This document shows positions 1 to 64,000 of a stretch of 64,000 nucleotides of DNA, one piece after another; the first letter of the stretch is position 1; each line of letters opens with the position of its first letter. The notes beneath the pieces are model-generated. The model was not told the DNA's origin. It saw only the letters and a program-made list of their open reading frames with translations, and searched no databases. The DNA comes from Klebsiella pneumoniae (GTDB lineage Bacteria; Myxococcota_A; UBA796; SXON01), in assembly GCA_945862325.1 (NCBI GenBank), contig CAMAXZ010000003.1, positions 1-64,000 on the forward strand. The letters are read 5' to 3'. The translations under genes and the position numbers were made by a program.

Positions 1-1
1 G

Positions 2-436
2 CCCGGCGGCGGGCCGGGGCCGCGTTCCGGGGGTGGGCCGCGCGGCGCGAGCCAGGCGCTGACGCGCGACGCGGCGCTCGCCGCCGCGTGCGCTCCCGAC
101 ACCACGGGGGATCCGAGCAGGTTCGACTTGGATCGTTCGGTTCCGTGCGGCGCCGCGACCTGTCGCGCGTGCGCGATCGCCGCGGCGCGCGCCGTCGTCG
201 AGGGGTGTGGGCGAGGGCCGCGGGCGGCGACGTGTGTGGCGCGCGCGCTCGAGGGCGTGGACGACGCGACGACCCGCGCCGGTCTCGCCTACGGCGCGGG
301 GCTGTACACGGCGTCGCCCGTGGCCGTGGGCGCGGTGGGCGCGCTCGACCCCGTCGCCTACGCCGCGGGCGCGGCGTCCCTCGCCGCCGGCCTGGACCGC
401 CCCCCGGGGGCGGCGGAGTTCACGCGCGAGCGCTGA
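2..436 (+). CDS. C-terminal part of an unrecognised protein, cut by the window edge
   Basis: The frame is open from the first bases to a TGA at 434-436, so this is the end of a gene that starts outside the window. The visible ~144 residues are rich in Ala and Gly with several Cys, including CGAATCRAC and a later CGRGPRAATC, which could form disulfides or bind metal. The ORF track starts it at an internal TTG, which is unlikely to be the true start. I do not recognise the family. The gene is convergent with the SRPBCC gene and only 6 bases separate the two ends. No regulatory signal is visible. Confidence 0.5.
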   Translation, partial: PGGGPGPRSGGGPRGASQALTRDAALAAACAPDTTGDPSRFDLDRSVPCGAATCRACAIAAARAVVEGCGRGPRAATCVARALEGVDDATTRAGLAYGAGLYTASPVAVGAVGALDPVAYAAGAASLAAGLDRPPGAAEFTRER

Positions 437-442
437 CGCCGG

Positions 443-1114
443 TCAGTGGCCGTGCGGCGCGTGCTCGCCCACCGCATGCCCGTCCACCGCGGGGACCTCG
501 GCGGCGAGCGGCGCTTCGGCCGCCGCGGACGCCGCGACCTCCGCGGCCTCCGCCTCCACCCTCCGGCGCACCTCCGCGTCGGCCTCGACCATCGGCGCCA
601 GGCGCGCGAGCCCCTTCTCGAAGTCCTTGCCGAGCATCGACTCCATGTCGAAGAGCAGCCCGAAGGCCCGGCCCGCGAAGTCCTGCTCCGACGTGAACGC
701 CCACGTGACGCGCGACCCGTCGCCTTCGGCGGTGATGAGCATCGTCACGGTGGCGTTCGACGCGAAGGGCTCGATGAAGGCGAGGTCCCACACGACGCGG
801 CTGTCGGGCGTCGTCTCACGGATGGTCATCTTGCCGCGCCCGACCGTGTCGTTGCCCTGCCACTCGTACCAGGCGCCCACGCCGGACCGCGGCTCGGAGA
901 AGGTCACCTTCTGGTCGGGATCGAGGTCCTTCCAGGGGTTCCACTTCATCCAGCCGTCGAAGTCGTTGGCGTAGGGGTACACGTCCGACGGCTTCGCCGC
1001 CACCGTGACCGACCGCTCGGTCGCGAGGGTAGAGGGCCGGACGGCGACCACGCCGGCGAAGCCGCCGATGGCGAGGAGGGCGACGGCGCCGATTCCGAGG
1101 AGGAGCTTTCGCAT
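443..1114 (-). CDS. SRPBCC (START-like) family protein with N-terminal membrane anchor
   Basis: This is a polyketide-cyclase/START-fold protein of about 223 aa. I start it at the ATG giving MRKLLLGIGAVALL, because the longer ORF adds 40 residues of non-protein-like sequence. Residues 1-25 form a single hydrophobic anchor or uncleaved signal. The SRPBCC core follows, with ERSVTVAAKPSDVYPYANDF near the start and KWNPW and GVGAWYEWQGN typical of the family's helix-grip fold. The family binds hydrophobic ligands, but no ligand can be assigned here. The C-terminus is an Ala/Glu-rich tail ending in a His-rich stretch (HAVGEHAPHGH), which might bind metal. The gene is divergent from the MarR gene with about 70 bp between starts, so control by MarR is plausible. 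Confidence 0.8.
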   Translation of the reverse strand: MRKLLLGIGAVALLAIGGFAGVVAVRPSTLATERSVTVAAKPSDVYPYANDFDGWMKWNPWKDLDPDQKVTFSEPRSGVGAWYEWQGNDTVGRGKMTIRETTPDSRVVWDLAFIEPFASNATVTMLITAEGDGSRVTWAFTSEQDFAGRAFGLLFDMESMLGKDFEKGLARLAPMVEADAEVRRRVEAEAAEVAASAAAEAPLAAEVPAVDGHAVGEHAPHGH

Positions 1115-1181
1115 GGACCGCCCGTGGGGAGCGCGGCCTATGCAGGGCCGGGTGTCCGCGGCAAGGCCCCTGCGATAGTCC

Positions 1182-1670
1182 GTGGCGATGAACGAGCCCG
1201 AGCGCGGCGTCCCCGAGATCGAGACCCTGGCCACGCTCGAGCGCCTCTGGGCCCTCGATCACGGTCTTCAAGCGGTGTCACGCTCGATGTTGTCGCGGTT
1301 CGGCGTCACCGCGCCGCAGCGCTTCGTCATCCGCCTCATCGGGCGGGATCCGGGGCTGACCGCGGGCACCCTCGCGCGGCGCCTCCACGACCACCCGAGC
1401 ACCCTCACCGCCACGCTCAAGCGCCTCGTCGAGCAGGGCCTCGTGGTGCGCCTCGCCGATGAAGCCGACCTCCGCCGCGTGCGCCTGACCCTCTCCGACG
1501 CCGGGCGCGCGGTCGACTCCACCTCCGACGGCACGGTGGAGTCTGCGCTCCGCGCGGCGCTCGCGCGGATGAGCGAGGACGAAGCGTCGGCCTTCCGGGC
1601 GGCGCTCGGCCGGGTCGCCGAAGAGCTCGAACGAACGGCCGCGCTGTCGCGGGAGCGCGGCCAGGATTGA
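1182..1670 (+). CDS. MarR-family transcriptional regulator
   Basis: This is a winged-helix regulator of 162 aa, a normal MarR length. The helix-turn-helix lies in the middle (GLTAGTLARRLHDHPSTLTATLKRLVEQGLV) and the wing follows (RLADEADLRRVRLTLSDAG). The typical C-terminal dimerisation helices end the protein. The track starts at GTG 1182; an ATG two codons later (1188) fits equally well. MarR proteins usually repress a divergent or adjacent gene and are released by small phenolic or oxidant ligands. The divergent SRPBCC gene is the obvious candidate target, which is an inference from spacing only. The gene ends 47 bp before the next gene on the same strand. Confidence 0.85.
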   Translation: MAMNEPERGVPEIETLATLERLWALDHGLQAVSRSMLSRFGVTAPQRFVIRLIGRDPGLTAGTLARRLHDHPSTLTATLKRLVEQGLVVRLADEADLRRVRLTLSDAGRAVDSTSDGTVESALRAALARMSEDEASAFRAALGRVAEELERTAALSRERGQD

Positions 1671-1717
1671 CGGGTGCAGTTGCGCCGTCGCGGCGTTCGG
1701 CGTAGCGGGCGCGCCTC

Positions 1718-3115
1718 GTGACCGTGCTCCTCCTCACGCTCGGCGCCCTCGCGGTGGCGCCGGCGATCGACGCCGCGCTGCGCGGGCGCGCCGCGGCGGA
1801 GGGCTTCGCCGACGGCGTGTTGATCGTCTTCGTGCCTGGGCTTTTGCTGCTGCACGTCCTGCCCGAGGCCGTGCACGTCGTCGGTTGGCCCGCGGCGGTC
1901 GGGATGTTGGGTGGCCTCCTGATCGCCAACCTCGGCGAACGCTGGCACGACGACGGCGGCCCGTCGTCGGCGTCGGGCCCGCTCGCGGTGGTGGCCCTGC
2001 TCGTCCATTGTGTCACCGACGGCGTCGCGCTCGCCCTGCCGGACGGCCACGGCGCCCCCCTGGCGTGGGCGGTGGCGCTGCACTCGCTGCCCGTCGGGCT
2101 CACCACCTGGCGCGTGTCCCGTCGGCGTGCATCGGTGCGGGCGTCGGTCGCCCTGCTTCTCGCGTGTGTGGTCGCCACGGCGGCCGGCTGGCTGGCGGCG
2201 GTGCCGCTCCGGACGTTCGTGCCGGCGGAGGGGATCGCGTTCGTGCAGGCCGTCGTGGCGGGGGCGCTCCTGCACGTCGTCGGGCACGTCGGTCGCGGCG
2301 CGCCCGCGCCCGCCACCGGCGTCGGGGCGCTCGTCGGCCTCGCGCTCGCGGGGGCCGTGTCGTCCATCGAGCCCCAGGGGGTCGCGCACCTCGGGGCGAG
2401 CGCGGTGTTCCTCGGCACGTTCCTCCACGTCGCGCCGTGGCTCCTCGCCGGCCACCTCGGGATGGCGGCGGCCGCGCGTGTCGCGCCACCGGGCGCCGCG
2501 GGCCCGTCGGGGGTCATCGGCCGCGCCGCGCCCGCCTTCCTCGTGGCGGTGGCGCTGGTGGGACCGTTGCCCGCGGCGGTGGGGGCGCTCGTCGCCGCGG
2601 GGGTGTGGCTGGCGGTCGGCCGCGGCGGCGCCGCGCCCACGCACGATCCGCACGCGCGGGCCGCCTTGGGCGCGCTCACCGGCCTCGGGCTCGCCGGGCT
2701 CCTGCAAAGCGTGCTTCCCCCATCGATCCTCGCGGGTCCCGGCTGGGTGGGCGTGGCGGTGGTCGCGCTCGTCGGGGGCCTCGTGTGGTTGCCGCCGATC
2801 GCGGCCTTGCCCGTTGCGATCACCCTGGTCGACAAGGGCGCGTCCGCCGGCGCCGGCGCCGCGCTCGTGGTGGCCGGCCTCGTGCCGGGCGTCGGCACGG
2901 TCTCGCGGTCACTGCGGATCTTCCTCGGGGTCGCCGTGGGCATCGTCGTGTTCCGGTTCGTCCCGGACGAGGCGCTGGACGCGCTCCCCGCCTCTTTCGA
3001 GGCGCCTGGGCCCATCGCGGCCGCCGCCGGCGCCGTGCTCGCCGCGCTCTACGCGGTGGGGCTCGTACGTGTGGGGGTCGACGGGGCGCGCGCGGCCCTG
3101 CGCGCGCGGCAGTAG
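1718..3115 (+). CDS. Polytopic membrane protein, ZIP-like N-half and permease-like C-half
   Basis: This 465-aa protein is almost entirely hydrophobic, with roughly 11-13 membrane segments. It starts at GTG 1718. The N-terminal half has motifs resembling ZIP metal transporters: HVLPEAVHVVG, then VHCVTDGVALALP and, one helix later, ALHSLPVGLTTW. In ZIP proteins the matching H..DG..L and H..PEG/H..P.G motifs line the metal path. The C-terminal half contains LPVAITLVDKGASAGAGAALVVAG, which resembles the paired repeats of YraQ/DUF318-type permeases. A ZIP-permease hybrid is unusual, but this split assignment rests on motif resemblance alone. The gene may be co-transcribed with the CHASE2 gene 43 bp downstream. 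Confidence 0.55.
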   Translation: MTVLLLTLGALAVAPAIDAALRGRAAAEGFADGVLIVFVPGLLLLHVLPEAVHVVGWPAAVGMLGGLLIANLGERWHDDGGPSSASGPLAVVALLVHCVTDGVALALPDGHGAPLAWAVALHSLPVGLTTWRVSRRRASVRASVALLLACVVATAAGWLAAVPLRTFVPAEGIAFVQAVVAGALLHVVGHVGRGAPAPATGVGALVGLALAGAVSSIEPQGVAHLGASAVFLGTFLHVAPWLLAGHLGMAAAARVAPPGAAGPSGVIGRAAPAFLVAVALVGPLPAAVGALVAAGVWLAVGRGGAAPTHDPHARAALGALTGLGLAGLLQSVLPPSILAGPGWVGVAVVALVGGLVWLPPIAALPVAITLVDKGASAGAGAALVVAGLVPGVGTVSRSLRIFLGVAVGIVVFRFVPDEALDALPASFEAPGPIAAAAGAVLAALYAVGLVRVGVDGARAALRARQ

Positions 3116-3158
3116 TGCCCGCGGGCGGGCTCTGGTAGCCTCCGCGCCCGAGGTACCC

Positions 3159-4091
3159 ATGCGCAACCTGCTGGTCATCCCCGTCGTGCTCGTGGCCGCG
3201 CTCGCGTGGCGCAACCCCGTCGACATGCTGATTCGTGGCAAGTGGGTGCGCCACTTCGACACCGGCAAGGGCGAGGCCACGTCGACGCTCTGCATCCCCG
3301 CGGAGTCCCCGGCGGAGATCGACGGGTTCCGAGGCGACCTGCCGGCGCGCGTGCGTGCGATGCACGAGGCCGGCGCGACCGTCGTGGCGATCGACCTCGA
3401 TCTCTCGGCGCCCCACGCGAGCGACGCCGCCCTGCGTGACGCCGCCGCCACCGGCAAGACCCTGTTCGCGCGCAGCGCGGGAGCGTCGGCGTTCGCCGAG
3501 CCGAGCGGGCTTCGCGAGATGGAGTCGACGTGGTTCCTGCCGATGGTGCTCGGGGCGGTCGTCGCCTCGGACACGGGGGTGCCTCTCGCCGCGGCGGCCC
3601 TCGCCGCCCACCTCGGCACCGAAGCGACCCCGCAGGCCGGCGGTTCGGCGCGGATCGGGGACTTCCTGGCGTACGCCGACGGTCATCTCATGCCGTTCAT
3701 GCCGTACGAGGTCCCGTTCATCCACTGGACGGACACCGCGACGTGGTCGACCGCGAAGGGGCGCATCGTGTTCGTCGGCGCGTGCAAGGCCGACCGTGAG
3801 CTGACCCGCTTCGGACGCCAGCCCGGGGCCGTCGCCCACGGCGAGCTCGTCGAGACCTGGCGCGACGCGCGGCGCCCGAAGCAGGCCCACGAGCTCGTCG
3901 ACGTCGGGGTCGCGATGTTCGTGTACGCGGCCGGCCTGCTCGCGCGGATCCGCGCCGGGCTCGGCGGCGCGGCGGCCGTGGGCGCTGTGGCGATCCTCAC
4001 GTCCCTCGGCGTGGCCCTCACGGGGTACTGGCCGGGCCTCTCCGGGCTGCTCGTCGCGACGATCATGGCGATCGTGGTGCCGAAAAAGTGA
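3159..4091 (+). CDS. CHASE2-domain membrane protein
   Basis: This 310-aa protein begins at ATG 3159; the 693-aa ORF in the track only extends it through unrelated sequence. A short hydrophobic anchor (LLVIPVVLVAALAW) leads into a periplasmic CHASE2-like sensor domain. Its hallmarks are the early 'VVAIDLDL' strand, 'GRIVFVGACKADRE' and 'PGAVAHGELVETWRDA', which match the family's usual 'GKIVFIG...D.....PG...HA' pattern. Two or three C-terminal membrane helices end the protein. No kinase, cyclase or other output domain follows, so it is a stand-alone sensor and any partner is unknown. CHASE2 proteins usually feed adenylate cyclases or kinases. Confidence 0.65.
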   Translation: MRNLLVIPVVLVAALAWRNPVDMLIRGKWVRHFDTGKGEATSTLCIPAESPAEIDGFRGDLPARVRAMHEAGATVVAIDLDLSAPHASDAALRDAAATGKTLFARSAGASAFAEPSGLREMESTWFLPMVLGAVVASDTGVPLAAAALAAHLGTEATPQAGGSARIGDFLAYADGHLMPFMPYEVPFIHWTDTATWSTAKGRIVFVGACKADRELTRFGRQPGAVAHGELVETWRDARRPKQAHELVDVGVAMFVYAAGLLARIRAGLGGAAAVGAVAILTSLGVALTGYWPGLSGLLVATIMAIVVPKK

Positions 4092-4141
4092 CACGCCGCT
4101 CGGGGGAGGACGGCCGCGTCGACCTCGTGTAGCATCGGCGG

Positions 4142-5128
<987 letters not shown>

Positions 5129-5197
5129 CGCGCGCGGATACACCTTTTCGTGTCGAGCGTGGGCGGGGTCGCCCACACTTGGACATACTGGCGCGGC

Positions 5198-6121
5198 GTG
5201 CTGTTCCTGCCGGTCCTGACCGCCGCCCTCGCTGCGCCGAAGCTCGTGCTCCCTCCGTCCGAAGCGCCGGCGGATTGGGTCGAGGTGGCCGCGCTGACCG
5301 GCTTCGCCTTCGACGGAGAAGCGGGCCGCGGAGCGGAGCTCGTGGCGGGCGCGTCGGTGTGGACCCTGCGCGTGCACGCCGAAGACGGGCGGGTTCGCGA
5401 GGCGACGATCCCGCCGCCGCGCACGGCCGGGCAGCGCGAAGATGCCCTGTGGCTCGCGTCGAGCCTGCTCCGCGCGGTGGAGGTCGAGCCGTCGCCACGG
5501 GTCACCGCGCCGCCGACGTCCGCGGCGCGCACCGTTCGGCCGGCCCCGGCGCCGGCCCCCGCACCGCCGCCCGCGCCCGCTCCGACCCCGGAGCCCCCGC
5601 CGCCCCCCCCCACGCTCGAGCCGGCTCCGCCCGAGCCGCCGGATCGCCGTGGGCTGATCCTGGTCGCGTCGGCGTCGGTGGAAGCGCGCCCGGACCACAG
5701 CGTCGGCGCCGCCTTCGAGGTGGGCGCGCGCGTCGATCTCGGCCCGTTGGCGCCCGGCCTCGCCGTGTCGGTGACGACGCCGACCCGCCTGCTCGGGGCG
5801 CGGACCGCCGACGTCCGGCTGTCGGCGGTGGACCTCGTGGGCGGGCTCTGGGCCGACGCCGGCGGCTGGGGCCTCGGTGGCCTGGCCGGCGCCTCGTGGC
5901 GTGACGTGCGCGCCGACGGCGTGATGCTCGGGTCGACCGTCGTCCCCACTTTCGGTGGCGAGGTCGGGCGGGTGGTTCCCGCGGGCCCGTTCGACGTCGA
6001 GCCGTCCCTGCGGCTCCAGGTCGACACACGCGCGCTCGACGTGGTGTCCGCGGTGGACGGTCCCTCGCGCGTCGGCGACTGGAGCCTTCGCGCGCGATTG
6101 GGAATTCGCTTCCGACCGTGA
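5198..6121 (+). CDS. Secreted protein with proline-rich linker, outer-membrane-like C-domain
   Basis: The gene lies directly upstream of the ECF sigma gene. I prefer GTG 5198 as start because it places the hydrophobic VLFLPVLTAALAAP signal at the N-terminus, giving 307 aa. A short domain (residues ~15-95) is followed by a Pro/Ala linker of about 40 residues (APAPAPPPAPAP...PPPPPP) that could span periplasm or peptidoglycan. The C-terminal part has repeated beta-strand pairs (SVGAAFEVGARVDLG, GLGGLAGASWRDV) and ends in aromatic-poor RLGIRFRP, suggesting a small outer-membrane barrel-like domain. I do not recognise a named family. Position suggests a link with the sigma factor/FecR system, possibly as a signal receiver, but this is inferred. 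Confidence 0.6.
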   Translation: MLFLPVLTAALAAPKLVLPPSEAPADWVEVAALTGFAFDGEAGRGAELVAGASVWTLRVHAEDGRVREATIPPPRTAGQREDALWLASSLLRAVEVEPSPRVTAPPTSAARTVRPAPAPAPAPPPAPAPTPEPPPPPPTLEPAPPEPPDRRGLILVASASVEARPDHSVGAAFEVGARVDLGPLAPGLAVSVTTPTRLLGARTADVRLSAVDLVGGLWADAGGWGLGGLAGASWRDVRADGVMLGSTVVPTFGGEVGRVVPAGPFDVEPSLRLQVDTRALDVVSAVDGPSRVGDWSLRARLGIRFRP

Positions 6122-6156
6122 TCCACGATTGCTCGAGCGGGCATTGAGGGGGGGAC

Positions 6157-6699
6157 ATGGAAGTCGGATCGCTCGCGATGGACCCCTCCTCGGAAGCCGA
6201 TCGCTTCGCCGCGTCCTGGTTGCCCGTCGTCCTGCGGTGGTGCCGCCACCTCGGCGGGCCGAAGGTCGATGCGGAAGACGCCGCTCACGACGTCATGATG
6301 GTCGCCTTGCGCCGCGCGGATCGCATCGAGCCCGGGCGCGCCGCGGCGTGGCTGTTCGGCGTCACGCGGCGGGTGCTCGCCCGCCACCGCCGCACCGCGT
6401 GGGTACGGCGCTGGTTGCCCGGTGCGAGCGTGCCCGACCGCCCCGATCCGGGCCTCGGCCCCGCCCGGCTCGCGGCGGTGTCGGTGCTCGGCCGTGAGAT
6501 CGAGCGCATCCTCGACACGCTCCCCGACGGGGAGCGCGAGGTGCTCGTGCTCTGCCTCGTCGACGATCGCTCCGACCGCGAGGCGGCGGAGATGCTGGGA
6601 TTGCCCCACGGAACAGTGAAGAGTCGGCTGCGACGCGGCCGCGCGCGCTTCCTGGCGGCCGCGCAAGCGGCGGGCTTGGAGCCGGAGGAGGACGCATGA
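6157..6699 (+). CDS. ECF-type RNA polymerase sigma factor
   Basis: This 180-aa protein has the two ECF sigma domains. Region 2 is near residues 15-70 (DAEDAAHDVMMVALRRAD, then AAAWLFGVTRRVLARHRR). Region 4 is near residues 115-165 (LDTLPDGEREVLVLCLVDDRSDREAAEMLGLPHGTVKSRLRRGRARF), with a clear helix-turn-helix. A G-rich Shine-Dalgarno (GGGGGG) precedes ATG 6157. The stop overlaps the next start (ATGA), so the FecR-domain protein is translationally coupled and is the likely regulator. The gene would redirect RNA polymerase to an envelope-related regulon, probably including this operon; the target promoters are not visible. Confidence 0.9.
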   Translation: MEVGSLAMDPSSEADRFAASWLPVVLRWCRHLGGPKVDAEDAAHDVMMVALRRADRIEPGRAAAWLFGVTRRVLARHRRTAWVRRWLPGASVPDRPDPGLGPARLAAVSVLGREIERILDTLPDGEREVLVLCLVDDRSDREAAEMLGLPHGTVKSRLRRGRARFLAAAQAAGLEPEEDA

Positions 6700-7546
6700 C
6701 CGAAGAACAAGAGGCGCGCGACAACGCGCGCGCACGCGCGCTGCTCTCCCGCATTCCCGGCCCGGACGTCGGGTCCGTCGCGCGCGTGCGCAACCGCCTC
6801 CGGCGCGCCGCCCCGGCGCGTCCGCTCGCGGTGGCGTTCTCCGCGGCCGCGTTCGGGGCGCTCGCCGCGTCGCTCGCGTGGTTCGTCGTGCCGCTCGTCC
6901 GCCCGGCAAGCCCGCCCGAAGCCCAGCCCGCGGTCGCCGAGTCGCCCCTCGGCCTCGAGCTCGAGGCGTCGGGCGTGCTCCGGCCCGCCAAGGGCCTCGC
7001 GCTGCGCATGGACGGGCGCGGCACCGTGGGCGGCACCACGCGCCGCCCGGAGATCCAGCTCGATTCTGGGTCGGTGGTGGTCGAGGTCGAGCCCGACGCG
7101 GGGCTCGACGTGGCGGTGCGCACCCGCGAGGCGGAGGTGCGGGTCGTGGGTACGGGCTTCACCGTAGCGCGCGATGTGTACGGCACCGCCGTGAAGGTGC
7201 GTCACGGACGGGTCATCGTCCGCTGCGACGACCGGGACACCGCCGAGGTGACCGACGGCGGCTCGCGTCTGTGCCTCCCTCGTTCCGCCGGCGGCATGCT
7301 CGGGCGCGCGCGCGCGCTCGAAGATGCGGCGGCCCCGGCGTCGGAGGTCCTCGCCGCCGCCGAGCGCGGGCTCGCCTTCGGCGACGGCCCGGCCCCGTTG
7401 CTCGACGAGCTCGAGAGCACCCGCATCCGCGCGTTGTACGCCGCTGGCCGCCGCGTCGAGGCCATCGAGGCGGGCGAGCGCTATCTCGCGCGGCCGGACG
7501 GCCTGCGCCGCGACGAGGTGGCGCGCCTCGTCGCCGCGGGCGCGCT

Positions 7547-7550
<4 letters not shown>
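6696..7550 (+). CDS. FecR-domain membrane protein, likely regulator of the ECF sigma factor
   Basis: This 284-aa protein starts within the sigma gene's stop codon (ATGA). The first ~50 residues are cytoplasmic and charged, and one membrane helix follows (LAVAFSAAAFGALAASLAWFVVPLV). The periplasmic part is a FecR-like domain with VLRPAKGLALRMDGRGTV, LDSGSVVVEVEP and EVRVVGTGFTVARDVYGTAVKVRHGRVIV. Family knowledge: FecR proteins hold or activate their cognate sigma factor in response to an envelope signal. The C-terminal ~90 residues (alpha-helical, EVLAAAERGLAFGDG) look TPR-like. It overlaps the following lipoprotein gene by GTGA, so three genes form one operon. Confidence 0.82.
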
Positions 7551-8077
<527 letters not shown>

Positions 8078-8093
8078 ACGTCGCCGGGGGCGT

Positions 8094-9005
8094 TCACGGC
8101 CGCGCGATGCGCCCCAGGAACGGGGGCGCGGGGAGTGGGCAGGTGTCGCACCAGAGGGCGACGAGCCACGTCCCCTCGGCGTCGAAGCCCGGGAACGCGC
8201 CGCCGTCGGCGTCCGTCGCCGCCGCGAGGTCCACCTCGGTCTCCGACCACGCGTCGACCGCCCACGAGGCTTCGGCGAGCGTCGCGTAGTCGAGCAGCGC
8301 GGCCTCGATCGCCTCGATCGACTCGTCGAAGCGGGCGATCTCCAGGCGCTGCACGTCACGGGAGTCGATGGCGTCGCCGAGCCCGTCGCGGGTCAACGTG
8401 TCCCACCGGACGCGCGTCTCCCCGTCGGGGACGCGCACGGGCTCGGTGGAGGCGAGGTCGACCCCGACCTCCAGCGACGCGCTGTCGGACGTGAGCGCGC
8501 AGCGCGCGGCGCCGGTGGGGGTCGGGCGCACCACCAGGACCATGCCGTTGTCGTCCTCGTGCACGGCGAGCCGCGCCATCCACGTACCCTCGGTGCCGCC
8601 GAAGTATTCGGTGTACGGGAACGGCTGCCCGAGCAGGCCGAGGTCCGCGAAGGTGGCGGAGGTCTGGCCGGGGGTGACGGCGCCCTCCGCGAACGCGCCG
8701 ACGTCCGCGGCCTCGATCGACCCGGTGGCGAGCGCCACGCCGAGCTCGTCCGGGGCGATGTCGCGAAGCCACACGAGCTGCACGGCGCGCACGTCGGCCC
8801 GCGGGTCGATCGTGCGCCCGCGGAGGTCACGCGTGACCTCGCTCCAGTCGATCGTGGCGTTCGAGTACTCCAGCAGCTCCACCTCGGACACCTCGAGGTC
8901 GATCGTGTAGGTGTAGTTGGCCGCGTCGGTCAGCGCGATCGGACCGGCCACTTCGCCCGTGTCGACGTCGGGCGAGGCGGTGCATGCCAGCAGGAGGGTG
9001 ATCAC
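8094..9005 (-). CDS. Predicted lipoprotein of unknown function
   Basis: I start this at GTG 9005, where a short signal and lipobox occur (VITLLLAC, then TASPDVDTGE). That gives 303 aa; the 595-aa track ORF is a shadow extension over the next gene. The body is beta-rich and acidic with two similar halves: each has an 'E...RFD/YSNATIDW' type segment, a 'D(A/P)R.VQ.L' motif (DVRAVQLVWL and DVQRLEIARF) and a W/Y-rich strand. This suggests an internal duplication. Two Cys (LWCDTCPLP) lie near the C-terminus. The start overlaps the stop of the arylsulfotransferase-like gene by GTGA, so the two are co-translated and probably act together at the cell envelope. No family was recognised. Confidence 0.72.
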   Translation of the reverse strand: MITLLLACTASPDVDTGEVAGPIALTDAANYTYTIDLEVSEVELLEYSNATIDWSEVTRDLRGRTIDPRADVRAVQLVWLRDIAPDELGVALATGSIEAADVGAFAEGAVTPGQTSATFADLGLLGQPFPYTEYFGGTEGTWMARLAVHEDDNGMVLVVRPTPTGAARCALTSDSASLEVGVDLASTEPVRVPDGETRVRWDTLTRDGLGDAIDSRDVQRLEIARFDESIEAIEAALLDYATLAEASWAVDAWSETEVDLAAATDADGGAFPGFDAEGTWLVALWCDTCPLPAPPFLGRIARP

Positions 9006-10342
9006 GGCGCTCCCGTGGCGCCGAGCACGGCGGGTACGTGGTGGACGTACCCAAACGCTGTTCCGACGTCGAGATCGGCCTGCCAGACGACCGCGCCGTC
9101 CGCGTCGAGCTCGAACGCGCGGCCCGCGCCGCCCCAGGCCGCGAACGTGCCGTCTCCCTTGGGCGCGACGTTGCCGAAGGTGGGCGTGTAGAGGTCGGAC
9201 TCCGGCGTCCACTCCCAGACCGGCGTGGCCGTCCCCGGCGCGCCTTCGAGGGCGTAGCGCACCAGGCGCGAGTACACGTCGTCGCGAGACGGCTCGCGAT
9301 TGTCGAACACGAAGAACCCGCCCTCGGTCGGCAAGACGGCGTGTTGGCCCGCGAACCCGTCCGTGACCATCACGTCGGAGTCCGGCCCGCCGATGACCAG
9401 CGGCGGGGACTTGGGCGCGAACACGTGCACCGCGCCGAGGTTGTGCAGGCTCACCCAGTAGCGCTCGCCGTCGAACGCGACGGAGTTGGCGTGGGTCCAA
9501 TCGACCAGGTCCGGGTAGAATTCGAGGGACGGGTCGATCGTGTCGAGCGGCACGTGGTCCCACGTCGACCACACGAGGTCGGGCGGCCGTTGTACGTCGA
9601 GGCTCACCTCGAGCAGGACGTCGCCCGCCACGATGTGGCCGTCGACCTCCCGGCTCTCGACGACGAGCACGGCCACCTCGCCGGACGGCAGCTCCACGAA
9701 GTCGTGGTGGGCGAAGGGGATCTGGAGGCGCGTCGTCACGCCGGTCTGGAGCACGGTGCGGACGAGGAAGCTCCGATCGTTGTCCATCGCCGCGGGCTGC
9801 TCGAGCATCAGCACCGAGGTCCCGTCGCGGCTCAGGCGGGCCTGGGTGATCATCGCCCCCGGGGACGCCACGTACCACCAAACGGGCCGGCCGCGCCGGT
9901 CGGCGAGGATCACCGACGGGTTCGTGCTCATCATCGCGGCGAGGACATAGCCGTCGTTCGCGTCGCCCACGGTGTTCAAGCGCGGCAGATCGACCGGAGG
10001 CGCCTCACTTTCGAACACGGCGTCGGCGGAGGTGGCCGTGCCGTCCGCGGTGTCCGACACCGCACGCCAATGCCACGGCTCGCCCGCGGCGAGTCCGGCG
10101 AGCACGACCTCGTGGGTGCGCCCGTCGACGGACGTGGTGCCCTCGACGGTGGTGCCGTAGGTGGTGTCGACGCCGACCTCCACGCGCGCGTCGGCCGGGC
10201 TGTCCGTGGTCCACCGGATGGTGGCCACGTTGCCGATGGCGGCGTCGACTTGGAGCGAGGGGGTGAGCGCCGGCGCTGCGTCGTCGACCGAAGGAGCGTT
10301 GCAGGCGATGGCGAGGACGAGCATGAAGGGGTGTCGCTCCAT
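9002..10342 (-). CDS. Arylsulfotransferase (ASST)-like secreted protein
   Basis: This 446-aa protein has a signal peptide with a lipobox-like AIAC (MLVLAIAC), which suggests a lipoprotein. Residues ~25-110 resemble a fibronectin-type III domain (IRWTTDSPADARVEVGVD...GLAAGEPWHWRAV). The rest resembles the beta-propeller of the ASST family: AHHDFVELPSGEVAVLV, WTHANSVAFDGERYWVSLHNLGAVHVF and GGFFVFDN are family-like blade motifs containing the conserved His residues. ASST enzymes move sulfate between phenolic compounds. Many bacterial relatives lack demonstrated activity, so catalysis is not certain. It is coupled to the downstream lipoprotein gene. Confidence 0.75.
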   Translation of the reverse strand: MERHPFMLVLAIACNAPSVDDAAPALTPSLQVDAAIGNVATIRWTTDSPADARVEVGVDTTYGTTVEGTTSVDGRTHEVVLAGLAAGEPWHWRAVSDTADGTATSADAVFESEAPPVDLPRLNTVGDANDGYVLAAMMSTNPSVILADRRGRPVWWYVASPGAMITQARLSRDGTSVLMLEQPAAMDNDRSFLVRTVLQTGVTTRLQIPFAHHDFVELPSGEVAVLVVESREVDGHIVAGDVLLEVSLDVQRPPDLVWSTWDHVPLDTIDPSLEFYPDLVDWTHANSVAFDGERYWVSLHNLGAVHVFAPKSPPLVIGGPDSDVMVTDGFAGQHAVLPTEGGFFVFDNREPSRDDVYSRLVRYALEGAPGTATPVWEWTPESDLYTPTFGNVAPKGDGTFAAWGGAGRAFELDADGAVVWQADLDVGTAFGYVHHVPAVLGATGAP

Positions 10343-10391
10343 CCCTACAATGCCCGGGTGACACGGGTCCGGATCGTCTCCGTCGCGTGGT

Positions 10392-11714
10392 TTACGAGGG
10401 GTTGACGAACCGAGACACGCGGCGGCGCCGTCGAACGAGTCCCAACGCCGCCAGGGGGGCGATCCAGCCCGCCTGCGACGTGGCGCCGCACCCGCAGCCG
10501 GGGTCCGATTTGTCGTCCGCGTCGGCGCTGGCGTCGGGGGCCGGTGGCGCGGGGACCCCGTCGATCGACGGCTCCGTCAGGTCGCCCAGGTCCTCGCAGG
10601 CGTCGGTCGCGTCAGGCTCGCACGGCACCTGAAAAGTGTGCTCGAACCGGCGTGTGCTCGCCTGCCCGTCGATCGTCTCGAGGCCGGTGCGCGCGCGCAC
10701 CGTGTACCAGGCGCCTGGGGTGAGGTCGGCGAGGGGGGCGAGCCGCGCCACGCGTGTGTACTCCGGGCCCCACCGACTGTTGGCGGCGGTCGTCGCTACC
10801 ACTGCGCCGTTTGCGTCGACCAGCGTCAGCAGGTCGTCGGTGTAACGAACGCCGACGCCGAACACGACCGTCACCCAACTGTCGGGGCTCGTCGCGTCCG
10901 CCGCCAGCAGTCGGCGCGGCGACTCTGGATACGCGAACACGGCCGCTTCGTCCGCGGTGATCCCCTCGTGAAGGCGCGCCCAGATGGCCTGCTGGTACCG
11001 CATCGTCGGGACGATCTCGCTGCGCAGGCTCCCAGGGATCTCCGTGTCGAGGTAGTGCTCGCGCGTCCACGGGATGATGTCGTCGTAGGTTTCGCCGAGG
11101 CTGCGGGCCACGCCCGGGCCGATCGTGTCGTTGATGTAGAAGGCGGTGACGAGGCCCACCGCGTCGGCGATCACGTCCTCGGTGATGGTCTGCGGGAGCT
11201 CGGCGTAGAGCTCGAGCACGGTCTCGAGCGGGATCCACTCCTTCGGCATGAAGCGGAGGTGCTCGTCCAACGCCAGGAACCCATCGGTGCCCGGGTCCGC
11301 CTCGCCCTGCTCCCGCCCGTCGTGTCGGTTGACCTGGTAGAGGAACAGGGTGTCGAACAGCTCGTCTTGCAGGCCGTGCGACGCGCAGCCCATCAGGAAC
11401 GCCACGCGCTGCTTCGACTCGGTCGTCGTCCAGGGGGGCGGATCGTTCACCCGCATCCACTCGACGTAGTCCTGGATGAACGGCTCCCAGTGCGTGTGCT
11501 CCGCGTAGGCCCGCGACGCTTCCACGTCCATGGCGTAGCCGGTGTCGGTGAACGTCGCGCCGAACAGCAGCGCGTTGAACACCTCCGGTTCGAGGAGGAA
11601 CGCCCGCAGCTCGTCGTCCGGCATGTTCTCGACGGCCCAACCCGTCACGTGGATGTGACCCCACAGGCCGTGCGCGTGCGCGTGCGTGCTCAGGGCGAGG
11701 GCGAGCGCGACCAT
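10392..11714 (-). CDS. Secreted protein of phospholipase C/S1-P1-nuclease-like fold with MYXO-CTERM-like tail
   Basis: The 440-aa product has a signal peptide (MVALALALSTHAHAHG) followed by GLWGHIHVTGWAVENMP. The N-terminal His residues plus later FLMGCASHGLQDELFDT and the HTHWEPF segment resemble the metal-binding helices of zinc-dependent phospholipase C or S1/P1 nucleases. A beta-rich domain occupies ~270-380. The C-terminus (DPGCGCGATSQ, a hydrophobic stretch of ~14 residues, then RRRRR) fits a MYXO-CTERM sorting signal, which is processed at Cys to anchor proteins on the cell surface in myxobacteria. Substrate is unknown. This tail is the strongest single clue to the host group. Confidence 0.72.
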   Translation of the reverse strand: MVALALALSTHAHAHGLWGHIHVTGWAVENMPDDELRAFLLEPEVFNALLFGATFTDTGYAMDVEASRAYAEHTHWEPFIQDYVEWMRVNDPPPWTTTESKQRVAFLMGCASHGLQDELFDTLFLYQVNRHDGREQGEADPGTDGFLALDEHLRFMPKEWIPLETVLELYAELPQTITEDVIADAVGLVTAFYINDTIGPGVARSLGETYDDIIPWTREHYLDTEIPGSLRSEIVPTMRYQQAIWARLHEGITADEAAVFAYPESPRRLLAADATSPDSWVTVVFGVGVRYTDDLLTLVDANGAVVATTAANSRWGPEYTRVARLAPLADLTPGAWYTVRARTGLETIDGQASTRRFEHTFQVPCEPDATDACEDLGDLTEPSIDGVPAPPAPDASADADDKSDPGCGCGATSQAGWIAPLAALGLVRRRRRVSRFVNPS

Positions 11715-11784
11715 TGGGGCCTCCGGGGCGGGCGGAGGCTACCACGGGCGGGGCGCCAGCCGCGCCCCGCCCGCGCGCGACGCG

Positions 11785-14073
11785 TCAGTTCTGGAGGTCG
11801 AACCGGTCGAGCTCCATCACCTTCGCCCAGGCCTCGGCGAACTCCTTCACGAACGTCGCCTCGGCCCCGTCGAACGCGTACACCTCGGCCACGGCGCGAA
11901 GCTCGGCGTTGGAGCCGAACACGAGGTCGACCTCGGTGGCGGTCCAGCGGGCCTTGCCGCTCGCGCGGTCGGTGCCCTCGAACACCCCGTTGTCCGTCTT
12001 CTTCCACTGCGTCGAGAGGTCGAGCAGGTTGACGAAGAAGTCGTTGCCGAGCGTGCCGGGCGCGTCGGTGAACACGCCGTGCGGCGCTCCGTCGGCGTTG
12101 GCGTTCATCGACCGAAGGCCGCCGACGAGCACGGTCATCTCGGGGACGGTGAGGTCGAGCAGGTCGGCGCGGTCGACCAGCAGCTCCGACGGCGTGCGAC
12201 CGTAGGTGTCGGCGGTCGCGCCGGCGAAGTTGCGGAAGCCGTCGGAGAGCGGCTCGAGCGCCGCGAAGGACGCGACGTCGGTCTGGTCCTGCGTGGCGTC
12301 GGTGCGCCCCGGGGTGAAGCGGACGGTCACGGGGTTGCCGCCGTCGCGCGCGGCCTTCTCGACCGCCGCCGTGCCGCCGAGCACGATCAGGTCGGCCAGG
12401 GAGATCCGCTTCTTGCCGGACTTCGCGTTGAACTCCGCCTGGATCTTCTCCAGCGCGCCCACCACCTTCGCCACCTCCGCCGCGTCGTTGACCGCCCAGT
12501 CTTTCTGGGGCTCCAGGCGCAGGCGCGCGCCGTTCGCGCCGCCGCGCATGTCGGTGCTGCGGAACGACGCCGCCGAGGCCCACGCCGTCCGAACGAGCTC
12601 GGGCACCGTCAGCCCGGAATCGAGGATGGCCTGCTTCAACGTGGCGATGTCCTTCGCGTCGACCAGCGCGTGATCGACCGCGGGCACCGGGTCCTGCCAG
12701 GTCATCGCCTCGGCCGGCACGTTCGCCCCGACGTAGCGGGCGCGCGGGCCCATGTCGCGGTGGGTCAGCTTGAACCACGCGCGGGCGAACGCACGTTCGA
12801 ACTCCTTCGGCTCCTTCTGGAAGCGCTGCGCGATCTCCTTGTAGGCCGGGTCGAACTTCAGCGACAGGTCCGTCGTGAACATGATCGGCGCGTGGCGCTT
12901 CGTGGGGTCGTGGGCGTCGGGCACGAGGTTGGCGGCCGCGCCGTCCTTCGGCACCCACTGGGTCGCGCCCGCCGGGCTCTTGGTCTGCACCCACTCGTAC
13001 GCGAAGAGGTTGTCGAGGTACTGTGTGGTCCAGGCGGTCGGGCTGGCCGTCCATGCGCCTTCGAGGCCGCTCGTCACCGTGTCACCGCCCTTGCCGGTGC
13101 CGCAGCGGTTCGCCCAGCCCGTGCCTTGCTGCTCCACGCCGCCGGCGGCCGGCTCGGGCGCGACGCAGTCCACCTTGTGCGCGCCGTGCGCCTTGCCGAA
13201 GGTGTGACCGCCGGCGATGAGCGCCACGGTCTCTTCGTCGTTCATCGCCATGCGACCGAAGGTCTCGCGGATGTCCTTCGCCGCGGCGAGGGGGTCCGGG
13301 TTGCCGTTCGGGCCTTCCGGGTTGACGTAGATCAGGCCCATCTGGACCGCCGCGAGCGGCTTCTGGAGCTGGCGTTCGCCGCTGTAGCGCTTGTCGTCGA
13401 GCATCTTCGCCTCGGGGCCCCAGTACACGAGCTCCGGCTCCCAATCGTCCGTGCGCCCGCCGGCAAACCCGATCGTCTCGAAGCCCATCGACTCCATCGC
13501 CACCGTGCCCGACAGCACCATCAGGTCGCCCCAGGACACCTTGCGCCCGTACTTCTGCTTGATCGGCCACAGCAGTCGGCGCGCCTTGTCGAGGTTGGTG
13601 TTGTCCGGCCAGCTGTTGAGCGGCTCGAACCGCATCTGTCCGCCCGCCGCGCCGCCGCGGCCGTCGTGGACGCGGTAGGTGCCCGCGCTGTGCCAGGCGA
13701 GGCGGATGAACAGCGGCCCGTAGTTGCCGTAGTCGGCGGGCCACCAGTCCTGCGACGTGGTCAACACCGCTTGGAGCTCCTTCTTCAGCGCGTCCAGGTC
13801 GACCGTCGCGAACTCCGCGGCGTAGTCGAAGTCGTCGCCGAAGGGGCTGCCTTCGTGTTCGTTCTGGCGGAGCTGCGACAGTTCCAAGCGCTCCGGCCAC
13901 CAGATCTCGTTCGGCGTGAGGGCGCGGGTGGTCATCCCGTGCGGGTTCGGCGCGGCCTCCTTCGGGGCCGTCTCCTCCGTCGTCTTGGACTCTTCGGGCG
14001 CCTTCGGCGCTTCCGGGGTGTCACAGGCGGGCGCGAGGAGCAGGGCGAGGGTGAGCAGCATCGGGCGAGTCAT
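11785..14073 (-). CDS. katG: Catalase-peroxidase, exported lipoprotein form
   Basis: This is a bifunctional haem catalase-peroxidase of 762 aa that removes hydrogen peroxide. Visible hallmarks are the distal haem site [11 protein letters not shown], the YVNPEGP tyrosine and MAMND methionine of the Trp-Tyr-Met cross-link, and the proximal [10 protein letters not shown]. The C-terminal domain is complete. I start at ATG 14073 because the track start adds 12 unlikely residues. The N-terminus then reads [17 protein letters not shown] followed by DTPEAPK: a lipobox, so the enzyme is probably periplasmic and lipid-anchored. A Pro/Glu-rich linker precedes the fold. Most KatG enzymes are cytoplasmic; exported forms such as KatP are the minority. 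Confidence 0.93.
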
Positions 14074-14208
14074 GGGGGGCCTCCGGGTGGACGGGCTCGG
14101 GGTTAGCAAGTCCTGTGCCGTTGTAGATGCGGCGTTCGAGGGTATGGGGATGTGCTGGTAGCGAAATGTCGTTGATGCTGGGCGGTCGGATGGCGGGATT
14201 TCGTTGCG

Positions 14209-15132
14209 TCACCCCCGCCAGCACACGCAGCGCGCGCACACCGGGTTGGTGGCGATGTCGAGGGCCCGGCGGGCGGGGCGGGTAGAGCGCATCGCGGCCC
14301 GTAGGCCAAACTCGGTAGTCGCAGTAGTCTCAAGAAAGAAGCAGTGGGACCAGGTACCCGTCGGGCCGACGACGCCGGACGTCCACGGTGCGGCGCATCG
14401 TGGCGGACTCGGCGTGCCATCAATGAGCGCGAGTAGGCGCGACTTCGCGTAGTCGGACATCGCGAGGAAACGGCCCTGACTCTCGGAGAAAAAGCGCCTC
14501 ACCATGGTGCTGTCGGTGGCGGGCGCGTTTTCCACGCCCTGGCGCTTGCCGAAACCGCCGCTGGTCGTGTCGGCGGCGAGAAGGCTCATCTCGGTGAACC
14601 CGGTCTCCACCGCCGCGTCGCGGATCTCGGTCAGGTGGTTCACGTTCGCGTTCCACACGGTCACGCGGGCGTGGACGTACATGCCCGTTATCGCACGCAC
14701 GCCGTCGCGCACCGCACTGAGCCCCCGCACGCCTCTGATCTGCTCGTACGTGGTCTCGTCGTGCGCGTCCCACGACACGAAGACTCTTGCCACGGTCGCG
14801 CGAACGACATCGGCGTGCTTCTTCAGCGCGAGACCGTTCGTCATCAGCGAGACCGGCAACTCCTGAGACGTCCGGCGTAGGATGTCCGCGGCGTCGGGCC
14901 GCGAGAGCGGTTCGCCTCCAGTGATCATGATTTCACGAAACCCGAGCTCACGGGCCTCTCGTGCAAGAGCCGCCCACTGGCGCCACCCCAACTCGCCCTG
15001 CTCGGGCTCGCGAAACGCGCACCCACCGCACTTGCTCGTGCACTTGTGGGTGACGTCAAAAATCGCCACCTCTGGATACAAGAGTCCGCTGCTTTTAAGT
15101 AACTGATTGCGGACCTGGCGGGCGAGCGGCAC
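14209..15132 (-). CDS. Radical SAM protein
   Basis: This 307-aa enzyme has the radical SAM cluster motif CTSKCGGC (CxxxCxxC) at ~residues 30-37. The family GGEP motif (MITGGEP), a helix/strand pattern and a 'VSWDAHDE' strand follow. The C-terminus has additional Cys residues (SPPRCAAPW, SHCFF, VCARCVC), typical of a second cluster (SPASM/twitch-type) in enzymes that modify peptides or small molecules. The start is GTG 15132; an ATG two bases away is out of frame. The substrate is not identifiable. It is divergent from the MopE-like lipoprotein gene, with about 35 bp between starts. A role in modifying that protein is possible but unsupported. Confidence 0.8.
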   Translation of the reverse strand: MPLARQVRNQLLKSSGLLYPEVAIFDVTHKCTSKCGGCAFREPEQGELGWRQWAALAREARELGFREIMITGGEPLSRPDAADILRRTSQELPVSLMTNGLALKKHADVVRATVARVFVSWDAHDETTYEQIRGVRGLSAVRDGVRAITGMYVHARVTVWNANVNHLTEIRDAAVETGFTEMSLLAADTTSGGFGKRQGVENAPATDSTMVRRFFSESQGRFLAMSDYAKSRLLALIDGTPSPPRCAAPWTSGVVGPTGTWSHCFFLETTATTEFGLRAAMRSTRPARRALDIATNPVCARCVCWRG

Positions 15133-15142
15133 ATGCTAGCAT
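15133..15142. promoter_or_regulatory. 10-bp perfect palindrome ATGCTAGCAT between divergent genes
   Basis: The 35-bp divergent gap between the radical SAM and MopE-like genes contains a perfect 10-bp palindrome. In a 70% GC background an AT-balanced palindrome here could be an operator half-site pair. It is too short to be conclusive. Confidence 0.25.
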
Positions 15143-15167
15143 AACACGCGTGCGATACGCTGTGGAC

Positions 15168-17006
15168 ATGCTGTTCATCTTGCTCGCATGCCTGACGCGC
15201 GAAGACGTGTACGCGAGGCGTCTCGCCGAGCTCTCCGACATGGATGGGGACGGTGCCATCGCCCTGCTCGACTGCGATGACTCAGACCCTCGAATCTCCC
15301 CGACGGGCGAGGACGTGCCGTACGATGGGATCGATCAGGACTGCTCCGGCGCGGACCTCGACGACGTCGACGGCGATGGCTTTGCTGTTGCGGTCGATTG
15401 CGACGACGCACAGAGTAGCGTTCACCCCGACGTCGACGAGATTCCCTATGACGGCATCGACCAGGACTGCGACGGTCATGACTTGGTCGATGTGGACGGC
15501 GATGGATTCGACTACCCTGAAGAAGACTGTGATGACGCGGACGCGGCGGTGAACCCGGACGCGGTCGAGACCCCATACGACGCCGTCGATCAAGACTGCG
15601 ATGGGGGTGATCTCGATGACGTCGATGCCGACGGATACGGCATCGATGTCGACTGTGATGATACCGATTCTACGCGGTATCCGGGCGCCCCTGAGGGCTG
15701 GGACGATGCGTTCGTCGACAACGACTGCGACGGTGCAATGGCGCTTGACGCCCGGGAGAGTTTCGGGGGCACTCTTTGGTACTCGCGCGAAGAGGGCGCC
15801 AACCTGGGTACGAGGCTTCAACCGTTCGACGACATCGACGCTGACGGCGTGGAAGAGATCCTCGTGTCGGCTGTCGGATCGAGTGATTTGTACTCGAACA
15901 GCGGCGCGGTTTACCTGTTGTCCGTCGCTTCCACTGGTGATGTGTCAACGGTCGCCCAACGCACCGTGCACGCGGGTGGGGCCGATTGGTATCTCGGAGT
16001 CGCGATGGCCGCCGGTGACGTAGATTCGGACGGCACGCCAGACGCGTTCCTGACCGCGACGGGTCAAGGTACTTTCGGTGGCGGCTATGTCGTGAATGGC
16101 GCCATGCTTTCGGCGCGGGATGTGAACTTGCCCGCGGACGCCTCGATGTGCGTAGACGGGGCCCGGTCCGGGGAGTATTGGGGCAGCGAAGCGGCCTTTG
16201 TCGGAGACGTCGACGGCGATGGGGTCGAGGAGGTCGCGATGTCTGCGTCGTTCGCTCCGGCAGGAGGCTACGAACGTGCCGGCCAGGTCGCGTTGTTCTC
16301 GTATCGAGAAGGGGTGTTTGACGTGGATGATGCCGACTACCTGTGGTCGGGTTACTACGACGACGCTCGGTTCGGCGAGGGCGTGGCGGGTGTCGGTGAT
16401 GCCGATGGGGACGGTCGTCCAGATGTGATGGTAACGGCGGAGAGTGGGGACATCTTCGTCGTGCTTCCTGCCGAAACTGGTTCGGTGGACGACATCGCAA
16501 TCTCGAGGGTCACGCGCGACGGTGATGCCGGACGATACAGAAGTGTCGCTATTGGGGACGCGGACGGCGACGGAAGCACGGACGTCTCTGTCCTGGGGGC
16601 CAGCTACGCCCGCGTGTTCATCGACCTTGGGGAGTTTTCGGTGCGCACCCAGGATGACGCGTGGATGACGGTGTACTCTGCGTCGGCCTCAAGTTTCTCC
16701 GATGCCGCGACGCTCGATGATTTGTCGGGTGATGGGCGTCCGGAGACCGTGCTGACGATGGCGTACTCGAACACCCACCTCACCGCGTGGGTTGGGTTGC
16801 TGCAAAGCGAGTCGCTCGGGTGGCGTGCGGAGGTCGAGGCGGAGTCCATGCCCTTGTCAGCGCTGTCTGTGCGGGACAGCGGCGGGTTCGGGTATCGCGC
16901 GGCGATTGTCAAGGGGCCGCCAGGCTACATGGTGCTCGCGGGCCCATTCGATGATCGTGGCGCCGAGGGTGGCGGCGCCGTTGCGCTCTTGAGGACCCCA
17001 CAGTAG
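15168..17006 (+). CDS. Surface lipoprotein with MopE-like Ca-binding repeats and FG-GAP repeats
   Basis: This is a 612-aa predicted lipoprotein, started at ATG 15168 to give MLFILLAC with the lipidated Cys at residue 8. Residues ~20-185 contain about five MopE-like metal-binding repeats of the form DxDGDGxxxxxDCDD...DGIDQDCDG, rich in Asp and presumably calcium-binding. The rest resembles FG-GAP/integrin-alpha beta-propeller repeats (DADGDGRPDVMVTAE, DGVEEVAMSA). Such proteins are secreted or surface-exposed adhesion-like proteins. It is convergent with the membrane protein gene at 17.0-18.9 kb. A second, related protein lies at 24.5-26.3 kb. Confidence 0.85.
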   Translation: MLFILLACLTREDVYARRLAELSDMDGDGAIALLDCDDSDPRISPTGEDVPYDGIDQDCSGADLDDVDGDGFAVAVDCDDAQSSVHPDVDEIPYDGIDQDCDGHDLVDVDGDGFDYPEEDCDDADAAVNPDAVETPYDAVDQDCDGGDLDDVDADGYGIDVDCDDTDSTRYPGAPEGWDDAFVDNDCDGAMALDARESFGGTLWYSREEGANLGTRLQPFDDIDADGVEEILVSAVGSSDLYSNSGAVYLLSVASTGDVSTVAQRTVHAGGADWYLGVAMAAGDVDSDGTPDAFLTATGQGTFGGGYVVNGAMLSARDVNLPADASMCVDGARSGEYWGSEAAFVGDVDGDGVEEVAMSASFAPAGGYERAGQVALFSYREGVFDVDDADYLWSGYYDDARFGEGVAGVGDADGDGRPDVMVTAESGDIFVVLPAETGSVDDIAISRVTRDGDAGRYRSVAIGDADGDGSTDVSVLGASYARVFIDLGEFSVRTQDDAWMTVYSASASSFSDAATLDDLSGDGRPETVLTMAYSNTHLTAWVGLLQSESLGWRAEVEAESMPLSALSVRDSGGFGYRAAIVKGPPGYMVLAGPFDDRGAEGGGAVALLRTPQ

Positions 17007-17058
17007 GTCTGGCTGCGCACTGAATACCGACGGGCGGTACCACGATAACGACCGCGGG

Positions 17059-18921
17059 TCAGTAGACGAGGCGGACGTGGACGCTCCCAGCGCCCGGTTC
17101 TTCGCACGTAAGTGAAACTTGCACTTGTCGAGTGCCGCCGCATTCCACCAGCTCTGCCGATTGTGATCCGCAGGGATCTTGAACGCGAATGGTGACCGCA
17201 GGCGATGTCGCGATCACGGCGCGTTCTCCATGACGGAGCGCCCGCGTGATCACAGTGTCTCCGCACTCCGCCCGCACGCCGCGGCCAGAGTCCCAAACGA
17301 CGGCGCGCGTCCCTTGCACAAAGGAAAGCGACGAGGGCGCGTCCTGAAACTCAGCCATCGCCGGCCAGCGTCTTGTTCCCTCGGTGGCGATGCGTGTCGC
17401 GTCGTCCAGGCGCCCGTCGGCTGCAGCCGAAAGCGCGGCGTGCCAGCGGATGAAGGGCTGTGATGGATGTCGGCGCATCAGCTCCGCCCACCGTTCCGCT
17501 CGCGTTGATGCGCTAGGCAATCGCTGCGTCGTCGAGTACCATCGCACCGAACCCTCGCCGTACAGCAGATCCGCTCGAAGGGTGTACCCTTCAAGGAGCC
17601 AGTCCGGGTATCTCGGATGCGCAGCGCCGTCCCAGTTCGCCAAACGCAGGAATTCCGGACGCTCGCGCTCGGAACTGAGTAGACTCCGGAGCCACGCCTC
17701 GGACGTTCCGTGCTGGGCCGCCACGGCAGCCGGGCGGTGCGTCAGACCCCGTATGTCGAGAACGTTCAGTCCTGGGATATCACCTAACATGCCCACGTCG
17801 ACCGCCGCGACCACGCCACCTGCTGGTACGTTGTTCGAAGCCCACGCGACGTCCTCGGCCACGGGGGTGTCGAGTCCGTGGTCAAGGTGATGCACCACGT
17901 TTGCGATGGCTGAGGCCGGACGGAGCCTGACGTCGAATCGACCGTACCCGCGCGATTCCAGGCAGCTACAAACAATTGTGGCCAACGCGGCCAGAACGCC
18001 AACGGAGATCGACGGTCTGGTCGGCGTTCCCAACGTTGCGTACGCAGCCACCGTTGCGACAACGCCGGGCAACAATAGTCGACCGAACGACATCCAATCG
18101 CCGCTGGCGATGACCAGAGTTGAGGCATGCACGACAAGAGGTAGAGCAACCCAGGCGACGTCGCGCGAGCGAAGCCTGGCAGATGCGGCGGTCGCAACCA
18201 TGATGCGGGCCGCGGTGGTCAGGTCGCCCAAGAGCTGTGCAGCGCCGAATGTCGTGAAGCCTACGAGCTTTATCAGGGCCGGGGTCGGGGTGAGCGCACC
18301 GAACCAGGCGTACCGCGCGGCGTGGTAGGCGACGACGGCGCTGACGGTCGCCGCCGCCAGCATCTGGTCTCGCGGCGTCGAGCGCCGCCGCGCCGCTGTC
18401 GCGAGCGCGGCCACGAACAATAGTCCTCCTTCCGGGCGCGTGAGCGAAGCTGCACCTACCAGCGCCACTCCCAGGCCCCACTGCGCTCCGAACAGCAGAC
18501 TCCATCCGATGGCCAGCAACGCCGCATAGAGCGTGGTCTCCAGCCCGATGACGCCCCATCGGTTCAGCGGAGCCCAAGATGCGACCGCCCACAACGCGAC
18601 TGTGCCCGCGAATCCGGCCGTAAGGCGGGCGTGTAGGAGCGCCAACACCGCGACGGCACCGCCGACGGCGACGACTTGGGCCATGATGTCGAGATCGAGG
18701 CCCAACCGGGCGGCGATCGCCAGGATGGCGACGAGGAGGAAGTTCGAATATCCTTCGACGCGCTCGCCAGTGCTCCACTCCAGCGCGCCCGAATCGGCCC
18801 AGTGGCGCGCGTACGCGATCGTGATGTACACGTCGTCGACCGTGCCGGGCCAGTGCGGCGCCGCCAGAAGCCCGAACACGACCACCGCAACCACCAAGCG
18901 CACAGGACTCGATCTCGACAT
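17059..18921 (-). CDS. GT-C-like multispanning membrane glycosyltransferase, AftB-like
   Basis: This 620-aa protein begins at ATG 18921 (MSRSSPVRLVV); the 889-aa track ORF extends it through non-coding sequence. It has about 10-12 membrane helices. The first large loop holds DDVYITIAYARHWADSGALEWSTGERVEGYSNFL, matching the DDAYI..RYA....G....GERVEGYSNF pattern of GT-C enzymes related to mycobacterial AftB. The two Asp are the expected catalytic or metal-site residues. The C-terminal ~220 residues form a soluble extracytoplasmic domain. The probable job is transferring a lipid-linked sugar to an envelope or surface glycan; donor and acceptor are unknown. Base composition is slightly less GC-rich than the neighbours. 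Confidence 0.75.
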   Translation of the reverse strand: MSRSSPVRLVVAVVVFGLLAAPHWPGTVDDVYITIAYARHWADSGALEWSTGERVEGYSNFLLVAILAIAARLGLDLDIMAQVVAVGGAVAVLALLHARLTAGFAGTVALWAVASWAPLNRWGVIGLETTLYAALLAIGWSLLFGAQWGLGVALVGAASLTRPEGGLLFVAALATAARRRSTPRDQMLAAATVSAVVAYHAARYAWFGALTPTPALIKLVGFTTFGAAQLLGDLTTAARIMVATAASARLRSRDVAWVALPLVVHASTLVIASGDWMSFGRLLLPGVVATVAAYATLGTPTRPSISVGVLAALATIVCSCLESRGYGRFDVRLRPASAIANVVHHLDHGLDTPVAEDVAWASNNVPAGGVVAAVDVGMLGDIPGLNVLDIRGLTHRPAAVAAQHGTSEAWLRSLLSSERERPEFLRLANWDGAAHPRYPDWLLEGYTLRADLLYGEGSVRWYSTTQRLPSASTRAERWAELMRRHPSQPFIRWHAALSAAADGRLDDATRIATEGTRRWPAMAEFQDAPSSLSFVQGTRAVVWDSGRGVRAECGDTVITRALRHGERAVIATSPAVTIRVQDPCGSQSAELVECGGTRQVQVSLTCEEPGAGSVHVRLVY

Positions 18922-19038
18922 CACGGCATCACGGGTCCCCTCGCGTATCGCGACGGCAGCGCGTTTGCCGCCGTCGCGGCGCTCCCGTCGCGCCGCCGGG
19001 CGAGACCCGCTCCCCCGGATCCGTGACCGATCATTGCG

Positions 19039-20121
19039 TTGCCCGGCGCGTCGACCCCGATAGGTCGGCGGCCCGCGGTCTCCACCGCGCGGGTCGGAGG
19101 TTGCGTGCTGGCGTTGATCCTCGCGGTTGGCGGCATCGGCTGCGCGGAGCCCGAGGCCGCGGCGAAGCCGGCCGCGGGTCCGGTGCCGGTGCGCGTGGAG
19201 ACGGTGTCGCCGCGGCGCCTGGAGCGCACGCGCGAAGCCACGGGGACGATCGACGCGATCGACTCCGCGGAGCTCCGGCCCGAGGTGCAGGGCCTGGTGG
19301 AGGCGGTGTTGTTCGAGGACGGCGCGCGCGTCGCGAAAGGGCAAGCGCTGGTTCGGCTCCGGGCCGCGGACGCCCGGGCGAACCTGAACGATGCGGAGGC
19401 CCGCGCGGCGCTCGCGGACGCGGGGCTCGGGCGTACCCGCACCCTGGAGGCCCGCGGCGACGTGGCGCGAGCGGACCTGGAGCGCGCCGAGGCCGAGGCG
19501 AAGCTGGCGCGCGCCGCCGTGGCCCGCGCGGAGGAGGCGCTTCGGCGGACGACGGTGCTCGCGCCCTTCGACGGCGTCGCGGGCCGACGCGAGGTGTCCG
19601 TCGGCGAGCTCGTCGACCCTTCGCGCGTGATCACGCGGATCGAAGGGCTCTCCCGCCTCGTGGTCGACGCCGCGCTGCCGGAGGACGCGCTCGCCGAGGT
19701 GGCCCCCGGGCAGGCGGCGACGGTGCACGCGCTCGGGCAGGACTTCACGGGCTCGGTCACCTACGTCGCGCCGCGCGTCGCCGAGGGCACGCGCACCGTG
19801 GCGCTTCGGGTAGCGCTCGCGGAGCCGGGGCCCCTGCGCCCCGGCATGACCGCCCAGGTGCGCGTGATCACGGCCGAAGTGCCGGACGCCCTGATGGTGC
19901 CGACGCAGGCGATCGCACGCTCGGCGTCGGGCGCGGCGGTTTGGGTGGTGGCGGACGGCGACACCGTCGAGCGCAGGCCGGTCACCACCGGGCAGCGCGA
20001 CGCCGAGCGCGCCGAGGTGGTGTCGGGGTTGGCGGCCGGCGAGCGCGTGGTGGTGGAGGGGCTCGCGCGGATGCGCCCGGGGGCCTCGGTCGCCATCAAG
20101 GCCGACGAGGCGCCGCGGTGA
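19039..20121 (+). CDS. RND efflux periplasmic adaptor subunit (membrane-fusion protein)
   Basis: This 360-aa lipoprotein-like adaptor has a signal ending in a lipobox (AVGGIGC, residues ~31-35). It then shows the adaptor architecture: lipoyl-like half (VEAVLFEDGARVAKGQALVRL), alpha-hairpin (residues ~105-150, charged/Ala-rich), second lipoyl half (TTVLAPFDGVAGRREVSVGELV), beta-barrel and membrane-proximal domain (VPTQAIARSASGAAVWVV). The likely start is TTG 19039, though GTG alternatives exist. It links the inner-membrane permease to the outer-membrane channel. It overlaps the permease start by GTGA. Substrate cannot be read from sequence. The operon is tightly coupled. Confidence 0.88.
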   Translation: MPGASTPIGRRPAVSTARVGGCVLALILAVGGIGCAEPEAAAKPAAGPVPVRVETVSPRRLERTREATGTIDAIDSAELRPEVQGLVEAVLFEDGARVAKGQALVRLRAADARANLNDAEARAALADAGLGRTRTLEARGDVARADLERAEAEAKLARAAVARAEEALRRTTVLAPFDGVAGRREVSVGELVDPSRVITRIEGLSRLVVDAALPEDALAEVAPGQAATVHALGQDFTGSVTYVAPRVAEGTRTVALRVALAEPGPLRPGMTAQVRVITAEVPDALMVPTQAIARSASGAAVWVVADGDTVERRPVTTGQRDAERAEVVSGLAAGERVVVEGLARMRPGASVAIKADEAPR

Positions 20122-23100
20122 ACGCCACCGACGTGTTCATCCATCGCCCGGTGCTGGCGCTGGTCGTGTCGGTCCTGCTCTGCTTGATGGGCGCGCTCGG
20201 CTACACCCTCCTCGGGGTGCGCGAGACGCCCGACGTCGAGTCGCCGGTGGTCACCGTGACGACGGCGTGGCCCGGCGCGGATCCGGCGATCGTCGAGTCG
20301 GACGTGACCGAGCCGCTCGAGCGGGAGCTCAACGGAATCGAGGGGGTACGTACGCTCTCGAGCACGAGCACGGACGGGCGGTCGGAGATCACGATCGAGT
20401 TCGCGCTCGAGCGTGACATCGAGGACGCGGCGAACGACGTCCGGAGCCGGGTGTCCCGCGCGCGGCGGGCGCTTCCCGACGAGGTCGACGAGCCGACGGT
20501 GTCGAAGTCCGACGCAGGCGCCTCTTCGGTCATGTTCCTCCGGCTCGTCGGCGAGGGGTCCGACCTCCTCGAGCTGACCGACGTCGCGGACACCGTGGTG
20601 CGGTCGCGCCTCGAGAACGTGCCGGGGGTGAGCGGCATCGACGTGTTCGGCGGGCAGACCTACGCCATGCGGATCGACCTCGACGCGGCGCAGATGGCGG
20701 CGCGCGGGGTGACGGTGGCGGATGTCGAGCGGGCGCTCGATTCGGGCAATGTCGAGCTTCCAACCGGGCGGATCGAGGGCGCCGCGACCCAGCTCACGAT
20801 GCACCTCGACGGCGGGCTGCGCACCCCCGACGAGTTCGGCGCGGTGGTGGTACGGACCGACGGAGACGCGAGGGTATCCCTGCGGGACGTCGCGACCGTG
20901 CGGCTCGGCGCCGCGAACGAGCGCACCGCGGGGCGCGCCGACGGTGTCCCCGCGATCTCCATCCCGATCGACCCGCAGGCGAAGGCCAACGTCGTCGACA
21001 TCTCCGACGAGGTGTGGCGACGCATCCCCGAGGTGCAAGCCGACCTGCCGGACGGGATGCGCTTGGATGTCGTGTTCGACCGTGCCGAGTTCGTGCGTCG
21101 TTCGATCCACGACGTGCAGCTCACCCTGCTCGTGGCCTTCGGGCTGGTGGTGGCCGTCATCTTCGCGTTCCTGCGGGACCTGCGCGCGACCCTCGTGCCC
21201 GCGGTGGCCATCCCCGTGTCGATCGTCGCGACCTTCCTCGTCTTGTGGCTCGCCGGCTTCACCATCAACGTGTTCACGCTGTTCGGGCTCGTGCTCGCGA
21301 TCGGCCTCGTCGTGGACGACGCGATCGTCGTGCTCGAGAACATCGTGCGGCACATGGAGGACGGGGAGTCGCCGATCGACGCCGCGATTCACGGCACCCG
21401 CGAGATCGCCGGGGCGGTGGTGGCGACGACCCTGGTGCTCGTCGTGGTGTTCCTGCCGGTGGTGTTCACCGGAGGGGCAACCGGGCGGTTGTTCCTCGAG
21501 TTCGGCGTGACCGTGGCCGCGAGCGTGGCGATCAGCATGGTCGTCGCGCTCACCTTGACGCCGATGTTGACGTCACGCATCGCGCGCGTGAGCGCCAAGT
21601 CGCACGCGACCCCGGGCCTGCTGGATCGTGGGTTCGCCTGGTCGTTGGCGGTGACCCTGGCGCGCCCCTGGCTCGTGCTCCCGGTGCTCGCCGGGGCGAT
21701 GATCACGGGGGTCCTCGGGCTGCAGACCGTGCCGCGCGAATTCTTCCCGATCGAGGATCGCAGCAACTTCTTCGTGCGCGCCGACGCGCAGGAGGGGGCC
21801 ACCTTCGCGTACACCGACGCGCGCATGCGCGAGCTCGAGGCGCTCCTGCTCCCGCTCGTGCCGGAGCGGCGGGTCGCGCTCGCGCGGGTCGCCACGGGTC
21901 GCGGGGGCGTGGCGGCGCCGACGAACGCGGGCTCGATCTTCTTCTCGCTGCTGCCGCCGGACGAGCGCGAACGGTCCCAACAAGAGATCGTCGCGGCGCT
22001 CCGCGGGCCGATCGCCGAGGTGACCGCGTTCCGGGTGATCCCGATCCAGACCCCGACGGTCGGTCGGGGGTTCTCGGCGCCGCTCCAGATCGTGCTGCAG
22101 CACCCCGACTTCGACACCCTCGCCGCCCACCTCGGGGACTTCGTGCGCGCGGTGCGCGAGATCCCCGGCTTGACTTCGGTCAACGAAGACCTCCGGCTCG
22201 ATCGGCCGGAGCTCGGCCTCCGGGTCGATCGCGACCGCGCGGCCGCGGTCGGGGTCTCGGTGCGGGACGTCGCGCGGACGCTCCAGGTGCTCACGAGCGC
22301 GGCGGAGCTGTCGACGTTCAAGCGTGGAGTGCGTCAGTACGACGTGATCGCCGAGCTCGACCACGAGGGGCGCGACACCCCGGGGGACCTCGGCGGCGTC
22401 TACGTGCGCGCCGCGGACGGCGGGCTCGTCCCGCTCTCCAACCTCGTCACGGGCGAAGAGCGCGTCGCGGCCTCGACCCGGTACCACTACCAGCGCTCGC
22501 CTTCCGCCACGATCAGCGCCAACATCGAAGGCATCACGATCGGAGAGGGCATCGCGCGCGTCGAGGCGCTCGCGCGCGAGACCCTGCCGGCGGGCTTCCG
22601 CACCGCTCTCGCCGGCCAGGCCAAGGACTTCGTCGAAGGCACGTCCTCCCTCGCCACGATGTTCCTCCTCGCGCTCGTGCTCGTCTACCTGCTCCTCGCG
22701 GCACAATTCGACTCGTTCGTCTCGCCGGTGTCGATCATGCTGACGGTGCCGCTGGCCTTGGCCGGCGCCTTCGTCGCCTTGCAGATCACGGGGATGACCC
22801 TGTCGTTCTTCGCGCAGGTCGGGCTCATCCTGCTCGTCGGGCTCGTGACGAAGAACGGCATCCTCATCGTCGAGTATGCGCGTCAGCTCGGCCACACCGA
22901 AGGGCTCGACCCGTGGGCGGCGGCGGAGAAGGCGACACGCCTCCGTTTTCGGCCGATCCTCATGACCTCGGTCGCGACGATCGGCGGCGCCGTTCCCATC
23001 GCGATCGGGATCTCCGGCGAGAGCCGCGCCGCGCTGGGCGTGGCGGTGGCCGGCGGCATGTTGTCCGCGACGATCCTCACCTTGTACGTCACTCCGGTCG

Positions 23101-24443
23101 TGTACGCGTGGCTCGCGTCGTTCGGGCGGCGAGACGGTCACGCAGCGACACGGGCGCTGGTCGCCCTGCTGGTCGTGTCCCTCGCGTTGCCGGCGCATGC
23201 GTCGGAGCCGGCGAGCGGATCTGGCGACGAAGCGGCGTGGACGCTCCGGGATGCGCTCCGCCTGGCGCAGGCGGGTAACCTCGACGTTCGAGGTGCAGAT
23301 GCCGACGTGCGGCGGGCCGTGGCCGACGCGGACGTCGCGCGGGCCGCGTGGCTCCCCAGCGCCACCGCCACGGCGACCACGCTCGCCGGCGCCACGGGAA
23401 ACGCGAACGTCGCGGGTCTCGCGGTCGATCCTACCGTCATCGCCGCGGTGCGCCTCGACGTCCCGGTGCTCGACCTCGCGGCGATCGCGTCCGCCCGAGC
23501 CGCGCGCCTGGACGCGCGCGCCGCGGAGGCCGACCGTGACGCGGTGCTCGAGGCCGCCCTCGCCGACGTCGCGCGGCGCTTCGTCGAGGTGCAACGGGCC
23601 GAGGCCGCGGTCACCGCGGTGGAGGCGCGTCTGCGTCACGCCGCCCGACTCGCGGAGACGGTCGGGGCGCGGGTCGAGGTTGGGGCCGCTCCGGCGATCG
23701 ACCTGACGCGCGCGCGGCTCGAGGTTCGGCGTGCCGAGCTCGGCGCGCTCACCCAGCGCACGGCCGTCGCCGCCGCGCGCCTCGCCTTGCTCGAGGCGTT
23801 GGGGGCGCCGCTCGACCGGCCCGTCCGCGTCGCGGTCGCGTCGCCGCTCGCGTCCCCGGCGTCGGTGCCGACCGACGCCGCGCTCACTGCCGCGCTCGAC
23901 GCCGCCCGCAGTCAGCGCCCGGACGTGGTCGCCGCGCGAGCCCGACTCGACGCCGCCGCCGCCGATCGCCGTGCCGCCGAGGCCGATCGCCTCCCGACGG
24001 TCGACGCGTGGGGTGTCGCGCAGGCGCGTGTCGGCGGCGAGCCCGCCGCGGGCGGCGGTGTCCAGGCCAGCGTCCCTCTCTTTCAAGGTGGATCCTTGCT
24101 CGCCGCCCGACGCTCGCGCATCGCGGCCGAGGACGCCCAGGCCGTGGTGGTCGCCGCGTCCGAGCGCGCCGCGGAGGCCGACGTCCGCCTCGCCTTGCAG
24201 ACGGCGCGGGACGCCGCCGCCGCCCTCCTCGTCGCAGCGGACGCCCTCGTCCTCGCCGACGACGAGCTCGCGAGGGCGGAGTCGCGGTATCGCGCCGGCG
24301 AGGGCGCCAACCTCGAGGTCGTCGCCGCGCTCGCGTCGCGTGCGGAGGCCGAGCTCGCCCACGTCGATGCAGTCGCGGCGTTCAACCTTGCGATTGTGGG
24401 TTGGTACGCGGCGAGGGGAGGGGTGAGGGAGTTGGGGGGGTAG
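20118..24443 (+). CDS. RND efflux permease fused in frame to a TolC-like outer-membrane factor
   Basis: One uninterrupted 1441-codon frame runs from GTG 20118. Residues 1 to ~1005 are an HAE1-type RND pump: periplasmic loops, twelve membrane helices, proton-relay Asp pair in TM4 (GLVVDDAIVVLEN), and TM10 Lys (LLVGLVTKNGIL). It ends with a normal C-terminal helix and cytoplasmic tail (GRRDGHAAT). It continues directly into a signal-like hydrophobic stretch (RALVALLVVSLALPAHASEP) and then an outer-membrane factor domain with alpha-hairpins (ALRLAQAGNLDVR, DVVAARARLDAA, YRAGEGANLEVV). No stop codon or ATG/GTG/TTG start sits at the junction ahead of the signal-like segment. Topologically a thirteenth segment would place the OMF in the periplasm, where signal peptidase could release it. 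An unseen internal CTG start is an alternative. Confidence 0.85.
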   Translation: MNATDVFIHRPVLALVVSVLLCLMGALGYTLLGVRETPDVESPVVTVTTAWPGADPAIVESDVTEPLERELNGIEGVRTLSSTSTDGRSEITIEFALERDIEDAANDVRSRVSRARRALPDEVDEPTVSKSDAGASSVMFLRLVGEGSDLLELTDVADTVVRSRLENVPGVSGIDVFGGQTYAMRIDLDAAQMAARGVTVADVERALDSGNVELPTGRIEGAATQLTMHLDGGLRTPDEFGAVVVRTDGDARVSLRDVATVRLGAANERTAGRADGVPAISIPIDPQAKANVVDISDEVWRRIPEVQADLPDGMRLDVVFDRAEFVRRSIHDVQLTLLVAFGLVVAVIFAFLRDLRATLVPAVAIPVSIVATFLVLWLAGFTINVFTLFGLVLAIGLVVDDAIVVLENIVRHMEDGESPIDAAIHGTREIAGAVVATTLVLVVVFLPVVFTGGATGRLFLEFGVTVAASVAISMVVALTLTPMLTSRIARVSAKSHATPGLLDRGFAWSLAVTLARPWLVLPVLAGAMITGVLGLQTVPREFFPIEDRSNFFVRADAQEGATFAYTDARMRELEALLLPLVPERRVALARVATGRGGVAAPTNAGSIFFSLLPPDERERSQQEIVAALRGPIAEVTAFRVIPIQTPTVGRGFSAPLQIVLQHPDFDTLAAHLGDFVRAVREIPGLTSVNEDLRLDRPELGLRVDRDRAAAVGVSVRDVARTLQVLTSAAELSTFKRGVRQYDVIAELDHEGRDTPGDLGGVYVRAADGGLVPLSNLVTGEERVAASTRYHYQRSPSATISANIEGITIGEGIARVEALARETLPAGFRTALAGQAKDFVEGTSSLATMFLLALVLVYLLLAAQFDSFVSPVSIMLTVPLALAGAFVALQITGMTLSFFAQVGLILLVGLVTKNGILIVEYARQLGHTEGLDPWAAAEKATRLRFRPILMTSVATIGGAVPIAIGISGESRAALGVAVAGGMLSATILTLYVTPVVYAWLASFGRRDGHAATRALVALLVVSLALPAHASEPASGSGDEAAWTLRDALRLAQAGNLDVRGADADVRRAVADADVARAAWLPSATATATTLAGATGNANVAGLAVDPTVIAAVRLDVPVLDLAAIASARAARLDARAAEADRDAVLEAALADVARRFVEVQRAEAAVTAVEARLRHAARLAETVGARVEVGAAPAIDLTRARLEVRRAELGALTQRTAVAAARLALLEALGAPLDRPVRVAVASPLASPASVPTDAALTAALDAARSQRPDVVAARARLDAAAADRRAAEADRLPTVDAWGVAQARVGGEPAAGGGVQASVPLFQGGSLLAARRSRIAAEDAQAVVVAASERAAEADVRLALQTARDAAAALLVAADALVLADDELARAESRYRAGEGANLEVVAALASRAEAELAHVDAVAAFNLAIVGWYAARGGVRELGG

Positions 24444-24483
24444 GCGTCGGGCGTCGTGATACGATGTCGTTGGGGGTCTCCGC

Positions 24484-26286
24484 ATGCTTGCGCTCGCCTT
24501 CTTCGGCGCCTGTTTGATCGACACGGCCACGTACGAGCGCCGCCGAGCAGCGCTCGCCGACGACGACCACGACTCGTACGTTCGGGAACTCGACTGCGAT
24601 GACGGCGACGCATCGGTGTTCCCCGGCGCGCCGGAGCTTTGCGACGGGGTGGATCAGGACTGCGACGGCACCGCGGATGAGGATCCGGTCGAGGCGCCGA
24701 TGTGGTACGGGGATCGCGACGGTGACGGAAGCGGGGGCGCGACGGGGTTTGGTGTCATGGCGTGCGAAGCGCCTGAGGGCCATGTGGCGGACACGCTCGA
24801 CTGTGACGATGATGACCGGGACGTATACCCGGGCGCCGCGGAGACGCCGTACGACGGCGTGGACGACGACTGTGACGGCAGCGACCTCACCGATGTCGAC
24901 GGCGACGGGGGCGTCGCGATCGAAGCGGGCGGGGACGACTGTGACGACCGCGACGGCGCGACGCACGTGGGGGCGGCCGAGGGGTGGGGAGACGACGGCG
25001 CTGACAACGATTGTGACGGCGACGCTCACGATCCCGTGGAGTGGACGACCGACCTGGCCCTGACGCGGATCGACGGGGTAGCGCCGGGAGGAGAGTTGGG
25101 ACGCCGGTTCGACGTGTGGCTCGAGGGCGACTGCGTGTTTGCCACCGCGCCGTACGCCGACGCGGCGACTGGAGCCGTGTATGCGATTCCCGCGGCGCCA
25201 GGCGTCATCAGGGCGGACGCGGCGGGCTTCGTCGTCGGCAGCGTCGGCTCTTCATTCCTGTCGGCGACCGTGGACGCCAGCGCTGGTGGGAGCGTCGCAG
25301 TCTCTCAGGTGACCGATCGCGATGGCGCGGGCACGGTGTTCCTCCTGGACGGAACAGGGCTCTGCGCCGGCGACGCTGGAGTGGTGGACTCCTTGGCAAC
25401 GTTGACAATCCGGGGGGTGGAAGCCGACTCCTACTTCGGGTCGGACGCGGTGTGGCTCGATGACGTCAACGGAGACGGGCTGTCCGAGCTCGCGGTGACC
25501 GCGCCGGGCGCCGACGGTGGTGGTACCGGTCGCGGCGCGCTCTACGTATGGGAGTCGCCGGGCTCCGGTACCGTCGACAGCGCGTCCGCGGACCTGGCAC
25601 TCTTTGGAACGCAGGATGGAAGCGGACTTGAGGTCGTCACCACCGCGTACGACGACGCCGGCCCAGGCGTACCTTGGGTGGTCGTCGGCCAGCAAGTAGC
25701 TACCCCGGGCACCGTCGGGCTCTTTGTGGTCGACGCGCTCTCCGCCAGGAGTGGCCCGCTCGACGCCGCCGCCCGGGGCGGCATCGTCACGTGGTCGACC
25801 GGTCGCCTGTTCTCGGCCACGACAGTCGGCGACACGGACTTCAATGGGGCCGACAACCTGGTGGCCGGCACTTGGGCCTTCGGGTTGTGGGACATCTCGA
25901 ACCTGGACGGCGTCGTCGACGAAGCGGACTTTGAGGCGCTGCTCACCCACAACACCGACGGGGAGTGGATCACCGGGGTCGCGCGCGTCGACGACTACGA
26001 CGAAGACGCGCGCGCGGACATCGTGTTGCTCGCGGACGACGCACCGCAGGGCACTGGGCGCGGCCAACTCGCTCTGGTTCCCGGTGCGCGCACCTTCGGT
26101 GGGAGTCTGGACTTCGGCACGGTGCCATTCACGGCGCTTGGCGGGACCGGCGAGAGTTTTGCTTATCGGGCGCGGCCCGCAGGGGATCTCGATGGCGACG
26201 GCGTGCCCGAACTCGCGGTCGCAGCGCCGGGTGCGTCCCACGGGGCTGCCAACGAAGGTTCGATCTACTTTATGCCTTTGCCCTGA
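24484..26286 (+). CDS. Second MopE/FG-GAP-like surface lipoprotein
   Basis: This 600-aa predicted lipoprotein has the signal MLALAFFGAC with the lipidated Cys at residue 10. MopE-like repeats follow (ELDCDDGDASVFPGAPELCDGVDQDCDGTADEDP, then TLDCDDDDRDVYPGAAETPYDGVDDDCDG). Residues ~200-590 are FG-GAP-like beta-propeller repeats (DVNGDGLSELAVTAPGAD, DLDGDGVPELAVAAPGAS). Domain order is the same as in the 15.2-17.0 kb protein. The stop region overlaps, convergently, the last codons of the membrane protein on the opposite strand by 22 bp. Confidence 0.85.
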   Translation: MLALAFFGACLIDTATYERRRAALADDDHDSYVRELDCDDGDASVFPGAPELCDGVDQDCDGTADEDPVEAPMWYGDRDGDGSGGATGFGVMACEAPEGHVADTLDCDDDDRDVYPGAAETPYDGVDDDCDGSDLTDVDGDGGVAIEAGGDDCDDRDGATHVGAAEGWGDDGADNDCDGDAHDPVEWTTDLALTRIDGVAPGGELGRRFDVWLEGDCVFATAPYADAATGAVYAIPAAPGVIRADAAGFVVGSVGSSFLSATVDASAGGSVAVSQVTDRDGAGTVFLLDGTGLCAGDAGVVDSLATLTIRGVEADSYFGSDAVWLDDVNGDGLSELAVTAPGADGGGTGRGALYVWESPGSGTVDSASADLALFGTQDGSGLEVVTTAYDDAGPGVPWVVVGQQVATPGTVGLFVVDALSARSGPLDAAARGGIVTWSTGRLFSATTVGDTDFNGADNLVAGTWAFGLWDISNLDGVVDEADFEALLTHNTDGEWITGVARVDDYDEDARADIVLLADDAPQGTGRGQLALVPGARTFGGSLDFGTVPFTALGGTGESFAYRARPAGDLDGDGVPELAVAAPGASHGAANEGSIYFMPLP

Positions 26287-27557
26287 GTCGGCCGCGCGTC
26301 CGCCCACGCACCTGACAACGGGCCCACTTGGACCGGCTGGTGTCCCTCCGGGGGAGACGCCTCCAACGTGGCACCGCCTCGGACCCAGTACAAGACGTCG
26401 AGGTCCCATCCGTGCGCCGTCGGGTACACGTGTTCAGCCGGAGGTGCAGAGAAGTTCCGCAGAAACGTTCGCTGCGCCTCGAACTCAGAGCGAAGCTGCC
26501 GCCGATGGGTCTCGAAGTCCACGGCGGGACGCAGGCCCAGAACCGCGATGGCCACCCAGAGGACCGGCGCCGCCGGTAGCCTGGCCGCCATCGCGACGAT
26601 CAGGATGATCCAGCCTTCGAGCATGTACTGGCGCGCGTGCGCGCTGCCGAGGAGCGGGAGCGCGAAGGCGACGGTGACCGCGGGGAGCCACCGGCGCTCG
26701 CGCGCGAGGAACGTCGCGGCGGACACCACGAACGCTGCGGCGTGAACGGGGCTCGGAAGGAAGACAAGAAGCATGGGAAGCCCCAGCGTCCAGGCCGGTA
26801 ATCTGGGAAAGCTCGCCGCGATCATGACCGGCACTGCGGGCACGAACAGCGCGAGCGTGTCGATGTGGTATCGGACGTTCTCGGGCACGTGGGCCAGGCC
26901 CAGTTTCTCTGTCGACGTGGCCGCGCCCACGGCCAAGCCTGCCAGGAGGAGCGCCCCGACCCCGCGGTGCCGCGACGTGGCCAACACCCCCGCCAGCGCG
27001 ACGGCTGCCATCTCCTTGAAGCCGAGACTAAGCGTGCCGAACAACGCGATCACGAGCGGTCGGCGTCGATGGCGCATGGCCACCAGGGCGAACACGAGGA
27101 ACGCCAGACTGCCGGCGGTCGTGAGCCAACTCCGCCACGTCAGCAGGTCTACGAACACCTGGTTCGTCAGGAGCAACAAGCCCAAGGTCGTCCAGGCCCC
27201 GATCGACGGGCGCGCGAGCGCCAACATCCCGACTCCGCACGCGACCCAAAGGCCGACGAGGCACCAGCGAGCGAGTTCGCCGTCGATCCCCGATTGTGCG
27301 CTCAGCCACCAAACGAACGCGTTCGCCGGCCGGCGGTAGCTGAGCCACTCCGGGCCGTACACCCAGGCCAGCGGCGCGCCCTGCGTCTGCAAGCCCCACA
27401 TAAGATACCCGAAGTCGTCCCGGGCGACCGGCGTCCGCGACTCGAACGCCGCGAATCCGAGCAGCGCCGCAGCCGCCGTGAGCGCACCCGCCGTCGATGG
27501 CCAAGGCGCGTCGCCGGCACCCGAGGGATCGGCTGGAGCCCCCTGCGGCGCGGTCAC
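26265..27557 (-). CDS. Multispanning membrane protein, GT-C-like
   Basis: I start this at GTG 27557 (VTAPQGAPAD), giving 430 aa; the 468-aa ORF begins further upstream in low-complexity sequence. The protein has about ten membrane helices. The first extracytoplasmic loop holds RTPVARDDFGYLMWGLQTQGAPLAWVY, where the DD pair and spacing recall GT-C glycosyltransferase active sites. No soluble C-terminal domain is present beyond ~40 residues. It probably acts at the envelope on a lipid-linked sugar, but the substrate is unknown. It is convergent with the second MopE-like lipoprotein gene, mirroring the arrangement at 15-19 kb. Confidence 0.6.
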   Translation of the reverse strand: MTAPQGAPADPSGAGDAPWPSTAGALTAAAALLGFAAFESRTPVARDDFGYLMWGLQTQGAPLAWVYGPEWLSYRRPANAFVWWLSAQSGIDGELARWCLVGLWVACGVGMLALARPSIGAWTTLGLLLLTNQVFVDLLTWRSWLTTAGSLAFLVFALVAMRHRRRPLVIALFGTLSLGFKEMAAVALAGVLATSRHRGVGALLLAGLAVGAATSTEKLGLAHVPENVRYHIDTLALFVPAVPVMIAASFPRLPAWTLGLPMLLVFLPSPVHAAAFVVSAATFLARERRWLPAVTVAFALPLLGSAHARQYMLEGWIILIVAMAARLPAAPVLWVAIAVLGLRPAVDFETHRRQLRSEFEAQRTFLRNFSAPPAEHVYPTAHGWDLDVLYWVRGGATLEASPPEGHQPVQVGPLSGAWADARPTQGKGIK

Positions 27558-27700
27558 GTTCGGGGTCCGGACATCGCTGTTGCGTATCCGGCGCGCTCGC
27601 TCGCCGCCCGATCGCGCTGCGGCTCGTGCTACCGGGCAGTGGCCGCCGCGGGCACCGCCCCCCGCGCGCACCGCCCCCCGCGCGCCGATAGTGGCGGCGC

Positions 27701-28393
27701 ATGCCCTTCCACGACGAACTTCCCCCGGCCCTCGAGCGTCCCCAGTTTCCGCACCGGTTGCCCAGCGACCACCCGCCGCGCATCCTGATGTTGTACGGCT
27801 CGCTCCGGGCGCGCTCGTACAGCAGGCTGCTTGCGGAAGAAGCGGCGCGCGTCCTCGAAGGTTTGGGGGCGGAGGTGAGGTGGTTCCACCCGCACGAGCT
27901 GCCGGTGAAGGGCGCCGCCGACGACGATCATCCCAAAGTGCAGGAGCTCCGCGGGCTCTCGGAGTGGTCGGAGGGACAGGTCTGGTCGGCGCCAGAGCTG
28001 CACGGCAACGTGTCCGGCCTGTTCAAGAACCAGATCGACTGGATCCCTCTCAACATCGGCGCGATGCGCCCCACGCAGGGACGCACCCTCGCGGTCATGC
28101 AGGTCAGCGGCGGGAGCCAATCCTTCAACGCCGTGAACACCCTCCGCGTGCTCCGGCGGTGGATGCGCATGATCACCATCCCGAACCAGTCGAGCGTGCC
28201 CAAGGCGTTCGAGCAGTTCCACGAGGACGGTCGCATGAAGGACAGCGCGTACCGTGACCGTGTGGTCGACGTGATGGAAGAGCTCTGGAAGTTCACGATC
28301 CTCACGCGCGATCATCGGGATTTCCTCGTTGATCGATACAGCGAGCGTCGGGAGGCGGCGGCGGCGGGTCGGCCGGACGTGCGGATTGGGTGA
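27701..28393 (+). CDS. arsH: ArsH-like NADPH-dependent FMN reductase
   Basis: This 230-aa flavoprotein has the flavodoxin-like FMN site ([24 protein letters not shown]) and the family-specific [23 protein letters not shown] and [20 protein letters not shown]. Known ArsH proteins reduce flavin or metals, or oxidise organoarsenicals, and confer arsenic resistance. The usual ars operon partners (ArsR, ArsB/ACR3, ArsC) are absent here, so this is a stand-alone copy. The track start ATG 27701 is accepted and gives a normal family length. Confidence 0.92.
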
Positions 28394-28409
28394 GGCTGCG
28401 GGCGCGTGG

Positions 28410-28910
28410 CTACGCCCGCTGGGCGTCCACGAGGTAGACGTCGTGGTCGGACAGCCGCGCACCGTCGGCTTCCGCGGCGATCCTCCGGACGCTCGCCGAC
28501 CACGCGCTCGGGATGGCCACGTGGTCGATGCTGAGCAGGCCCGGGATGCGATGGCGAAGCAGGGCCGTCGGTACGTAGAGTCCGCGTGATTCGACGAGGG
28601 CGGCGATGTGGACGCGCCCCTCCTTGCTGCCGGCGTGCTCCGGGCCTGTGATGGCGTGGTTCCAGTCGCCGCCCCAAACCAGGGGCCCAGGTGAAAGCGC
28701 GCTGGCGAGCTGGTGCACGGCGTGGTGGGTGCGCTCGCCGTGGCGGCCTTCGATCCAGGGATGACCTGACCCACAACCTCGCCACGGCAGGATCGAGCTG
28801 CACCAAGTGACACCGTCGATGCGCGCGGCCGCGCTGGCAGGGTGAGGGTCGTCGAGGGGCGCCAGTTCCCGGCGCGACAAGACCCGCGCCCAGGCTCTGC
28901 CGTGAGCCAT
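28410..28910 (-). pseudogene. N-terminally truncated endonuclease/exonuclease/phosphatase (EEP) fragment
   Basis: The 166-aa frame retains the C-terminal half of an EEP-family phosphodiesterase: GGDWNHAITG (Asp-x-Asn metal site), SIDHVAIP and the final LSDHDVYLVD (catalytic Asp-His). The N-terminal half, which should contain the metal-binding Asn and Glu, is missing. Just upstream the adjoining sequence is the end of the PD-(D/E)XK gene 47 bp away, so no room exists for it. I infer an incomplete, probably inactive remnant. A functional short variant is possible but unlikely. Confidence 0.5.
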
Positions 28911-28956
28911 GTCTCCACCCGTCGCGCGCCACGTCGCGGACGACGGGAGCGCGCCC

Positions 28957-29964
28957 TCACCACCCGTACCGGACCCGATGGTAATCGAGCCAGTCGGAGA
29001 TCGCCGGTGCCGAGGGCGATGCGCGCAGGCCGGCGACGATGCGCTCGGAGGCCGCGAGCGCGATGCCGTCTGGCGCGCGCAGGGTGGCGCACATCAGCTC
29101 GCCGACGGTGCATAGCCCAGGGAAGCGGCGAGCCAGCGGCGTGGACGCGACGGCGCGCGCGTAGTCCACGTTCGCCGCGGGGCACACGACGACCACCCGC
29201 GCGTCGACGACGGCCAACCCCGGCGCGACGCCGGAGCGCTGGAGCTCGTCGGCGAGCAGACGGAGACGGAGGAGCTGGTAGAACGGCTCGTACAGGAAGT
29301 CGTCGATCGGCACGCTCCCGACGAAGGCCGAGTCGCGCGCGAGGTACCTCCCCGCGAACCTGCGGCGGCGGGTCTCCCCCGACGGTCCGGCGCCCTTGTC
29401 TTCGGGCCGTAGGTACTCCTCGCAGTACTTCCACTCGAACACGAGCGCGCGGAGCCCGGCGGCGGTCCGCCCGACGATCAGCGCGTCCGCGCTGGTCTGC
29501 ATCGCCCCTCGATTCAGCCGGCCTCCTTCGATCGGCGCACTCCAGCCGACCCACTCGAACTGCACGAGCCCCGCAGGAGCGCCCGAGGGATCGGGGATCG
29601 GCACGAGGTCGAGCACGTCCGGGTCGATCTGGTGCACGAACGCCAGGAGCAGCGCAGGGTTCGCGGCGAGGGGAAGGAGGAAGTTGACGCAGGCGACCTG
29701 GGAGCTCGCGAGGTTGCGCGTCGGCCCGTCGCCCGGCGCATCGCCGCTACGACCGCTCCGCCACCACGAGATCTTTCGCTCACGGAAGACGTCGAGCGCG
29801 CCCCCCGGACCACGAAGCCCGGGGAACAAGTTCTCTTGCTCGTGCCCGAGGGCGACGAGGTGGCCGTGTCGTCGGCCCGTGTCGTCGTCGGGGGTCCGCG
29901 CGCTCGCGGAGAGGGTGTCGCGGAAGCGCGCCTGTTGCGCGCGGGCCTGGATACCGAAACGCAT
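28957..29964 (-). CDS. PD-(D/E)XK nuclease-like protein (PGN_0703-type restriction-endonuclease family)
   Basis: I start at ATG 29964 (MRFGIQARAQQARFRDTL) because the track adds 45 implausible residues; the product is 335 aa. The nuclease signature is TSADALIVGRTAAGLRALVFEWKYCEEYL, i.e. an acidic residue, then a strand with E-x-K at ~residue 178. Later it has FYQLLRLRLLADELQ and a strand VVDARVVVVCPAANVDY typical of this family. PGN_0703 relatives are putative restriction endonucleases. There is no adjacent methyltransferase, so any restriction role is uncertain. Confidence 0.65.
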   Translation of the reverse strand: MRFGIQARAQQARFRDTLSASARTPDDDTGRRHGHLVALGHEQENLFPGLRGPGGALDVFRERKISWWRSGRSGDAPGDGPTRNLASSQVACVNFLLPLAANPALLLAFVHQIDPDVLDLVPIPDPSGAPAGLVQFEWVGWSAPIEGGRLNRGAMQTSADALIVGRTAAGLRALVFEWKYCEEYLRPEDKGAGPSGETRRRRFAGRYLARDSAFVGSVPIDDFLYEPFYQLLRLRLLADELQRSGVAPGLAVVDARVVVVCPAANVDYARAVASTPLARRFPGLCTVGELMCATLRAPDGIALAASERIVAGLRASPSAPAISDWLDYHRVRYGW

Positions 29965-30097
29965 GGTGCGGGTAGGGTAGCGCGGCGGCGTGGCGAAGGT
30001 CACGACGGGCGTGGGCGCGCCGGCCGCCGGTGATCGACAACGACAAATTCGAGCGGGGTTCTGTCCGTACGAGCCCGCCGTTGGCGTCAGGTCGGGC

Positions 30098-31372
30098 ATG
30101 GAGACCTGGATGCCAACCCGACGCCACCGACGCCTCGTCCTTGTGTCCCTCGACTGGCTTCGCCCGAAGGATCCGCGCGTCAGCCTCGGTCACGCCTCGC
30201 TCCGCGCGCGCCTCGCCGACGTCCCCGACCTCGAGGTGTTGGCTGTCACCTGCGCCGTGAACGCGCCGGGGTTCGACGGGGAGAGGCTGCTCGCAGACAT
30301 CCTCCGCGCCTCCCGCGGCGGCGCGGACATCGCCATCGGCGTCTACGTCTGGAACGAGCCCGTCGTTCAATGGCTACTTCCCGCGCTTCGGCGCGCAGGC
30401 TTCTCCGGCCGGATCCTGCTCGGCGGTCCCCAGATCAGCTACGCCCCGTCGGGAATCCAGGCGACGTACCCGGCGGCGGACGGCTTCATCCGCGGCTACG
30501 CCGAGGAGGCCCTCGCCGCGGTCGCCGCCACGGATGCCGCGATCGTGCTCGACGGCGTCAGCTGGCAGCGTGGGCACGACGCGACGACCCCGGCTTCTGC
30601 CGAGCTCACGCGGCTCCCATCGGCGATCCTGACCGGGATCCTCCCGATCCAGCCGTTCATGCGCTGGGAGACGCAGCGCGGCTGCATCTACTCCTGCTCC
30701 TTCTGTCAGCATCGCGAGTCTGGTGCGCGCCTGCGGCAGCGTGTTCTCGCCGACGACCGTGTAGCGAACGAGGTCGACGCGCTTGTTGCCGGTGGGGCGC
30801 GGGACATCGCGGTGCTCGACCCCATCTTCAACGCGAATCCGGCCGCCACGGACATCCTTGGTCGCTTCGCCAGGAAGGGCTTTCGCGGGCGGTTGTCGCT
30901 CCAGTCGCGGTTCGAGATGGTCGACGCCGACTTCCTCGACGCGTGTGGTGGGCTCGATGTACGGCTCGAGTTCGGCCTCCAGACGATTCACGCCTCGGAG
31001 ATGCGGGCGAGCGCCCGGATGAACGACCTCGTCCGCACGGAGGCGGTCATCGCCGAGCTCCACCGTCGCGGTATCGCGTTCGAGGTCTCGCTCATCTACG
31101 GGCTCCCGACGCAGACGCTCGCCTCTTTCGAGGCCAGCGTTCGCTGGTGTCAGGAGCGCGGGGTGCCGGTCATACGCGCGTTCCCGCTGATGCTCCTTCG
31201 TGGGACCGCCCTCGAGCGCTCGCGGCGCCGTTGGTCCCTCGTGGAGAGCGACGACACAATCCCGGTGGTCGTCGAAAGCGACAGCTTCAGCAGGACAGAG
31301 TGGGAAGCGATGCGGGCGCTTGCTGACGCCTTGCCCGTAGACGACGCTCCCCGCGTCCTGGGTGCGGCCTGA
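30098..31372 (+). CDS. Cobalamin-binding-domain radical SAM protein
   Basis: This 424-aa protein starts at ATG 30098 (METWMPTRRHR); the longer ORF begins in poor upstream sequence. Residues 1-130 form a B12-binding-like Rossmann domain (LVLVSLDWLR, then GADIAIGVYVWNE, ILLGGPQISY). The radical SAM domain follows with cluster CIYSCSFC (CxxxCxxC) at ~residues 189-196, then DPIFNANP and LEFGLQTIHASEM. Members of this class often methylate, rearrange or cross-link unactivated carbons. No precursor-peptide gene or partner is visible. It is the last intact gene before the mobile element and runs away from its left edge fragments. Confidence 0.8.
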   Translation: METWMPTRRHRRLVLVSLDWLRPKDPRVSLGHASLRARLADVPDLEVLAVTCAVNAPGFDGERLLADILRASRGGADIAIGVYVWNEPVVQWLLPALRRAGFSGRILLGGPQISYAPSGIQATYPAADGFIRGYAEEALAAVAATDAAIVLDGVSWQRGHDATTPASAELTRLPSAILTGILPIQPFMRWETQRGCIYSCSFCQHRESGARLRQRVLADDRVANEVDALVAGGARDIAVLDPIFNANPAATDILGRFARKGFRGRLSLQSRFEMVDADFLDACGGLDVRLEFGLQTIHASEMRASARMNDLVRTEAVIAELHRRGIAFEVSLIYGLPTQTLASFEASVRWCQERGVPVIRAFPLMLLRGTALERSRRRWSLVESDDTIPVVVESDSFSRTEWEAMRALADALPVDDAPRVLGAA

Positions 31373-31686
31373 GCGGCGGTGCGTTCGTCGTTCTGGAGGC
31401 GGTCGGGGCGGACCTCGCGGCGTCCTATGCGCGGCCTCGAGGTGCGTCCGTGGCCCTCGATGCCTTCGAACGCAGCGTGGCCGAGCCTGGCATCCCGTTC
31501 CTCCTGACCCTCGACGACGGCGCGCGGTCGAGAGCTCCGGCGGCTCGGTGAGCGTGCTGGCGTGAAGTGTGCGGGTTTGAGTTTCAGAATCAGCGGATCT
31601 ATGAGTACCGCGACGGCGGACTCAGCGTGAAGTGGAAGAAACGCTTCGATGGACTGGCTGAATCCATCGAGGCCGCAAAGACGCCG
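31373..31686 (+). other. Broken coding fragments at the left edge of the element
   Basis: No intact gene is present. One frame carries two in-frame segments split by a TGA at 31549-31551: one ends with FLLTLDDGARSRAP, the next begins FEFQNQRIYEYRDGG and runs past this stretch to a TGA at 31738-31740, overlapping the recombinase end. The composition and codon pattern look coding, unlike the Arg-rich shadow frames. They are plausibly host gene remnants disrupted when the element integrated, but no family was recognised. A cleanly defined att site cannot be seen. Confidence 0.4.
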
Positions 31687-33402
31687 CTATCGACGAATCG
31701 AGCGACGCCTATCAAGTATGGCTCCGCGTGCCGTCCCTGACGGGAAGTCCCGCACTCGCTCCACGACCGCCGGCTCCCCCGTTTCCCCGTCACCCGACTT
31801 CGTCGAGTGAGGCATCACCAGCTCATCCGCCAGGAATTTGACCCCGTCCGGGTCGAAGGGGACCTTGAAGTGGATGTCGATAACCCGCCGGTCGCGGACG
31901 TCGATCTTCTCGATGAAGTGGAGGATGACCTCGCGCTGGAGCTTGAAGGGGACGGTGTCGAAGCGCTCGCGGAAGATGGTGGCGAACTGGCGCAGCAGGA
32001 GGAGGTTGCGCTCGATGGTCTTGCGGTAGGTGGCGTCGTTGCGCACGAGCGTGGCCTCGCGCTCGATGAGCTCCTTCTCCCGGTTGAACTGGTCGATGGC
32101 CGCCTTGAACCGGGCGACCTCGACGCCCTCGCCGATCGCGCGCACGCAGTTGTCGATCCGCCGGTCAAGGTCGGCGATCTTCGCGTCGATCACCCGTGCG
32201 TCGGAGCCCAGGGCGCGTCGCTCGGCCTCCACGCGATCCCGCACGCGCTGCTCCAACTCCACGAGCGCCTCCGGCTCGCAGAGGCGGGTGCGGATGATCT
32301 TCAGCACCGTCTCCTCCAGCCACTGCTTCGGGATGGGAAGCGAGGTGCAGACATGCTTTCCGCTCTGGAGGTAGCCCCCGCAGTAGTAGGCGAAGCGCTC
32401 CACCTTGGTGCCGCCGGTGGACCGCTGGACGAGGCGCCGACCGCAGAAGTTGTGGCCGCAGGCGCCGCACACCATGAGCCGCGAGAGCAGGTAGGCGACC
32501 GGCCGGCTCGGTGAGGTGTGGGCGTCGAAGCGGCGCTCCGCGGCGATGGCCTGCCGGCGCTCGAAGAGCGCGCGGTCGATGATCGGGGGGTGCGCGTTCT
32601 CCACGACGATGCGGTCCTTCTCGTGGGTGCGCTCGCGCCCGTCGCGCCCCTGCTTCCGGCTCTTGAACCAGACACATTCGCCGATGTACGCCCGGTTGTT
32701 GAGGATGCAGTCCAGCGTCGAGCCGCTCCAGTGGCGCCCCCGCGGGGCGGGCACGCCGGTCCGGTTGAGCTCGTTGGCGATGGCCTTCACGCCCATCCCC
32801 TTGAGCGCCGCCATGTCGAAGATGTCCCGGATGATCTTCACCTCCTTCTCGTCGGCGAACACGAGCTCGCCGTGCTCGCGGCCCTTGGCGTCGGCCACCT
32901 TCTGCACGCGGTAGCCGAAGGGGATGCGCCCGCCGTTGACCCAGCCGCGCTCCGCGTTCTCCTTCATGCCCTTGAGCGTCTCAGTCGCGAGGTTCATCGA
33001 GTAGAACTGGTTGATGACCTCGATCATCCCCTCGTAGAGGTAGCCGGAGGGGGTCTCGGGATCGAACTGCTCGGTCGCCGACTTCACCGTGACGCCGTTC
33101 TTGCGGAGCAGCCCCTTGAAGAGGATCGACTCCTCCTGGTTGCGGCTGAACCGGTCGAGCTTGTGGACAAGGATGGCGTTGACCTTGTGTTTCCGGCAGA
33201 AGGACACCATCTCGCAGAAGCCGGGGCGCTTGCTCGCCGGGGCGTAGGCGGACTCGCCCTCGTCGGCGAACTCGGCGACCACGCGGTGGTCGTGCCGCTC
33301 GTTGACCCAGCGCGTAAGCTGCTTTCGCTGGGCGGGAATCGAGAGGTCCTTGAGGGCTTGCTCCTCGGAGGAGACACGGCAGTAGGTGACGACGTTGACC
33401 AT
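31687..33402 (-). CDS. Large serine recombinase (site-specific integrase)
   Basis: This 571-aa recombinase has the catalytic resolvase domain at the start (VVTYCRVSSEEQALKDLSIPAQRKQL, active Ser in RVS) and the second family block AILVHKLDRFSRNQEE. A recombinase domain (GYLYEGMIEV, ERGWVNGGRIPFGY) and a zinc ribbon (CGACGHNFCGRR...YYCGG...KHVC) follow, then a long coiled-coil C-terminus. These are the parts of phage/ICE integrases. The family integrates and excises elements without needing accessory DNA structure. The start has GGAG 10 bases upstream. Its last ~15 residues (AILDRRRSIRR) run into neighbouring fragments, so the natural stop may have been altered at the junction. Confidence 0.9.
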   Translation of the reverse strand: MVNVVTYCRVSSEEQALKDLSIPAQRKQLTRWVNERHDHRVVAEFADEGESAYAPASKRPGFCEMVSFCRKHKVNAILVHKLDRFSRNQEESILFKGLLRKNGVTVKSATEQFDPETPSGYLYEGMIEVINQFYSMNLATETLKGMKENAERGWVNGGRIPFGYRVQKVADAKGREHGELVFADEKEVKIIRDIFDMAALKGMGVKAIANELNRTGVPAPRGRHWSGSTLDCILNNRAYIGECVWFKSRKQGRDGRERTHEKDRIVVENAHPPIIDRALFERRQAIAAERRFDAHTSPSRPVAYLLSRLMVCGACGHNFCGRRLVQRSTGGTKVERFAYYCGGYLQSGKHVCTSLPIPKQWLEETVLKIIRTRLCEPEALVELEQRVRDRVEAERRALGSDARVIDAKIADLDRRIDNCVRAIGEGVEVARFKAAIDQFNREKELIEREATLVRNDATYRKTIERNLLLLRQFATIFRERFDTVPFKLQREVILHFIEKIDVRDRRVIDIHFKVPFDPDGVKFLADELVMPHSTKSGDGETGEPAVVERVRDFPSGTARGAILDRRRSIRR

Positions 33403-33614
33403 CGGGGAGGCTCCGGGCGGGGTTCAGGTTGGGGAGGACGACCCCCTCGCACCCTGACTGCAAAAGGGATGCCATCGCCCGGCACCTGTCAAGGGCGACC
33501 AGCCCCTCTTTCTTCTTCCTGGTCGATCCAGGCATCTTGGCCCGCGCACGCGCGAGCAGAGCCCGTGTCAGGGAACCCGCCAATCGGGCCACGGGGGCGC
33601 TCGAACCGGGCCAC

Positions 33615-33740
33615 ATTCATTCCAGCGGCGCGGCGATTCGTTCCAACTCTGCGCGGTTTCCATCCAACTCAGCGGCGGATTGTTCCAACTCGCCGGGGGA
33701 ATCGTCCATCCGGCCGGCGAATCCATCCAAGCACCTAAGC
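33615..33740 (+). repeat. Six degenerate 21-bp tandem repeats
   Basis: The 450 bp between the recombinase and the next gene holds six head-to-tail 21-bp units, each with a TCCAxC-type core at a constant phase (ATTCGTTCCAACTCTGCGCGG is a clear copy). 21 bp equals two helical turns. The array translates as a heptad-like W-containing frame on the minus strand, which is a by-product of the period. It may be a binding site for a replication, partition or regulatory protein. Outside the array I see no gene in this stretch. Confidence 0.7.
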
Positions 33741-33853
33741 GCAGGCGGTCCACGGGGGCGGTGATCGGCTTGTGATGCGGAGAATCGTGGACGGCACCCG
33801 CCTTGCGCTTGGTCCCTGCACGGCCCCCGACGGGGTCGTCCAGGAGCCTCGCC

Positions 33854-34099
33854 GTGAAGCCGAACAAGCAGCCCCTCCGCATCCAGGTGACGCCGGTTCC
33901 CAAGCCGGACGCCCTCCGTAGCTGGAACTCCGTGATGGACCTGCTGGCCGACTGGCTGGCGGCGGACATCCTCGAGCGGGCCCGCGTCGAGGCCGCCGCC
34001 GAGCTGGGCCTGGCCCCGAGCGACATCGCCCCCGACCCGACCGGCCTCGACGAGGCGATCCGCGCCCATGGCGAGAGCGTGGTCGGAGCGGCCTCGTGA
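33854..34099 (+). CDS. Small element-encoded protein of unknown function
   Basis: I start at GTG 33854 (MKPNKQPLRIQVTP), giving 81 aa; the track start adds 17 unlikely residues. The sequence has a helical middle (SWNSVMDLLADWLAADILERARVEAAAELG). It overlaps the next gene by GTGA, so the two are co-translated. It lies just after the 21-bp repeat array and is the first plus-strand gene of the element. It may be a small regulator or accessory protein; no family is recognised. Confidence 0.5.
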   Translation: MKPNKQPLRIQVTPVPKPDALRSWNSVMDLLADWLAADILERARVEAAAELGLAPSDIAPDPTGLDEAIRAHGESVVGAAS

Positions 34100-34326
34100 C
34101 CACGCCCCGCCTCGCGCTCTCCGTACGCCCCGCGCTGGAGATGGGCGCGCTCCAAGCGGTCGCCGAGGTGCAGGACCCCTCCGTGGAGGTGGCCGGCCCC
34201 GCCGACGCCGAGGTGCGCCTCCGCATCTTCGAGGGCGCCGTCGACCTGTCGCTCTGCTTCCCCGACCGGGACGCCCTCCGCCGCTTCGCCCGCCGTGTCG
34301 GCGCCCTCGGGCTCCGCCGCCGCTGA
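34096..34326 (+). CDS. Small element-encoded protein of unknown function
   Basis: A 76-aa product starting at the GTG that overlaps the preceding stop (GTGA). It is a compact beta/alpha sequence (LALSVRPALEMGAL, DAEVRLRIFEGAVDLSLCFPDRDALRRFARRVG). No family recognised. Operon position with the 81-aa protein and the antirepressor-like gene suggests a regulatory or maintenance role for the element. Confidence 0.55.
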   Translation: MTTPRLALSVRPALEMGALQAVAEVQDPSVEVAGPADAEVRLRIFEGAVDLSLCFPDRDALRRFARRVGALGLRRR

Positions 34327-34402
34327 CCGCCCCCTGCCGACCGGCAGCGGTCGGCGTCACCGGCGAGCGGGCCGTCCCGAGCGCCACAACCGAGAGAGAA
34401 CC

Positions 34403-34939
34403 ATGCTCCCCATCACCTGTCTCACCCGTTCGTTCGAGGGCAAACCCCTCCCGTTCTTCACCCTCGACGGCAAGCTCGCCACCCTCGCCCGCCACCTCGG
34501 CGCCCGCCTCGGCTACGCCCGCAGCGGCGAGCGGCTGGTCACCAACGTCATGGGCGACTGGGCGTCCGAGTTCGTCGAGGGCAAGCACTGGGTCCCCATC
34601 ACAGACGCTCGGCACACACAGGGACGGCGAGGCCGGCAGGTCTTCTGGTGCGGCGTCCCTCTCTCTCTTTCTAGGATCAAGAAGAAGAAGGAAGGAGAGA
34701 AGCTGGGGAAGCGGAAGGGGATGGGGAAGGCACGGCCCTCGGTTCGGCTCACCAAGGAGCGTCTCACGGCGCTGCTGGACGGCGTGGTCATCAAGACCCG
34801 TGCCGACCTCGCCCGGCACCTCGGGGTGAGCCGGGCCTACGTCACCCAGGTCCTCGGTGCCACGGTTCACGCGGTTCACGCCGCTGGAGTGGATGTCCGT
34901 GATGGGGGAGAGAGCCGCGCCGGTGGAGGTGGGCGATGA
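34403..34939 (+). CDS. Antirepressor-like DNA-binding protein of the element
   Basis: I prefer ATG 34403 (MLPITCLTRSFEGKPLPFF), which is preceded by a GAGAGA purine run; product 178 aa. The N-terminal ~75 residues (LDGKLATLARHLGARLGYARSGERLVTNVMG...VEGKHWVPITD) resemble the antirepressor N-domain seen in phage Ant/Bro proteins. A Lys-rich spacer (KKKKEGEKLGKRKG) follows. The C-terminus has a helix-turn-helix (TRADLARHLGVSRAYVTQVLG). This domain order fits a phage-type regulator or a replication/partition accessory. The 19-bp inverted repeat begins inside its C-terminal codons, and the stop overlaps the next gene (ATGA). Confidence 0.6.
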   Translation: MLPITCLTRSFEGKPLPFFTLDGKLATLARHLGARLGYARSGERLVTNVMGDWASEFVEGKHWVPITDARHTQGRRGRQVFWCGVPLSLSRIKKKKEGEKLGKRKGMGKARPSVRLTKERLTALLDGVVIKTRADLARHLGVSRAYVTQVLGATVHAVHAAGVDVRDGGESRAGGGGR

Positions 34940-35002
34940 GCGCCGTGACACATCAGCGTGTATCAGATGATGTATCGGTGAACGGCGTGAACCGCGTGAA
35001 CC
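34864..35002. repeat. Perfect 19-bp inverted repeat with 101-bp spacer
   Basis: GGTTCACGCGGTTCACGCC at 34864-34882 is exactly matched by its reverse complement at 34984-35002. Each arm is itself a 9-bp direct doublet (GGTTCACGC). The arms flank the stop/start junction between the antirepressor-like gene and its downstream gene. Confidence 0.9.
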
Positions 35003-35661
35003 GGGCGCAAGGCGGGACTACACGAGCGCAGGAGGATCATGGTGGCACCGGCAAGAGCGCGCGGCAGAGCTGGAGCAATGTCGAGGCGCTGAAGGGGCTC
35101 CTCGCGCGAGCGGATCGTGAACTCGCGCGTGAACCTGGGGGGTACGTGGCCGTGGCGGCCGTCGGCGCGGACAAGAGGGAGGAGCAGGTCGGGCGGTGGG
35201 GCTGGGCGGGGTCGCGGGATGCTGGGGGGCGTGTCGCGGTCTTGGGGAACGGCCTGGTCGCGGGGGCTCGCGGGCTGCGGGTGCGGGTGCATCGGGAGGG
35301 CGGCGGACTCGTGGGAAGCGCGCTGCTGAGGAGGACGGAGACCTCGCCTCGTGAACCCGACCGCGCCCTGCCGCCGGTGAGCAACCCCCTGGCCGCCACC
35401 GTGGAGACCGGCCGGCTGGCGGCCATGGAGGCGCTGCTCGCGAAGGTGCTCGCGCGGTCGGCGGCGCAGGACCGGGAGATCACGGCGCTCCGGGGAACGA
35501 TCGCGGAGATGGGGCCCGTGCGGGAGGGGATGGGGAACCTACACGCGAGGCTTGATGAACTCGAAGCGGTAGCGCACCGGCACGACCAGGAGGAGGACGC
35601 CGAGGAGGTCGACGACGAGCACGAGGACGAGGAGAACGGCGAGTACGACGAAGACGAGTGA
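34936..35661 (+). CDS. Element-encoded protein with coiled-coil and acidic tail
   Basis: This 241-aa protein overlaps the previous gene by ATGA. Residues ~15-25 encode the inverted-repeat arm (VNGVNRVNRA). A globular Gly/Arg-rich middle (residues ~70-130) is followed by a coiled-coil (AAMEALLAKVLARSAAQDREITALRGTIAEM...LHARLDELEA) and a strongly acidic tail (EEDAEEVDDEHEDEENGEYDEDE). The coiled-coil/acidic-tail plan resembles that of the 43.7-44.6 kb protein, though without visible sequence identity. No family is recognised. It may be a DNA-maintenance accessory. Confidence 0.5.
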   Translation: MSAVTHQRVSDDVSVNGVNRVNRAQGGTTRAQEDHGGTGKSARQSWSNVEALKGLLARADRELAREPGGYVAVAAVGADKREEQVGRWGWAGSRDAGGRVAVLGNGLVAGARGLRVRVHREGGGLVGSALLRRTETSPREPDRALPPVSNPLAATVETGRLAAMEALLAKVLARSAAQDREITALRGTIAEMGPVREGMGNLHARLDELEAVAHRHDQEEDAEEVDDEHEDEENGEYDEDE

Positions 35662-35664
35662 TTG

Positions 35665-35978
35665 TTGCGGGGCTCCGACGGCTCCCCCTTCACGGCGGAG
35701 CTGCGCCGTCCACCAGCCCTGTTCCTTCTCGGTCCACGGGATGCTGTTCATCGCGTAGATGCGCCGATGGCGCCGAGCGTCTCGGGCTCGGTGTTGTACT
35801 CGTGGTTGATGACGTCCCAGGACTGCCACGTCGCCGTGTTGTGCAGCGCCGCATGGATGGCATGGCGAAGACGACGGGGATGTCGGCGGGATGCGCGAGG
35901 CACGGCACCCCCTTCGTGTCGTCGGACGGGTTGACGTACGTTGGCCTTGAAGTATCTGAACTCCTCGTTTACCGCCAC
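35665..35978 (-). pseudogene. Frameshifted remnant of an unidentified gene
   Basis: Coding-like sequence continues down the minus strand but changes frame at least twice: one frame gives FRYFKANVRQPV, another YVNPSDDTKGVPCLAHPADIP, the first again AALHNTATWQSWDVINHEYN, and a third IYAMNSIPWTEKEQGWWTAQL. Each piece has balanced amino-acid composition unlike the Arg-rich shadow frames. The remaining part of the 35662-36137 gap has no gene. The parent family was not recognised. Confidence 0.4.
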
Positions 35979-36137
35979 CGTAGGTGGCGACGGTGAGCAA
36001 CTGTTCGGCTAACGCGGCTGGCGTCCGCTGAAACGCGGTTTACTCCCAAACAACGGTCGGTAAATGCCCCACATGATCCGAAGTGCAGTCTCAGACGCGA
36101 CGTGGCTCGTGCTCGCGCAACCAGCTAATCGCCTGCT

Positions 36138-37169
36138 ATGGCCCAGCAGAAGCACCGAGACCTCGCCGCCTTCCGCGCTACCATCGGCGACAGCGTTCTG
36201 GCAAAGTGTGACCGCGTTCGCTGGATCATTGGCGGCGAACATTGGGCGTCCGACGGCACCTACAAGGAACGCCTCATCCGCGACGCTCTTCGAGAGGTTC
36301 TCCCTTCACGCTACAAGGTTGGCGAGGGCTTCATCGTCTCCGAGCGCCGGCTCGGCGGGGAGGACCCCGTCCGCCAGTCGGGGCAGCTCGATGTCATCGT
36401 CTACGACGACACGGACATGCCGCCCATCTTTCGGGACGGCGACTTCGTGATCGTTCACGCGCTGACAGTCGTGTGTGTTCTTGAGGTGAAGTCAACAGGT
36501 GGCATCCGGGAAATCAAGGATGCGATTGAGGGCCTGTGGGCCGCCACGACAGTCTACAACGAGGGGCGCGGTCACGGCTCGAAGGACCGGATGTTCACGG
36601 CGCTGATTTCCTATCGGAGCACCTATGCGTCGAAGGAGGGGCAGCTCAAGCGTGGCGGGATGGACAAGATAGTGGCCGTTCTCCGCGATCACTACCACTC
36701 GCTGCTTATGCGCCAGTACATGGGCGGTCGGCACCGATCCCTGACGCGTGAGCATTTCACACGCAAGTTCGAGCGCCATGTCCCCGACCCCGACCCCGTG
36801 ATGTTGGTTGCCATCGAGGGCGCTGGTTGGGCTGTCGTCCAGCAGTTCGAGGAGACGAAATCGATGGAGGAGGCCGATGAGGACTTGATCCTGCCGGTGA
36901 TTCGCTTCGTAGACACGAAGGTCAAGGGCAGCGACGGGCAGATCAAGAACCACTCTCTCAACTTCGCCACCTCCAACATCGTAGAGGCGGCGATGCGACA
37001 GATTTGGCGAGACTCGGACACGAAGAAGACACAGCGGCGACGGATGGCACAGAGCAGATGGATGCAGGGCTACAGCACCTTCGGACCGGGGTTCGCGCTG
37101 GTACGACCTCCCACTGACGTGCAGAGTGCGTTCACGGATATTGAGTTCCCCGGCGAGACGGGATCTTGA
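36138..37169 (+). CDS. DUF6602-like protein, PD-(D/E)XK nuclease candidate
   Basis: This 343-aa protein has a nuclease-like core: GQLDVIVYDDTDMPPIF followed by FVIVHALTVVCVLEVKSTGG, with a conserved Asp and an E-x-K at ~residues 105-130, as in PD-(D/E)XK enzymes. This layout matches DUF6602. The N-terminus (WIIGGEHWASDGTYKERLIRDALREVLPSRYKVGEGFIV) is typical of such proteins. Several DUF6602 members occur in defence contexts, but activity here is untested. No Shine-Dalgarno is obvious before ATG 36138. The downstream gene starts 22 bases after the stop. Confidence 0.6.
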   Translation: MAQQKHRDLAAFRATIGDSVLAKCDRVRWIIGGEHWASDGTYKERLIRDALREVLPSRYKVGEGFIVSERRLGGEDPVRQSGQLDVIVYDDTDMPPIFRDGDFVIVHALTVVCVLEVKSTGGIREIKDAIEGLWAATTVYNEGRGHGSKDRMFTALISYRSTYASKEGQLKRGGMDKIVAVLRDHYHSLLMRQYMGGRHRSLTREHFTRKFERHVPDPDPVMLVAIEGAGWAVVQQFEETKSMEEADEDLILPVIRFVDTKVKGSDGQIKNHSLNFATSNIVEAAMRQIWRDSDTKKTQRRRMAQSRWMQGYSTFGPGFALVRPPTDVQSAFTDIEFPGETGS

Positions 37170-37191
37170 AGGTGCGAACCAGGAGGCGAAC

Positions 37192-38442
37192 TTGGGAGTG
37201 AACCACGCGTGGTTGACGTACGGAGCGCAGCGCGGAAGTCGCGAGCGCGCACGGCAAATCGTGGCGGCATGGGTCCACTACGGAACGTCAACCGCGCCCT
37301 CGATGGCGCAGTTGCGCAAGATGCGGCAGCTCACCTGGAAAGACGCCAGCGGGCAGCCAACGTCGCGTGCCTGGCGTTTCGATACCGTCGTCGAGGAAGT
37401 ATGTCGAACATGCGACTTCGAGCCGAAGGACATGGGACTGCCGTCCGCTGGAAGCAGGACCCTGACTTCGGATTTCAGTTATGCCCATGACGTGCCAGCG
37501 ATGGCGGACGCGGCGGGACCGTTTCGGGTGAAGGCTGTCGGCTCGTTGGGGGCCTCGTTTCCCCTGATTCCGACCCTCGACCGAGAAGGCGGAATCTTCA
37601 CATCCTTTGAGGATGTGCTTCAGCAGAGCGTAGTTGAGAGCCACGCCCGGCTCGTCGACAGTAGTGATGCCATGCTCCATCCGCCTTGGGTAAACAACCT
37701 GAGGATATTGATAAACGACGTTGTCTCCTCGGTAGACATCGCCCTGAACTACCTCTACCTGCTGGCCGAGCACAACCCCAAGCTTGGCTGGCGATTCGAC
37801 CGTACGCAGCTCGGCGTCCGTCATGGGCGAAAGATGGAGGACAAGCTGGGGTGGGTCGAGAAGATTACGGGAAGGCCCCTGAATGCCCGGGACGAGCGTG
37901 CTGCATTCCGAACGCTCCGGGAACTTCGGAACCACCTGAACCACTTCGATCCTCCCTGCTTCGCCTACACGATCGAAGACGCAGCCTGTTGGCTGAACCT
38001 CGTGCCCGAGGTGGGACTACTCCTCTGGGAGATGCGGAAGTGTATCGGCGAGCCCCTTCCTCGCGGTCTCGTCCGCTGGTTGATGCTCCGGCCCGTGAAC
38101 TTCTCGCCGAAGGACAGTGCGAGACCGAGGCCTCCGCAGTTGCCGACGGCGGGGTATGCCAGCACCCGTGTTGCCTATCGCAAAGACGATGTGGAAGTTG
38201 AAGAAGGTTGGAGCGAGGGAACGGTGGTGTTCCATGACGGCACGAGGCGGCACGGCTGGATTCGAGAGCGTGATGGACTCGGGGTTGTCTACGGCCCAAA
38301 CGGCACCCCGTATGGCTTCGACCGGTCGTCAGGTTGGCTCGTCATCAACAAAGACGGCACCCTCCGCGAGTCGCACTTTCAGGAGGGCATCAAGGTGGAC
38401 CGGAAGGCACCGCCGCTCTGGCTCCTGAACGCGGGCGAGTAG
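37192..38442 (+). CDS. Unknown protein co-located with the DUF6602-like nuclease
   Basis: I choose TTG 37192, which has an AGGAGG five bases before it; the track's GTG 37126 overlaps the upstream gene by 44 bases. The product is 416 aa. A segment near the middle (ERAAFRTLRELRNHLNHFDPP) resembles the R-x4-H HEPN-like motif found in toxin and defence proteins, but the match is short. The C-terminal ~130 residues contain a repeated G/R-containing pattern (EGWSEGTVVFHDGTRRHGWIRERDGLGVVYGPNG) that looks like a small SH3-like/cold-shock-like domain. Its partner is probably the DUF6602-like protein. No named function. Confidence 0.5.
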   Translation: MGVNHAWLTYGAQRGSRERARQIVAAWVHYGTSTAPSMAQLRKMRQLTWKDASGQPTSRAWRFDTVVEEVCRTCDFEPKDMGLPSAGSRTLTSDFSYAHDVPAMADAAGPFRVKAVGSLGASFPLIPTLDREGGIFTSFEDVLQQSVVESHARLVDSSDAMLHPPWVNNLRILINDVVSSVDIALNYLYLLAEHNPKLGWRFDRTQLGVRHGRKMEDKLGWVEKITGRPLNARDERAAFRTLRELRNHLNHFDPPCFAYTIEDAACWLNLVPEVGLLLWEMRKCIGEPLPRGLVRWLMLRPVNFSPKDSARPRPPQLPTAGYASTRVAYRKDDVEVEEGWSEGTVVFHDGTRRHGWIRERDGLGVVYGPNGTPYGFDRSSGWLVINKDGTLRESHFQEGIKVDRKAPPLWLLNAGE

Positions 38443-38520
38443 AGGCCCCTCGAAGGAGCGGGGTCTTGACGGTCGCGCTCGCGGTGCCTATCGCGTGTGG
38501 CTTCACCAGAGACGACGTTT

Positions 38521-38892
38521 ATGGCCACGCCCCGCACCCTTACCGCGACAACATCGCTGCACTCCCCGAGGTGGGGACACGGCGACGCCTACTCGTTCGT
38601 GTTCGACGCCAAGGGGATCAGCGTCGAGGGCACCAAGGGCGCTCACTACGACGGCGCGAGCGAGACGTGGTCCGGCCACCGAGGGAAGCATGCGCTTCTC
38701 AACTGCATGAGCGACGACTCCATCTACGCCCCGAAGGTGGTCGAGTCGCTCGTCGCCCGCATCTGGAAGCAATGGAAGTCCAAGGAGCTGACCGACGACC
38801 AGGCGCGTCAGGCGATTTCGGACCTGGGCAACTGGATCAACGCCTGCACGGCGGCGAAGCCCGGTGGCGACCTCTGGGACCGGATCTGGTAG
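38521..38892 (+). CDS. Small protein of unknown function
   Basis: ATG 38521 gives 123 aa (MATPRTLTATTSLH). The track start adds eight residues without support. The C-terminal half is helical (VESLVARIWKQWKSKELTDDQARQAISDLGNWINAC). It is one of a series of small plus-strand genes between 38.5 and 42.1 kb with tight spacing. No family recognised. Confidence 0.5.
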   Translation: MATPRTLTATTSLHSPRWGHGDAYSFVFDAKGISVEGTKGAHYDGASETWSGHRGKHALLNCMSDDSIYAPKVVESLVARIWKQWKSKELTDDQARQAISDLGNWINACTAAKPGGDLWDRIW

Positions 38893-38897
38893 CCGTC

Positions 38898-39317
38898 TTG
38901 GACGACCAGTCCATCCCGTGTCCCTCCTGTGGGGCTCCCGTCGGCGAGCGGTGCAGAGCCGCCTCGGGCCGACCGACCGGCACTCATGGCGCACGCCGTT
39001 CGGAGGTTCAAGCGCGTGACGCTGCCGACAAGCAGGCGAAACGAGATGCCTACGTGGCTGCGATGGAGGCGAAGTTCGGCTGGGCCGCGAAGTTCCCGCT
39101 CACCGAGGACCACTTGTGGGAAGACCTTCGGAGCGTGCCACATGCCCGCCAAATCCATCTCGGACGTGCCGCGCAGCGGTGGGGGCTTCATCCGACAGTT
39201 GCGCGCGTCCTCATCTCTGACATGACGCAGGGCTACACGGAGATGTTCGAATCCTGGGATCCGACCGAGCTGAACGGCGGCATGTTCCCCGAGGATGTTT
39301 CTCGCTGGTGGGGATAG
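38898..39317 (+). CDS. Small zinc-finger-like protein
   Basis: This 139-aa product starts at TTG 38898, five bases after the previous stop; the track ORF is a shadow extension. The N-terminus (DQSIPCPSCGAPVGERCRAASGRPTGTHGARR) matches the CPxCxx..GxxC...H.xR pattern of short zinc-binding modules common in phage and actinobacterial proteins. The remainder is helical (AKFGWAAKFPLTEDHLWEDLRS). It could be a DNA- or protein-binding accessory of the element. Confidence 0.5.
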   Translation: MDDQSIPCPSCGAPVGERCRAASGRPTGTHGARRSEVQARDAADKQAKRDAYVAAMEAKFGWAAKFPLTEDHLWEDLRSVPHARQIHLGRAAQRWGLHPTVARVLISDMTQGYTEMFESWDPTELNGGMFPEDVSRWWG

Positions 39318-39320
39318 CGA

Positions 39321-39596
39321 ATGGCCGACGAAATCCCGGAGTGGTGCCGGCTCGGAGGCCACATCCGGTTCCACGATCACCCGACGGGCTGGTACCGCTC
39401 GGGGCCACGTAGACGGTGGCGGACCGAGGAGCTGATTCCCTACGGTAAGGCGACTCCGGCCTACCGAAGCGAGCACTTCACCTGCCCGGAGTGCAACATC
39501 CCGCTCAAGCCCTTGGTCGAGCCGAAGTACAAGTTCGAGTGCCCGACCTGTAAGACGGTCTTCGGCTGGAGCTTCGGCGGCCTGACTGGCCCGTAG
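39321..39596 (+). CDS. Small zinc-ribbon protein
   Basis: A 91-aa protein with two Cys pairs spaced as a zinc ribbon (FTCPECNIPLKP and FECPTCKTVFGW). The N-terminal half has EWCRLGGHIRFHDHPTGWYR. It follows the previous gene by three bases. The function is unknown; zinc ribbons usually stabilise nucleic-acid or protein binding. Confidence 0.6.
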   Translation: MADEIPEWCRLGGHIRFHDHPTGWYRSGPRRRWRTEELIPYGKATPAYRSEHFTCPECNIPLKPLVEPKYKFECPTCKTVFGWSFGGLTGP

Positions 39597-39617
39597 GTCC
39601 GTCCGCGTGCCGGGGGC

Positions 39618-40421
39618 CTACGCGACGAGCGCGCGAGCCTTCGTCCAGTCGTCCTCGAACTTCGACGTGTCGATGTCGAAGTCGCGCATCCCCATCTCGT
39701 CGATGACGCGGAGCACGCCCGGCGCGAAGGACTCGGGGAGGCACTTTAGGAACGTCCGCATGAACAGCTCCATGATGGGCACGCCGCCGATAGTCGCGAG
39801 CGGCCGCGCTGCCCACGTCCAGCCCTTTGCGGTCTTGAAGGGGAACACGGTGATGCCGTCCTCGAAGCCGTCGCCTTCCCTGAAGCACATGATGGGCATC
39901 TTCGCGGGGATCACCTCTGCGTTAAGCAGGGCGGGAAGCTCGCGGGGGTCAGCGAACGACATCCCCTCATACACCTTGTCAATCTGCTGGAACCGCGACA
40001 GGTCGACTGTTCGACGCTTCTTGGGCCCCAGCGGGACGATGGACAGGAGGTACTCGCGCATCCTCTCGTCATCGGCCACGTACATGGCGACGTAGCCGGC
40101 ACGTGCGAGGTCGGGGAGGCGAGCCCGACGGACTTCGGCGACCGCGTCCTCCTGCAACATCTTCGCGAACGGCTTGAGCATCTCTTCGAGGTCGTGGTGC
40201 GACATCTTGGCGAGGAACACCCGATGCTGGGGGTGGTCTTCCCAAGTCAGATGGATGTCGAGCCCGCCATGAAGCTTGCTTTTCGGAAAGATGGTCAGGT
40301 GAGGCCAACGGCGACCGTCGCGCTGACGGTCAGTTCGCCTGAGGACGCAGATCTGGTCGCCAGCGTCGTTCTCGTTCAGGTCCAGGTGAAACGGTCCGAA
40401 TGCGAAGAGGAGCTTGCCCAT
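39618..40421 (-). CDS. Unknown protein
   Basis: ATG 40421 (MGKLLFAFGPFHL) is chosen because a GGAGG lies just upstream; the track's start is eight residues further out. The 267-aa product has beta/alpha pieces (KLHGGLDIHLTWEDHPQHRVFLAKMSHHDLEEMLKPF, FGPFHLDLNENDAGDQICVLRR) and ends with GMRDFDIDTSKFEDDWTKARALVA. It lies on the minus strand inside a run of plus-strand genes. No family was recognised. Confidence 0.55.
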   Translation of the reverse strand: MGKLLFAFGPFHLDLNENDAGDQICVLRRTDRQRDGRRWPHLTIFPKSKLHGGLDIHLTWEDHPQHRVFLAKMSHHDLEEMLKPFAKMLQEDAVAEVRRARLPDLARAGYVAMYVADDERMREYLLSIVPLGPKKRRTVDLSRFQQIDKVYEGMSFADPRELPALLNAEVIPAKMPIMCFREGDGFEDGITVFPFKTAKGWTWAARPLATIGGVPIMELFMRTFLKCLPESFAPGVLRVIDEMGMRDFDIDTSKFEDDWTKARALVA

Positions 40422-40559
40422 GGGAGGCCTCCGGCTGAAGATCAACCCACTCCCATATTTGATGATGAGCTGGCGTCAAGGGCGACGGCTCATTTTCATC
40501 AGGCTGTTGACGGTCGAGGTCGCGGTGCCTAACGCGAGGGGATCACCGGAAACGACGAC

Positions 40560-41042
40560 ATGAAGGGCAAGACCACCACAGGGAGCGATTGGGAGCAGAG
40601 CATCGCGCTCGGCTCGAAGAGCGAGGAGCAGGTCCGTCAGGAGGAGGACGCGCGGAAAGCCACGAAGGATCGGGAGCAGGCGGCACGCCAGGAGGAACGC
40701 ATGTACAACATCCTTCGGGAAGCGGAGGAGGCGTTCCAGCACATCTGGAAGCTCGGCCTCGACAACAAGGGTGTCTCGCTGAACCCGCTGACCGGGACCT
40801 CAACGGGGTTGTCGCACGGCGACGCGTCCGTCTTGCTCCGCCTTGCGGACGGGAAACTCGACCTCGTCGTGGACGGCAAGCCCTCGCGCGTCAACTTCCA
40901 GGACATCCTGATGCCTGCGGCGAGGAAGGGAATCTGGCTCTTCTTCGGGGACAAGAAGGATGAGGCTGTGAGGATCAAGGATTTCCTCGGCCGCGCAGTC
41001 ACCTCGTGGGCCGGCCAGCACGGCATCATCCGGAAGGTGTAG
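40560..41042 (+). CDS. Unknown protein with long coiled-coil start
   Basis: This 160-aa product starts with a charged helical stretch (SKSEEQVRQEEDARKATKDREQAARQEERMYNILREAEEAFQHIW, residues ~20-62) followed by a compact C-terminal domain (RLADGKLDLVVDGKPSRVNFQDILM...GIWLFFGDKKDEAVRIKDFLGRAV). No family recognised. Neighbours are equally unnamed element genes. Confidence 0.5.
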   Translation: MKGKTTTGSDWEQSIALGSKSEEQVRQEEDARKATKDREQAARQEERMYNILREAEEAFQHIWKLGLDNKGVSLNPLTGTSTGLSHGDASVLLRLADGKLDLVVDGKPSRVNFQDILMPAARKGIWLFFGDKKDEAVRIKDFLGRAVTSWAGQHGIIRKV

Positions 41043-41084
41043 TCTCATCGGGCTTCCGCAGTACGCGCAACACCTTCCGACGAC

Positions 41085-41468
41085 GTGATCCCCAACATCG
41101 CGGGGATGGGGCCGGTCGAGGCCGTCGCGCTGGTCATCGCGTCGGTCGCGAACGTGGACGGCGTGGACACCCGCGCGATCGTGGCCGTCGCGGAGCGCGA
41201 CGGGAAGCGGGCGCAGCGCGTGATGCCGCTCAAGTTCGGTCCCGACGGCAAGGTGGAGGCTGTTGCCGAGCGGGCTCGACTCAGGTACGTTCGCTCCACG
41301 GCCTCGGTCAGGCCGAACCCTCTCTGGTCCTCCCACGCAGGCCAACAACACGAGGGCAAACTGGACACTGTCCGGGGCCGGCTTCCGAACGGACTTCCCG
41401 ACGGAGCGCATTCGAGCATGGGTCGGAGCGCTGCGTCCATAGGGAGTTCGAACCATGGCAATCAATAA
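41085..41468 (+). CDS. Small unknown protein
   Basis: A 127-aa frame from GTG 41085. The first ~75 residues (VIASVANVDGVDTRAIVAVAERDGKRAQRVMPLKFGPDGKVEAVAERARL) have the composition of a real beta-alpha protein; the rest looks less protein-like and the frame overlaps the next gene by 14 bases, so the true end is doubtful. Confidence 0.35.
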   Translation: MIPNIAGMGPVEAVALVIASVANVDGVDTRAIVAVAERDGKRAQRVMPLKFGPDGKVEAVAERARLRYVRSTASVRPNPLWSSHAGQQHEGKLDTVRGRLPNGLPDGAHSSMGRSAASIGSSNHGNQ

Positions 41469-42111
41469 GAAGCTCAATCAGCTCGCCCGCGAACGGATGA
41501 AGAAGACGGGCGAGTCCTACACGGCGGCGCGGCGCCAGATCATGGAGGCGCACGCTCACGATACCGGCCGGAAGGACGGCTTGGTCCCCGATGCCGCCAG
41601 CCGCTGGACGGCGGCGTGCTCGTCCATGTGCGCGCACTGCCCGAACCGCGACGCGGACCCCGCCGCGATGGGCTGGGCTCCTGACGGCGCGGCCGTTGCC
41701 AGCCGGTTCGAACTCGCGCCGTCCCGGTGGGGCAACCCCTTCCGCTCGTTCGGCATCCGGGTGCTCGGGCGCGACTTTGCGCTCACGATGGACGCCGCGG
41801 GAGATTTCACGCTGTACGTCAAGTACGTGGACCACGAGGACCATGTGGAGTGCCCCGACGGGACGGGCTGGATGGAGACGGCCTGGGGCTACGTGAACAT
41901 GAAGAGCGGGGCCGTCACCGTGGACAGCGGATCGGAGGGCACCGGTTGCGATTCGGGCGAGGAGAACGGTGGCTGCGATTGGCTGGATCTGGCCGTCACG
42001 CCGGCCGCCTTCGGCGCCCTCACCGCGGAACTCGAAGCCGACCTTCGCGCCGACGCCACGCTGCTGCCGCAGATTCGGGCGGCCTTCGATGAGCGTGAGG
42101 GGCGCGCGTAG
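41455..42111 (+). CDS. Unknown protein
   Basis: This 218-aa product starts at ATG 41455 with GGGAG eight bases upstream. The N-terminus is helical and basic (KKLNQLARERMKKTGESYTAARRQIME); the middle has a Cys-rich pair (SSMCAHCPNRD) and a beta-rich region (FALTMDAAGDFTLYVKYVDHEDHVECPDG). The C-terminus is Ala-rich and helical. No family recognised. It lies directly before the 282-bp gap that precedes the HsdR-N-like gene. Confidence 0.5.
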   Translation: MAINKKLNQLARERMKKTGESYTAARRQIMEAHAHDTGRKDGLVPDAASRWTAACSSMCAHCPNRDADPAAMGWAPDGAAVASRFELAPSRWGNPFRSFGIRVLGRDFALTMDAAGDFTLYVKYVDHEDHVECPDGTGWMETAWGYVNMKSGAVTVDSGSEGTGCDSGEENGGCDWLDLAVTPAAFGALTAELEADLRADATLLPQIRAAFDEREGRA

Positions 42112-42393
42112 AACCGCCGATGAGAGGTTGGGCGGGCAGATCCTTGCTCGCCCAACCTTGGGATTCGAGGAGGCGCGCCGGACCCGTCGCCCTCCTTCAC
42201 CCAGGAAAGTCGGCCGAGGACAGTCCGCGCGCGAGGACCTTCCGCTGGAGGCCGCGCCGGCTGGCCGCACCACGGGGAGCACGTGCGGAACGCGGGCCTG
42301 GTGGGGGAGGCGGTGGCCCGAAATGAGCCGCCCGACTGACCTCTCGGGGGGCGCGGCGCGATAGTGTTCGATCCCGCTGACGGAGCCCGCGCC

Positions 42394-43551
42394 ATGCCCC
42401 TTGAACAATCGATCGAGGCGACGACAACCCTTCTCCGGCAGGGGCGGCTGCCGAACGAGCAGGCGGTGTCGCAGAGCGTCGTTCTGCGGCTCCTCAGCGA
42501 CCTCGGCTGGGATGTCTACGACCCGGCGGTGGTGTGGCCGGAGTACGCGACCGGCGAGGGGCGGGTCGACTTCGCGCTCTGTCATCCGCCTACGCGACCG
42601 AAGGTTTTCATCGAAGTCAAGCAGATGGGGAGGGCGGCCGATGGCGTGAGGCAGGCTCTGGAGTACGCCTTCCACACCGGCGTCCCCCTCATCGTGTTGA
42701 CCGACGGCCGGACGTGGAGCTTCTACCTCCCGGCCGAACAGGGATCGTACGAAGATCGGCGGGTATACATGCTCGATCTGTACGAGCGTTCCGGACAGGA
42801 AGCGGCGGACACGTTCCGGGAGTACCTGGACCGGGCGCGAGTGAGTTCCGACGCGGCGATCGAGCACGCCCGCACCGAGTACCGGCGGAGGAATCGGCGG
42901 GCACAGGCCCGCAGCGCCTTGGTGCAGGCGTGGAGGGACCTGGTGAACCAAGGAGACGAGACCCTTGTTGAGCTCGTCTCGGCTGCTGTCGAGTCACGAG
43001 TCGGAATCCGGCCGGATGGCGACGATGTCGCAGATTACCTCAAAGGACTGGGAACACTCGGGATCCCCGCGCAGGCGGAGGCGTCGCCGACCGGCCCGAA
43101 CCCGCCCCGGGAATCCACTACACGTCCTCGGCCGCCAGCGGCTGCCGCTGGGGCCCCGCCGCGGCCGGCGCCCCTCAACGTAAGCCCGCCGCCTGCCGTC
43201 CCAACCGGGCAACGGGCGGGGACGCTCCTCATCCGGGGACAGAGCTTTCCCTATCAGAACGCCAAGGACGCCATGAACCTCGTACTGCGGACGTTGGCCG
43301 AGGCCGACCCGGGCTTCATGGAACGTCTGGCCCGGCACCCGAGGCTCGCAGGTAGGACGAGGCGCTACGTCGCGACGAGCACGGAGCTGCTTTACCCGGA
43401 CAGGGAAGATCTCCGAGACCTTCACGAGCAGCTGACGGGGGGGTGGCTCGTGTCGACCAACCTGAACAACAACCTGAAAGGGACCATCATTCGGGCCGCA
43501 TGCGAGGTCGCCGGACTCGCCTTCGGTCGCGACGTCGTGGTCGATTTCTGA
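42394..43551 (+). CDS. Orphan HsdR-N-like (type I restriction-type) nuclease protein
   Basis: ATG 42394 (MPLEQSIEATTTLLRQG) gives 385 aa. The N-terminal ~150 residues match the HsdR N-terminal/PD-(D/E)XK module: EGRVDFALCHPPTRPKVFIEVKQMG carries the D...E-x-K catalytic residues, followed by ALEYAFHTGVPLIVLTDGRTWSFYLP, characteristic of this family. A Pro-rich linker separates a C-terminal domain (LLIRGQSFPYQNAKDAMNLVLRTLAEAD...). No motor domain, HsdM or HsdS accompanies it, so it is an isolated nuclease module. Anti-phage or element-maintenance roles are both possible. Confidence 0.68.
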   Translation: MPLEQSIEATTTLLRQGRLPNEQAVSQSVVLRLLSDLGWDVYDPAVVWPEYATGEGRVDFALCHPPTRPKVFIEVKQMGRAADGVRQALEYAFHTGVPLIVLTDGRTWSFYLPAEQGSYEDRRVYMLDLYERSGQEAADTFREYLDRARVSSDAAIEHARTEYRRRNRRAQARSALVQAWRDLVNQGDETLVELVSAAVESRVGIRPDGDDVADYLKGLGTLGIPAQAEASPTGPNPPRESTTRPRPPAAAAGAPPRPAPLNVSPPPAVPTGQRAGTLLIRGQSFPYQNAKDAMNLVLRTLAEADPGFMERLARHPRLAGRTRRYVATSTELLYPDREDLRDLHEQLTGGWLVSTNLNNNLKGTIIRAACEVAGLAFGRDVVVDF

Positions 43552-43741
43552 ATGCCCGCGCTCCCAACCCCGGCGACCACTGCACCTGCTCGTCGAGCGG
43601 CGTCGTCTCGGCTGGCTCACGGGTGACGCGGCCCGCACGTTGCCCGAGGTGATCTGCTCTCCGTCGCTGTCGATGGCCGCCCAGAAGAGCGTCAGAGGCG
43701 GTTCTGTGCCCTGAAGGGGAGCTTCGATGGACGCAACGAGC

Positions 43742-44602
43742 CTACTCGTCCTCCTCCTTCACCCCCACGAGCCGCCCGAACACAATCCCCACCTGCTTCG
43801 TGAGCGAGAGGACCTTGCGCTGGAGCCCGTTGTGCGCGTCCACCAGGTCGTCGATGCGCTGGTGAACCTTCGCCATCGCCTCGCCACCCTCGGGCCGTGC
43901 CTCCAGCCGCCGCTCGGGCCGCGATTGAGCCAGGCCAGCGACCTGTTCGCCGAGCTTCTCCACCGACTGCCGCGATGCCGTCGCCTTGTCCACCTTCTCG
44001 ATCTCGCGCCAGACGTGCCGCAGCTTGTCGTCGATCAACCCGGCGATCTTGGTCATCGTCGGCGCCTCGATCTGCGCCTTCTCCAGCCGCTCAACCCGGT
44101 CACGCAGTCCCACGTCGCTCGCCCTGGCCCGCTCGACGAGCTTCTTCGCCTCGTCCACGAGCTTCTTCGCGTCGTCGTACCAGTCCTGCCACGGCTGTTC
44201 GATGTCGTAGGCGTTCATCCGGAGCTCCAGCTCCCAGAGCCGCCTCTCCATCGCCGTGGGGTCGAGCTCGGGCTCGCGCGCGTGCTCCATCGGGGGACGG
44301 TGGACGACCGGGGGCTCCCGCGGCGGGCGTGGGGTTGACCCGGGCGGCGTGTCAGCCTGTGCTGGCGCCGGAACGGAGGATCCCGGGAGGAGGAGCGCAG
44401 CCGCGAGGCCCTCGGCGACCGCGGTCTGCGGATGCGATCCGAAGACCGAATCGGTCTGCGGATCGGCGGTGGGCAACGCTGCCTCGGGCGGGGGCTTCGC
44501 CCTGAGCCCCTGCCCGTACCGGGCGCGGCAGTCGTCGTCGCAGTGGAGCGCCCCGGCGCGCTTGTGCTCGATGCCCTTGCCGCAGGTTCTACAGGTTCTC
44601 AT
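43742..44602 (-). CDS. Element protein with N-terminal zinc motif and coiled-coil
   Basis: This 286-aa protein begins MRTCRTCGKGIEHKRAGALHCDDDCRARYGQG, a CxxC...CxxxC zinc finger. A Pro-rich low-complexity linker follows. Residues ~120-280 are coiled-coil (LRMNAYDIEQPWQDWYDDAKKLVDEAKKLVERARASDVGLRDRVERLEKAQ...QRIDDLVDAHNGLQRKVLSL). It overlaps the primase gene's 3' end by 14 bases and its start is preceded by a GGAG. It is downstream of the primase and may be a partition or replication partner. No family recognised. Confidence 0.5.
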   Translation of the reverse strand: MRTCRTCGKGIEHKRAGALHCDDDCRARYGQGLRAKPPPEAALPTADPQTDSVFGSHPQTAVAEGLAAALLLPGSSVPAPAQADTPPGSTPRPPREPPVVHRPPMEHAREPELDPTAMERRLWELELRMNAYDIEQPWQDWYDDAKKLVDEAKKLVERARASDVGLRDRVERLEKAQIEAPTMTKIAGLIDDKLRHVWREIEKVDKATASRQSVEKLGEQVAGLAQSRPERRLEARPEGGEAMAKVHQRIDDLVDAHNGLQRKVLSLTKQVGIVFGRLVGVKEEDE

Positions 44603-47369
44603 GTGCGTGCTCCGAAAAGTCGAGTAGTTCAGGTTTGATCAGCCAGACGGGAACCTTGGCCTTGGTCTCCGGGTCGCCCTTGCGGCCCGCGACCCGGTCC
44701 TTGCCCTTGGCGACGATCGCGCCGATGGCCTCGAGACTCGTAGCGATCGTCGGGGTGCTCGGGAGCTTGTCGTCGTCGCGATGCAGGAACTCGTTGCAGC
44801 GCGTCACCGAGACCCCGGGGAACACGCCGATCCAGTCCGGACGGACGAACCCCACGCGGATGCCGCGCGCGCCGGGCGGGGAGAGATCGTCGATCCGCAG
44901 GATGTCCGCGGCGAGGAGCTGGCGGAGGTCCGCGAGGTATCGCTCGCCGGGCGACAGGCTGGCGGTGCGGATCACCTGTTCGACGGCGATGGCCGTGATC
45001 GCCAGACGCACCTCATCGACGCGGCGGACGGCGTCCTCGGCGGCGATCACCCCGCGCCACTGGGCGATGGCGATGAGCAGGCGCCAGCCCGAGATGATCG
45101 CGGCGGCCGAGGCGGCGACCCGCGGGCGGTTGTCGCCCTTCGGCAGGATGGCGTCGAGGCCGACTCGCTCCTCGAGGTAGCCCGTGTGCACCAGATCGAA
45201 CCAGGCCGGGCGGGCGAGCAGCGTCTTCACCACCGCGACGGTGACACAGGGGAGCGCGCGCCGGAGCTGGTCGTGGACGCGGAGCGCGCTGTCGTTGGAT
45301 TCGAGCGGCGGGGTGGCGGGGAGCGCGAAGTATCGGGCGCGGACCGACGCTTCCTGGAACAGCACGTCCTCGCCGTTGACCAGCACCGTGGCTCGACCTC
45401 CGCGCGCTCGCTGCTGCGCGCCGTCCGACCGGAGTCGCGCGCGCCCCGTGCGGTCGTGCAGACGCTGGAGCACGCCGATGATCGCGGCGCGCTGGCCGGG
45501 TAGGATGACCGACTCCTTCGCATCGTCGACCACCATGAGCGCGCCGCGGAAGTCGTGGGCTCCGTCCTCGATGGAGAAGGGGGTCGAGCCGAACGACACC
45601 AAGCGTCCGCGCTCGCCGAAGGCCCCGAACAGGCATTGGAGTGTCGCCGCGGACGTGCTCTTGCCGAGCCCCGACGGGCCGGTCACCCAGGCGCAGAGCG
45701 GGGAGATCCCGCCGTCGCGCGCCTCCAGCACCGGCGCGACCAGCGCCCACATGCCGACGCCCAGCATCGCCCGCGCGGCGAGCTCGCCGCACGCGACGCG
45801 CGGCCAGCGATCGAGGAGCAGCCGCAGGGCTTCGTCGACTTCGGTGTCGGAGCCCGAGCGCAGGCCGAGGTGCGACGCGAGCGCCGTCGGCACCTCGAAG
45901 CGCACTTCGCCCTCGGGAGTCAGGTCGAGCCCGACGAACGAGGTGCCGTCCCTCGCCAGGCCGAAGTCGCGGCTGACCCGGACGCGGCGGATCTCGCTCG
46001 TCGCAAGCCAGGCATCGCGGGCCACGTTGATGTTCCGGGCGTCGAGGCCGCGGTAGTCGGTGCCCATCGCCCCCGCGAGCCGGCGCCCGAAGTCCTTGGG
46101 GTCGGCGAGCGACTCGCCGGGGAGCTCCACCCGGTGGACCCGCCCGCCCGGCGTGACGGCGTCCAGCCCGAGGCGCTTGGTGCCCTCGGGGAGCACGATC
46201 TCGTCGGTGAACTGGACGGTGAAGTCGGCGACGAGGCTGGGCGGCTCCTCGCCATTGAACCGCCAGGTCCGCCCGCCGCGGAGGAAGCCGGCGCCGACGG
46301 CGGTCGGGCCGTGGGCGATCAGCGCGGCGGGCGATCGGACCGGAGCGAGCGTGCAGACGCCGCTCGCTGGGTCCATCTTCGGACAGGTGAACCCATGATC
46401 GACGAGCTTTCGGCAGGTCGGCGGCTGGTAGCCGCGTTCGCGGGCGTACCGCAGCTTCGCATCGGCGGCCGCGGCCTCGTACTGCGGGTGGGCGCGCGAC
46501 AGGGCGTGGAAGGCTGCGTCCCCGGCCGGGCCGCTCGGGGCGAGGGTCCAGGCGAGCGACGTCCAGAGCGGCTCGGGGAGCGTGGCGGCGCGCTCGCCGC
46601 AGTGCCGGACGAACGCGCATCGGTCCAGATGCGGAAGCGTCTCGACGGAGGGTACGACGGTGCTCCCGACGGCCGGCTCAGGCGCGGGGCCCCGCGCACG
46701 GCGCTTCGCCGCCGGGGCCGCCAGCTCGGCGAAGCGCCCGAACGGGTAGGCGCGGTCGGAGTGCGCCTCCAGCACCTCGACAGGCGCAGGCACGTCGTAC
46801 CAGGGCTTCACGTTGTGCGTCCCGGGCAGGCGCAGGACGCGGGAGCAGTCCACCACGGCCCGGTCGCCGCCGATGCGCGCGGCGATGGCTGCGAGGACAC
46901 GCTCGAACGGACGCTGGGCGTCGCTTCCGACGAGCGCCATCGGCTCGTCGAGCCGCCACCAGAAATGGAACTTGCCGGGGCTCGATCCGACGATCAGCGT
47001 CGGGAGCAGCCCGAGACGATCGAGCTCGGTGAGGGCACGGTCGCGCGCGGGTTCGCCGCCGTCGTCGAGGTCGGCCCAGACGCACGCGCTCGCGACGACG
47101 CCGGCCTTGGTGCCGTCGCGGCCCTCGCGTACCGCGCCGCCGACCCAGACGTGGCGGTCCTGCGGCGCCTTCCAGGCCCCGAGGGCCTCGGCGCTGGCGA
47201 ACCACTCGCGCCGGTCAGGCTGCGGACGGCTCCACGTCGGGCTCCCGTCCGCCGCGGGGGCGAGCGGGCGCTCGGGGCGCAGTACCCGCACGTCGATTTC
47301 TCGGCCGGGGGTCAGGATCGTTTGCGGGAACAGGATCGAGGCGAACGTCGCCCGGTTGAGCGGAGTCAT
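44589..47369 (-). CDS. Primase-helicase-type replication protein of the integrated element
   Basis: This 926-aa protein has an N-terminal archaeo-eukaryotic-primase/RepB-like domain: WADLDDG acid pair, LPTLIVGSSPGKFHFWWRLDEP and CSRVLRLPGTHNVKP, matching the DLD...SGxGxHxW...R.PGT.N.K pattern. A short Cys motif (CPKMDPASGVC) follows at ~residues 330-340. The C-terminal half is a helicase-like ATPase with Walker A GPSGLGKST and Walker B ALMVVDDAKE. This order (primase, zinc motif, helicase) fits integrated-plasmid or satellite replicases. It should start copying of the element. The ATG has AGGAG upstream. Confidence 0.78.
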   Translation of the reverse strand: MTPLNRATFASILFPQTILTPGREIDVRVLRPERPLAPAADGSPTWSRPQPDRREWFASAEALGAWKAPQDRHVWVGGAVREGRDGTKAGVVASACVWADLDDGGEPARDRALTELDRLGLLPTLIVGSSPGKFHFWWRLDEPMALVGSDAQRPFERVLAAIAARIGGDRAVVDCSRVLRLPGTHNVKPWYDVPAPVEVLEAHSDRAYPFGRFAELAAPAAKRRARGPAPEPAVGSTVVPSVETLPHLDRCAFVRHCGERAATLPEPLWTSLAWTLAPSGPAGDAAFHALSRAHPQYEAAAADAKLRYARERGYQPPTCRKLVDHGFTCPKMDPASGVCTLAPVRSPAALIAHGPTAVGAGFLRGGRTWRFNGEEPPSLVADFTVQFTDEIVLPEGTKRLGLDAVTPGGRVHRVELPGESLADPKDFGRRLAGAMGTDYRGLDARNINVARDAWLATSEIRRVRVSRDFGLARDGTSFVGLDLTPEGEVRFEVPTALASHLGLRSGSDTEVDEALRLLLDRWPRVACGELAARAMLGVGMWALVAPVLEARDGGISPLCAWVTGPSGLGKSTSAATLQCLFGAFGERGRLVSFGSTPFSIEDGAHDFRGALMVVDDAKESVILPGQRAAIIGVLQRLHDRTGRARLRSDGAQQRARGGRATVLVNGEDVLFQEASVRARYFALPATPPLESNDSALRVHDQLRRALPCVTVAVVKTLLARPAWFDLVHTGYLEERVGLDAILPKGDNRPRVAASAAAIISGWRLLIAIAQWRGVIAAEDAVRRVDEVRLAITAIAVEQVIRTASLSPGERYLADLRQLLAADILRIDDLSPPGARGIRVGFVRPDWIGVFPGVSVTRCNEFLHRDDDKLPSTPTIATSLEAIGAIVAKGKDRVAGRKGDPETKAKVPVWLIKPELLDFSEHAHENL

Positions 47370-47604
47370 GGCAGGGCTCCTGGGTTCCCTGCGAGACAGC
47401 GCGCACCGCGGCGATCGCCATCAGCCGGGCGATCCGGTCGCGGCGGCCTTCGATGGAGTCGTTACGGAGGTCGTCGCGTGGCCGAGCCGAGGCGACGACC
47501 GAGGCACCATGACGCATGGTGGTTCCTGGGTCGTTACCGCCTGGCTCGCGCGCCGACGGGGTCGGCGGGGGCTGGCTACCGCGGTGGGGTTGGGGGGAGG
47601 GGGG

Positions 47605-47778
47605 CTACGCGGCCTGCCGTGCGGAGCCGAGCTCGTCCTTGTTCAGGAGGAGCCCGCCGTTTCGGGTGACGCGCAGGACGTACGTGACCTCGCGGTGGCC
47701 GTCGCCCTCGGGCAGGACGAGGACGATCGGGCGGGGGAGGTCGCCGGGCTTGACGATGAGGGGCTGGGGCTTGGTCAT
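47605..47778 (-). CDS. Very small protein of unknown function
   Basis: ATG 47778 gives 57 aa (MTKPQPLIVKPGDLPRPIVLVLPEGDGHREVTYVLRVTR...). The track ORF of 107 aa adds a low-complexity N-terminus. Beta-rich sequence, no family recognised. It sits about 235 bp upstream of the primase gene on the same strand, so it may be a regulator of it. Confidence 0.4.
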   Translation of the reverse strand: MTKPQPLIVKPGDLPRPIVLVLPEGDGHREVTYVLRVTRNGGLLLNKDELGSARQAA

Positions 47779-48312
47779 GATGGCCTCGCGGGGGGTGGAT
47801 GGGCCACGGGCACGGCGGCGTTGGGGCCCCCTCTCGGGAGCGCCGTGGCCGTCTCGCTCGTGCTCCTGGACTTTAGCTCCACCCGGACACGCGTCCACCC
47901 GGTTTCGCCTACCGCGCCCCGGCGGCAAGCGCGGTTAGCGACGTTGAAGGCTGCTGTAAGCGCTGTAAGCTTTTTCTTCGGTGCTACGCCGGGATTCAGA
48001 TGCGATCGGAATGGGTACCCTTACTTGATAGGGTTCGAACTCTTTGCTTAAGAGCGGGTCTGCGTCACGTCGGGCGAGGGCCACAGCGCGCGGCGGAGCG
48101 GCCCTTTGGATGGAGACGGCGCGCTGGAGCAACGCGTTCGGACGGCCGCCCGATGGCGACGCCGTTTTGGCAGCGTCACCAACGGCAGGAACGATCGCGC
48201 CGGAATTGCCTTGCATGGCGGCGACAAAGGCGCCGCCCTCGAGACGGCGGACGACCCTGACTGGATTCGAACTTTCCGGAACCCGCGCATCCGGCACGGG
48301 GCGCGGGCGCCA
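47779..48312. other. Gap without a convincing gene
   Basis: A 120-aa minus-strand frame (47935-48297, GTG start) is open here but has no recognisable content. The only structure noted is a 9-bp direct doublet, GCTGTAAGC twice, near 47953-47970. No tRNA or terminator was convincingly seen. The element-to-defence-operon boundary may lie here. Confidence 0.4.
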
Positions 48313-49698
48313 TCAACGGACGCGCACGTCGAATCCCCAGGCCCGCAGCGTCCGAACCGCGCGGTCGTTTCGGGGCGGGCAGTCGTTCGGCCTCGCGTAC
48401 CCGATGAGCTCGCCGAGGCTGCTCTCCCCGAGCCTCGGCAGCTTCCAGCGCGGCGTGTGGGTCGCGCTCCAGACTCGCGCTGCATGGTCGTTCTCCGGGG
48501 CGCCCCACAGCGCGAACTGGAGGACTTCGCGGATTCCGTTGTTGCCTTCGGCCGTCTTCGCCTGTATCAGGAACCGTGCGAACGCCTCGCACCGCCCTTC
48601 GAGGGTCATGCCCTTGCGGAGGCCCATCCCCTCGTCGCTGGTCTGACGGATGTGCTCGCGCCATGCGTGGGCGAGGAACACGATCTCGCTAAGGGTGGAC
48701 TCGTTCAGCTCGCGGAGCGCGGGAGGCTGAAGAAGGAGGTTCAGGCGCTTTGGGTGCTCGTTCGCCCACTTCGGCCAGGGCCATCCGCCCGAGCCGTCGA
48801 ACTCCGACCACTCCGCGAGCGCGTCACGCACGGCCCGATCCCCCCGTCCGGCGTTCCGCTGGTGCAGCGACTCGATCTCCGTGTCGCGGTCGTCGTCCTC
48901 TTTGTTCCTACGGATGTGGTGGTCGTACCACCACTCGGAGGCCTGGTCGAAGACGAAGGCCGGGTGCACGTCGGCGTTTACCCAGGCCGGTCGTGGCAGT
49001 GTACTCACGAGGTCCTGGAGGCGTTGGAGCGTTCCAAGGCAGTCCTGCCAACGTGACACGAATTGGGCGCGGGCCTTTCCGCCGTCGCCCTTCTCCGGCT
49101 TGGAGACGCGCGCGGGTGGCTGCCCGCCGGGCACGTTGGCGAGCTCCTTGTCGGCGAAGGCTCGCAGCGCCTTCTGCCGCTCGGCCAGCTCCTTCCGACG
49201 CGTCGCGATCCGCCCGAGTGTGTCGATGTCGGCTTTCACCGCTTCTCGGGACCGACCGCGAATGACGCCGAACATGTTGTCCAATTCCTCGTCCCAGCCC
49301 TGCTGAACCAGCTCCGCCTCGTCAAGCCAGATCCCACACTCCAGGTTCTGCCACCACGCCTTCTGCGTCAGGTTCGCTGACCCGATGTAGGCGCCCACGC
49401 CCACGAAGCGCGCAATCTTCGGGTGGTAGAAGTCCCGCGTGAGGAACAGTTGCCACCTCACGCGGCCGCTGCTCACAAACCGGCGAACCACCTCCGTTGA
49501 CGGAAAGCCGTCCTCGTTCACCAGTGCGAAGAGCCGGAGAGGCACGTCCCGCTTGGTTGCGAGCTCGAAAATCGCGTCCATGTCACGGACATAGGCCATC
49601 GCAAGGTGGATCTCCGTGAGCGCGGGCGTGTCCGCGTCAGAGACGAGATCCGGGAAGTAGGAGCCGTTGAGGGCGTTTCCGACGAGCTTCATGGTCAT
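48313..49698 (-). CDS. PLD-family nuclease-like protein at the end of the defence operon
   Basis: This 461-aa protein has one HKD-type half site: FYHPKIARFVGVGAYIGSANLTQKAWWQNLE, i.e. H-x-K followed by the G-S-A-N strand, at ~residues 90-120. Before it are strands typical of PLD phosphodiesterases (TEIHLAMAYVRDMDAIFELA). The remaining 340 residues are an unknown helical domain with Trp-rich C-terminus (GGWPWPKWANEHPKRL). A single HKD suggests that it dimerises to form the active site. It overlaps the radical SAM gene by ATGA and is the last gene of the operon. Confidence 0.75.
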   Translation of the reverse strand: MTMKLVGNALNGSYFPDLVSDADTPALTEIHLAMAYVRDMDAIFELATKRDVPLRLFALVNEDGFPSTEVVRRFVSSGRVRWQLFLTRDFYHPKIARFVGVGAYIGSANLTQKAWWQNLECGIWLDEAELVQQGWDEELDNMFGVIRGRSREAVKADIDTLGRIATRRKELAERQKALRAFADKELANVPGGQPPARVSKPEKGDGGKARAQFVSRWQDCLGTLQRLQDLVSTLPRPAWVNADVHPAFVFDQASEWWYDHHIRRNKEDDDRDTEIESLHQRNAGRGDRAVRDALAEWSEFDGSGGWPWPKWANEHPKRLNLLLQPPALRELNESTLSEIVFLAHAWREHIRQTSDEGMGLRKGMTLEGRCEAFARFLIQAKTAEGNNGIREVLQFALWGAPENDHAARVWSATHTPRWKLPRLGESSLGELIGYARPNDCPPRNDRAVRTLRAWGFDVRVR

Positions 49699-50369
49699 TG
49701 GCTCCGAACGATGGTGGGCTTGGCAGACAGAGAACGCATCGCGGAAAAATCATGCACCTGTGGGCCTCCCAAGCCTTCGACGAGACCAGCGGCAAGCTCG
49801 GCCGGCCCGGGAATCCCCGTCCAGTCCAGCGCCCCTCCATCCACGCGTGCCTCCACCACCGGCACCTCGTCGAACTGTGCGCGAACGCGATCGTCGTACC
49901 GGGAGGTCAGGTACACGAACTCCTGGTTCGTGCTCCCATGCCAGCCCCGTCCGTCGTTAGCGCCGCGCTGCACGAATGGGCCCGCGATGAGCAGGTCCGT
50001 CGCGTCGAGTAGCTCACGGACAGCCGGGAGACGCGCAGATTGCAGGTAACTCCATGTGTACCCGGAGTAGGTGACGACCGACCCGCCAAGCGTCTGCGCC
50101 CGACGAGCGAATGATGCGCACGCGGCCGCCTGCTCCAACGGCTCCCCGCCGAGGATCGTGACGCCCTCAGTCTCCGCGTCTCCCGCCAGCTGGTCAGCCA
50201 GGGCCTCGGGGTCGAACAGCGTGCGCTCGTCGTGCGGGTGAGTCTGCGGGTTGAAGCATCCCGGGCACCCGATGGAGCAGCCCTGCACCCAGATCGCGTT
50301 GCGCAGGCCTGGTCCGGTCACGCGAGAGTGCCGACGGATCGCGGACACGTTCAGGTAGCGGTCACGCAT
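49695..50369 (-). CDS. NrdG-like radical SAM (4Fe-4S single-cluster) protein
   Basis: This 224-aa protein carries the radical SAM cluster motif as CSIGCPGCFNP (CxxxCxxC) at ~residues 31-38, and the nucleotide/SAM site GVTILGGEPLEQ. The N-terminal region RVTGPGLRNAIWVQGC resembles the anaerobic ribonucleotide reductase activase NrdG and QueE-type activating enzymes. No ribonucleotide reductase or queuosine gene is nearby, so its partner is unclear. It overlaps the AAA+ gene by eight bases and the PLD gene by four (ATGA), so stoichiometry is linked to them. Confidence 0.82.
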   Translation of the reverse strand: MRDRYLNVSAIRRHSRVTGPGLRNAIWVQGCSIGCPGCFNPQTHPHDERTLFDPEALADQLAGDAETEGVTILGGEPLEQAAACASFARRAQTLGGSVVTYSGYTWSYLQSARLPAVRELLDATDLLIAGPFVQRGANDGRGWHGSTNQEFVYLTSRYDDRVRAQFDEVPVVEARVDGGALDWTGIPGPAELAAGLVEGLGGPQVHDFSAMRSLSAKPTIVRSQ

Positions 50370-52209
50370 CCACCAACTCGAAGTCCAGCAGCTTCCCGTC
50401 GAGCCGAACGAGGATCGCGCGGCCTTTCCGTAGCTTCGCGTGGTTCTCGAAGAGGAACAGCGCGAGCGGGTTCATCAGGTCGCGCTCGACGGCGTTGAGC
50501 AGTCCGCGTCCGCCGTGATCGGTCCGGGCAGCGTCGACGAGCCGGCCGAGGGCGTCATCGTCGATGCGAAGGTCGACGCCCCAGCGCTCGCGGAGGTGAC
50601 CCTTGAGCGGGTCGAGCTTGCGCGCGAGGATCCCGAGGCGATTCGCGCGTTCGGTGACCGGCTGGAACACCACGATGTTGTCGCCGAGCCGGTTGAGGAG
50701 CTCGGGGCGCTTGAGCCGCTCGACGAAGTCCGCCTCGACCGCAGCCCGGAAGTGCCGTTCGTACTCCCCGGACTTCGCATCCTTGGGCGTGTTCGCCGCA
50801 CCGATGTTGCTCGTGAAGATGATCACGGTCTCGCTGAACCACGAGGTCTCGCCGCGCCCGTCCGTCAGGCGCCCGTCCTCCAGGATCTGGAGGAACTTGT
50901 CCAGGACGCGGGGATGGGCCTTCTCGACCTCATCGAAGAGGAGGACCGAAAACGGCCGTGCCGCGACCGCGTTGGTGAGCTGGCCGCCGTCCTCGAAGCC
51001 GACGTAGCCCGGGGGCGCGCCGACCAGCCGCTGGTCGCTGTGCTCGTGGTTGTACTCGCTCATGTCGAAGCGGATGCAGGCCGCCTCGTCGCCGAAAAGG
51101 AATTCGGCGCAAGCCTTGGCGAGCTCGGTCTTGCCGACCCCCGTCGGTCCGACGAAGAACAACGTGCCCTTTGGCTTGGTGCGTCGCGCGGAATGCTGGA
51201 GCCCCGCGAGACCGAGCCACGCCCGGACGATCATCGTCGAGACGTACTCGACGGCGGCGTCCTGCCCGATCACCCGCGCGCTGAGCGCTTCGCGGACACC
51301 GTGAAGCTTGTCCTCGGAGAGCTCCTCCCAAGGCGAGCGTTGGTCCCCCAGCCGGTACAGGTTCAGGAGTCGATCCGGCCGAAGCGCCGGCTCGACCGTT
51401 CTGGACAACGCGACAACCTGGCGCAGGTCGGCGGTGGTGAGCTGGTCTGTGAGATCCGCGAGAGCCTCGACCTTGGCTCGACGCTCGGGCTGAGTGGGAG
51501 CCCCCGGGGCGGCACGGGGGGCCTCGACGCGAATGTCGTCCGCGTGCCGGTCGAAGAATGCGCGTCGTTCCTCGCGAGAGGGGGACGGAACGGCTAGCAG
51601 GCGTACGCGCGGCTCTCCCTGGTAGAGCACGGGCGGCACGGCGCCGAGGCTCGCGGCGACAACAACGAGGAGCCCACGACCCCGTGCGAGCTGATCGCTG
51701 TCGACGCGCTGTACTGGCTCGCCGACGAGCGCCTTCCCGAGTTGCAGGATCCACTCCCGCTCGTTCCCGTCCGGGTGGGCAGGTTGTGTGACGAGGAGAT
51801 GGGACCAGTCGAGGATGAGGAGAGGGCGCTCCTCGCCGGCTCCGAGTACGGCTCTGTACTGCGCGAGCAGTTCGACGAGCTCGAGCCTTCGCCCGATTGC
51901 CGAGGGCGGTTCGTCGTCCTCGCCAGTGTCGTAGGTCGCGCCCGATCGCGCGCCCCCGCCGACCCGCGCGGTGACAGCAGCGTCCCACCGTTCGGCCTCG
52001 CGGTCGGTGCCGAATCGGAGCCCGTCGACGCGGTCCCAGACCGCGCGGATGGTGTACCCGTCGGCCGACTCCGAGAGGAGCGTCGGGAGGGTGACGTAGC
52101 GCGACCCGCCGGCCGGGAACACGTCTCGCGTGTTGCCGTACAGCACGAGTCCTGCGCGGACGCGAGCCTCACGCAAGACAGCCTCGAACCAGTCCGGGCG
52201 CTTTGCCAT
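50362..52209 (-). CDS. ClpA/B-like AAA+ ATPase with degenerate first module
   Basis: I start at ATG 52209 (MAKRPDWFEAVL); the track begins at a TTG two codons earlier. The 615-aa product has two halves. Residues ~1-250 are a degenerate AAA-like module (VRAGLVLYGNTRDVF, LLILDWSHLLV) lacking a Walker A. Residues ~300-610 are a ClpB D2-type module: Walker A GPTGVGKTEL, Walker B LLFDEVEKAH, pore loop GYVGFEDGGQLT, sensor 1 FTSNIGA and arginine finger LLNRL. The protein should unfold or remodel a substrate protein, possibly a partner in this operon. No protease gene is present. Confidence 0.85.
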   Translation of the reverse strand: MAKRPDWFEAVLREARVRAGLVLYGNTRDVFPAGGSRYVTLPTLLSESADGYTIRAVWDRVDGLRFGTDREAERWDAAVTARVGGGARSGATYDTGEDDEPPSAIGRRLELVELLAQYRAVLGAGEERPLLILDWSHLLVTQPAHPDGNEREWILQLGKALVGEPVQRVDSDQLARGRGLLVVVAASLGAVPPVLYQGEPRVRLLAVPSPSREERRAFFDRHADDIRVEAPRAAPGAPTQPERRAKVEALADLTDQLTTADLRQVVALSRTVEPALRPDRLLNLYRLGDQRSPWEELSEDKLHGVREALSARVIGQDAAVEYVSTMIVRAWLGLAGLQHSARRTKPKGTLFFVGPTGVGKTELAKACAEFLFGDEAACIRFDMSEYNHEHSDQRLVGAPPGYVGFEDGGQLTNAVAARPFSVLLFDEVEKAHPRVLDKFLQILEDGRLTDGRGETSWFSETVIIFTSNIGAANTPKDAKSGEYERHFRAAVEADFVERLKRPELLNRLGDNIVVFQPVTERANRLGILARKLDPLKGHLRERWGVDLRIDDDALGRLVDAARTDHGGRGLLNAVERDLMNPLALFLFENHAKLRKGRAILVRLDGKLLDFELVDA

Positions 52210-52211
52210 CC

Positions 52212-53078
52212 TCAACCTCGCTTTCGGGTATTGCCACCCGGGATGTCCTGAGCGCCCTTCGTCAAGCGATCGGGGCTCTTCCAGACCACCTGCGGAGGTC
52301 CGAGCTTCACGCCGAACTTGTCCCGGAGGGACACTTCGACCTTCTCCAGGTCCCGGGCGCAGGCGCGCCCTTCGTAGCCGTCCAGGTCGAACGTCATGCG
52401 GCCTTCGACGCTCACTTCGAACCGCGCGCGGCGGCCCGAGGCGAGCCGACCTTCGAGCACCACCACATCCGCGGTGAGCTGCGGGCCAACCGTGACGAAG
52501 CCCATGTCCTTGAGCGACTTCAGGAGGCCCTTCACGACCTCGCGGCGGACCCGCTCGTCCAGGTCGCTCGCGCGAGCGGCGACGAGGTCGCCTTCCGCCG
52601 CGACGAGCAGGCTCATGGACGCGGCGACGTCGCCAGCCTCTGCCCGTTGGAGCGCGGCGCGGGCGGCGATTCCAGCGGTCCCAGCGTTCCCGGGCCCTGC
52701 ATGGAGCGTCGCCACGGCGTCAGTGCGCTGCACGGCGGCCCGCGCGCGGGCGACCGCTACGGTCTGTTCCTGGCTCCAAGCACGCGCCTTCGACTCGGCC
52801 CCTGCGAGCGCAGTCTGGAGCCGCGCTGGAACGTCCGAGAGGTCCTGGAGCGCGGCGTCGGGCCGGTCCGCGATCGCCGCGCGCCCGAGCGACAGGGCCG
52901 CCGCAACATCACGAAGGTCCGTTGCCGCTAACTGCTGAACCGACACGTCTCGGACCTCCCGGAGCGCTGCCTCGCAGGCCTCCACCAAGGCCGTGCACTC
53001 GGCGCGCACCTGAGAGAGGCGGAGCTGCTCCTTCCGTGCCTGCTCCAGTTCGAGGAGCCGCTGTCCGCTCATGCTCAT
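52212..53078 (-). CDS. Coiled-coil protein with DUF2997-like C-domain
   Basis: This 288-aa protein has a charged helical N-terminal two thirds (ELEQARKEQLRLSQVRAECTALVEACEAALREV... residues ~1-190). The last ~90 residues (DVVVLEGRLASGRRARFEVSVEGRMTFDLDGYEGRACARDLEKVEVSLRDKFG) resemble DUF2997/DUF1257-type small domains, which co-occur with AAA+ genes. That resemblance is by eye only. It starts with an ATGA overlap and ends two bases before the AAA+ start. Together with the ATPase, this looks like an ATPase-adaptor pair. Confidence 0.55.
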   Translation of the reverse strand: MSMSGQRLLELEQARKEQLRLSQVRAECTALVEACEAALREVRDVSVQQLAATDLRDVAAALSLGRAAIADRPDAALQDLSDVPARLQTALAGAESKARAWSQEQTVAVARARAAVQRTDAVATLHAGPGNAGTAGIAARAALQRAEAGDVAASMSLLVAAEGDLVAARASDLDERVRREVVKGLLKSLKDMGFVTVGPQLTADVVVLEGRLASGRRARFEVSVEGRMTFDLDGYEGRACARDLEKVEVSLRDKFGVKLGPPQVVWKSPDRLTKGAQDIPGGNTRKRG

Positions 53079-55696
53079 CGGCGTTTCTTATCCTTCTTCT
53101 TCAAGTTCTTGCTGCTCGGCTCGGGCGTCACCGCGGCAGTCGGGTCGCTGGCGACGTCGTTGAGCGCGCCCTCTCCGTACCCGAGACCGAGCCAAGCATC
53201 GCGAGTCTCGCGCCACACGGAGGATCCTCGCTTACGCGCGTCGCGAAGCGCCGCGGCGTGCTCCCGCACCACGGCGAGCGCGACGGGGACCACCTCCTCA
53301 CCGAGGGCCGGCGCGAGGGCGGCGATCTCACCCAGCCACCACACCACGCCCTCGATTCTGGCGGGGCGTTGGATTTCGGATGTGAGCCGCCGCGCCCATT
53401 TCGTGAGCGCCTTCCTTCCGGCGGGGAAGGCCAGATCGGACGCGAACCGTGCGACCTCGTCGCCGTGTTCCGGCGCGTTGAACATGCCCAACCAGTCGGG
53501 GAGCGAGCGATCGACGAACGGGGTCCAGTCCTCGTCAGTGATCCCCTTTGCGCCCCCCTGCGCGAACGCCGCTCGAACCCGGGCGATGCTCTGGGTCGTC
53601 GGAGTTTCGCCGAGGAGGATCGTCGCGAGCCGCATTGCTGGGAGGAGCGATCCGACGAAGCGGAGAGTCGTGCCGGCGTCGTTCGCGCGCCCGTCCAGAA
53701 GGGCGCTGACGACCTCCGCAGCACGATCCTCGAAGCGCGGGCCTGCGAGCTCCCGGAGCCCTTCTGCGCGCCCGCCCCACATCTGCATTCCGGCGAGGGA
53801 GTTCGGCCGCGGTATCTTCGTGAGACATGCGTCTGCCCATTCCCGGGCGTCGCTCTGGCTCATCAGGCGCGTGACCAGCGCGGCGCGCCGCTTGATCTTC
53901 TCCTCGGACCACTCCTCGGGGACCAGCACCTCGTCGCGCGCCTCGCGCCAGGAGCGGCAGGATCGCGCCACTCCTGTTCGCCAGCGGGAGTCGGCCGCCG
54001 CTGCGATCGCGACGAGCCGGTTGACGCCCTCCTCGATGCCTTGGGTGCGCTTCGCCCATGCGGCCACGGCGAAGTCAACGTAGGCGTCGGCGGTGACGGA
54101 CGCCGGGGCCCAGGTCGCGAGGCGCTCGATCAGGCCGTCAGGGAAGGCCGGGCTCCGACGACAGGCCGCCACCACGCCATCCCAGGCCGCGACGCCGGCC
54201 TGCTCGAATGTGGCGGTAGAAAGTGCAGGTGCGTGGGCCCGAGCGGCGGCGCCGAGGCTCCGCATGAGCGGCACCCGCTCGATCCCCGGCGCCAACGACG
54301 CCGCCAGCCGCACGATGGAAGCGGCCTCGGTCCCGACGGGCGCGAAGGCAAGCCGCGCAAGGGCGACGCGCACCCGATCGTCAGCGAGGAGCCCGTTCAC
54401 CTTTGCATCCACGCCGTCGAGCGGGCTTCGGTCGATGGATGGCTCGGTGGGGATGACGGCGACCAGTCCGGGCAGGCTTGCGAGCGCCGCGTGGACCAGC
54501 TCCTCCCGGCACGTGGCCGCAGGAGCATCCCGCAGAGTGCCGGCAAGTTCCATCACGAATGGTCGGCCGCCGCACCTGAGCTTCACGTCGTCGATCAGGA
54601 GGCCTCGTGTGCCATCGACGACCAACGCACCCGACACCGCGCCGTCGATCTCCACCTGAAGTCCGATGCCCGTCCGCCCTTCCCAGGCGAAGATGCTGGT
54701 GTCTTGTGCACCCACGACGAGCACCCGCACGCCTCGCTGTGCCGCGGCCCGGAGATCCTCCTCGAGTCCCGCAGCGCCGCCCCAACAGGCATGAAGCACG
54801 ATCTCGGTCATGGCCTCGCCGAGCATCCTGCGCGCCCGTGCTTCGACGTCGGCCGCGGGGACGAGCTCGCCGACGCTGCGCCGCCACGTCGAGAACGCAC
54901 TCTCCTTGGAACAACGCGGCGGCGTCGTCTCTCCCCACTCGCCCGTCACGGGATGGACTGGTAGGACCCCGTCTTGTTCGAGGTCACGACTCGCCAGGAA
55001 CTCCCGCGCCTTCTTGGTGATCCCCTCCGGCTCCGCGGAGAGATCACCATCGGCGGAAAGGTGAAGGTGTACGGGGACGGGCCGCCAGTGCACCGCGGGA
55101 GCGCCCACCCATACCGACTCGCTCGACGTGTGGATCGCGCGTACCTCCGCGTCACCCTTGAGAATATCGGGATGGAACCGCCGCATCACAGAGCGGACCC
55201 GTTCGAGGCCGAGGGTATCCCGAGGCTCACCCACCTCGCCTTCGAGAAACCGGGCCTCCACCCACCGCTGGTGGCCAGCGGGTTCGGGCAGGTCCTCGTT
55301 GGTGAGAGCGTCGACGTAGAAGGTGACGCCGTGGGTGGACGGCTCGGCTTCGATCTGGCCCCTCCGGTAGAGACGCTCGCCAAGCTCCGTAAATGCCAGG
55401 TCTGAGAAATCGGTCGTCCCGCCCTCGCGGGGCGCAAGTGCGCGCAACCGGACGACCTCCCGAAGCGTGTCGCGGAGGAACCCGGGATCGTCGAGGCCGA
55501 GCTCCTCGGCCACCTCCGACAACGGCGGCGGTCCGTCACGGAACTCGTCCATGATGCGCAGGAGCGCCCATTCGAGTGCGGTCAGCCTGCGCGGCTCGAC
55601 GACCTCGACCTGGAGCGGCACGACTTCGAGCGGCCACCACAGCTCGAAGCTACATGTCGCGCTATCCGAGGAGCTGGCGGGCAACGCGCCTCCCAC
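53075..55696 (-). CDS. Large unknown protein with winged-helix-like start and degenerate PLD-like core
   Basis: The start is GTG 55696, overlapping the helicase gene by 35 bases; 873 aa. Residues ~35-115 resemble a winged helix (LTALEWALLRIMDEF...LSEVAEELGLDDPGFLRDTLREVVRL). Residues ~300-400 look like a PLD fold (MTEIVLHACWGGAAGLEEDLRAAAQRGVRVLVVGAQDT, then GALVVDGTRGLLIDDVKLR), but no HxK catalytic pair is present, so the enzyme would be inactive. The last ~400 residues are helical repeat-like with many Trp/Arg. A Lys-rich tail (SSKNLKKKDKKRR) ends it. No family recognised. Confidence 0.5.
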   Translation of the reverse strand: MGGALPASSSDSATCSFELWWPLEVVPLQVEVVEPRRLTALEWALLRIMDEFRDGPPPLSEVAEELGLDDPGFLRDTLREVVRLRALAPREGGTTDFSDLAFTELGERLYRRGQIEAEPSTHGVTFYVDALTNEDLPEPAGHQRWVEARFLEGEVGEPRDTLGLERVRSVMRRFHPDILKGDAEVRAIHTSSESVWVGAPAVHWRPVPVHLHLSADGDLSAEPEGITKKAREFLASRDLEQDGVLPVHPVTGEWGETTPPRCSKESAFSTWRRSVGELVPAADVEARARRMLGEAMTEIVLHACWGGAAGLEEDLRAAAQRGVRVLVVGAQDTSIFAWEGRTGIGLQVEIDGAVSGALVVDGTRGLLIDDVKLRCGGRPFVMELAGTLRDAPAATCREELVHAALASLPGLVAVIPTEPSIDRSPLDGVDAKVNGLLADDRVRVALARLAFAPVGTEAASIVRLAASLAPGIERVPLMRSLGAAARAHAPALSTATFEQAGVAAWDGVVAACRRSPAFPDGLIERLATWAPASVTADAYVDFAVAAWAKRTQGIEEGVNRLVAIAAAADSRWRTGVARSCRSWREARDEVLVPEEWSEEKIKRRAALVTRLMSQSDAREWADACLTKIPRPNSLAGMQMWGGRAEGLRELAGPRFEDRAAEVVSALLDGRANDAGTTLRFVGSLLPAMRLATILLGETPTTQSIARVRAAFAQGGAKGITDEDWTPFVDRSLPDWLGMFNAPEHGDEVARFASDLAFPAGRKALTKWARRLTSEIQRPARIEGVVWWLGEIAALAPALGEEVVPVALAVVREHAAALRDARKRGSSVWRETRDAWLGLGYGEGALNDVASDPTAAVTPEPSSKNLKKKDKKRR

Positions 55697-58600
55697 CGCT
55701 CGTTCGCGCGTGATCGAGGATGTTGGCGTAGACAGCTCGGTCCTCGGGGGGGCCGCCCGCGATAGGGGGCAGCGGGACGGGTGCGTTCTTCCACGTGTCG
55801 GCCGCCCCGACGATGACCAGCAACTGCTGGGCGCGCGACAGCCCCACGTTGATCCGCTGGTACTCGCGGACGAACTCCCCCATCTTGCCTCGCTTGGAGC
55901 GGACGAGGCTGGCGACGATGATGGGCTTCTCCATGCCCTGGAAGCGATCTACGGTGTTGGTACGGAGGTCCATGCCGACGAAGGCGTCGGGACACTCTTT
56001 TCGAGCTTCATCGAGCGTTGTTCGGATCGCGTCGAGCTGGGCGGCGTAGAATGTCAGGACTCCGACCTCGCGCCGCGCCCGTACTTCGACCGTCTCCCCA
56101 GCGCGCGCGGCCCGGTCGGGCTTCTGTGCCCGCCCTTCAACACGAACCCGTCGCTCCTCGAACAGCTCGTCGAGCGTCTCTCGCGGCATTTTCGGCAACC
56201 GGCCGACGAGGATGTCGAGGAGGCTGCGACCCTCCTCCTCGCGCGAAGGGATCACCTCGATCTCGCCCGTGTACCCGCGCTCGATGAGCGCCCTGCCGAT
56301 GCGGACAACCGTCGCAACGACGAGGTCCACCTCCAGCCAATTGCGCTTGCCGCTCAAGACCTGTTCTTCCTCGAATGGTTCTCCCTTGGGTGTGAGCGAG
56401 GAGTCCACCCACAGCAGGTGCTGCCGGGGTTCGAGGAACAGCCCGCCGCGCTTGTCGGCGATCGTGAGGTGGTGCGGGCGCCGGGCCGCGAGCGTGTCTC
56501 GATCGGGGCCGGCTTCCAAGCGGCCGTCGTAGAACTGGTTCACGACGTCCATGATCTGCGGGTGCATCCGGTACTGCGTCCAGAGTGTGGCCTTGATCGC
56601 GTCGTTTGCCTGTTCGTACAGCTCTTCGAAGAGGCTCGCGGTCACCATGCGTTTGTAGGCGTTGAACTCCTCCTCCGTGATCTGCCCCTCCTGCCGTGCC
56701 TCGCCGAACGACCCGTCCTGCTCGCGGAACATCGGGGGCAGCTGCCGGTGGTCCCCGACCAGCACCACCTTGCGCCCCAGCAGCATGGGCAGGATCAGCT
56801 CTGGAGGCGTCGCCTTGCTCACTTCATCGACGATCACGATGTCGAAAGGCTTGAACTCCTTGTCCTGCCAGGTCTTCTTCTTTCCCGCCTCGTTGCAGGT
56901 CATGCCGAGGACGTTCGCCTGCCGGATGTAGAGCACCTGAAGCTGCTCACGGTCGGATTGGGAGATCTTGCCGAGACGATCAAGCCATTCCCCCTGCAAA
57001 CCCTTCCACCGCCGGGCCCTCGCGCGCCGCGCGGCGCTCTCGGCTTCGCGCTCGCTGACGACGCGCGCAGCCCGCGCGACCTCATCCAGCGACGGCGACG
57101 GAGCAGTTTCGCCCAGGAGGTCGCGCCAGTCCGCGTCCCATGCCGCCGTCAGCGCGGCCAGCATCCCTGCCGTGCGTAGGCTTCGCGCGCTCGCGCTCTC
57201 CACCGCGGCGCGGGCACTTTCGAATGCTTCCCGAGAGTGGCGGACGCCGTCCTTGCCGAGCGTAAGCGCCTCCTCCGCGGCGGCGGCTGCCGCGTCGATC
57301 GCGACGGCGACTTCACGCCGTGCCTGAAGTGCCTCTTCGCTCTCGGCGAGTCGGGCGCGGACGCCGGCACGCGCGCGCACTACGGCGGCGAGCCCCGCCG
57401 CGTCGGGTCGAAGCGAGTCGGCGACCGCCGCCAGGTCGGGTGGGACGTTGTCTCCGTACAAGACGAGAGCCGACCGATGGACGGTGCCCGTCGCCTTCGC
57501 CCACCCGCCTCGCTCGAGCTCTCTGAGCCGACGGTTCACGTCAATGATCCGCAGAGCATCAGCCTCATCCTCGGAGTCCGACAAGCGCTGCTTCTCCCGG
57601 CGGAGCTGGGCGACCTCCTCGGTGGCGCTTTCGCGTACGCCGGGTTCCTCCAGCGCGTCGAGCGCGTCCGCCAAGGACCGCAGGGGCCGGATCGCCGCGA
57701 TCTCGGCAGCGATACGGCGAAGCTCCCCGGTGTCGATCTCTCCCTTGATCGGGGAGAGGTCCTGCGGCTGTTCGGCCGCTTCCTGTGCCCACGAGCGGAG
57801 GCCAGCCCACACGTCGCGTCGCAAACCGGCAGCTGACTGGACACTTTCTGCGGTTGCCAGGTCGACACGCGAGCGCGCGGAAGTCGCGAGCGCGGCCTCG
57901 TGTGCTGCGTCTGCCTCTCCGGCATCCCGAACGGTTCCCTGATGCTCTCGGGCATGACGGCGCAGCGAGGTGATCAGCGCCGCCCGCCGCGAGGCGTCGG
58001 CCTCCATGCCGGTCGCGGCCTCCATGCGCTGCCGGCACTGCTCGGCGATGCCGGCGAACCATCGGCTGACGACATTTTCGGCGAGGAAGTCCTTGAACTC
58101 ATCATCGACCTTGCTCGGATCCCCCAGGCGGAGGCGACGAACCGCGGGCGTGTCCGAGAGCCGGGCCAGCGCGTTGTCCACCGCGAGGTTCGTCTGCGAC
58201 GCGACGAGCACCCGCTGCCCCGCCAGGGCGGCGCGAAGACAGATATCGGCGATGACCGTTGTCTTGCCGGTTCCCGGTGGCCCTTGGACCAGGCAAAGAT
58301 CCGGAGCCGCCATCGCCTTTTGCACGGCCTCTTGTTGGCCCTCGTTCAGCTCCCGGCCGCCGCGCACGGTGGAAAGCGGATCTGGTTGGGAAACCGGGAC
58401 ACCTGCACTGGACGCGCTGAACACGAAGTCGGCCAACCTGGGGCAAAAGCCCTGGCTGTTCTTCAGCCGGTCGATCCCCATCCGCTGGTTGCTGATCGGA
58501 CTGAGGTCCCCCGCGATGGCCGACATCAGCTGACCGCGCGTGGGCAGCTCGCGCTTCTGGAGCGCTTTCGTGTCCTCCTCGTCGAGTCGGATGACGAGGC

Positions 58601-59534
58601 GCTTCTGCCGGTCCGTAACGATCGTCGCCTTTCCCCAGCCCTTCGTGTCTTCGTCGTGCCGGGGGTTGATCGGGTAGATCTTATCGATTTTCGCTAGTTT
58701 GACGAGATCCGGATCGCGCTCACGCCGGCGTCGTCGCTCCGAATCGCCGCCCTCCGGCTCGGGGTCCGGCGGAGGTGGCGCCGCACCGACCTCCAGGCCC
58801 TGCACCCGCCGATCCTTCGGAATCGCGTCCGCATCCACGAGAAACGCGATCCGATCCTCGGCCTCCCAGCGCCACGCCAGGTACGGGAACTTGATTTGGT
58901 TTCGCAGGACCAGCTGCTCCTTCCAGTCCAGGTACTTCCGCCAGGACTGGAGGCGCTTGTTCGTCTCGGCGCGGTGAAGGGGAAGGCCGCCGAGCCGCTG
59001 GAAATCCTCGGTGGACATGAACTGTTCGGCATCATTCCAATGGATGCACCCCGATACCTGCGCTTCGAAGTCACGGCGCAACACATGGGGGGTGACCTCC
59101 CATCGGTTCACCACGAGCTTGCCCTGCTTCCGGATCGCTGAGAGCCCGAGCGTGAACCCGCCCCGCCCGAAGGTCTCGGCGAGCGGACCCTCGCATACAG
59201 GCCGGAACAGGAGCGAGCGGAAGTGCTCAGGCACGGGGCCGGGACTGTCCTCTATGTTGGACACGAGCAGGGTTCCGGGGACCCCCGCCGGGAGAACCGC
59301 GTTGAGGTACGCGGAGAGCGCGTCGTTGACCGGCATCTCCTCGCCGACGAAGGCGATGAGGAAGTCGCGGATGGCGCCGCCGCGCTCCTCAAGTCCTTGG
59401 ATCTCGAACGAGAGGTTGTCGAGGTGGATGTCGTCAGGCGGGCCCGAACGGGCCGCCGGAGAAGCCGCTGGCCGCGGCCGGAACGGCGGGAACGCCGCCA
59501 GACGGCCCATGAGGGCTCGTTGAGACGGAGTCAT
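55662..59534 (-). CDS. Giant SF1 (Upf1/Dna2-like) helicase with coiled-coil insertion
   Basis: This 1290-aa protein has all motifs of superfamily 1B helicases: Walker A GPPGTGKTTV (~residue 420), Ia (ASQTNLAVDNAL), Walker B VIVDEVSKATPPE, III LVGDHRQLPPMF, IV WTQYRMHPQIM, V VDRFQGMEKPIIVAS and VI INVGLSRAQQLL. Between Walker A and Walker B lies a coiled-coil insertion of ~400 residues. The N-terminal ~400 residues form an unknown domain (LVVNRWEVTPHVLRRDFEAQVSG) with WRKYLDWKEQ. Unwinding or displacing nucleic acid is the expected role. It overlaps the kinase gene by ATGA. Confidence 0.9.
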   Translation of the reverse strand: MTPSQRALMGRLAAFPPFRPRPAASPAARSGPPDDIHLDNLSFEIQGLEERGGAIRDFLIAFVGEEMPVNDALSAYLNAVLPAGVPGTLLVSNIEDSPGPVPEHFRSLLFRPVCEGPLAETFGRGGFTLGLSAIRKQGKLVVNRWEVTPHVLRRDFEAQVSGCIHWNDAEQFMSTEDFQRLGGLPLHRAETNKRLQSWRKYLDWKEQLVLRNQIKFPYLAWRWEAEDRIAFLVDADAIPKDRRVQGLEVGAAPPPPDPEPEGGDSERRRRRERDPDLVKLAKIDKIYPINPRHDEDTKGWGKATIVTDRQKRLVIRLDEEDTKALQKRELPTRGQLMSAIAGDLSPISNQRMGIDRLKNSQGFCPRLADFVFSASSAGVPVSQPDPLSTVRGGRELNEGQQEAVQKAMAAPDLCLVQGPPGTGKTTVIADICLRAALAGQRVLVASQTNLAVDNALARLSDTPAVRRLRLGDPSKVDDEFKDFLAENVVSRWFAGIAEQCRQRMEAATGMEADASRRAALITSLRRHAREHQGTVRDAGEADAAHEAALATSARSRVDLATAESVQSAAGLRRDVWAGLRSWAQEAAEQPQDLSPIKGEIDTGELRRIAAEIAAIRPLRSLADALDALEEPGVRESATEEVAQLRREKQRLSDSEDEADALRIIDVNRRLRELERGGWAKATGTVHRSALVLYGDNVPPDLAAVADSLRPDAAGLAAVVRARAGVRARLAESEEALQARREVAVAIDAAAAAAEEALTLGKDGVRHSREAFESARAAVESASARSLRTAGMLAALTAAWDADWRDLLGETAPSPSLDEVARAARVVSEREAESAARRARARRWKGLQGEWLDRLGKISQSDREQLQVLYIRQANVLGMTCNEAGKKKTWQDKEFKPFDIVIVDEVSKATPPELILPMLLGRKVVLVGDHRQLPPMFREQDGSFGEARQEGQITEEEFNAYKRMVTASLFEELYEQANDAIKATLWTQYRMHPQIMDVVNQFYDGRLEAGPDRDTLAARRPHHLTIADKRGGLFLEPRQHLLWVDSSLTPKGEPFEEEQVLSGKRNWLEVDLVVATVVRIGRALIERGYTGEIEVIPSREEEGRSLLDILVGRLPKMPRETLDELFEERRVRVEGRAQKPDRAARAGETVEVRARREVGVLTFYAAQLDAIRTTLDEARKECPDAFVGMDLRTNTVDRFQGMEKPIIVASLVRSKRGKMGEFVREYQRINVGLSRAQQLLVIVGAADTWKNAPVPLPPIAGGPPEDRAVYANILDHARTSGGRRVARQLLG

Positions 59535-61165
59535 CGCACCCTCTCCCGAGCCCGAAGCGCGACGAGGTCGTCCAAGTTCTCACACCCGATGACCTCTTCA
59601 AGGTCAACGGGTGCGTTGTAGTCGAAGTCAGTGCAGGGGCGTCCCTTGGCGCTCCCGCCACCGCTCAGCCGGGCGATGTCCAACATGGCGGCAAGGAACG
59701 GCACGCCGACGTCCCCGATACCCGGCAAGGCCGCGAGCGCCGTGGGTGTGAGCCTTATCTCCGGCACCTCCGCCACGACAGCGTCGTGAAGAAACTTCAG
59801 CACGGCCTCCACGATGCGCCGGGTGTCCTCGCGCCGCGCGGTCTGGGTCATGCCCGAGAGCGTGGGTGTATACCGGTCGTCCGGCAGCTGGTCGTTCCGC
59901 CGCAGCCATGCGGGGACGCAACCGTCCAACGCCTCGTTGACGCGGATGGCGCCGACATCCCGCATGCGCGTGCGGATCCGCAACCCCGAGAGGGGCTGGC
60001 AGGCTTGAAGGTAGTGCTCGGCGATCATGTTCAGCAGGTCGTGTTGAAGCTCATCGGGCACGTCTGAGTGCGGGGGGCGCGCGGGCGCTCGCGTGGCCTC
60101 CAGGCGCGAAAGTGCCTCACGCAAGGACGCGCGGGTCTCGTCGCCATTCGCACGATACTCCCGCCCGATCTTGTCGGTCACGAGGACGGTCTGGATGAGG
60201 TCGAGGTCGCCCTTGACGCCATCAGAGATTGCCACGGCATCCAATGACACCTGCCACGAGTCACCTGACTCGAGCACCGGAGCGATGATCGGCCGGCCGT
60301 ACACGGCATCGACCTGCGGAGCGAGGAGCCTCCGATCGGGCAAGGGGAGCAGAAGGCTCTGGAGATAGACCCGTGCGGGCGAGTGATTGGCGACCGTCAC
60401 CATCAAGAAATGAAGGCCGCCATGTGGGGGCCCAAACGTTGCCCCTGCGCCCGCGGTGACTCGAACATCTGGCATCGGCGCGGTGAGCACCCGGCCCGAA
60501 CCGAGTCGGGGCTCGAAGTCCGCGAGCGCCTCCTCGAACGCTCCGCGGAGGACCGGGATGTCGAGAGAATCCCGCGAGAGGCGACGGAGACGCTGACTTG
60601 CCTCGGGATCGAGGTCCGAGTGGAACATGATCTCGGAGAGCATCGCGAGCAGGCTCCGAACATCCTTTCGCACCTTCTCGTCGCGGCTCGCGGTCGACAG
60701 CACTGCCAGAGTGCCTCGGTACAGGATGTCGATGATGCGAACTGAACCATTGTCCGCTACCAGGACGTTCCCATCGTGAAGGTCGCCGTGAGCGACGCCG
60801 GCCGCGTGGATGTCGGCGAGCCCGTCGAGCATGCCGAGACCGACCGCGCGGACGTGGCTCCGCGAGAACATGACCCCCGTGAGACGGCGACCCAGTTTCT
60901 CGCCGGCGAAGATTTCCATCAGCACAGCTGGATGACGACCGGTTGGTTCTGGCGGTTCCACCTCATCGAAGTCGTACACCTTGATGACGTAGGCGCTTGC
61001 CACGCGCGCCAATGCCCGAGCCTGTTCGAGCACACGCGCATTGTCCGCGCAGGACGGGCGGAAGACCTTCACCGCGACCATGCGCTCCAGCTTTGGATCC
61101 CAGGCGCGCCAGACATCGGCCTCCGCACCGTCCCCGAGCCTTCCCCGATACTCCAGTTCCCTCAT
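59531..61165 (-). CDS. Serine/threonine-kinase-like protein with C-terminal helix-hairpin-helix-like end
   Basis: This 544-aa protein has a kinase N-terminal domain: glycine-loop-like YRGRLGDGAEADVWRAWD, VAVKVF lysine, HGDLHDGNVLV catalytic loop (with the Asp and Asn), and IIDILYRG at the DFG position (D retained, F/G replaced). The remaining 300 residues include an immunoglobulin-like stretch and a C-terminal ALPGIGDVGVPFLAAM, similar to a helix-hairpin-helix. It may phosphorylate an operon product or regulate the system, as PglW does in Pgl/BREX type 2. It overlaps the PLD gene by ATGA on one side and the helicase gene by ATGA on the other. Confidence 0.8.
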   Translation of the reverse strand: MRELEYRGRLGDGAEADVWRAWDPKLERMVAVKVFRPSCADNARVLEQARALARVASAYVIKVYDFDEVEPPEPTGRHPAVLMEIFAGEKLGRRLTGVMFSRSHVRAVGLGMLDGLADIHAAGVAHGDLHDGNVLVADNGSVRIIDILYRGTLAVLSTASRDEKVRKDVRSLLAMLSEIMFHSDLDPEASQRLRRLSRDSLDIPVLRGAFEEALADFEPRLGSGRVLTAPMPDVRVTAGAGATFGPPHGGLHFLMVTVANHSPARVYLQSLLLPLPDRRLLAPQVDAVYGRPIIAPVLESGDSWQVSLDAVAISDGVKGDLDLIQTVLVTDKIGREYRANGDETRASLREALSRLEATRAPARPPHSDVPDELQHDLLNMIAEHYLQACQPLSGLRIRTRMRDVGAIRVNEALDGCVPAWLRRNDQLPDDRYTPTLSGMTQTARREDTRRIVEAVLKFLHDAVVAEVPEIRLTPTALAALPGIGDVGVPFLAAMLDIARLSGGGSAKGRPCTDFDYNAPVDLEEVIGCENLDDLVALRARERVR

Positions 61166-61959
61166 GCGATCCTCGCTTCCACCAACACCCCTGCTGCCAC
61201 CAACCTCTCGAACTGCCCGACCACCCCCCGCGCGAACGCCGCGTCATCGATCAGCACCCCCGCCTCGACGTTCCGCTCCTGCGCGGCCTCGGTGAGGTTG
61301 GCCGACGTGATGAGCGTCTGAGTGTCGTCCTGCACGATGACCTTCGCGTGCAGGCAGGCGCGCGGCCCGTGCCCCGGCTCCAGCGCGCGGCGGTCGTAGA
61401 ACACCGCCGGCCGGGGCTCCCAGGTGAAAACCTTCTCGCGCAGGCGATGGACGTGCTCGGCGAGTATCGTGGCCGAAGGCCGGTCATCGCCGTACTCCCG
61501 CGCGAGGTTGACGTAGAAGCGAACATCCAGCTCGGGGTGGGCGATCATCCGCATCCGCAGGATCGCGAGCAGGTTCTCGCCCTTGGCGCCCTCGTCGAGC
61601 GCGTAGGTGGACACCAACAGCGAGCGGTGGGCCCCCGCGAAGAGCTGGCGCGCGACGGCGCCGGTGTCGCGGGTCTCCGTGACCACGTCCTCGGGCCCGG
61701 TCCAGGTGAGCGCAATGCCGTCCCACCGGAGCCGCCAGCCGGCGCGCTCGTCCGCGAGGAGGCCGACCCCCCAGGCCATCGCCGCCGGCGTCAGCCCCTG
61801 CGTCGTGAGTGTGGTCAGCTCCTCCGCGAGCCACGGCGGCCCGCCGACGATGTGCTCGACGGTCGCCCGCATGAACGGAGGCTTCAACTTGCCCATTCGG
61901 AGCGCGCGCACGAGCGCCCACAAGATCCCCTCGGGGACCTCGCGCAGCCGCCCGCTCAT
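61162..61959 (-). CDS. drmC: DISARM-type phospholipase D protein DrmC
   Basis: ATG 61959 (MSGRLREVPEGILW) gives 265 aa; the 464-aa ORF in the track is a shadow extension. The HKD motif is ACLHAKVIVQDDTQTLITSANLTEAAQERN (H-x-K, S-x-N) near residue 212-235. Upstream is SLLVSTYALDEGAKGENLL, the first PLD strand. Sequence and position after DrmB match DrmC of DISARM, whose nuclease role there is reported as dispensable in some tests. It overlaps DrmB by ATGA. Confidence 0.8.
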   Translation of the reverse strand: MSGRLREVPEGILWALVRALRMGKLKPPFMRATVEHIVGGPPWLAEELTTLTTQGLTPAAMAWGVGLLADERAGWRLRWDGIALTWTGPEDVVTETRDTGAVARQLFAGAHRSLLVSTYALDEGAKGENLLAILRMRMIAHPELDVRFYVNLAREYGDDRPSATILAEHVHRLREKVFTWEPRPAVFYDRRALEPGHGPRACLHAKVIVQDDTQTLITSANLTEAAQERNVEAGVLIDDAAFARGVVGQFERLVAAGVLVEARIA

Positions 61960-63818
61960 ACGTCCCCGAAGAACGCCGCGTTCTCCGGGCCGACCGTCGG
62001 CACCACCAGCGCCCGGTCGAGCAGCTCGTTCCGCTGCTCGCAGCTCGTCTCGCTGATGAGCAGGCAGGCGTGACAGGCTGCGCCGTGGAGGTACCGCTCC
62101 TCGTGAAGGTTCTTGGGCTCGTGGTACGCGCACACCGGGTCGTGCGAGCACAGCCGGCCCCGCTCCAGCGCCATCGCGATGTGCGTCTCGATGCGGCGAC
62201 CGACCTGGACGAGTCCGCCGAGGGTGCCTTCCGCGTCGGTCGTCCCGGTGTACAGCAGGATGCCATAGCCAACCTCGGGGATCGCGTAGACGCGCTCGCG
62301 GATCGACGTCGAGGCGTAGCCGCAGTCCAGCGCGACGCTCGTGATCAGCAGGTGCGAGAGCGAGTGCAGGAAGAGGTACGGCAAACCTGGCAGCTCGCCC
62401 CGGAACTTCGGGTGCTTCTGCTTCCAGCGGTCCTGCCCCTCGCGGAGCGCCTTCCAACGGGCTGACGGTCCCGGTCGCTTCGCCCAGCCCTCGATCGCGG
62501 CCTTGTCGAACGCGATGAAGATGCCCTCGCCCCGGTTCTCGATCGCTGGCACCCACGAGAGATCTTTGGCGATCGAAGCGCGCCTCACACCGAGCCCGAG
62601 CTCGCCGTCTTCGTCGGGGACCGGGGCTTCGAAGCGCGTAAAGCCGATGAGCGCCATCACCTCGCGCAGCCGGTGGACGAGGACGACGCGCTCGATCCCT
62701 GCGTAAGGAAACCCGGCGGACAATGGGAGGCGGCGCGCATAGAAGTCCCCGTCCGGCTTGTCGGTGCCGAGCTCGTCCTTGCTGTCGAGGAGCATCTCCA
62801 GCTCGGCGTGCTTGAAGCCCTTCTCATCGACACCGCCCGGGGAGCGCTTGCGGCAGATCGCCTCCCAGACGCGCTCGTCGGTCCACTCGCCGAGCGCGTT
62901 CCGAACGGGAGCGAACTTCTTCCTCGCGAACGCCAGCTCCTCGATAGTGTCGATCTCGGCGAGAAGCGCCCAGGCGCCCTCGATCACCTTCATCAGGTCG
63001 GCATCGACGTCGGGGATCGAGATGACCGACACCGTCTCCGAGAACCAGGCGTTGGAGGCGGAGCGAATGAGCAGGCGGTTGACCTCAGTCTCGCCCTTCT
63101 CGTTGAGACACTTCTCCGTCGACTTGGGCCCGAGCCACGGTCGCCGCCCGCGGCAGTAGCCGAGCGGCGCTTTGCCCTTGCCATCCCGCCCGGAAGCCGA
63201 AGAATCGACCTCCGCATCCTTCATGCTGCGGAATTCGGCCGTCGCCATCGAGCGAGACTTTCCGCAATCGCAGCGGATCGTCACGTTGGTCAGGTCCCCC
63301 GTCGTGCCGCGCTCGTCGACCCACAACTGCCGGCGGCAGGTGTCCGTGAGGTCATGCAGGAAGCCGTGCCAGTCGATGTCGTCGATGTGCCCGTTGATGC
63401 ACGCGCGCACGAAGCGAATCGGCACGACCTCCTTGTTCTGGTACCTTCCGTCGAGCAATCGCTCCCGATGCACGAGCGGCCGAGAACGAGATCCGTCGGT
63501 CCGGGGGTTCGTCTTGTCCGGCTCGACGTACGGACCGACGAACCACTCGGGGAAGATCCACGCCGTGATGCCGGTGTAGGGCTGCGCGGGATCGCCGGCG
63601 TCGCCCGGCGGGGTGAACAGCTTGAGGCCTGGAACCTTCAGCTCCTTCTCCAGCCGGCGTGCGAGGCGGTCCTCGAAGACGGGCTCGCGCCCACCGTCAG
63701 ACCAGGACTCGAGCCCGCCGATGATGACGGACCGCGTGGGGAGGTCCACCATCGCGCCGGGGCCGTAGGTGGTGAGGATCTGGCTGCGCCGGATGCTGCC
63801 GTGCGGACGCTTGCTCAT
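61956..63818 (-). CDS. drmB: DUF1998 protein DrmB of a DISARM-type system
   Basis: ATG 63818 (MSKRPHGSIRRSQILTTYGPGAMVDLP) gives 620 aa; the track adds 15 residues. The N-terminal RRSQILTTYGPGAM is the hallmark of DrmB proteins. A Cys pair (RCDCGKSRS) and the DUF1998 C-terminus (LPYLFLHSLSHLLITSVALDCGY; GAACHACLLISETSCEQRNELLDRALV) are present, the latter with the family's CxxC...sCE..N..LDR zinc-like site. In DISARM, DrmB works with DrmA to recognise and restrain incoming phage DNA. Overlaps DrmA's end by ATGA and drmC by ATGA. Confidence 0.85.
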   Translation of the reverse strand: MSKRPHGSIRRSQILTTYGPGAMVDLPTRSVIIGGLESWSDGGREPVFEDRLARRLEKELKVPGLKLFTPPGDAGDPAQPYTGITAWIFPEWFVGPYVEPDKTNPRTDGSRSRPLVHRERLLDGRYQNKEVVPIRFVRACINGHIDDIDWHGFLHDLTDTCRRQLWVDERGTTGDLTNVTIRCDCGKSRSMATAEFRSMKDAEVDSSASGRDGKGKAPLGYCRGRRPWLGPKSTEKCLNEKGETEVNRLLIRSASNAWFSETVSVISIPDVDADLMKVIEGAWALLAEIDTIEELAFARKKFAPVRNALGEWTDERVWEAICRKRSPGGVDEKGFKHAELEMLLDSKDELGTDKPDGDFYARRLPLSAGFPYAGIERVVLVHRLREVMALIGFTRFEAPVPDEDGELGLGVRRASIAKDLSWVPAIENRGEGIFIAFDKAAIEGWAKRPGPSARWKALREGQDRWKQKHPKFRGELPGLPYLFLHSLSHLLITSVALDCGYASTSIRERVYAIPEVGYGILLYTGTTDAEGTLGGLVQVGRRIETHIAMALERGRLCSHDPVCAYHEPKNLHEERYLHGAACHACLLISETSCEQRNELLDRALVVPTVGPENAAFFGDV

Positions 63819-64000
63819 TCGTTCTCCGCTTCGACGTCGTGCCCGTCGAGCGTCTTGGCCCACAGGTTCACCGACAGCTCGACATCGCGCATCGAGCGGT
63901 TTGCCTTGAACCGGCGCTCTTCGGGGGAGATGCCGTCGAGGTCAGGGGAGAGCGGGTCGCGAAGGAGGATTGCGTCGGTCCCCGGCTCGTATTTCTGGTA
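63815..64000 (-). CDS. drmA: C-terminal end of probable DrmA helicase, cut by the window edge
   Basis: The minus-strand frame is open from the window end to TGA at 63815-63817; its last 61 residues include DAILLRDPLSPDLDGISPEE and RFKANRSMRDVELSVNLWAK. The stop overlaps drmB by ATGA. I call it DrmA because the gene order drmA-drmB-drmC is conserved in DISARM; the visible tail alone does not show helicase motifs. Confidence 0.5.
   Translation of the reverse strand, partial: YQKYEPGTDAILLRDPLSPDLDGISPEERRFKANRSMRDVELSVNLWAKTLDGHDVEAENE

Follow-up and report, generated by a model that had tools for sequence, protein, structure and literature searches.

Tripartite pumps are usually described as three separately made parts. 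In the window (the whole 64,000-nucleotide stretch of DNA analysed here) an RND permease and a TolC-type outer membrane factor (OMF) lie in one open reading frame behind an adaptor gene, which raises the questions of whether such a fusion is real and how one chain could supply both a pump and its channel.

Results

Pump and channel in a single frame

The features relevant to these questions are:

19039-20121, plus strand: membrane fusion protein (periplasmic adaptor), start codon uncertain, with GGIGC as probable lipobox (241 bits with NCBIfam TIGR01730, RND_mfp, against a cut-off of 95)
20118-24443, plus strand: fused gene for RND permease, putative signal peptide and OMF (1441 aa, single frame)
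20130-23111, plus strand: RND permease part, residues 5-998 (Pfam ACR_tran; best PDB sequence match MdtB, 9lyq)
23127-23153, plus strand: basic loop after TM12 (RRDGHAATR), predicted to be cytoplasmic and to form the n-region of the internal signal peptide
23154-23201, plus strand: putative core and cleavage motif of the internal signal peptide (ALVALLVVSLALPAHA; junction alignments, separate helix in the model)
23202-24440, plus strand: predicted mature OMF part with two OEP repeats (Pfam; AF2 pLDDT 89.4; Foldseek match to TolC, E 6.6e-21)
23247-23804 and 23886-24410, plus strand: the two OEP repeats

The preliminary description had delimited the gene at 20118-24443 and proposed that no stop separates the permease from a signal-like segment and a complete OMF. 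Both statements proved right: the frame runs from a GTG start at 20118 to a TAG ending at 24443, 1441 codons without internal stop, and Pfam recognises in its product ACR_tran at residues 5-998 (E 1e-277) followed by two OEP repeats, the last of them ending at residue 1430 (E 6e-40). The stop of the adaptor gene and the start of the fused gene overlap by 4 nt. GC3 is 0.83 over residues 986-1045 and the codon-position GC pattern continues unchanged across the junction, thus giving no sign of a frameshift.

The first part of the product is an RND protein, with a full-length ACR_tran domain and a proton relay (D400, D401, K912, R943 and T950, the counterparts of D407, D408, K940, R971 and T978 of AcrB) that is invariant in alignment A2 of full-length fused relatives of family A, the lineage to which the window gene belongs. 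It is nearest to multidrug-type permeases (NF033617, MdtB/MdtC, AcrB) and falls below every curated cut-off, scoring 1024 bits with NF033617 (the best NCBIfam multidrug score; cut-off 1250), 698 with TIGR00915 (cut-off 940) and 391 with TIGR00914, the CusA/CzcA (HME) model (cut-off 701). The earlier impression of an HAE1-type rather than a CzcA-like pump is therefore borne out by best score only, and the same HAE1/MdtB-like scores would predict amphiphilic compounds rather than metals as substrates.

The second part belongs to the OMF/TolC family by its two OEP repeats and its fold. The AF2 model, built from an alignment of 26 OMFs, shows the paired strands and the long helices typical of such proteins; Foldseek retrieved TolC as the best match (TM 0.77 normalised by query), the best PDB matches being TolC, ST50, CmeC, SilC and OprM. 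An OprM/NodT-type lipoprotein is not indicated, since the predicted mature start, SEPASGSG, contains no cysteine. Compared with the OMF parts of fused relatives this domain is 33-45% identical, the closest being those of loci L062 (45%) and L046 (40%).

Recurrence of the fusion

A survey of relatives, suggested in the preliminary description, found the same fusion in eight other genomes, independent MAGs among them. Family A is fused in L046-L050 and also in L062, with L051 and L052 as contig-end fragments, and its order-level fused members are 48-55% identical to the window protein over the whole length. Scanning contigs with the pump alignment A3 gave 16 subfamily loci, every one in the genome of an uncultured organism with the label Deltaproteobacteria, Proteobacteria, Pseudomonadota or Myxococcota. 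Two further, distant RND lineages within the same taxonomic order are fused as well, one (B) with products of about 1490-1504 aa and the other (C) of about 1484-1564 aa, the latter with one additional longer open frame. When a junction profile was applied to 379 sampled Myxococcota genomes, stop-free matches spanning the junction occurred in at least some 46, a lower bound counted over the listed best matches. All 11 loci fetched in full hold one long gene with both parts; nine of them (L145-L149, L151-L153 and L155) have a recognisable adaptor gene immediately upstream, while in L150 the fused gene reaches the contig end and in L154 no adaptor was detected. None of the other RND genes examined in the genome that carries the window is fused. 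Plasmid searches returned no fused relative among the best 5000 records with the whole protein, and one weak RND match with the tail of the window protein alone.

The closest RND relatives (L039-L044; 67-72% identical, same family) stop at about 1005-1030 aa, where each ends in a short tail unrelated to the others, and have no adjacent OMF gene; the fusion is thus not essential for this kind of pump. In the RND tree the window gene is nested among six unfused genes from its own family (clade support 100/99, forks around the window 97/88 and 100/99), the next relatives being all fused. Five changes between fused and unfused are required over the complete tree, and well supported branches force at least three of them.

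The preliminary description had taken a stop or start codon at this point in relatives as the mark of an assembly or sequencing artefact, that is, of a missed stop or frameshift joining two neighbouring genes. This expectation holds in part: the closest relatives do stop at the junction and the source genome is a 112-contig assembly, but no OMF lies behind those stops that could have been joined, and more distant relatives are fused without any stop. Since the same anatomy recurs in independent MAGs, the composition is continuous over the junction and a single-contig genome of 5.85 Mb (G130) carries a 1475-aa fused gene of another fusion lineage, an artefact can be rejected for the entire family and is hardly credible for the window; the fusion is real and not an assembly error. 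It is just as hard to believe that the OMF part is a decaying, functionless passenger, as the lack of this part in close relatives might suggest, for its fold model is intact, both OEP repeats score over the cut-off and its resemblance to the OMFs of fused relatives is retained.

Anatomy of the junction

The junction reads, in order, TM12, RRDGHAATR, ALVALLVVSLALPAHA, SEPASGSGDEAAW and the first OMF helix, an order shared by the fused relatives inspected. The signal-like segment proposed earlier is recognisable in it, with RRDGHAATR as basic n-region, ALVALLVVSLAL as hydrophobic core and AHA as A-x-A motif; a signal peptidase I cut is predicted after A1028, between positions 23201 and 23202, as judged from motif and hydrophobicity. 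The OMF model places a separate helix at about residues 1007-1023, followed by a low-confidence linker. The proposed topology, with a cytoplasmic pump end, one extra membrane segment and a periplasmic OMF, agrees with this arrangement.

All junctions of relatives have a hydrophobic segment followed by a motif of signal peptidase I type, usually 1-7 residues ahead of the OMF, whereas the linker of the window is longer, AHA lying 13 residues before the OMF start. A relaxed motif, [AVSTGIL]-x-A no more than 12 residues ahead of the OMF, is present in 33 of 34 junctions, the window being the sole exception, and is indistinguishable from shuffled segments (mean 31.7); strict AxA occurs in 27 of 34 (shuffled mean 19.6, maximum 27). 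These statistics are weak because the junction segments are alanine-rich. A positional motif, A-[polar]-A lying 1-4 residues ahead of the OMF, a range that does not reach the AHA of the window, was counted in 24 of the 34 (2000 shuffles gave a mean of 1.7 and a maximum of 7), a figure to be read as descriptive since the motif was defined post hoc and the sequences are related.

Discussion

A probable precursor with an internal signal peptide

The C-terminus of RND permeases is cytoplasmic, as is established for AcrB, whereas an OMF has to leave the cytoplasm; a signal sequence is therefore required at the junction. Given that the fusion recurs across Myxococcota, pump and channel are probably synthesised as a single precursor that the cell then cuts in two. 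We consider it very probable, from the sequence features described above, that the OMF has kept a signal peptide of its own, through which it is exported, and that signal peptidase I frees it, so that pump and channel arise in a 1:1 ratio. The ribosome would first make the 12-helix permease; after the basic loop, the retained signal peptide would launch a new Sec export step, and signal peptidase I would cut after AHA on the periplasmic side. The freed OMF would then trimerise and enter the outer membrane, and a short additional helix would stay behind at the C-terminus of the RND part. One translation event would thereby yield pump and channel in equal numbers, to go with the lipoprotein adaptor from the gene immediately upstream. 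A gene for a type I signal peptidase was identified (Peptidase_S26, E 9.5e-52). The cleaved 1:1 precursor already put forward in the preliminary description is supported, and we infer the cleavage step itself, as well as its timing, the assembly and any benefit of the 1:1 supply.

If uncut, the protein would be a covalent tether in which a thirteenth membrane helix joins RND and OMF in one chain bridging the envelope. Residues 1007-1023 could indeed form a stable membrane helix, and a cut is not proven by sequence. The first OMF helix would, however, then lie 1-7 residues from the inner-membrane helix in relatives and 13 in the window, and OMF helix H1 belongs to the equatorial domain, midway along the 100 Å periplasmic barrel (PMC8277102). 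A linker of a few residues, as in the relatives, cannot bridge the inner membrane to the equatorial level, so that a working channel would need the cut; the cleavage-type motif, moreover, recurs at a fixed place. We therefore regard the tether as very improbable. Nearly as improbable is that the OMF arises mainly by internal initiation in the 3' end of the RND part, with the fusion as a minor product. An in-frame GTG at 23100 and several GTG, CTG and TTG codons in the segment could serve this purpose, but no Shine-Dalgarno-like sequence precedes the candidate codons, although even the gene's own start has only a weak one, and every ribosome completing the pump also makes the OMF part, there being no stop in the RND frame.

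A fused precursor that signal peptidase cuts would hold pump and channel at a set ratio and tie the channel to one pump; an outer-membrane protein would moreover be exported in the wake of a membrane protein with 12 helices. The fused gene lends itself well to a clean test of whether bacteria cleave internal signal peptides, and annotation pipelines naming such genes just 'RND permease' miss the channel.

Origin and relation to known systems

The nesting of the window gene among unfused members, with fused next relatives, implies that the OMF was lost at least three times in the family, or lost once and regained. Retention would fit better than regain, because the OMF of the window is closest to other fused OMFs and no similar stand-alone OMF is found in the family. 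Re-fusion from a local OMF gene was also considered and appears unlikely: a stand-alone twin was sought in the family and none was found, the matches being only 27-39% identical and mostly partial.

Four loci (L079, L080, L081 and L082, of genomes G015, G011, G005 and G008, all members of the same family) contain another RND-OMF pair in one frame with only a TAG in between (L079:3409, L080:5210, L081:3278 and L082:5204), directly followed by ATG and a signal peptide belonging to the OMF. Re-initiation or readthrough would be possible in this arrangement, which is likely to represent an intermediate towards fusion; losing the TAG would produce exactly the anatomy described here.

AcrAB-TolC, MdtABC and MexAB-OprM have in common with the window system an RND permease with proton relay, a lipoprotein adaptor and a TolC-type OMF; their pump and channel are separate genes, whereas the window has one frame with a putative internal signal peptide. 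CzcA/CusA-type fusions of similar length, to which the preliminary description had alluded, do exist on plasmids of Bacteroidota: genes of Spirosoma (Spirosoma linguale Slin_6771), Flavobacterium (WP_264563277.1) and Pontibacter (WP_137761640.1), annotated as CusA/CzcA-family, encode 1452-1469 aa with ACR_tran and OEP domains. Like the window gene they join, in one frame, RND, a hydrophobic segment with an AxA-like end (TQAQ, GKAQ or AQAQ) and OEP domain, but they have metal ATPases alongside, a downstream instead of an upstream adaptor and a different RND lineage, and because of the latter we do not file the window gene with them despite the same architecture. With several RND lineages in Myxococcota and the CzcA-type in Bacteroidota, it is tempting to speculate that RND-OMF precursors with an internal signal peptidase site evolved repeatedly as a means of coordinating production of the inner- and outer-membrane halves of a trans-envelope machine, each pump being made with a dedicated channel, a reading that we hold to be as likely as not. 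Our literature search, in which subscription papers were thinly covered, found no description of an RND-OMF fusion of either the Myxococcota or the Bacteroidota type.

A precedent for the proposed processing is FbcH of Bradyrhizobium japonicum, a cytochrome b/cytochrome c1 precursor cut at an internal signal sequence. As in the window, a polytopic inner-membrane protein is in frame with a periplasmic subunit; unlike in the window, the protein belongs to a respiratory complex and both products remain at the inner membrane.

Genomic neighbourhood

The pump operon is flanked by two genes, at 15150-17006 and 24484-26286, in which FG-GAP repeats occur together with putative metal-binding motifs of MopE type; an FG-GAP-like gene likewise follows the unfused relative L042. 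On the minus strand, an 889-aa open frame without Pfam match (17059-19728) overlaps the start of the adaptor gene. Radical SAM genes are found at 14209-15132 (minus strand) and 29990-31372 (plus strand), the second with a weak B12-binding match. Elsewhere in the window's genome (G000:C73:9099-18920), two tandem RND permeases have a stand-alone OMF close downstream.
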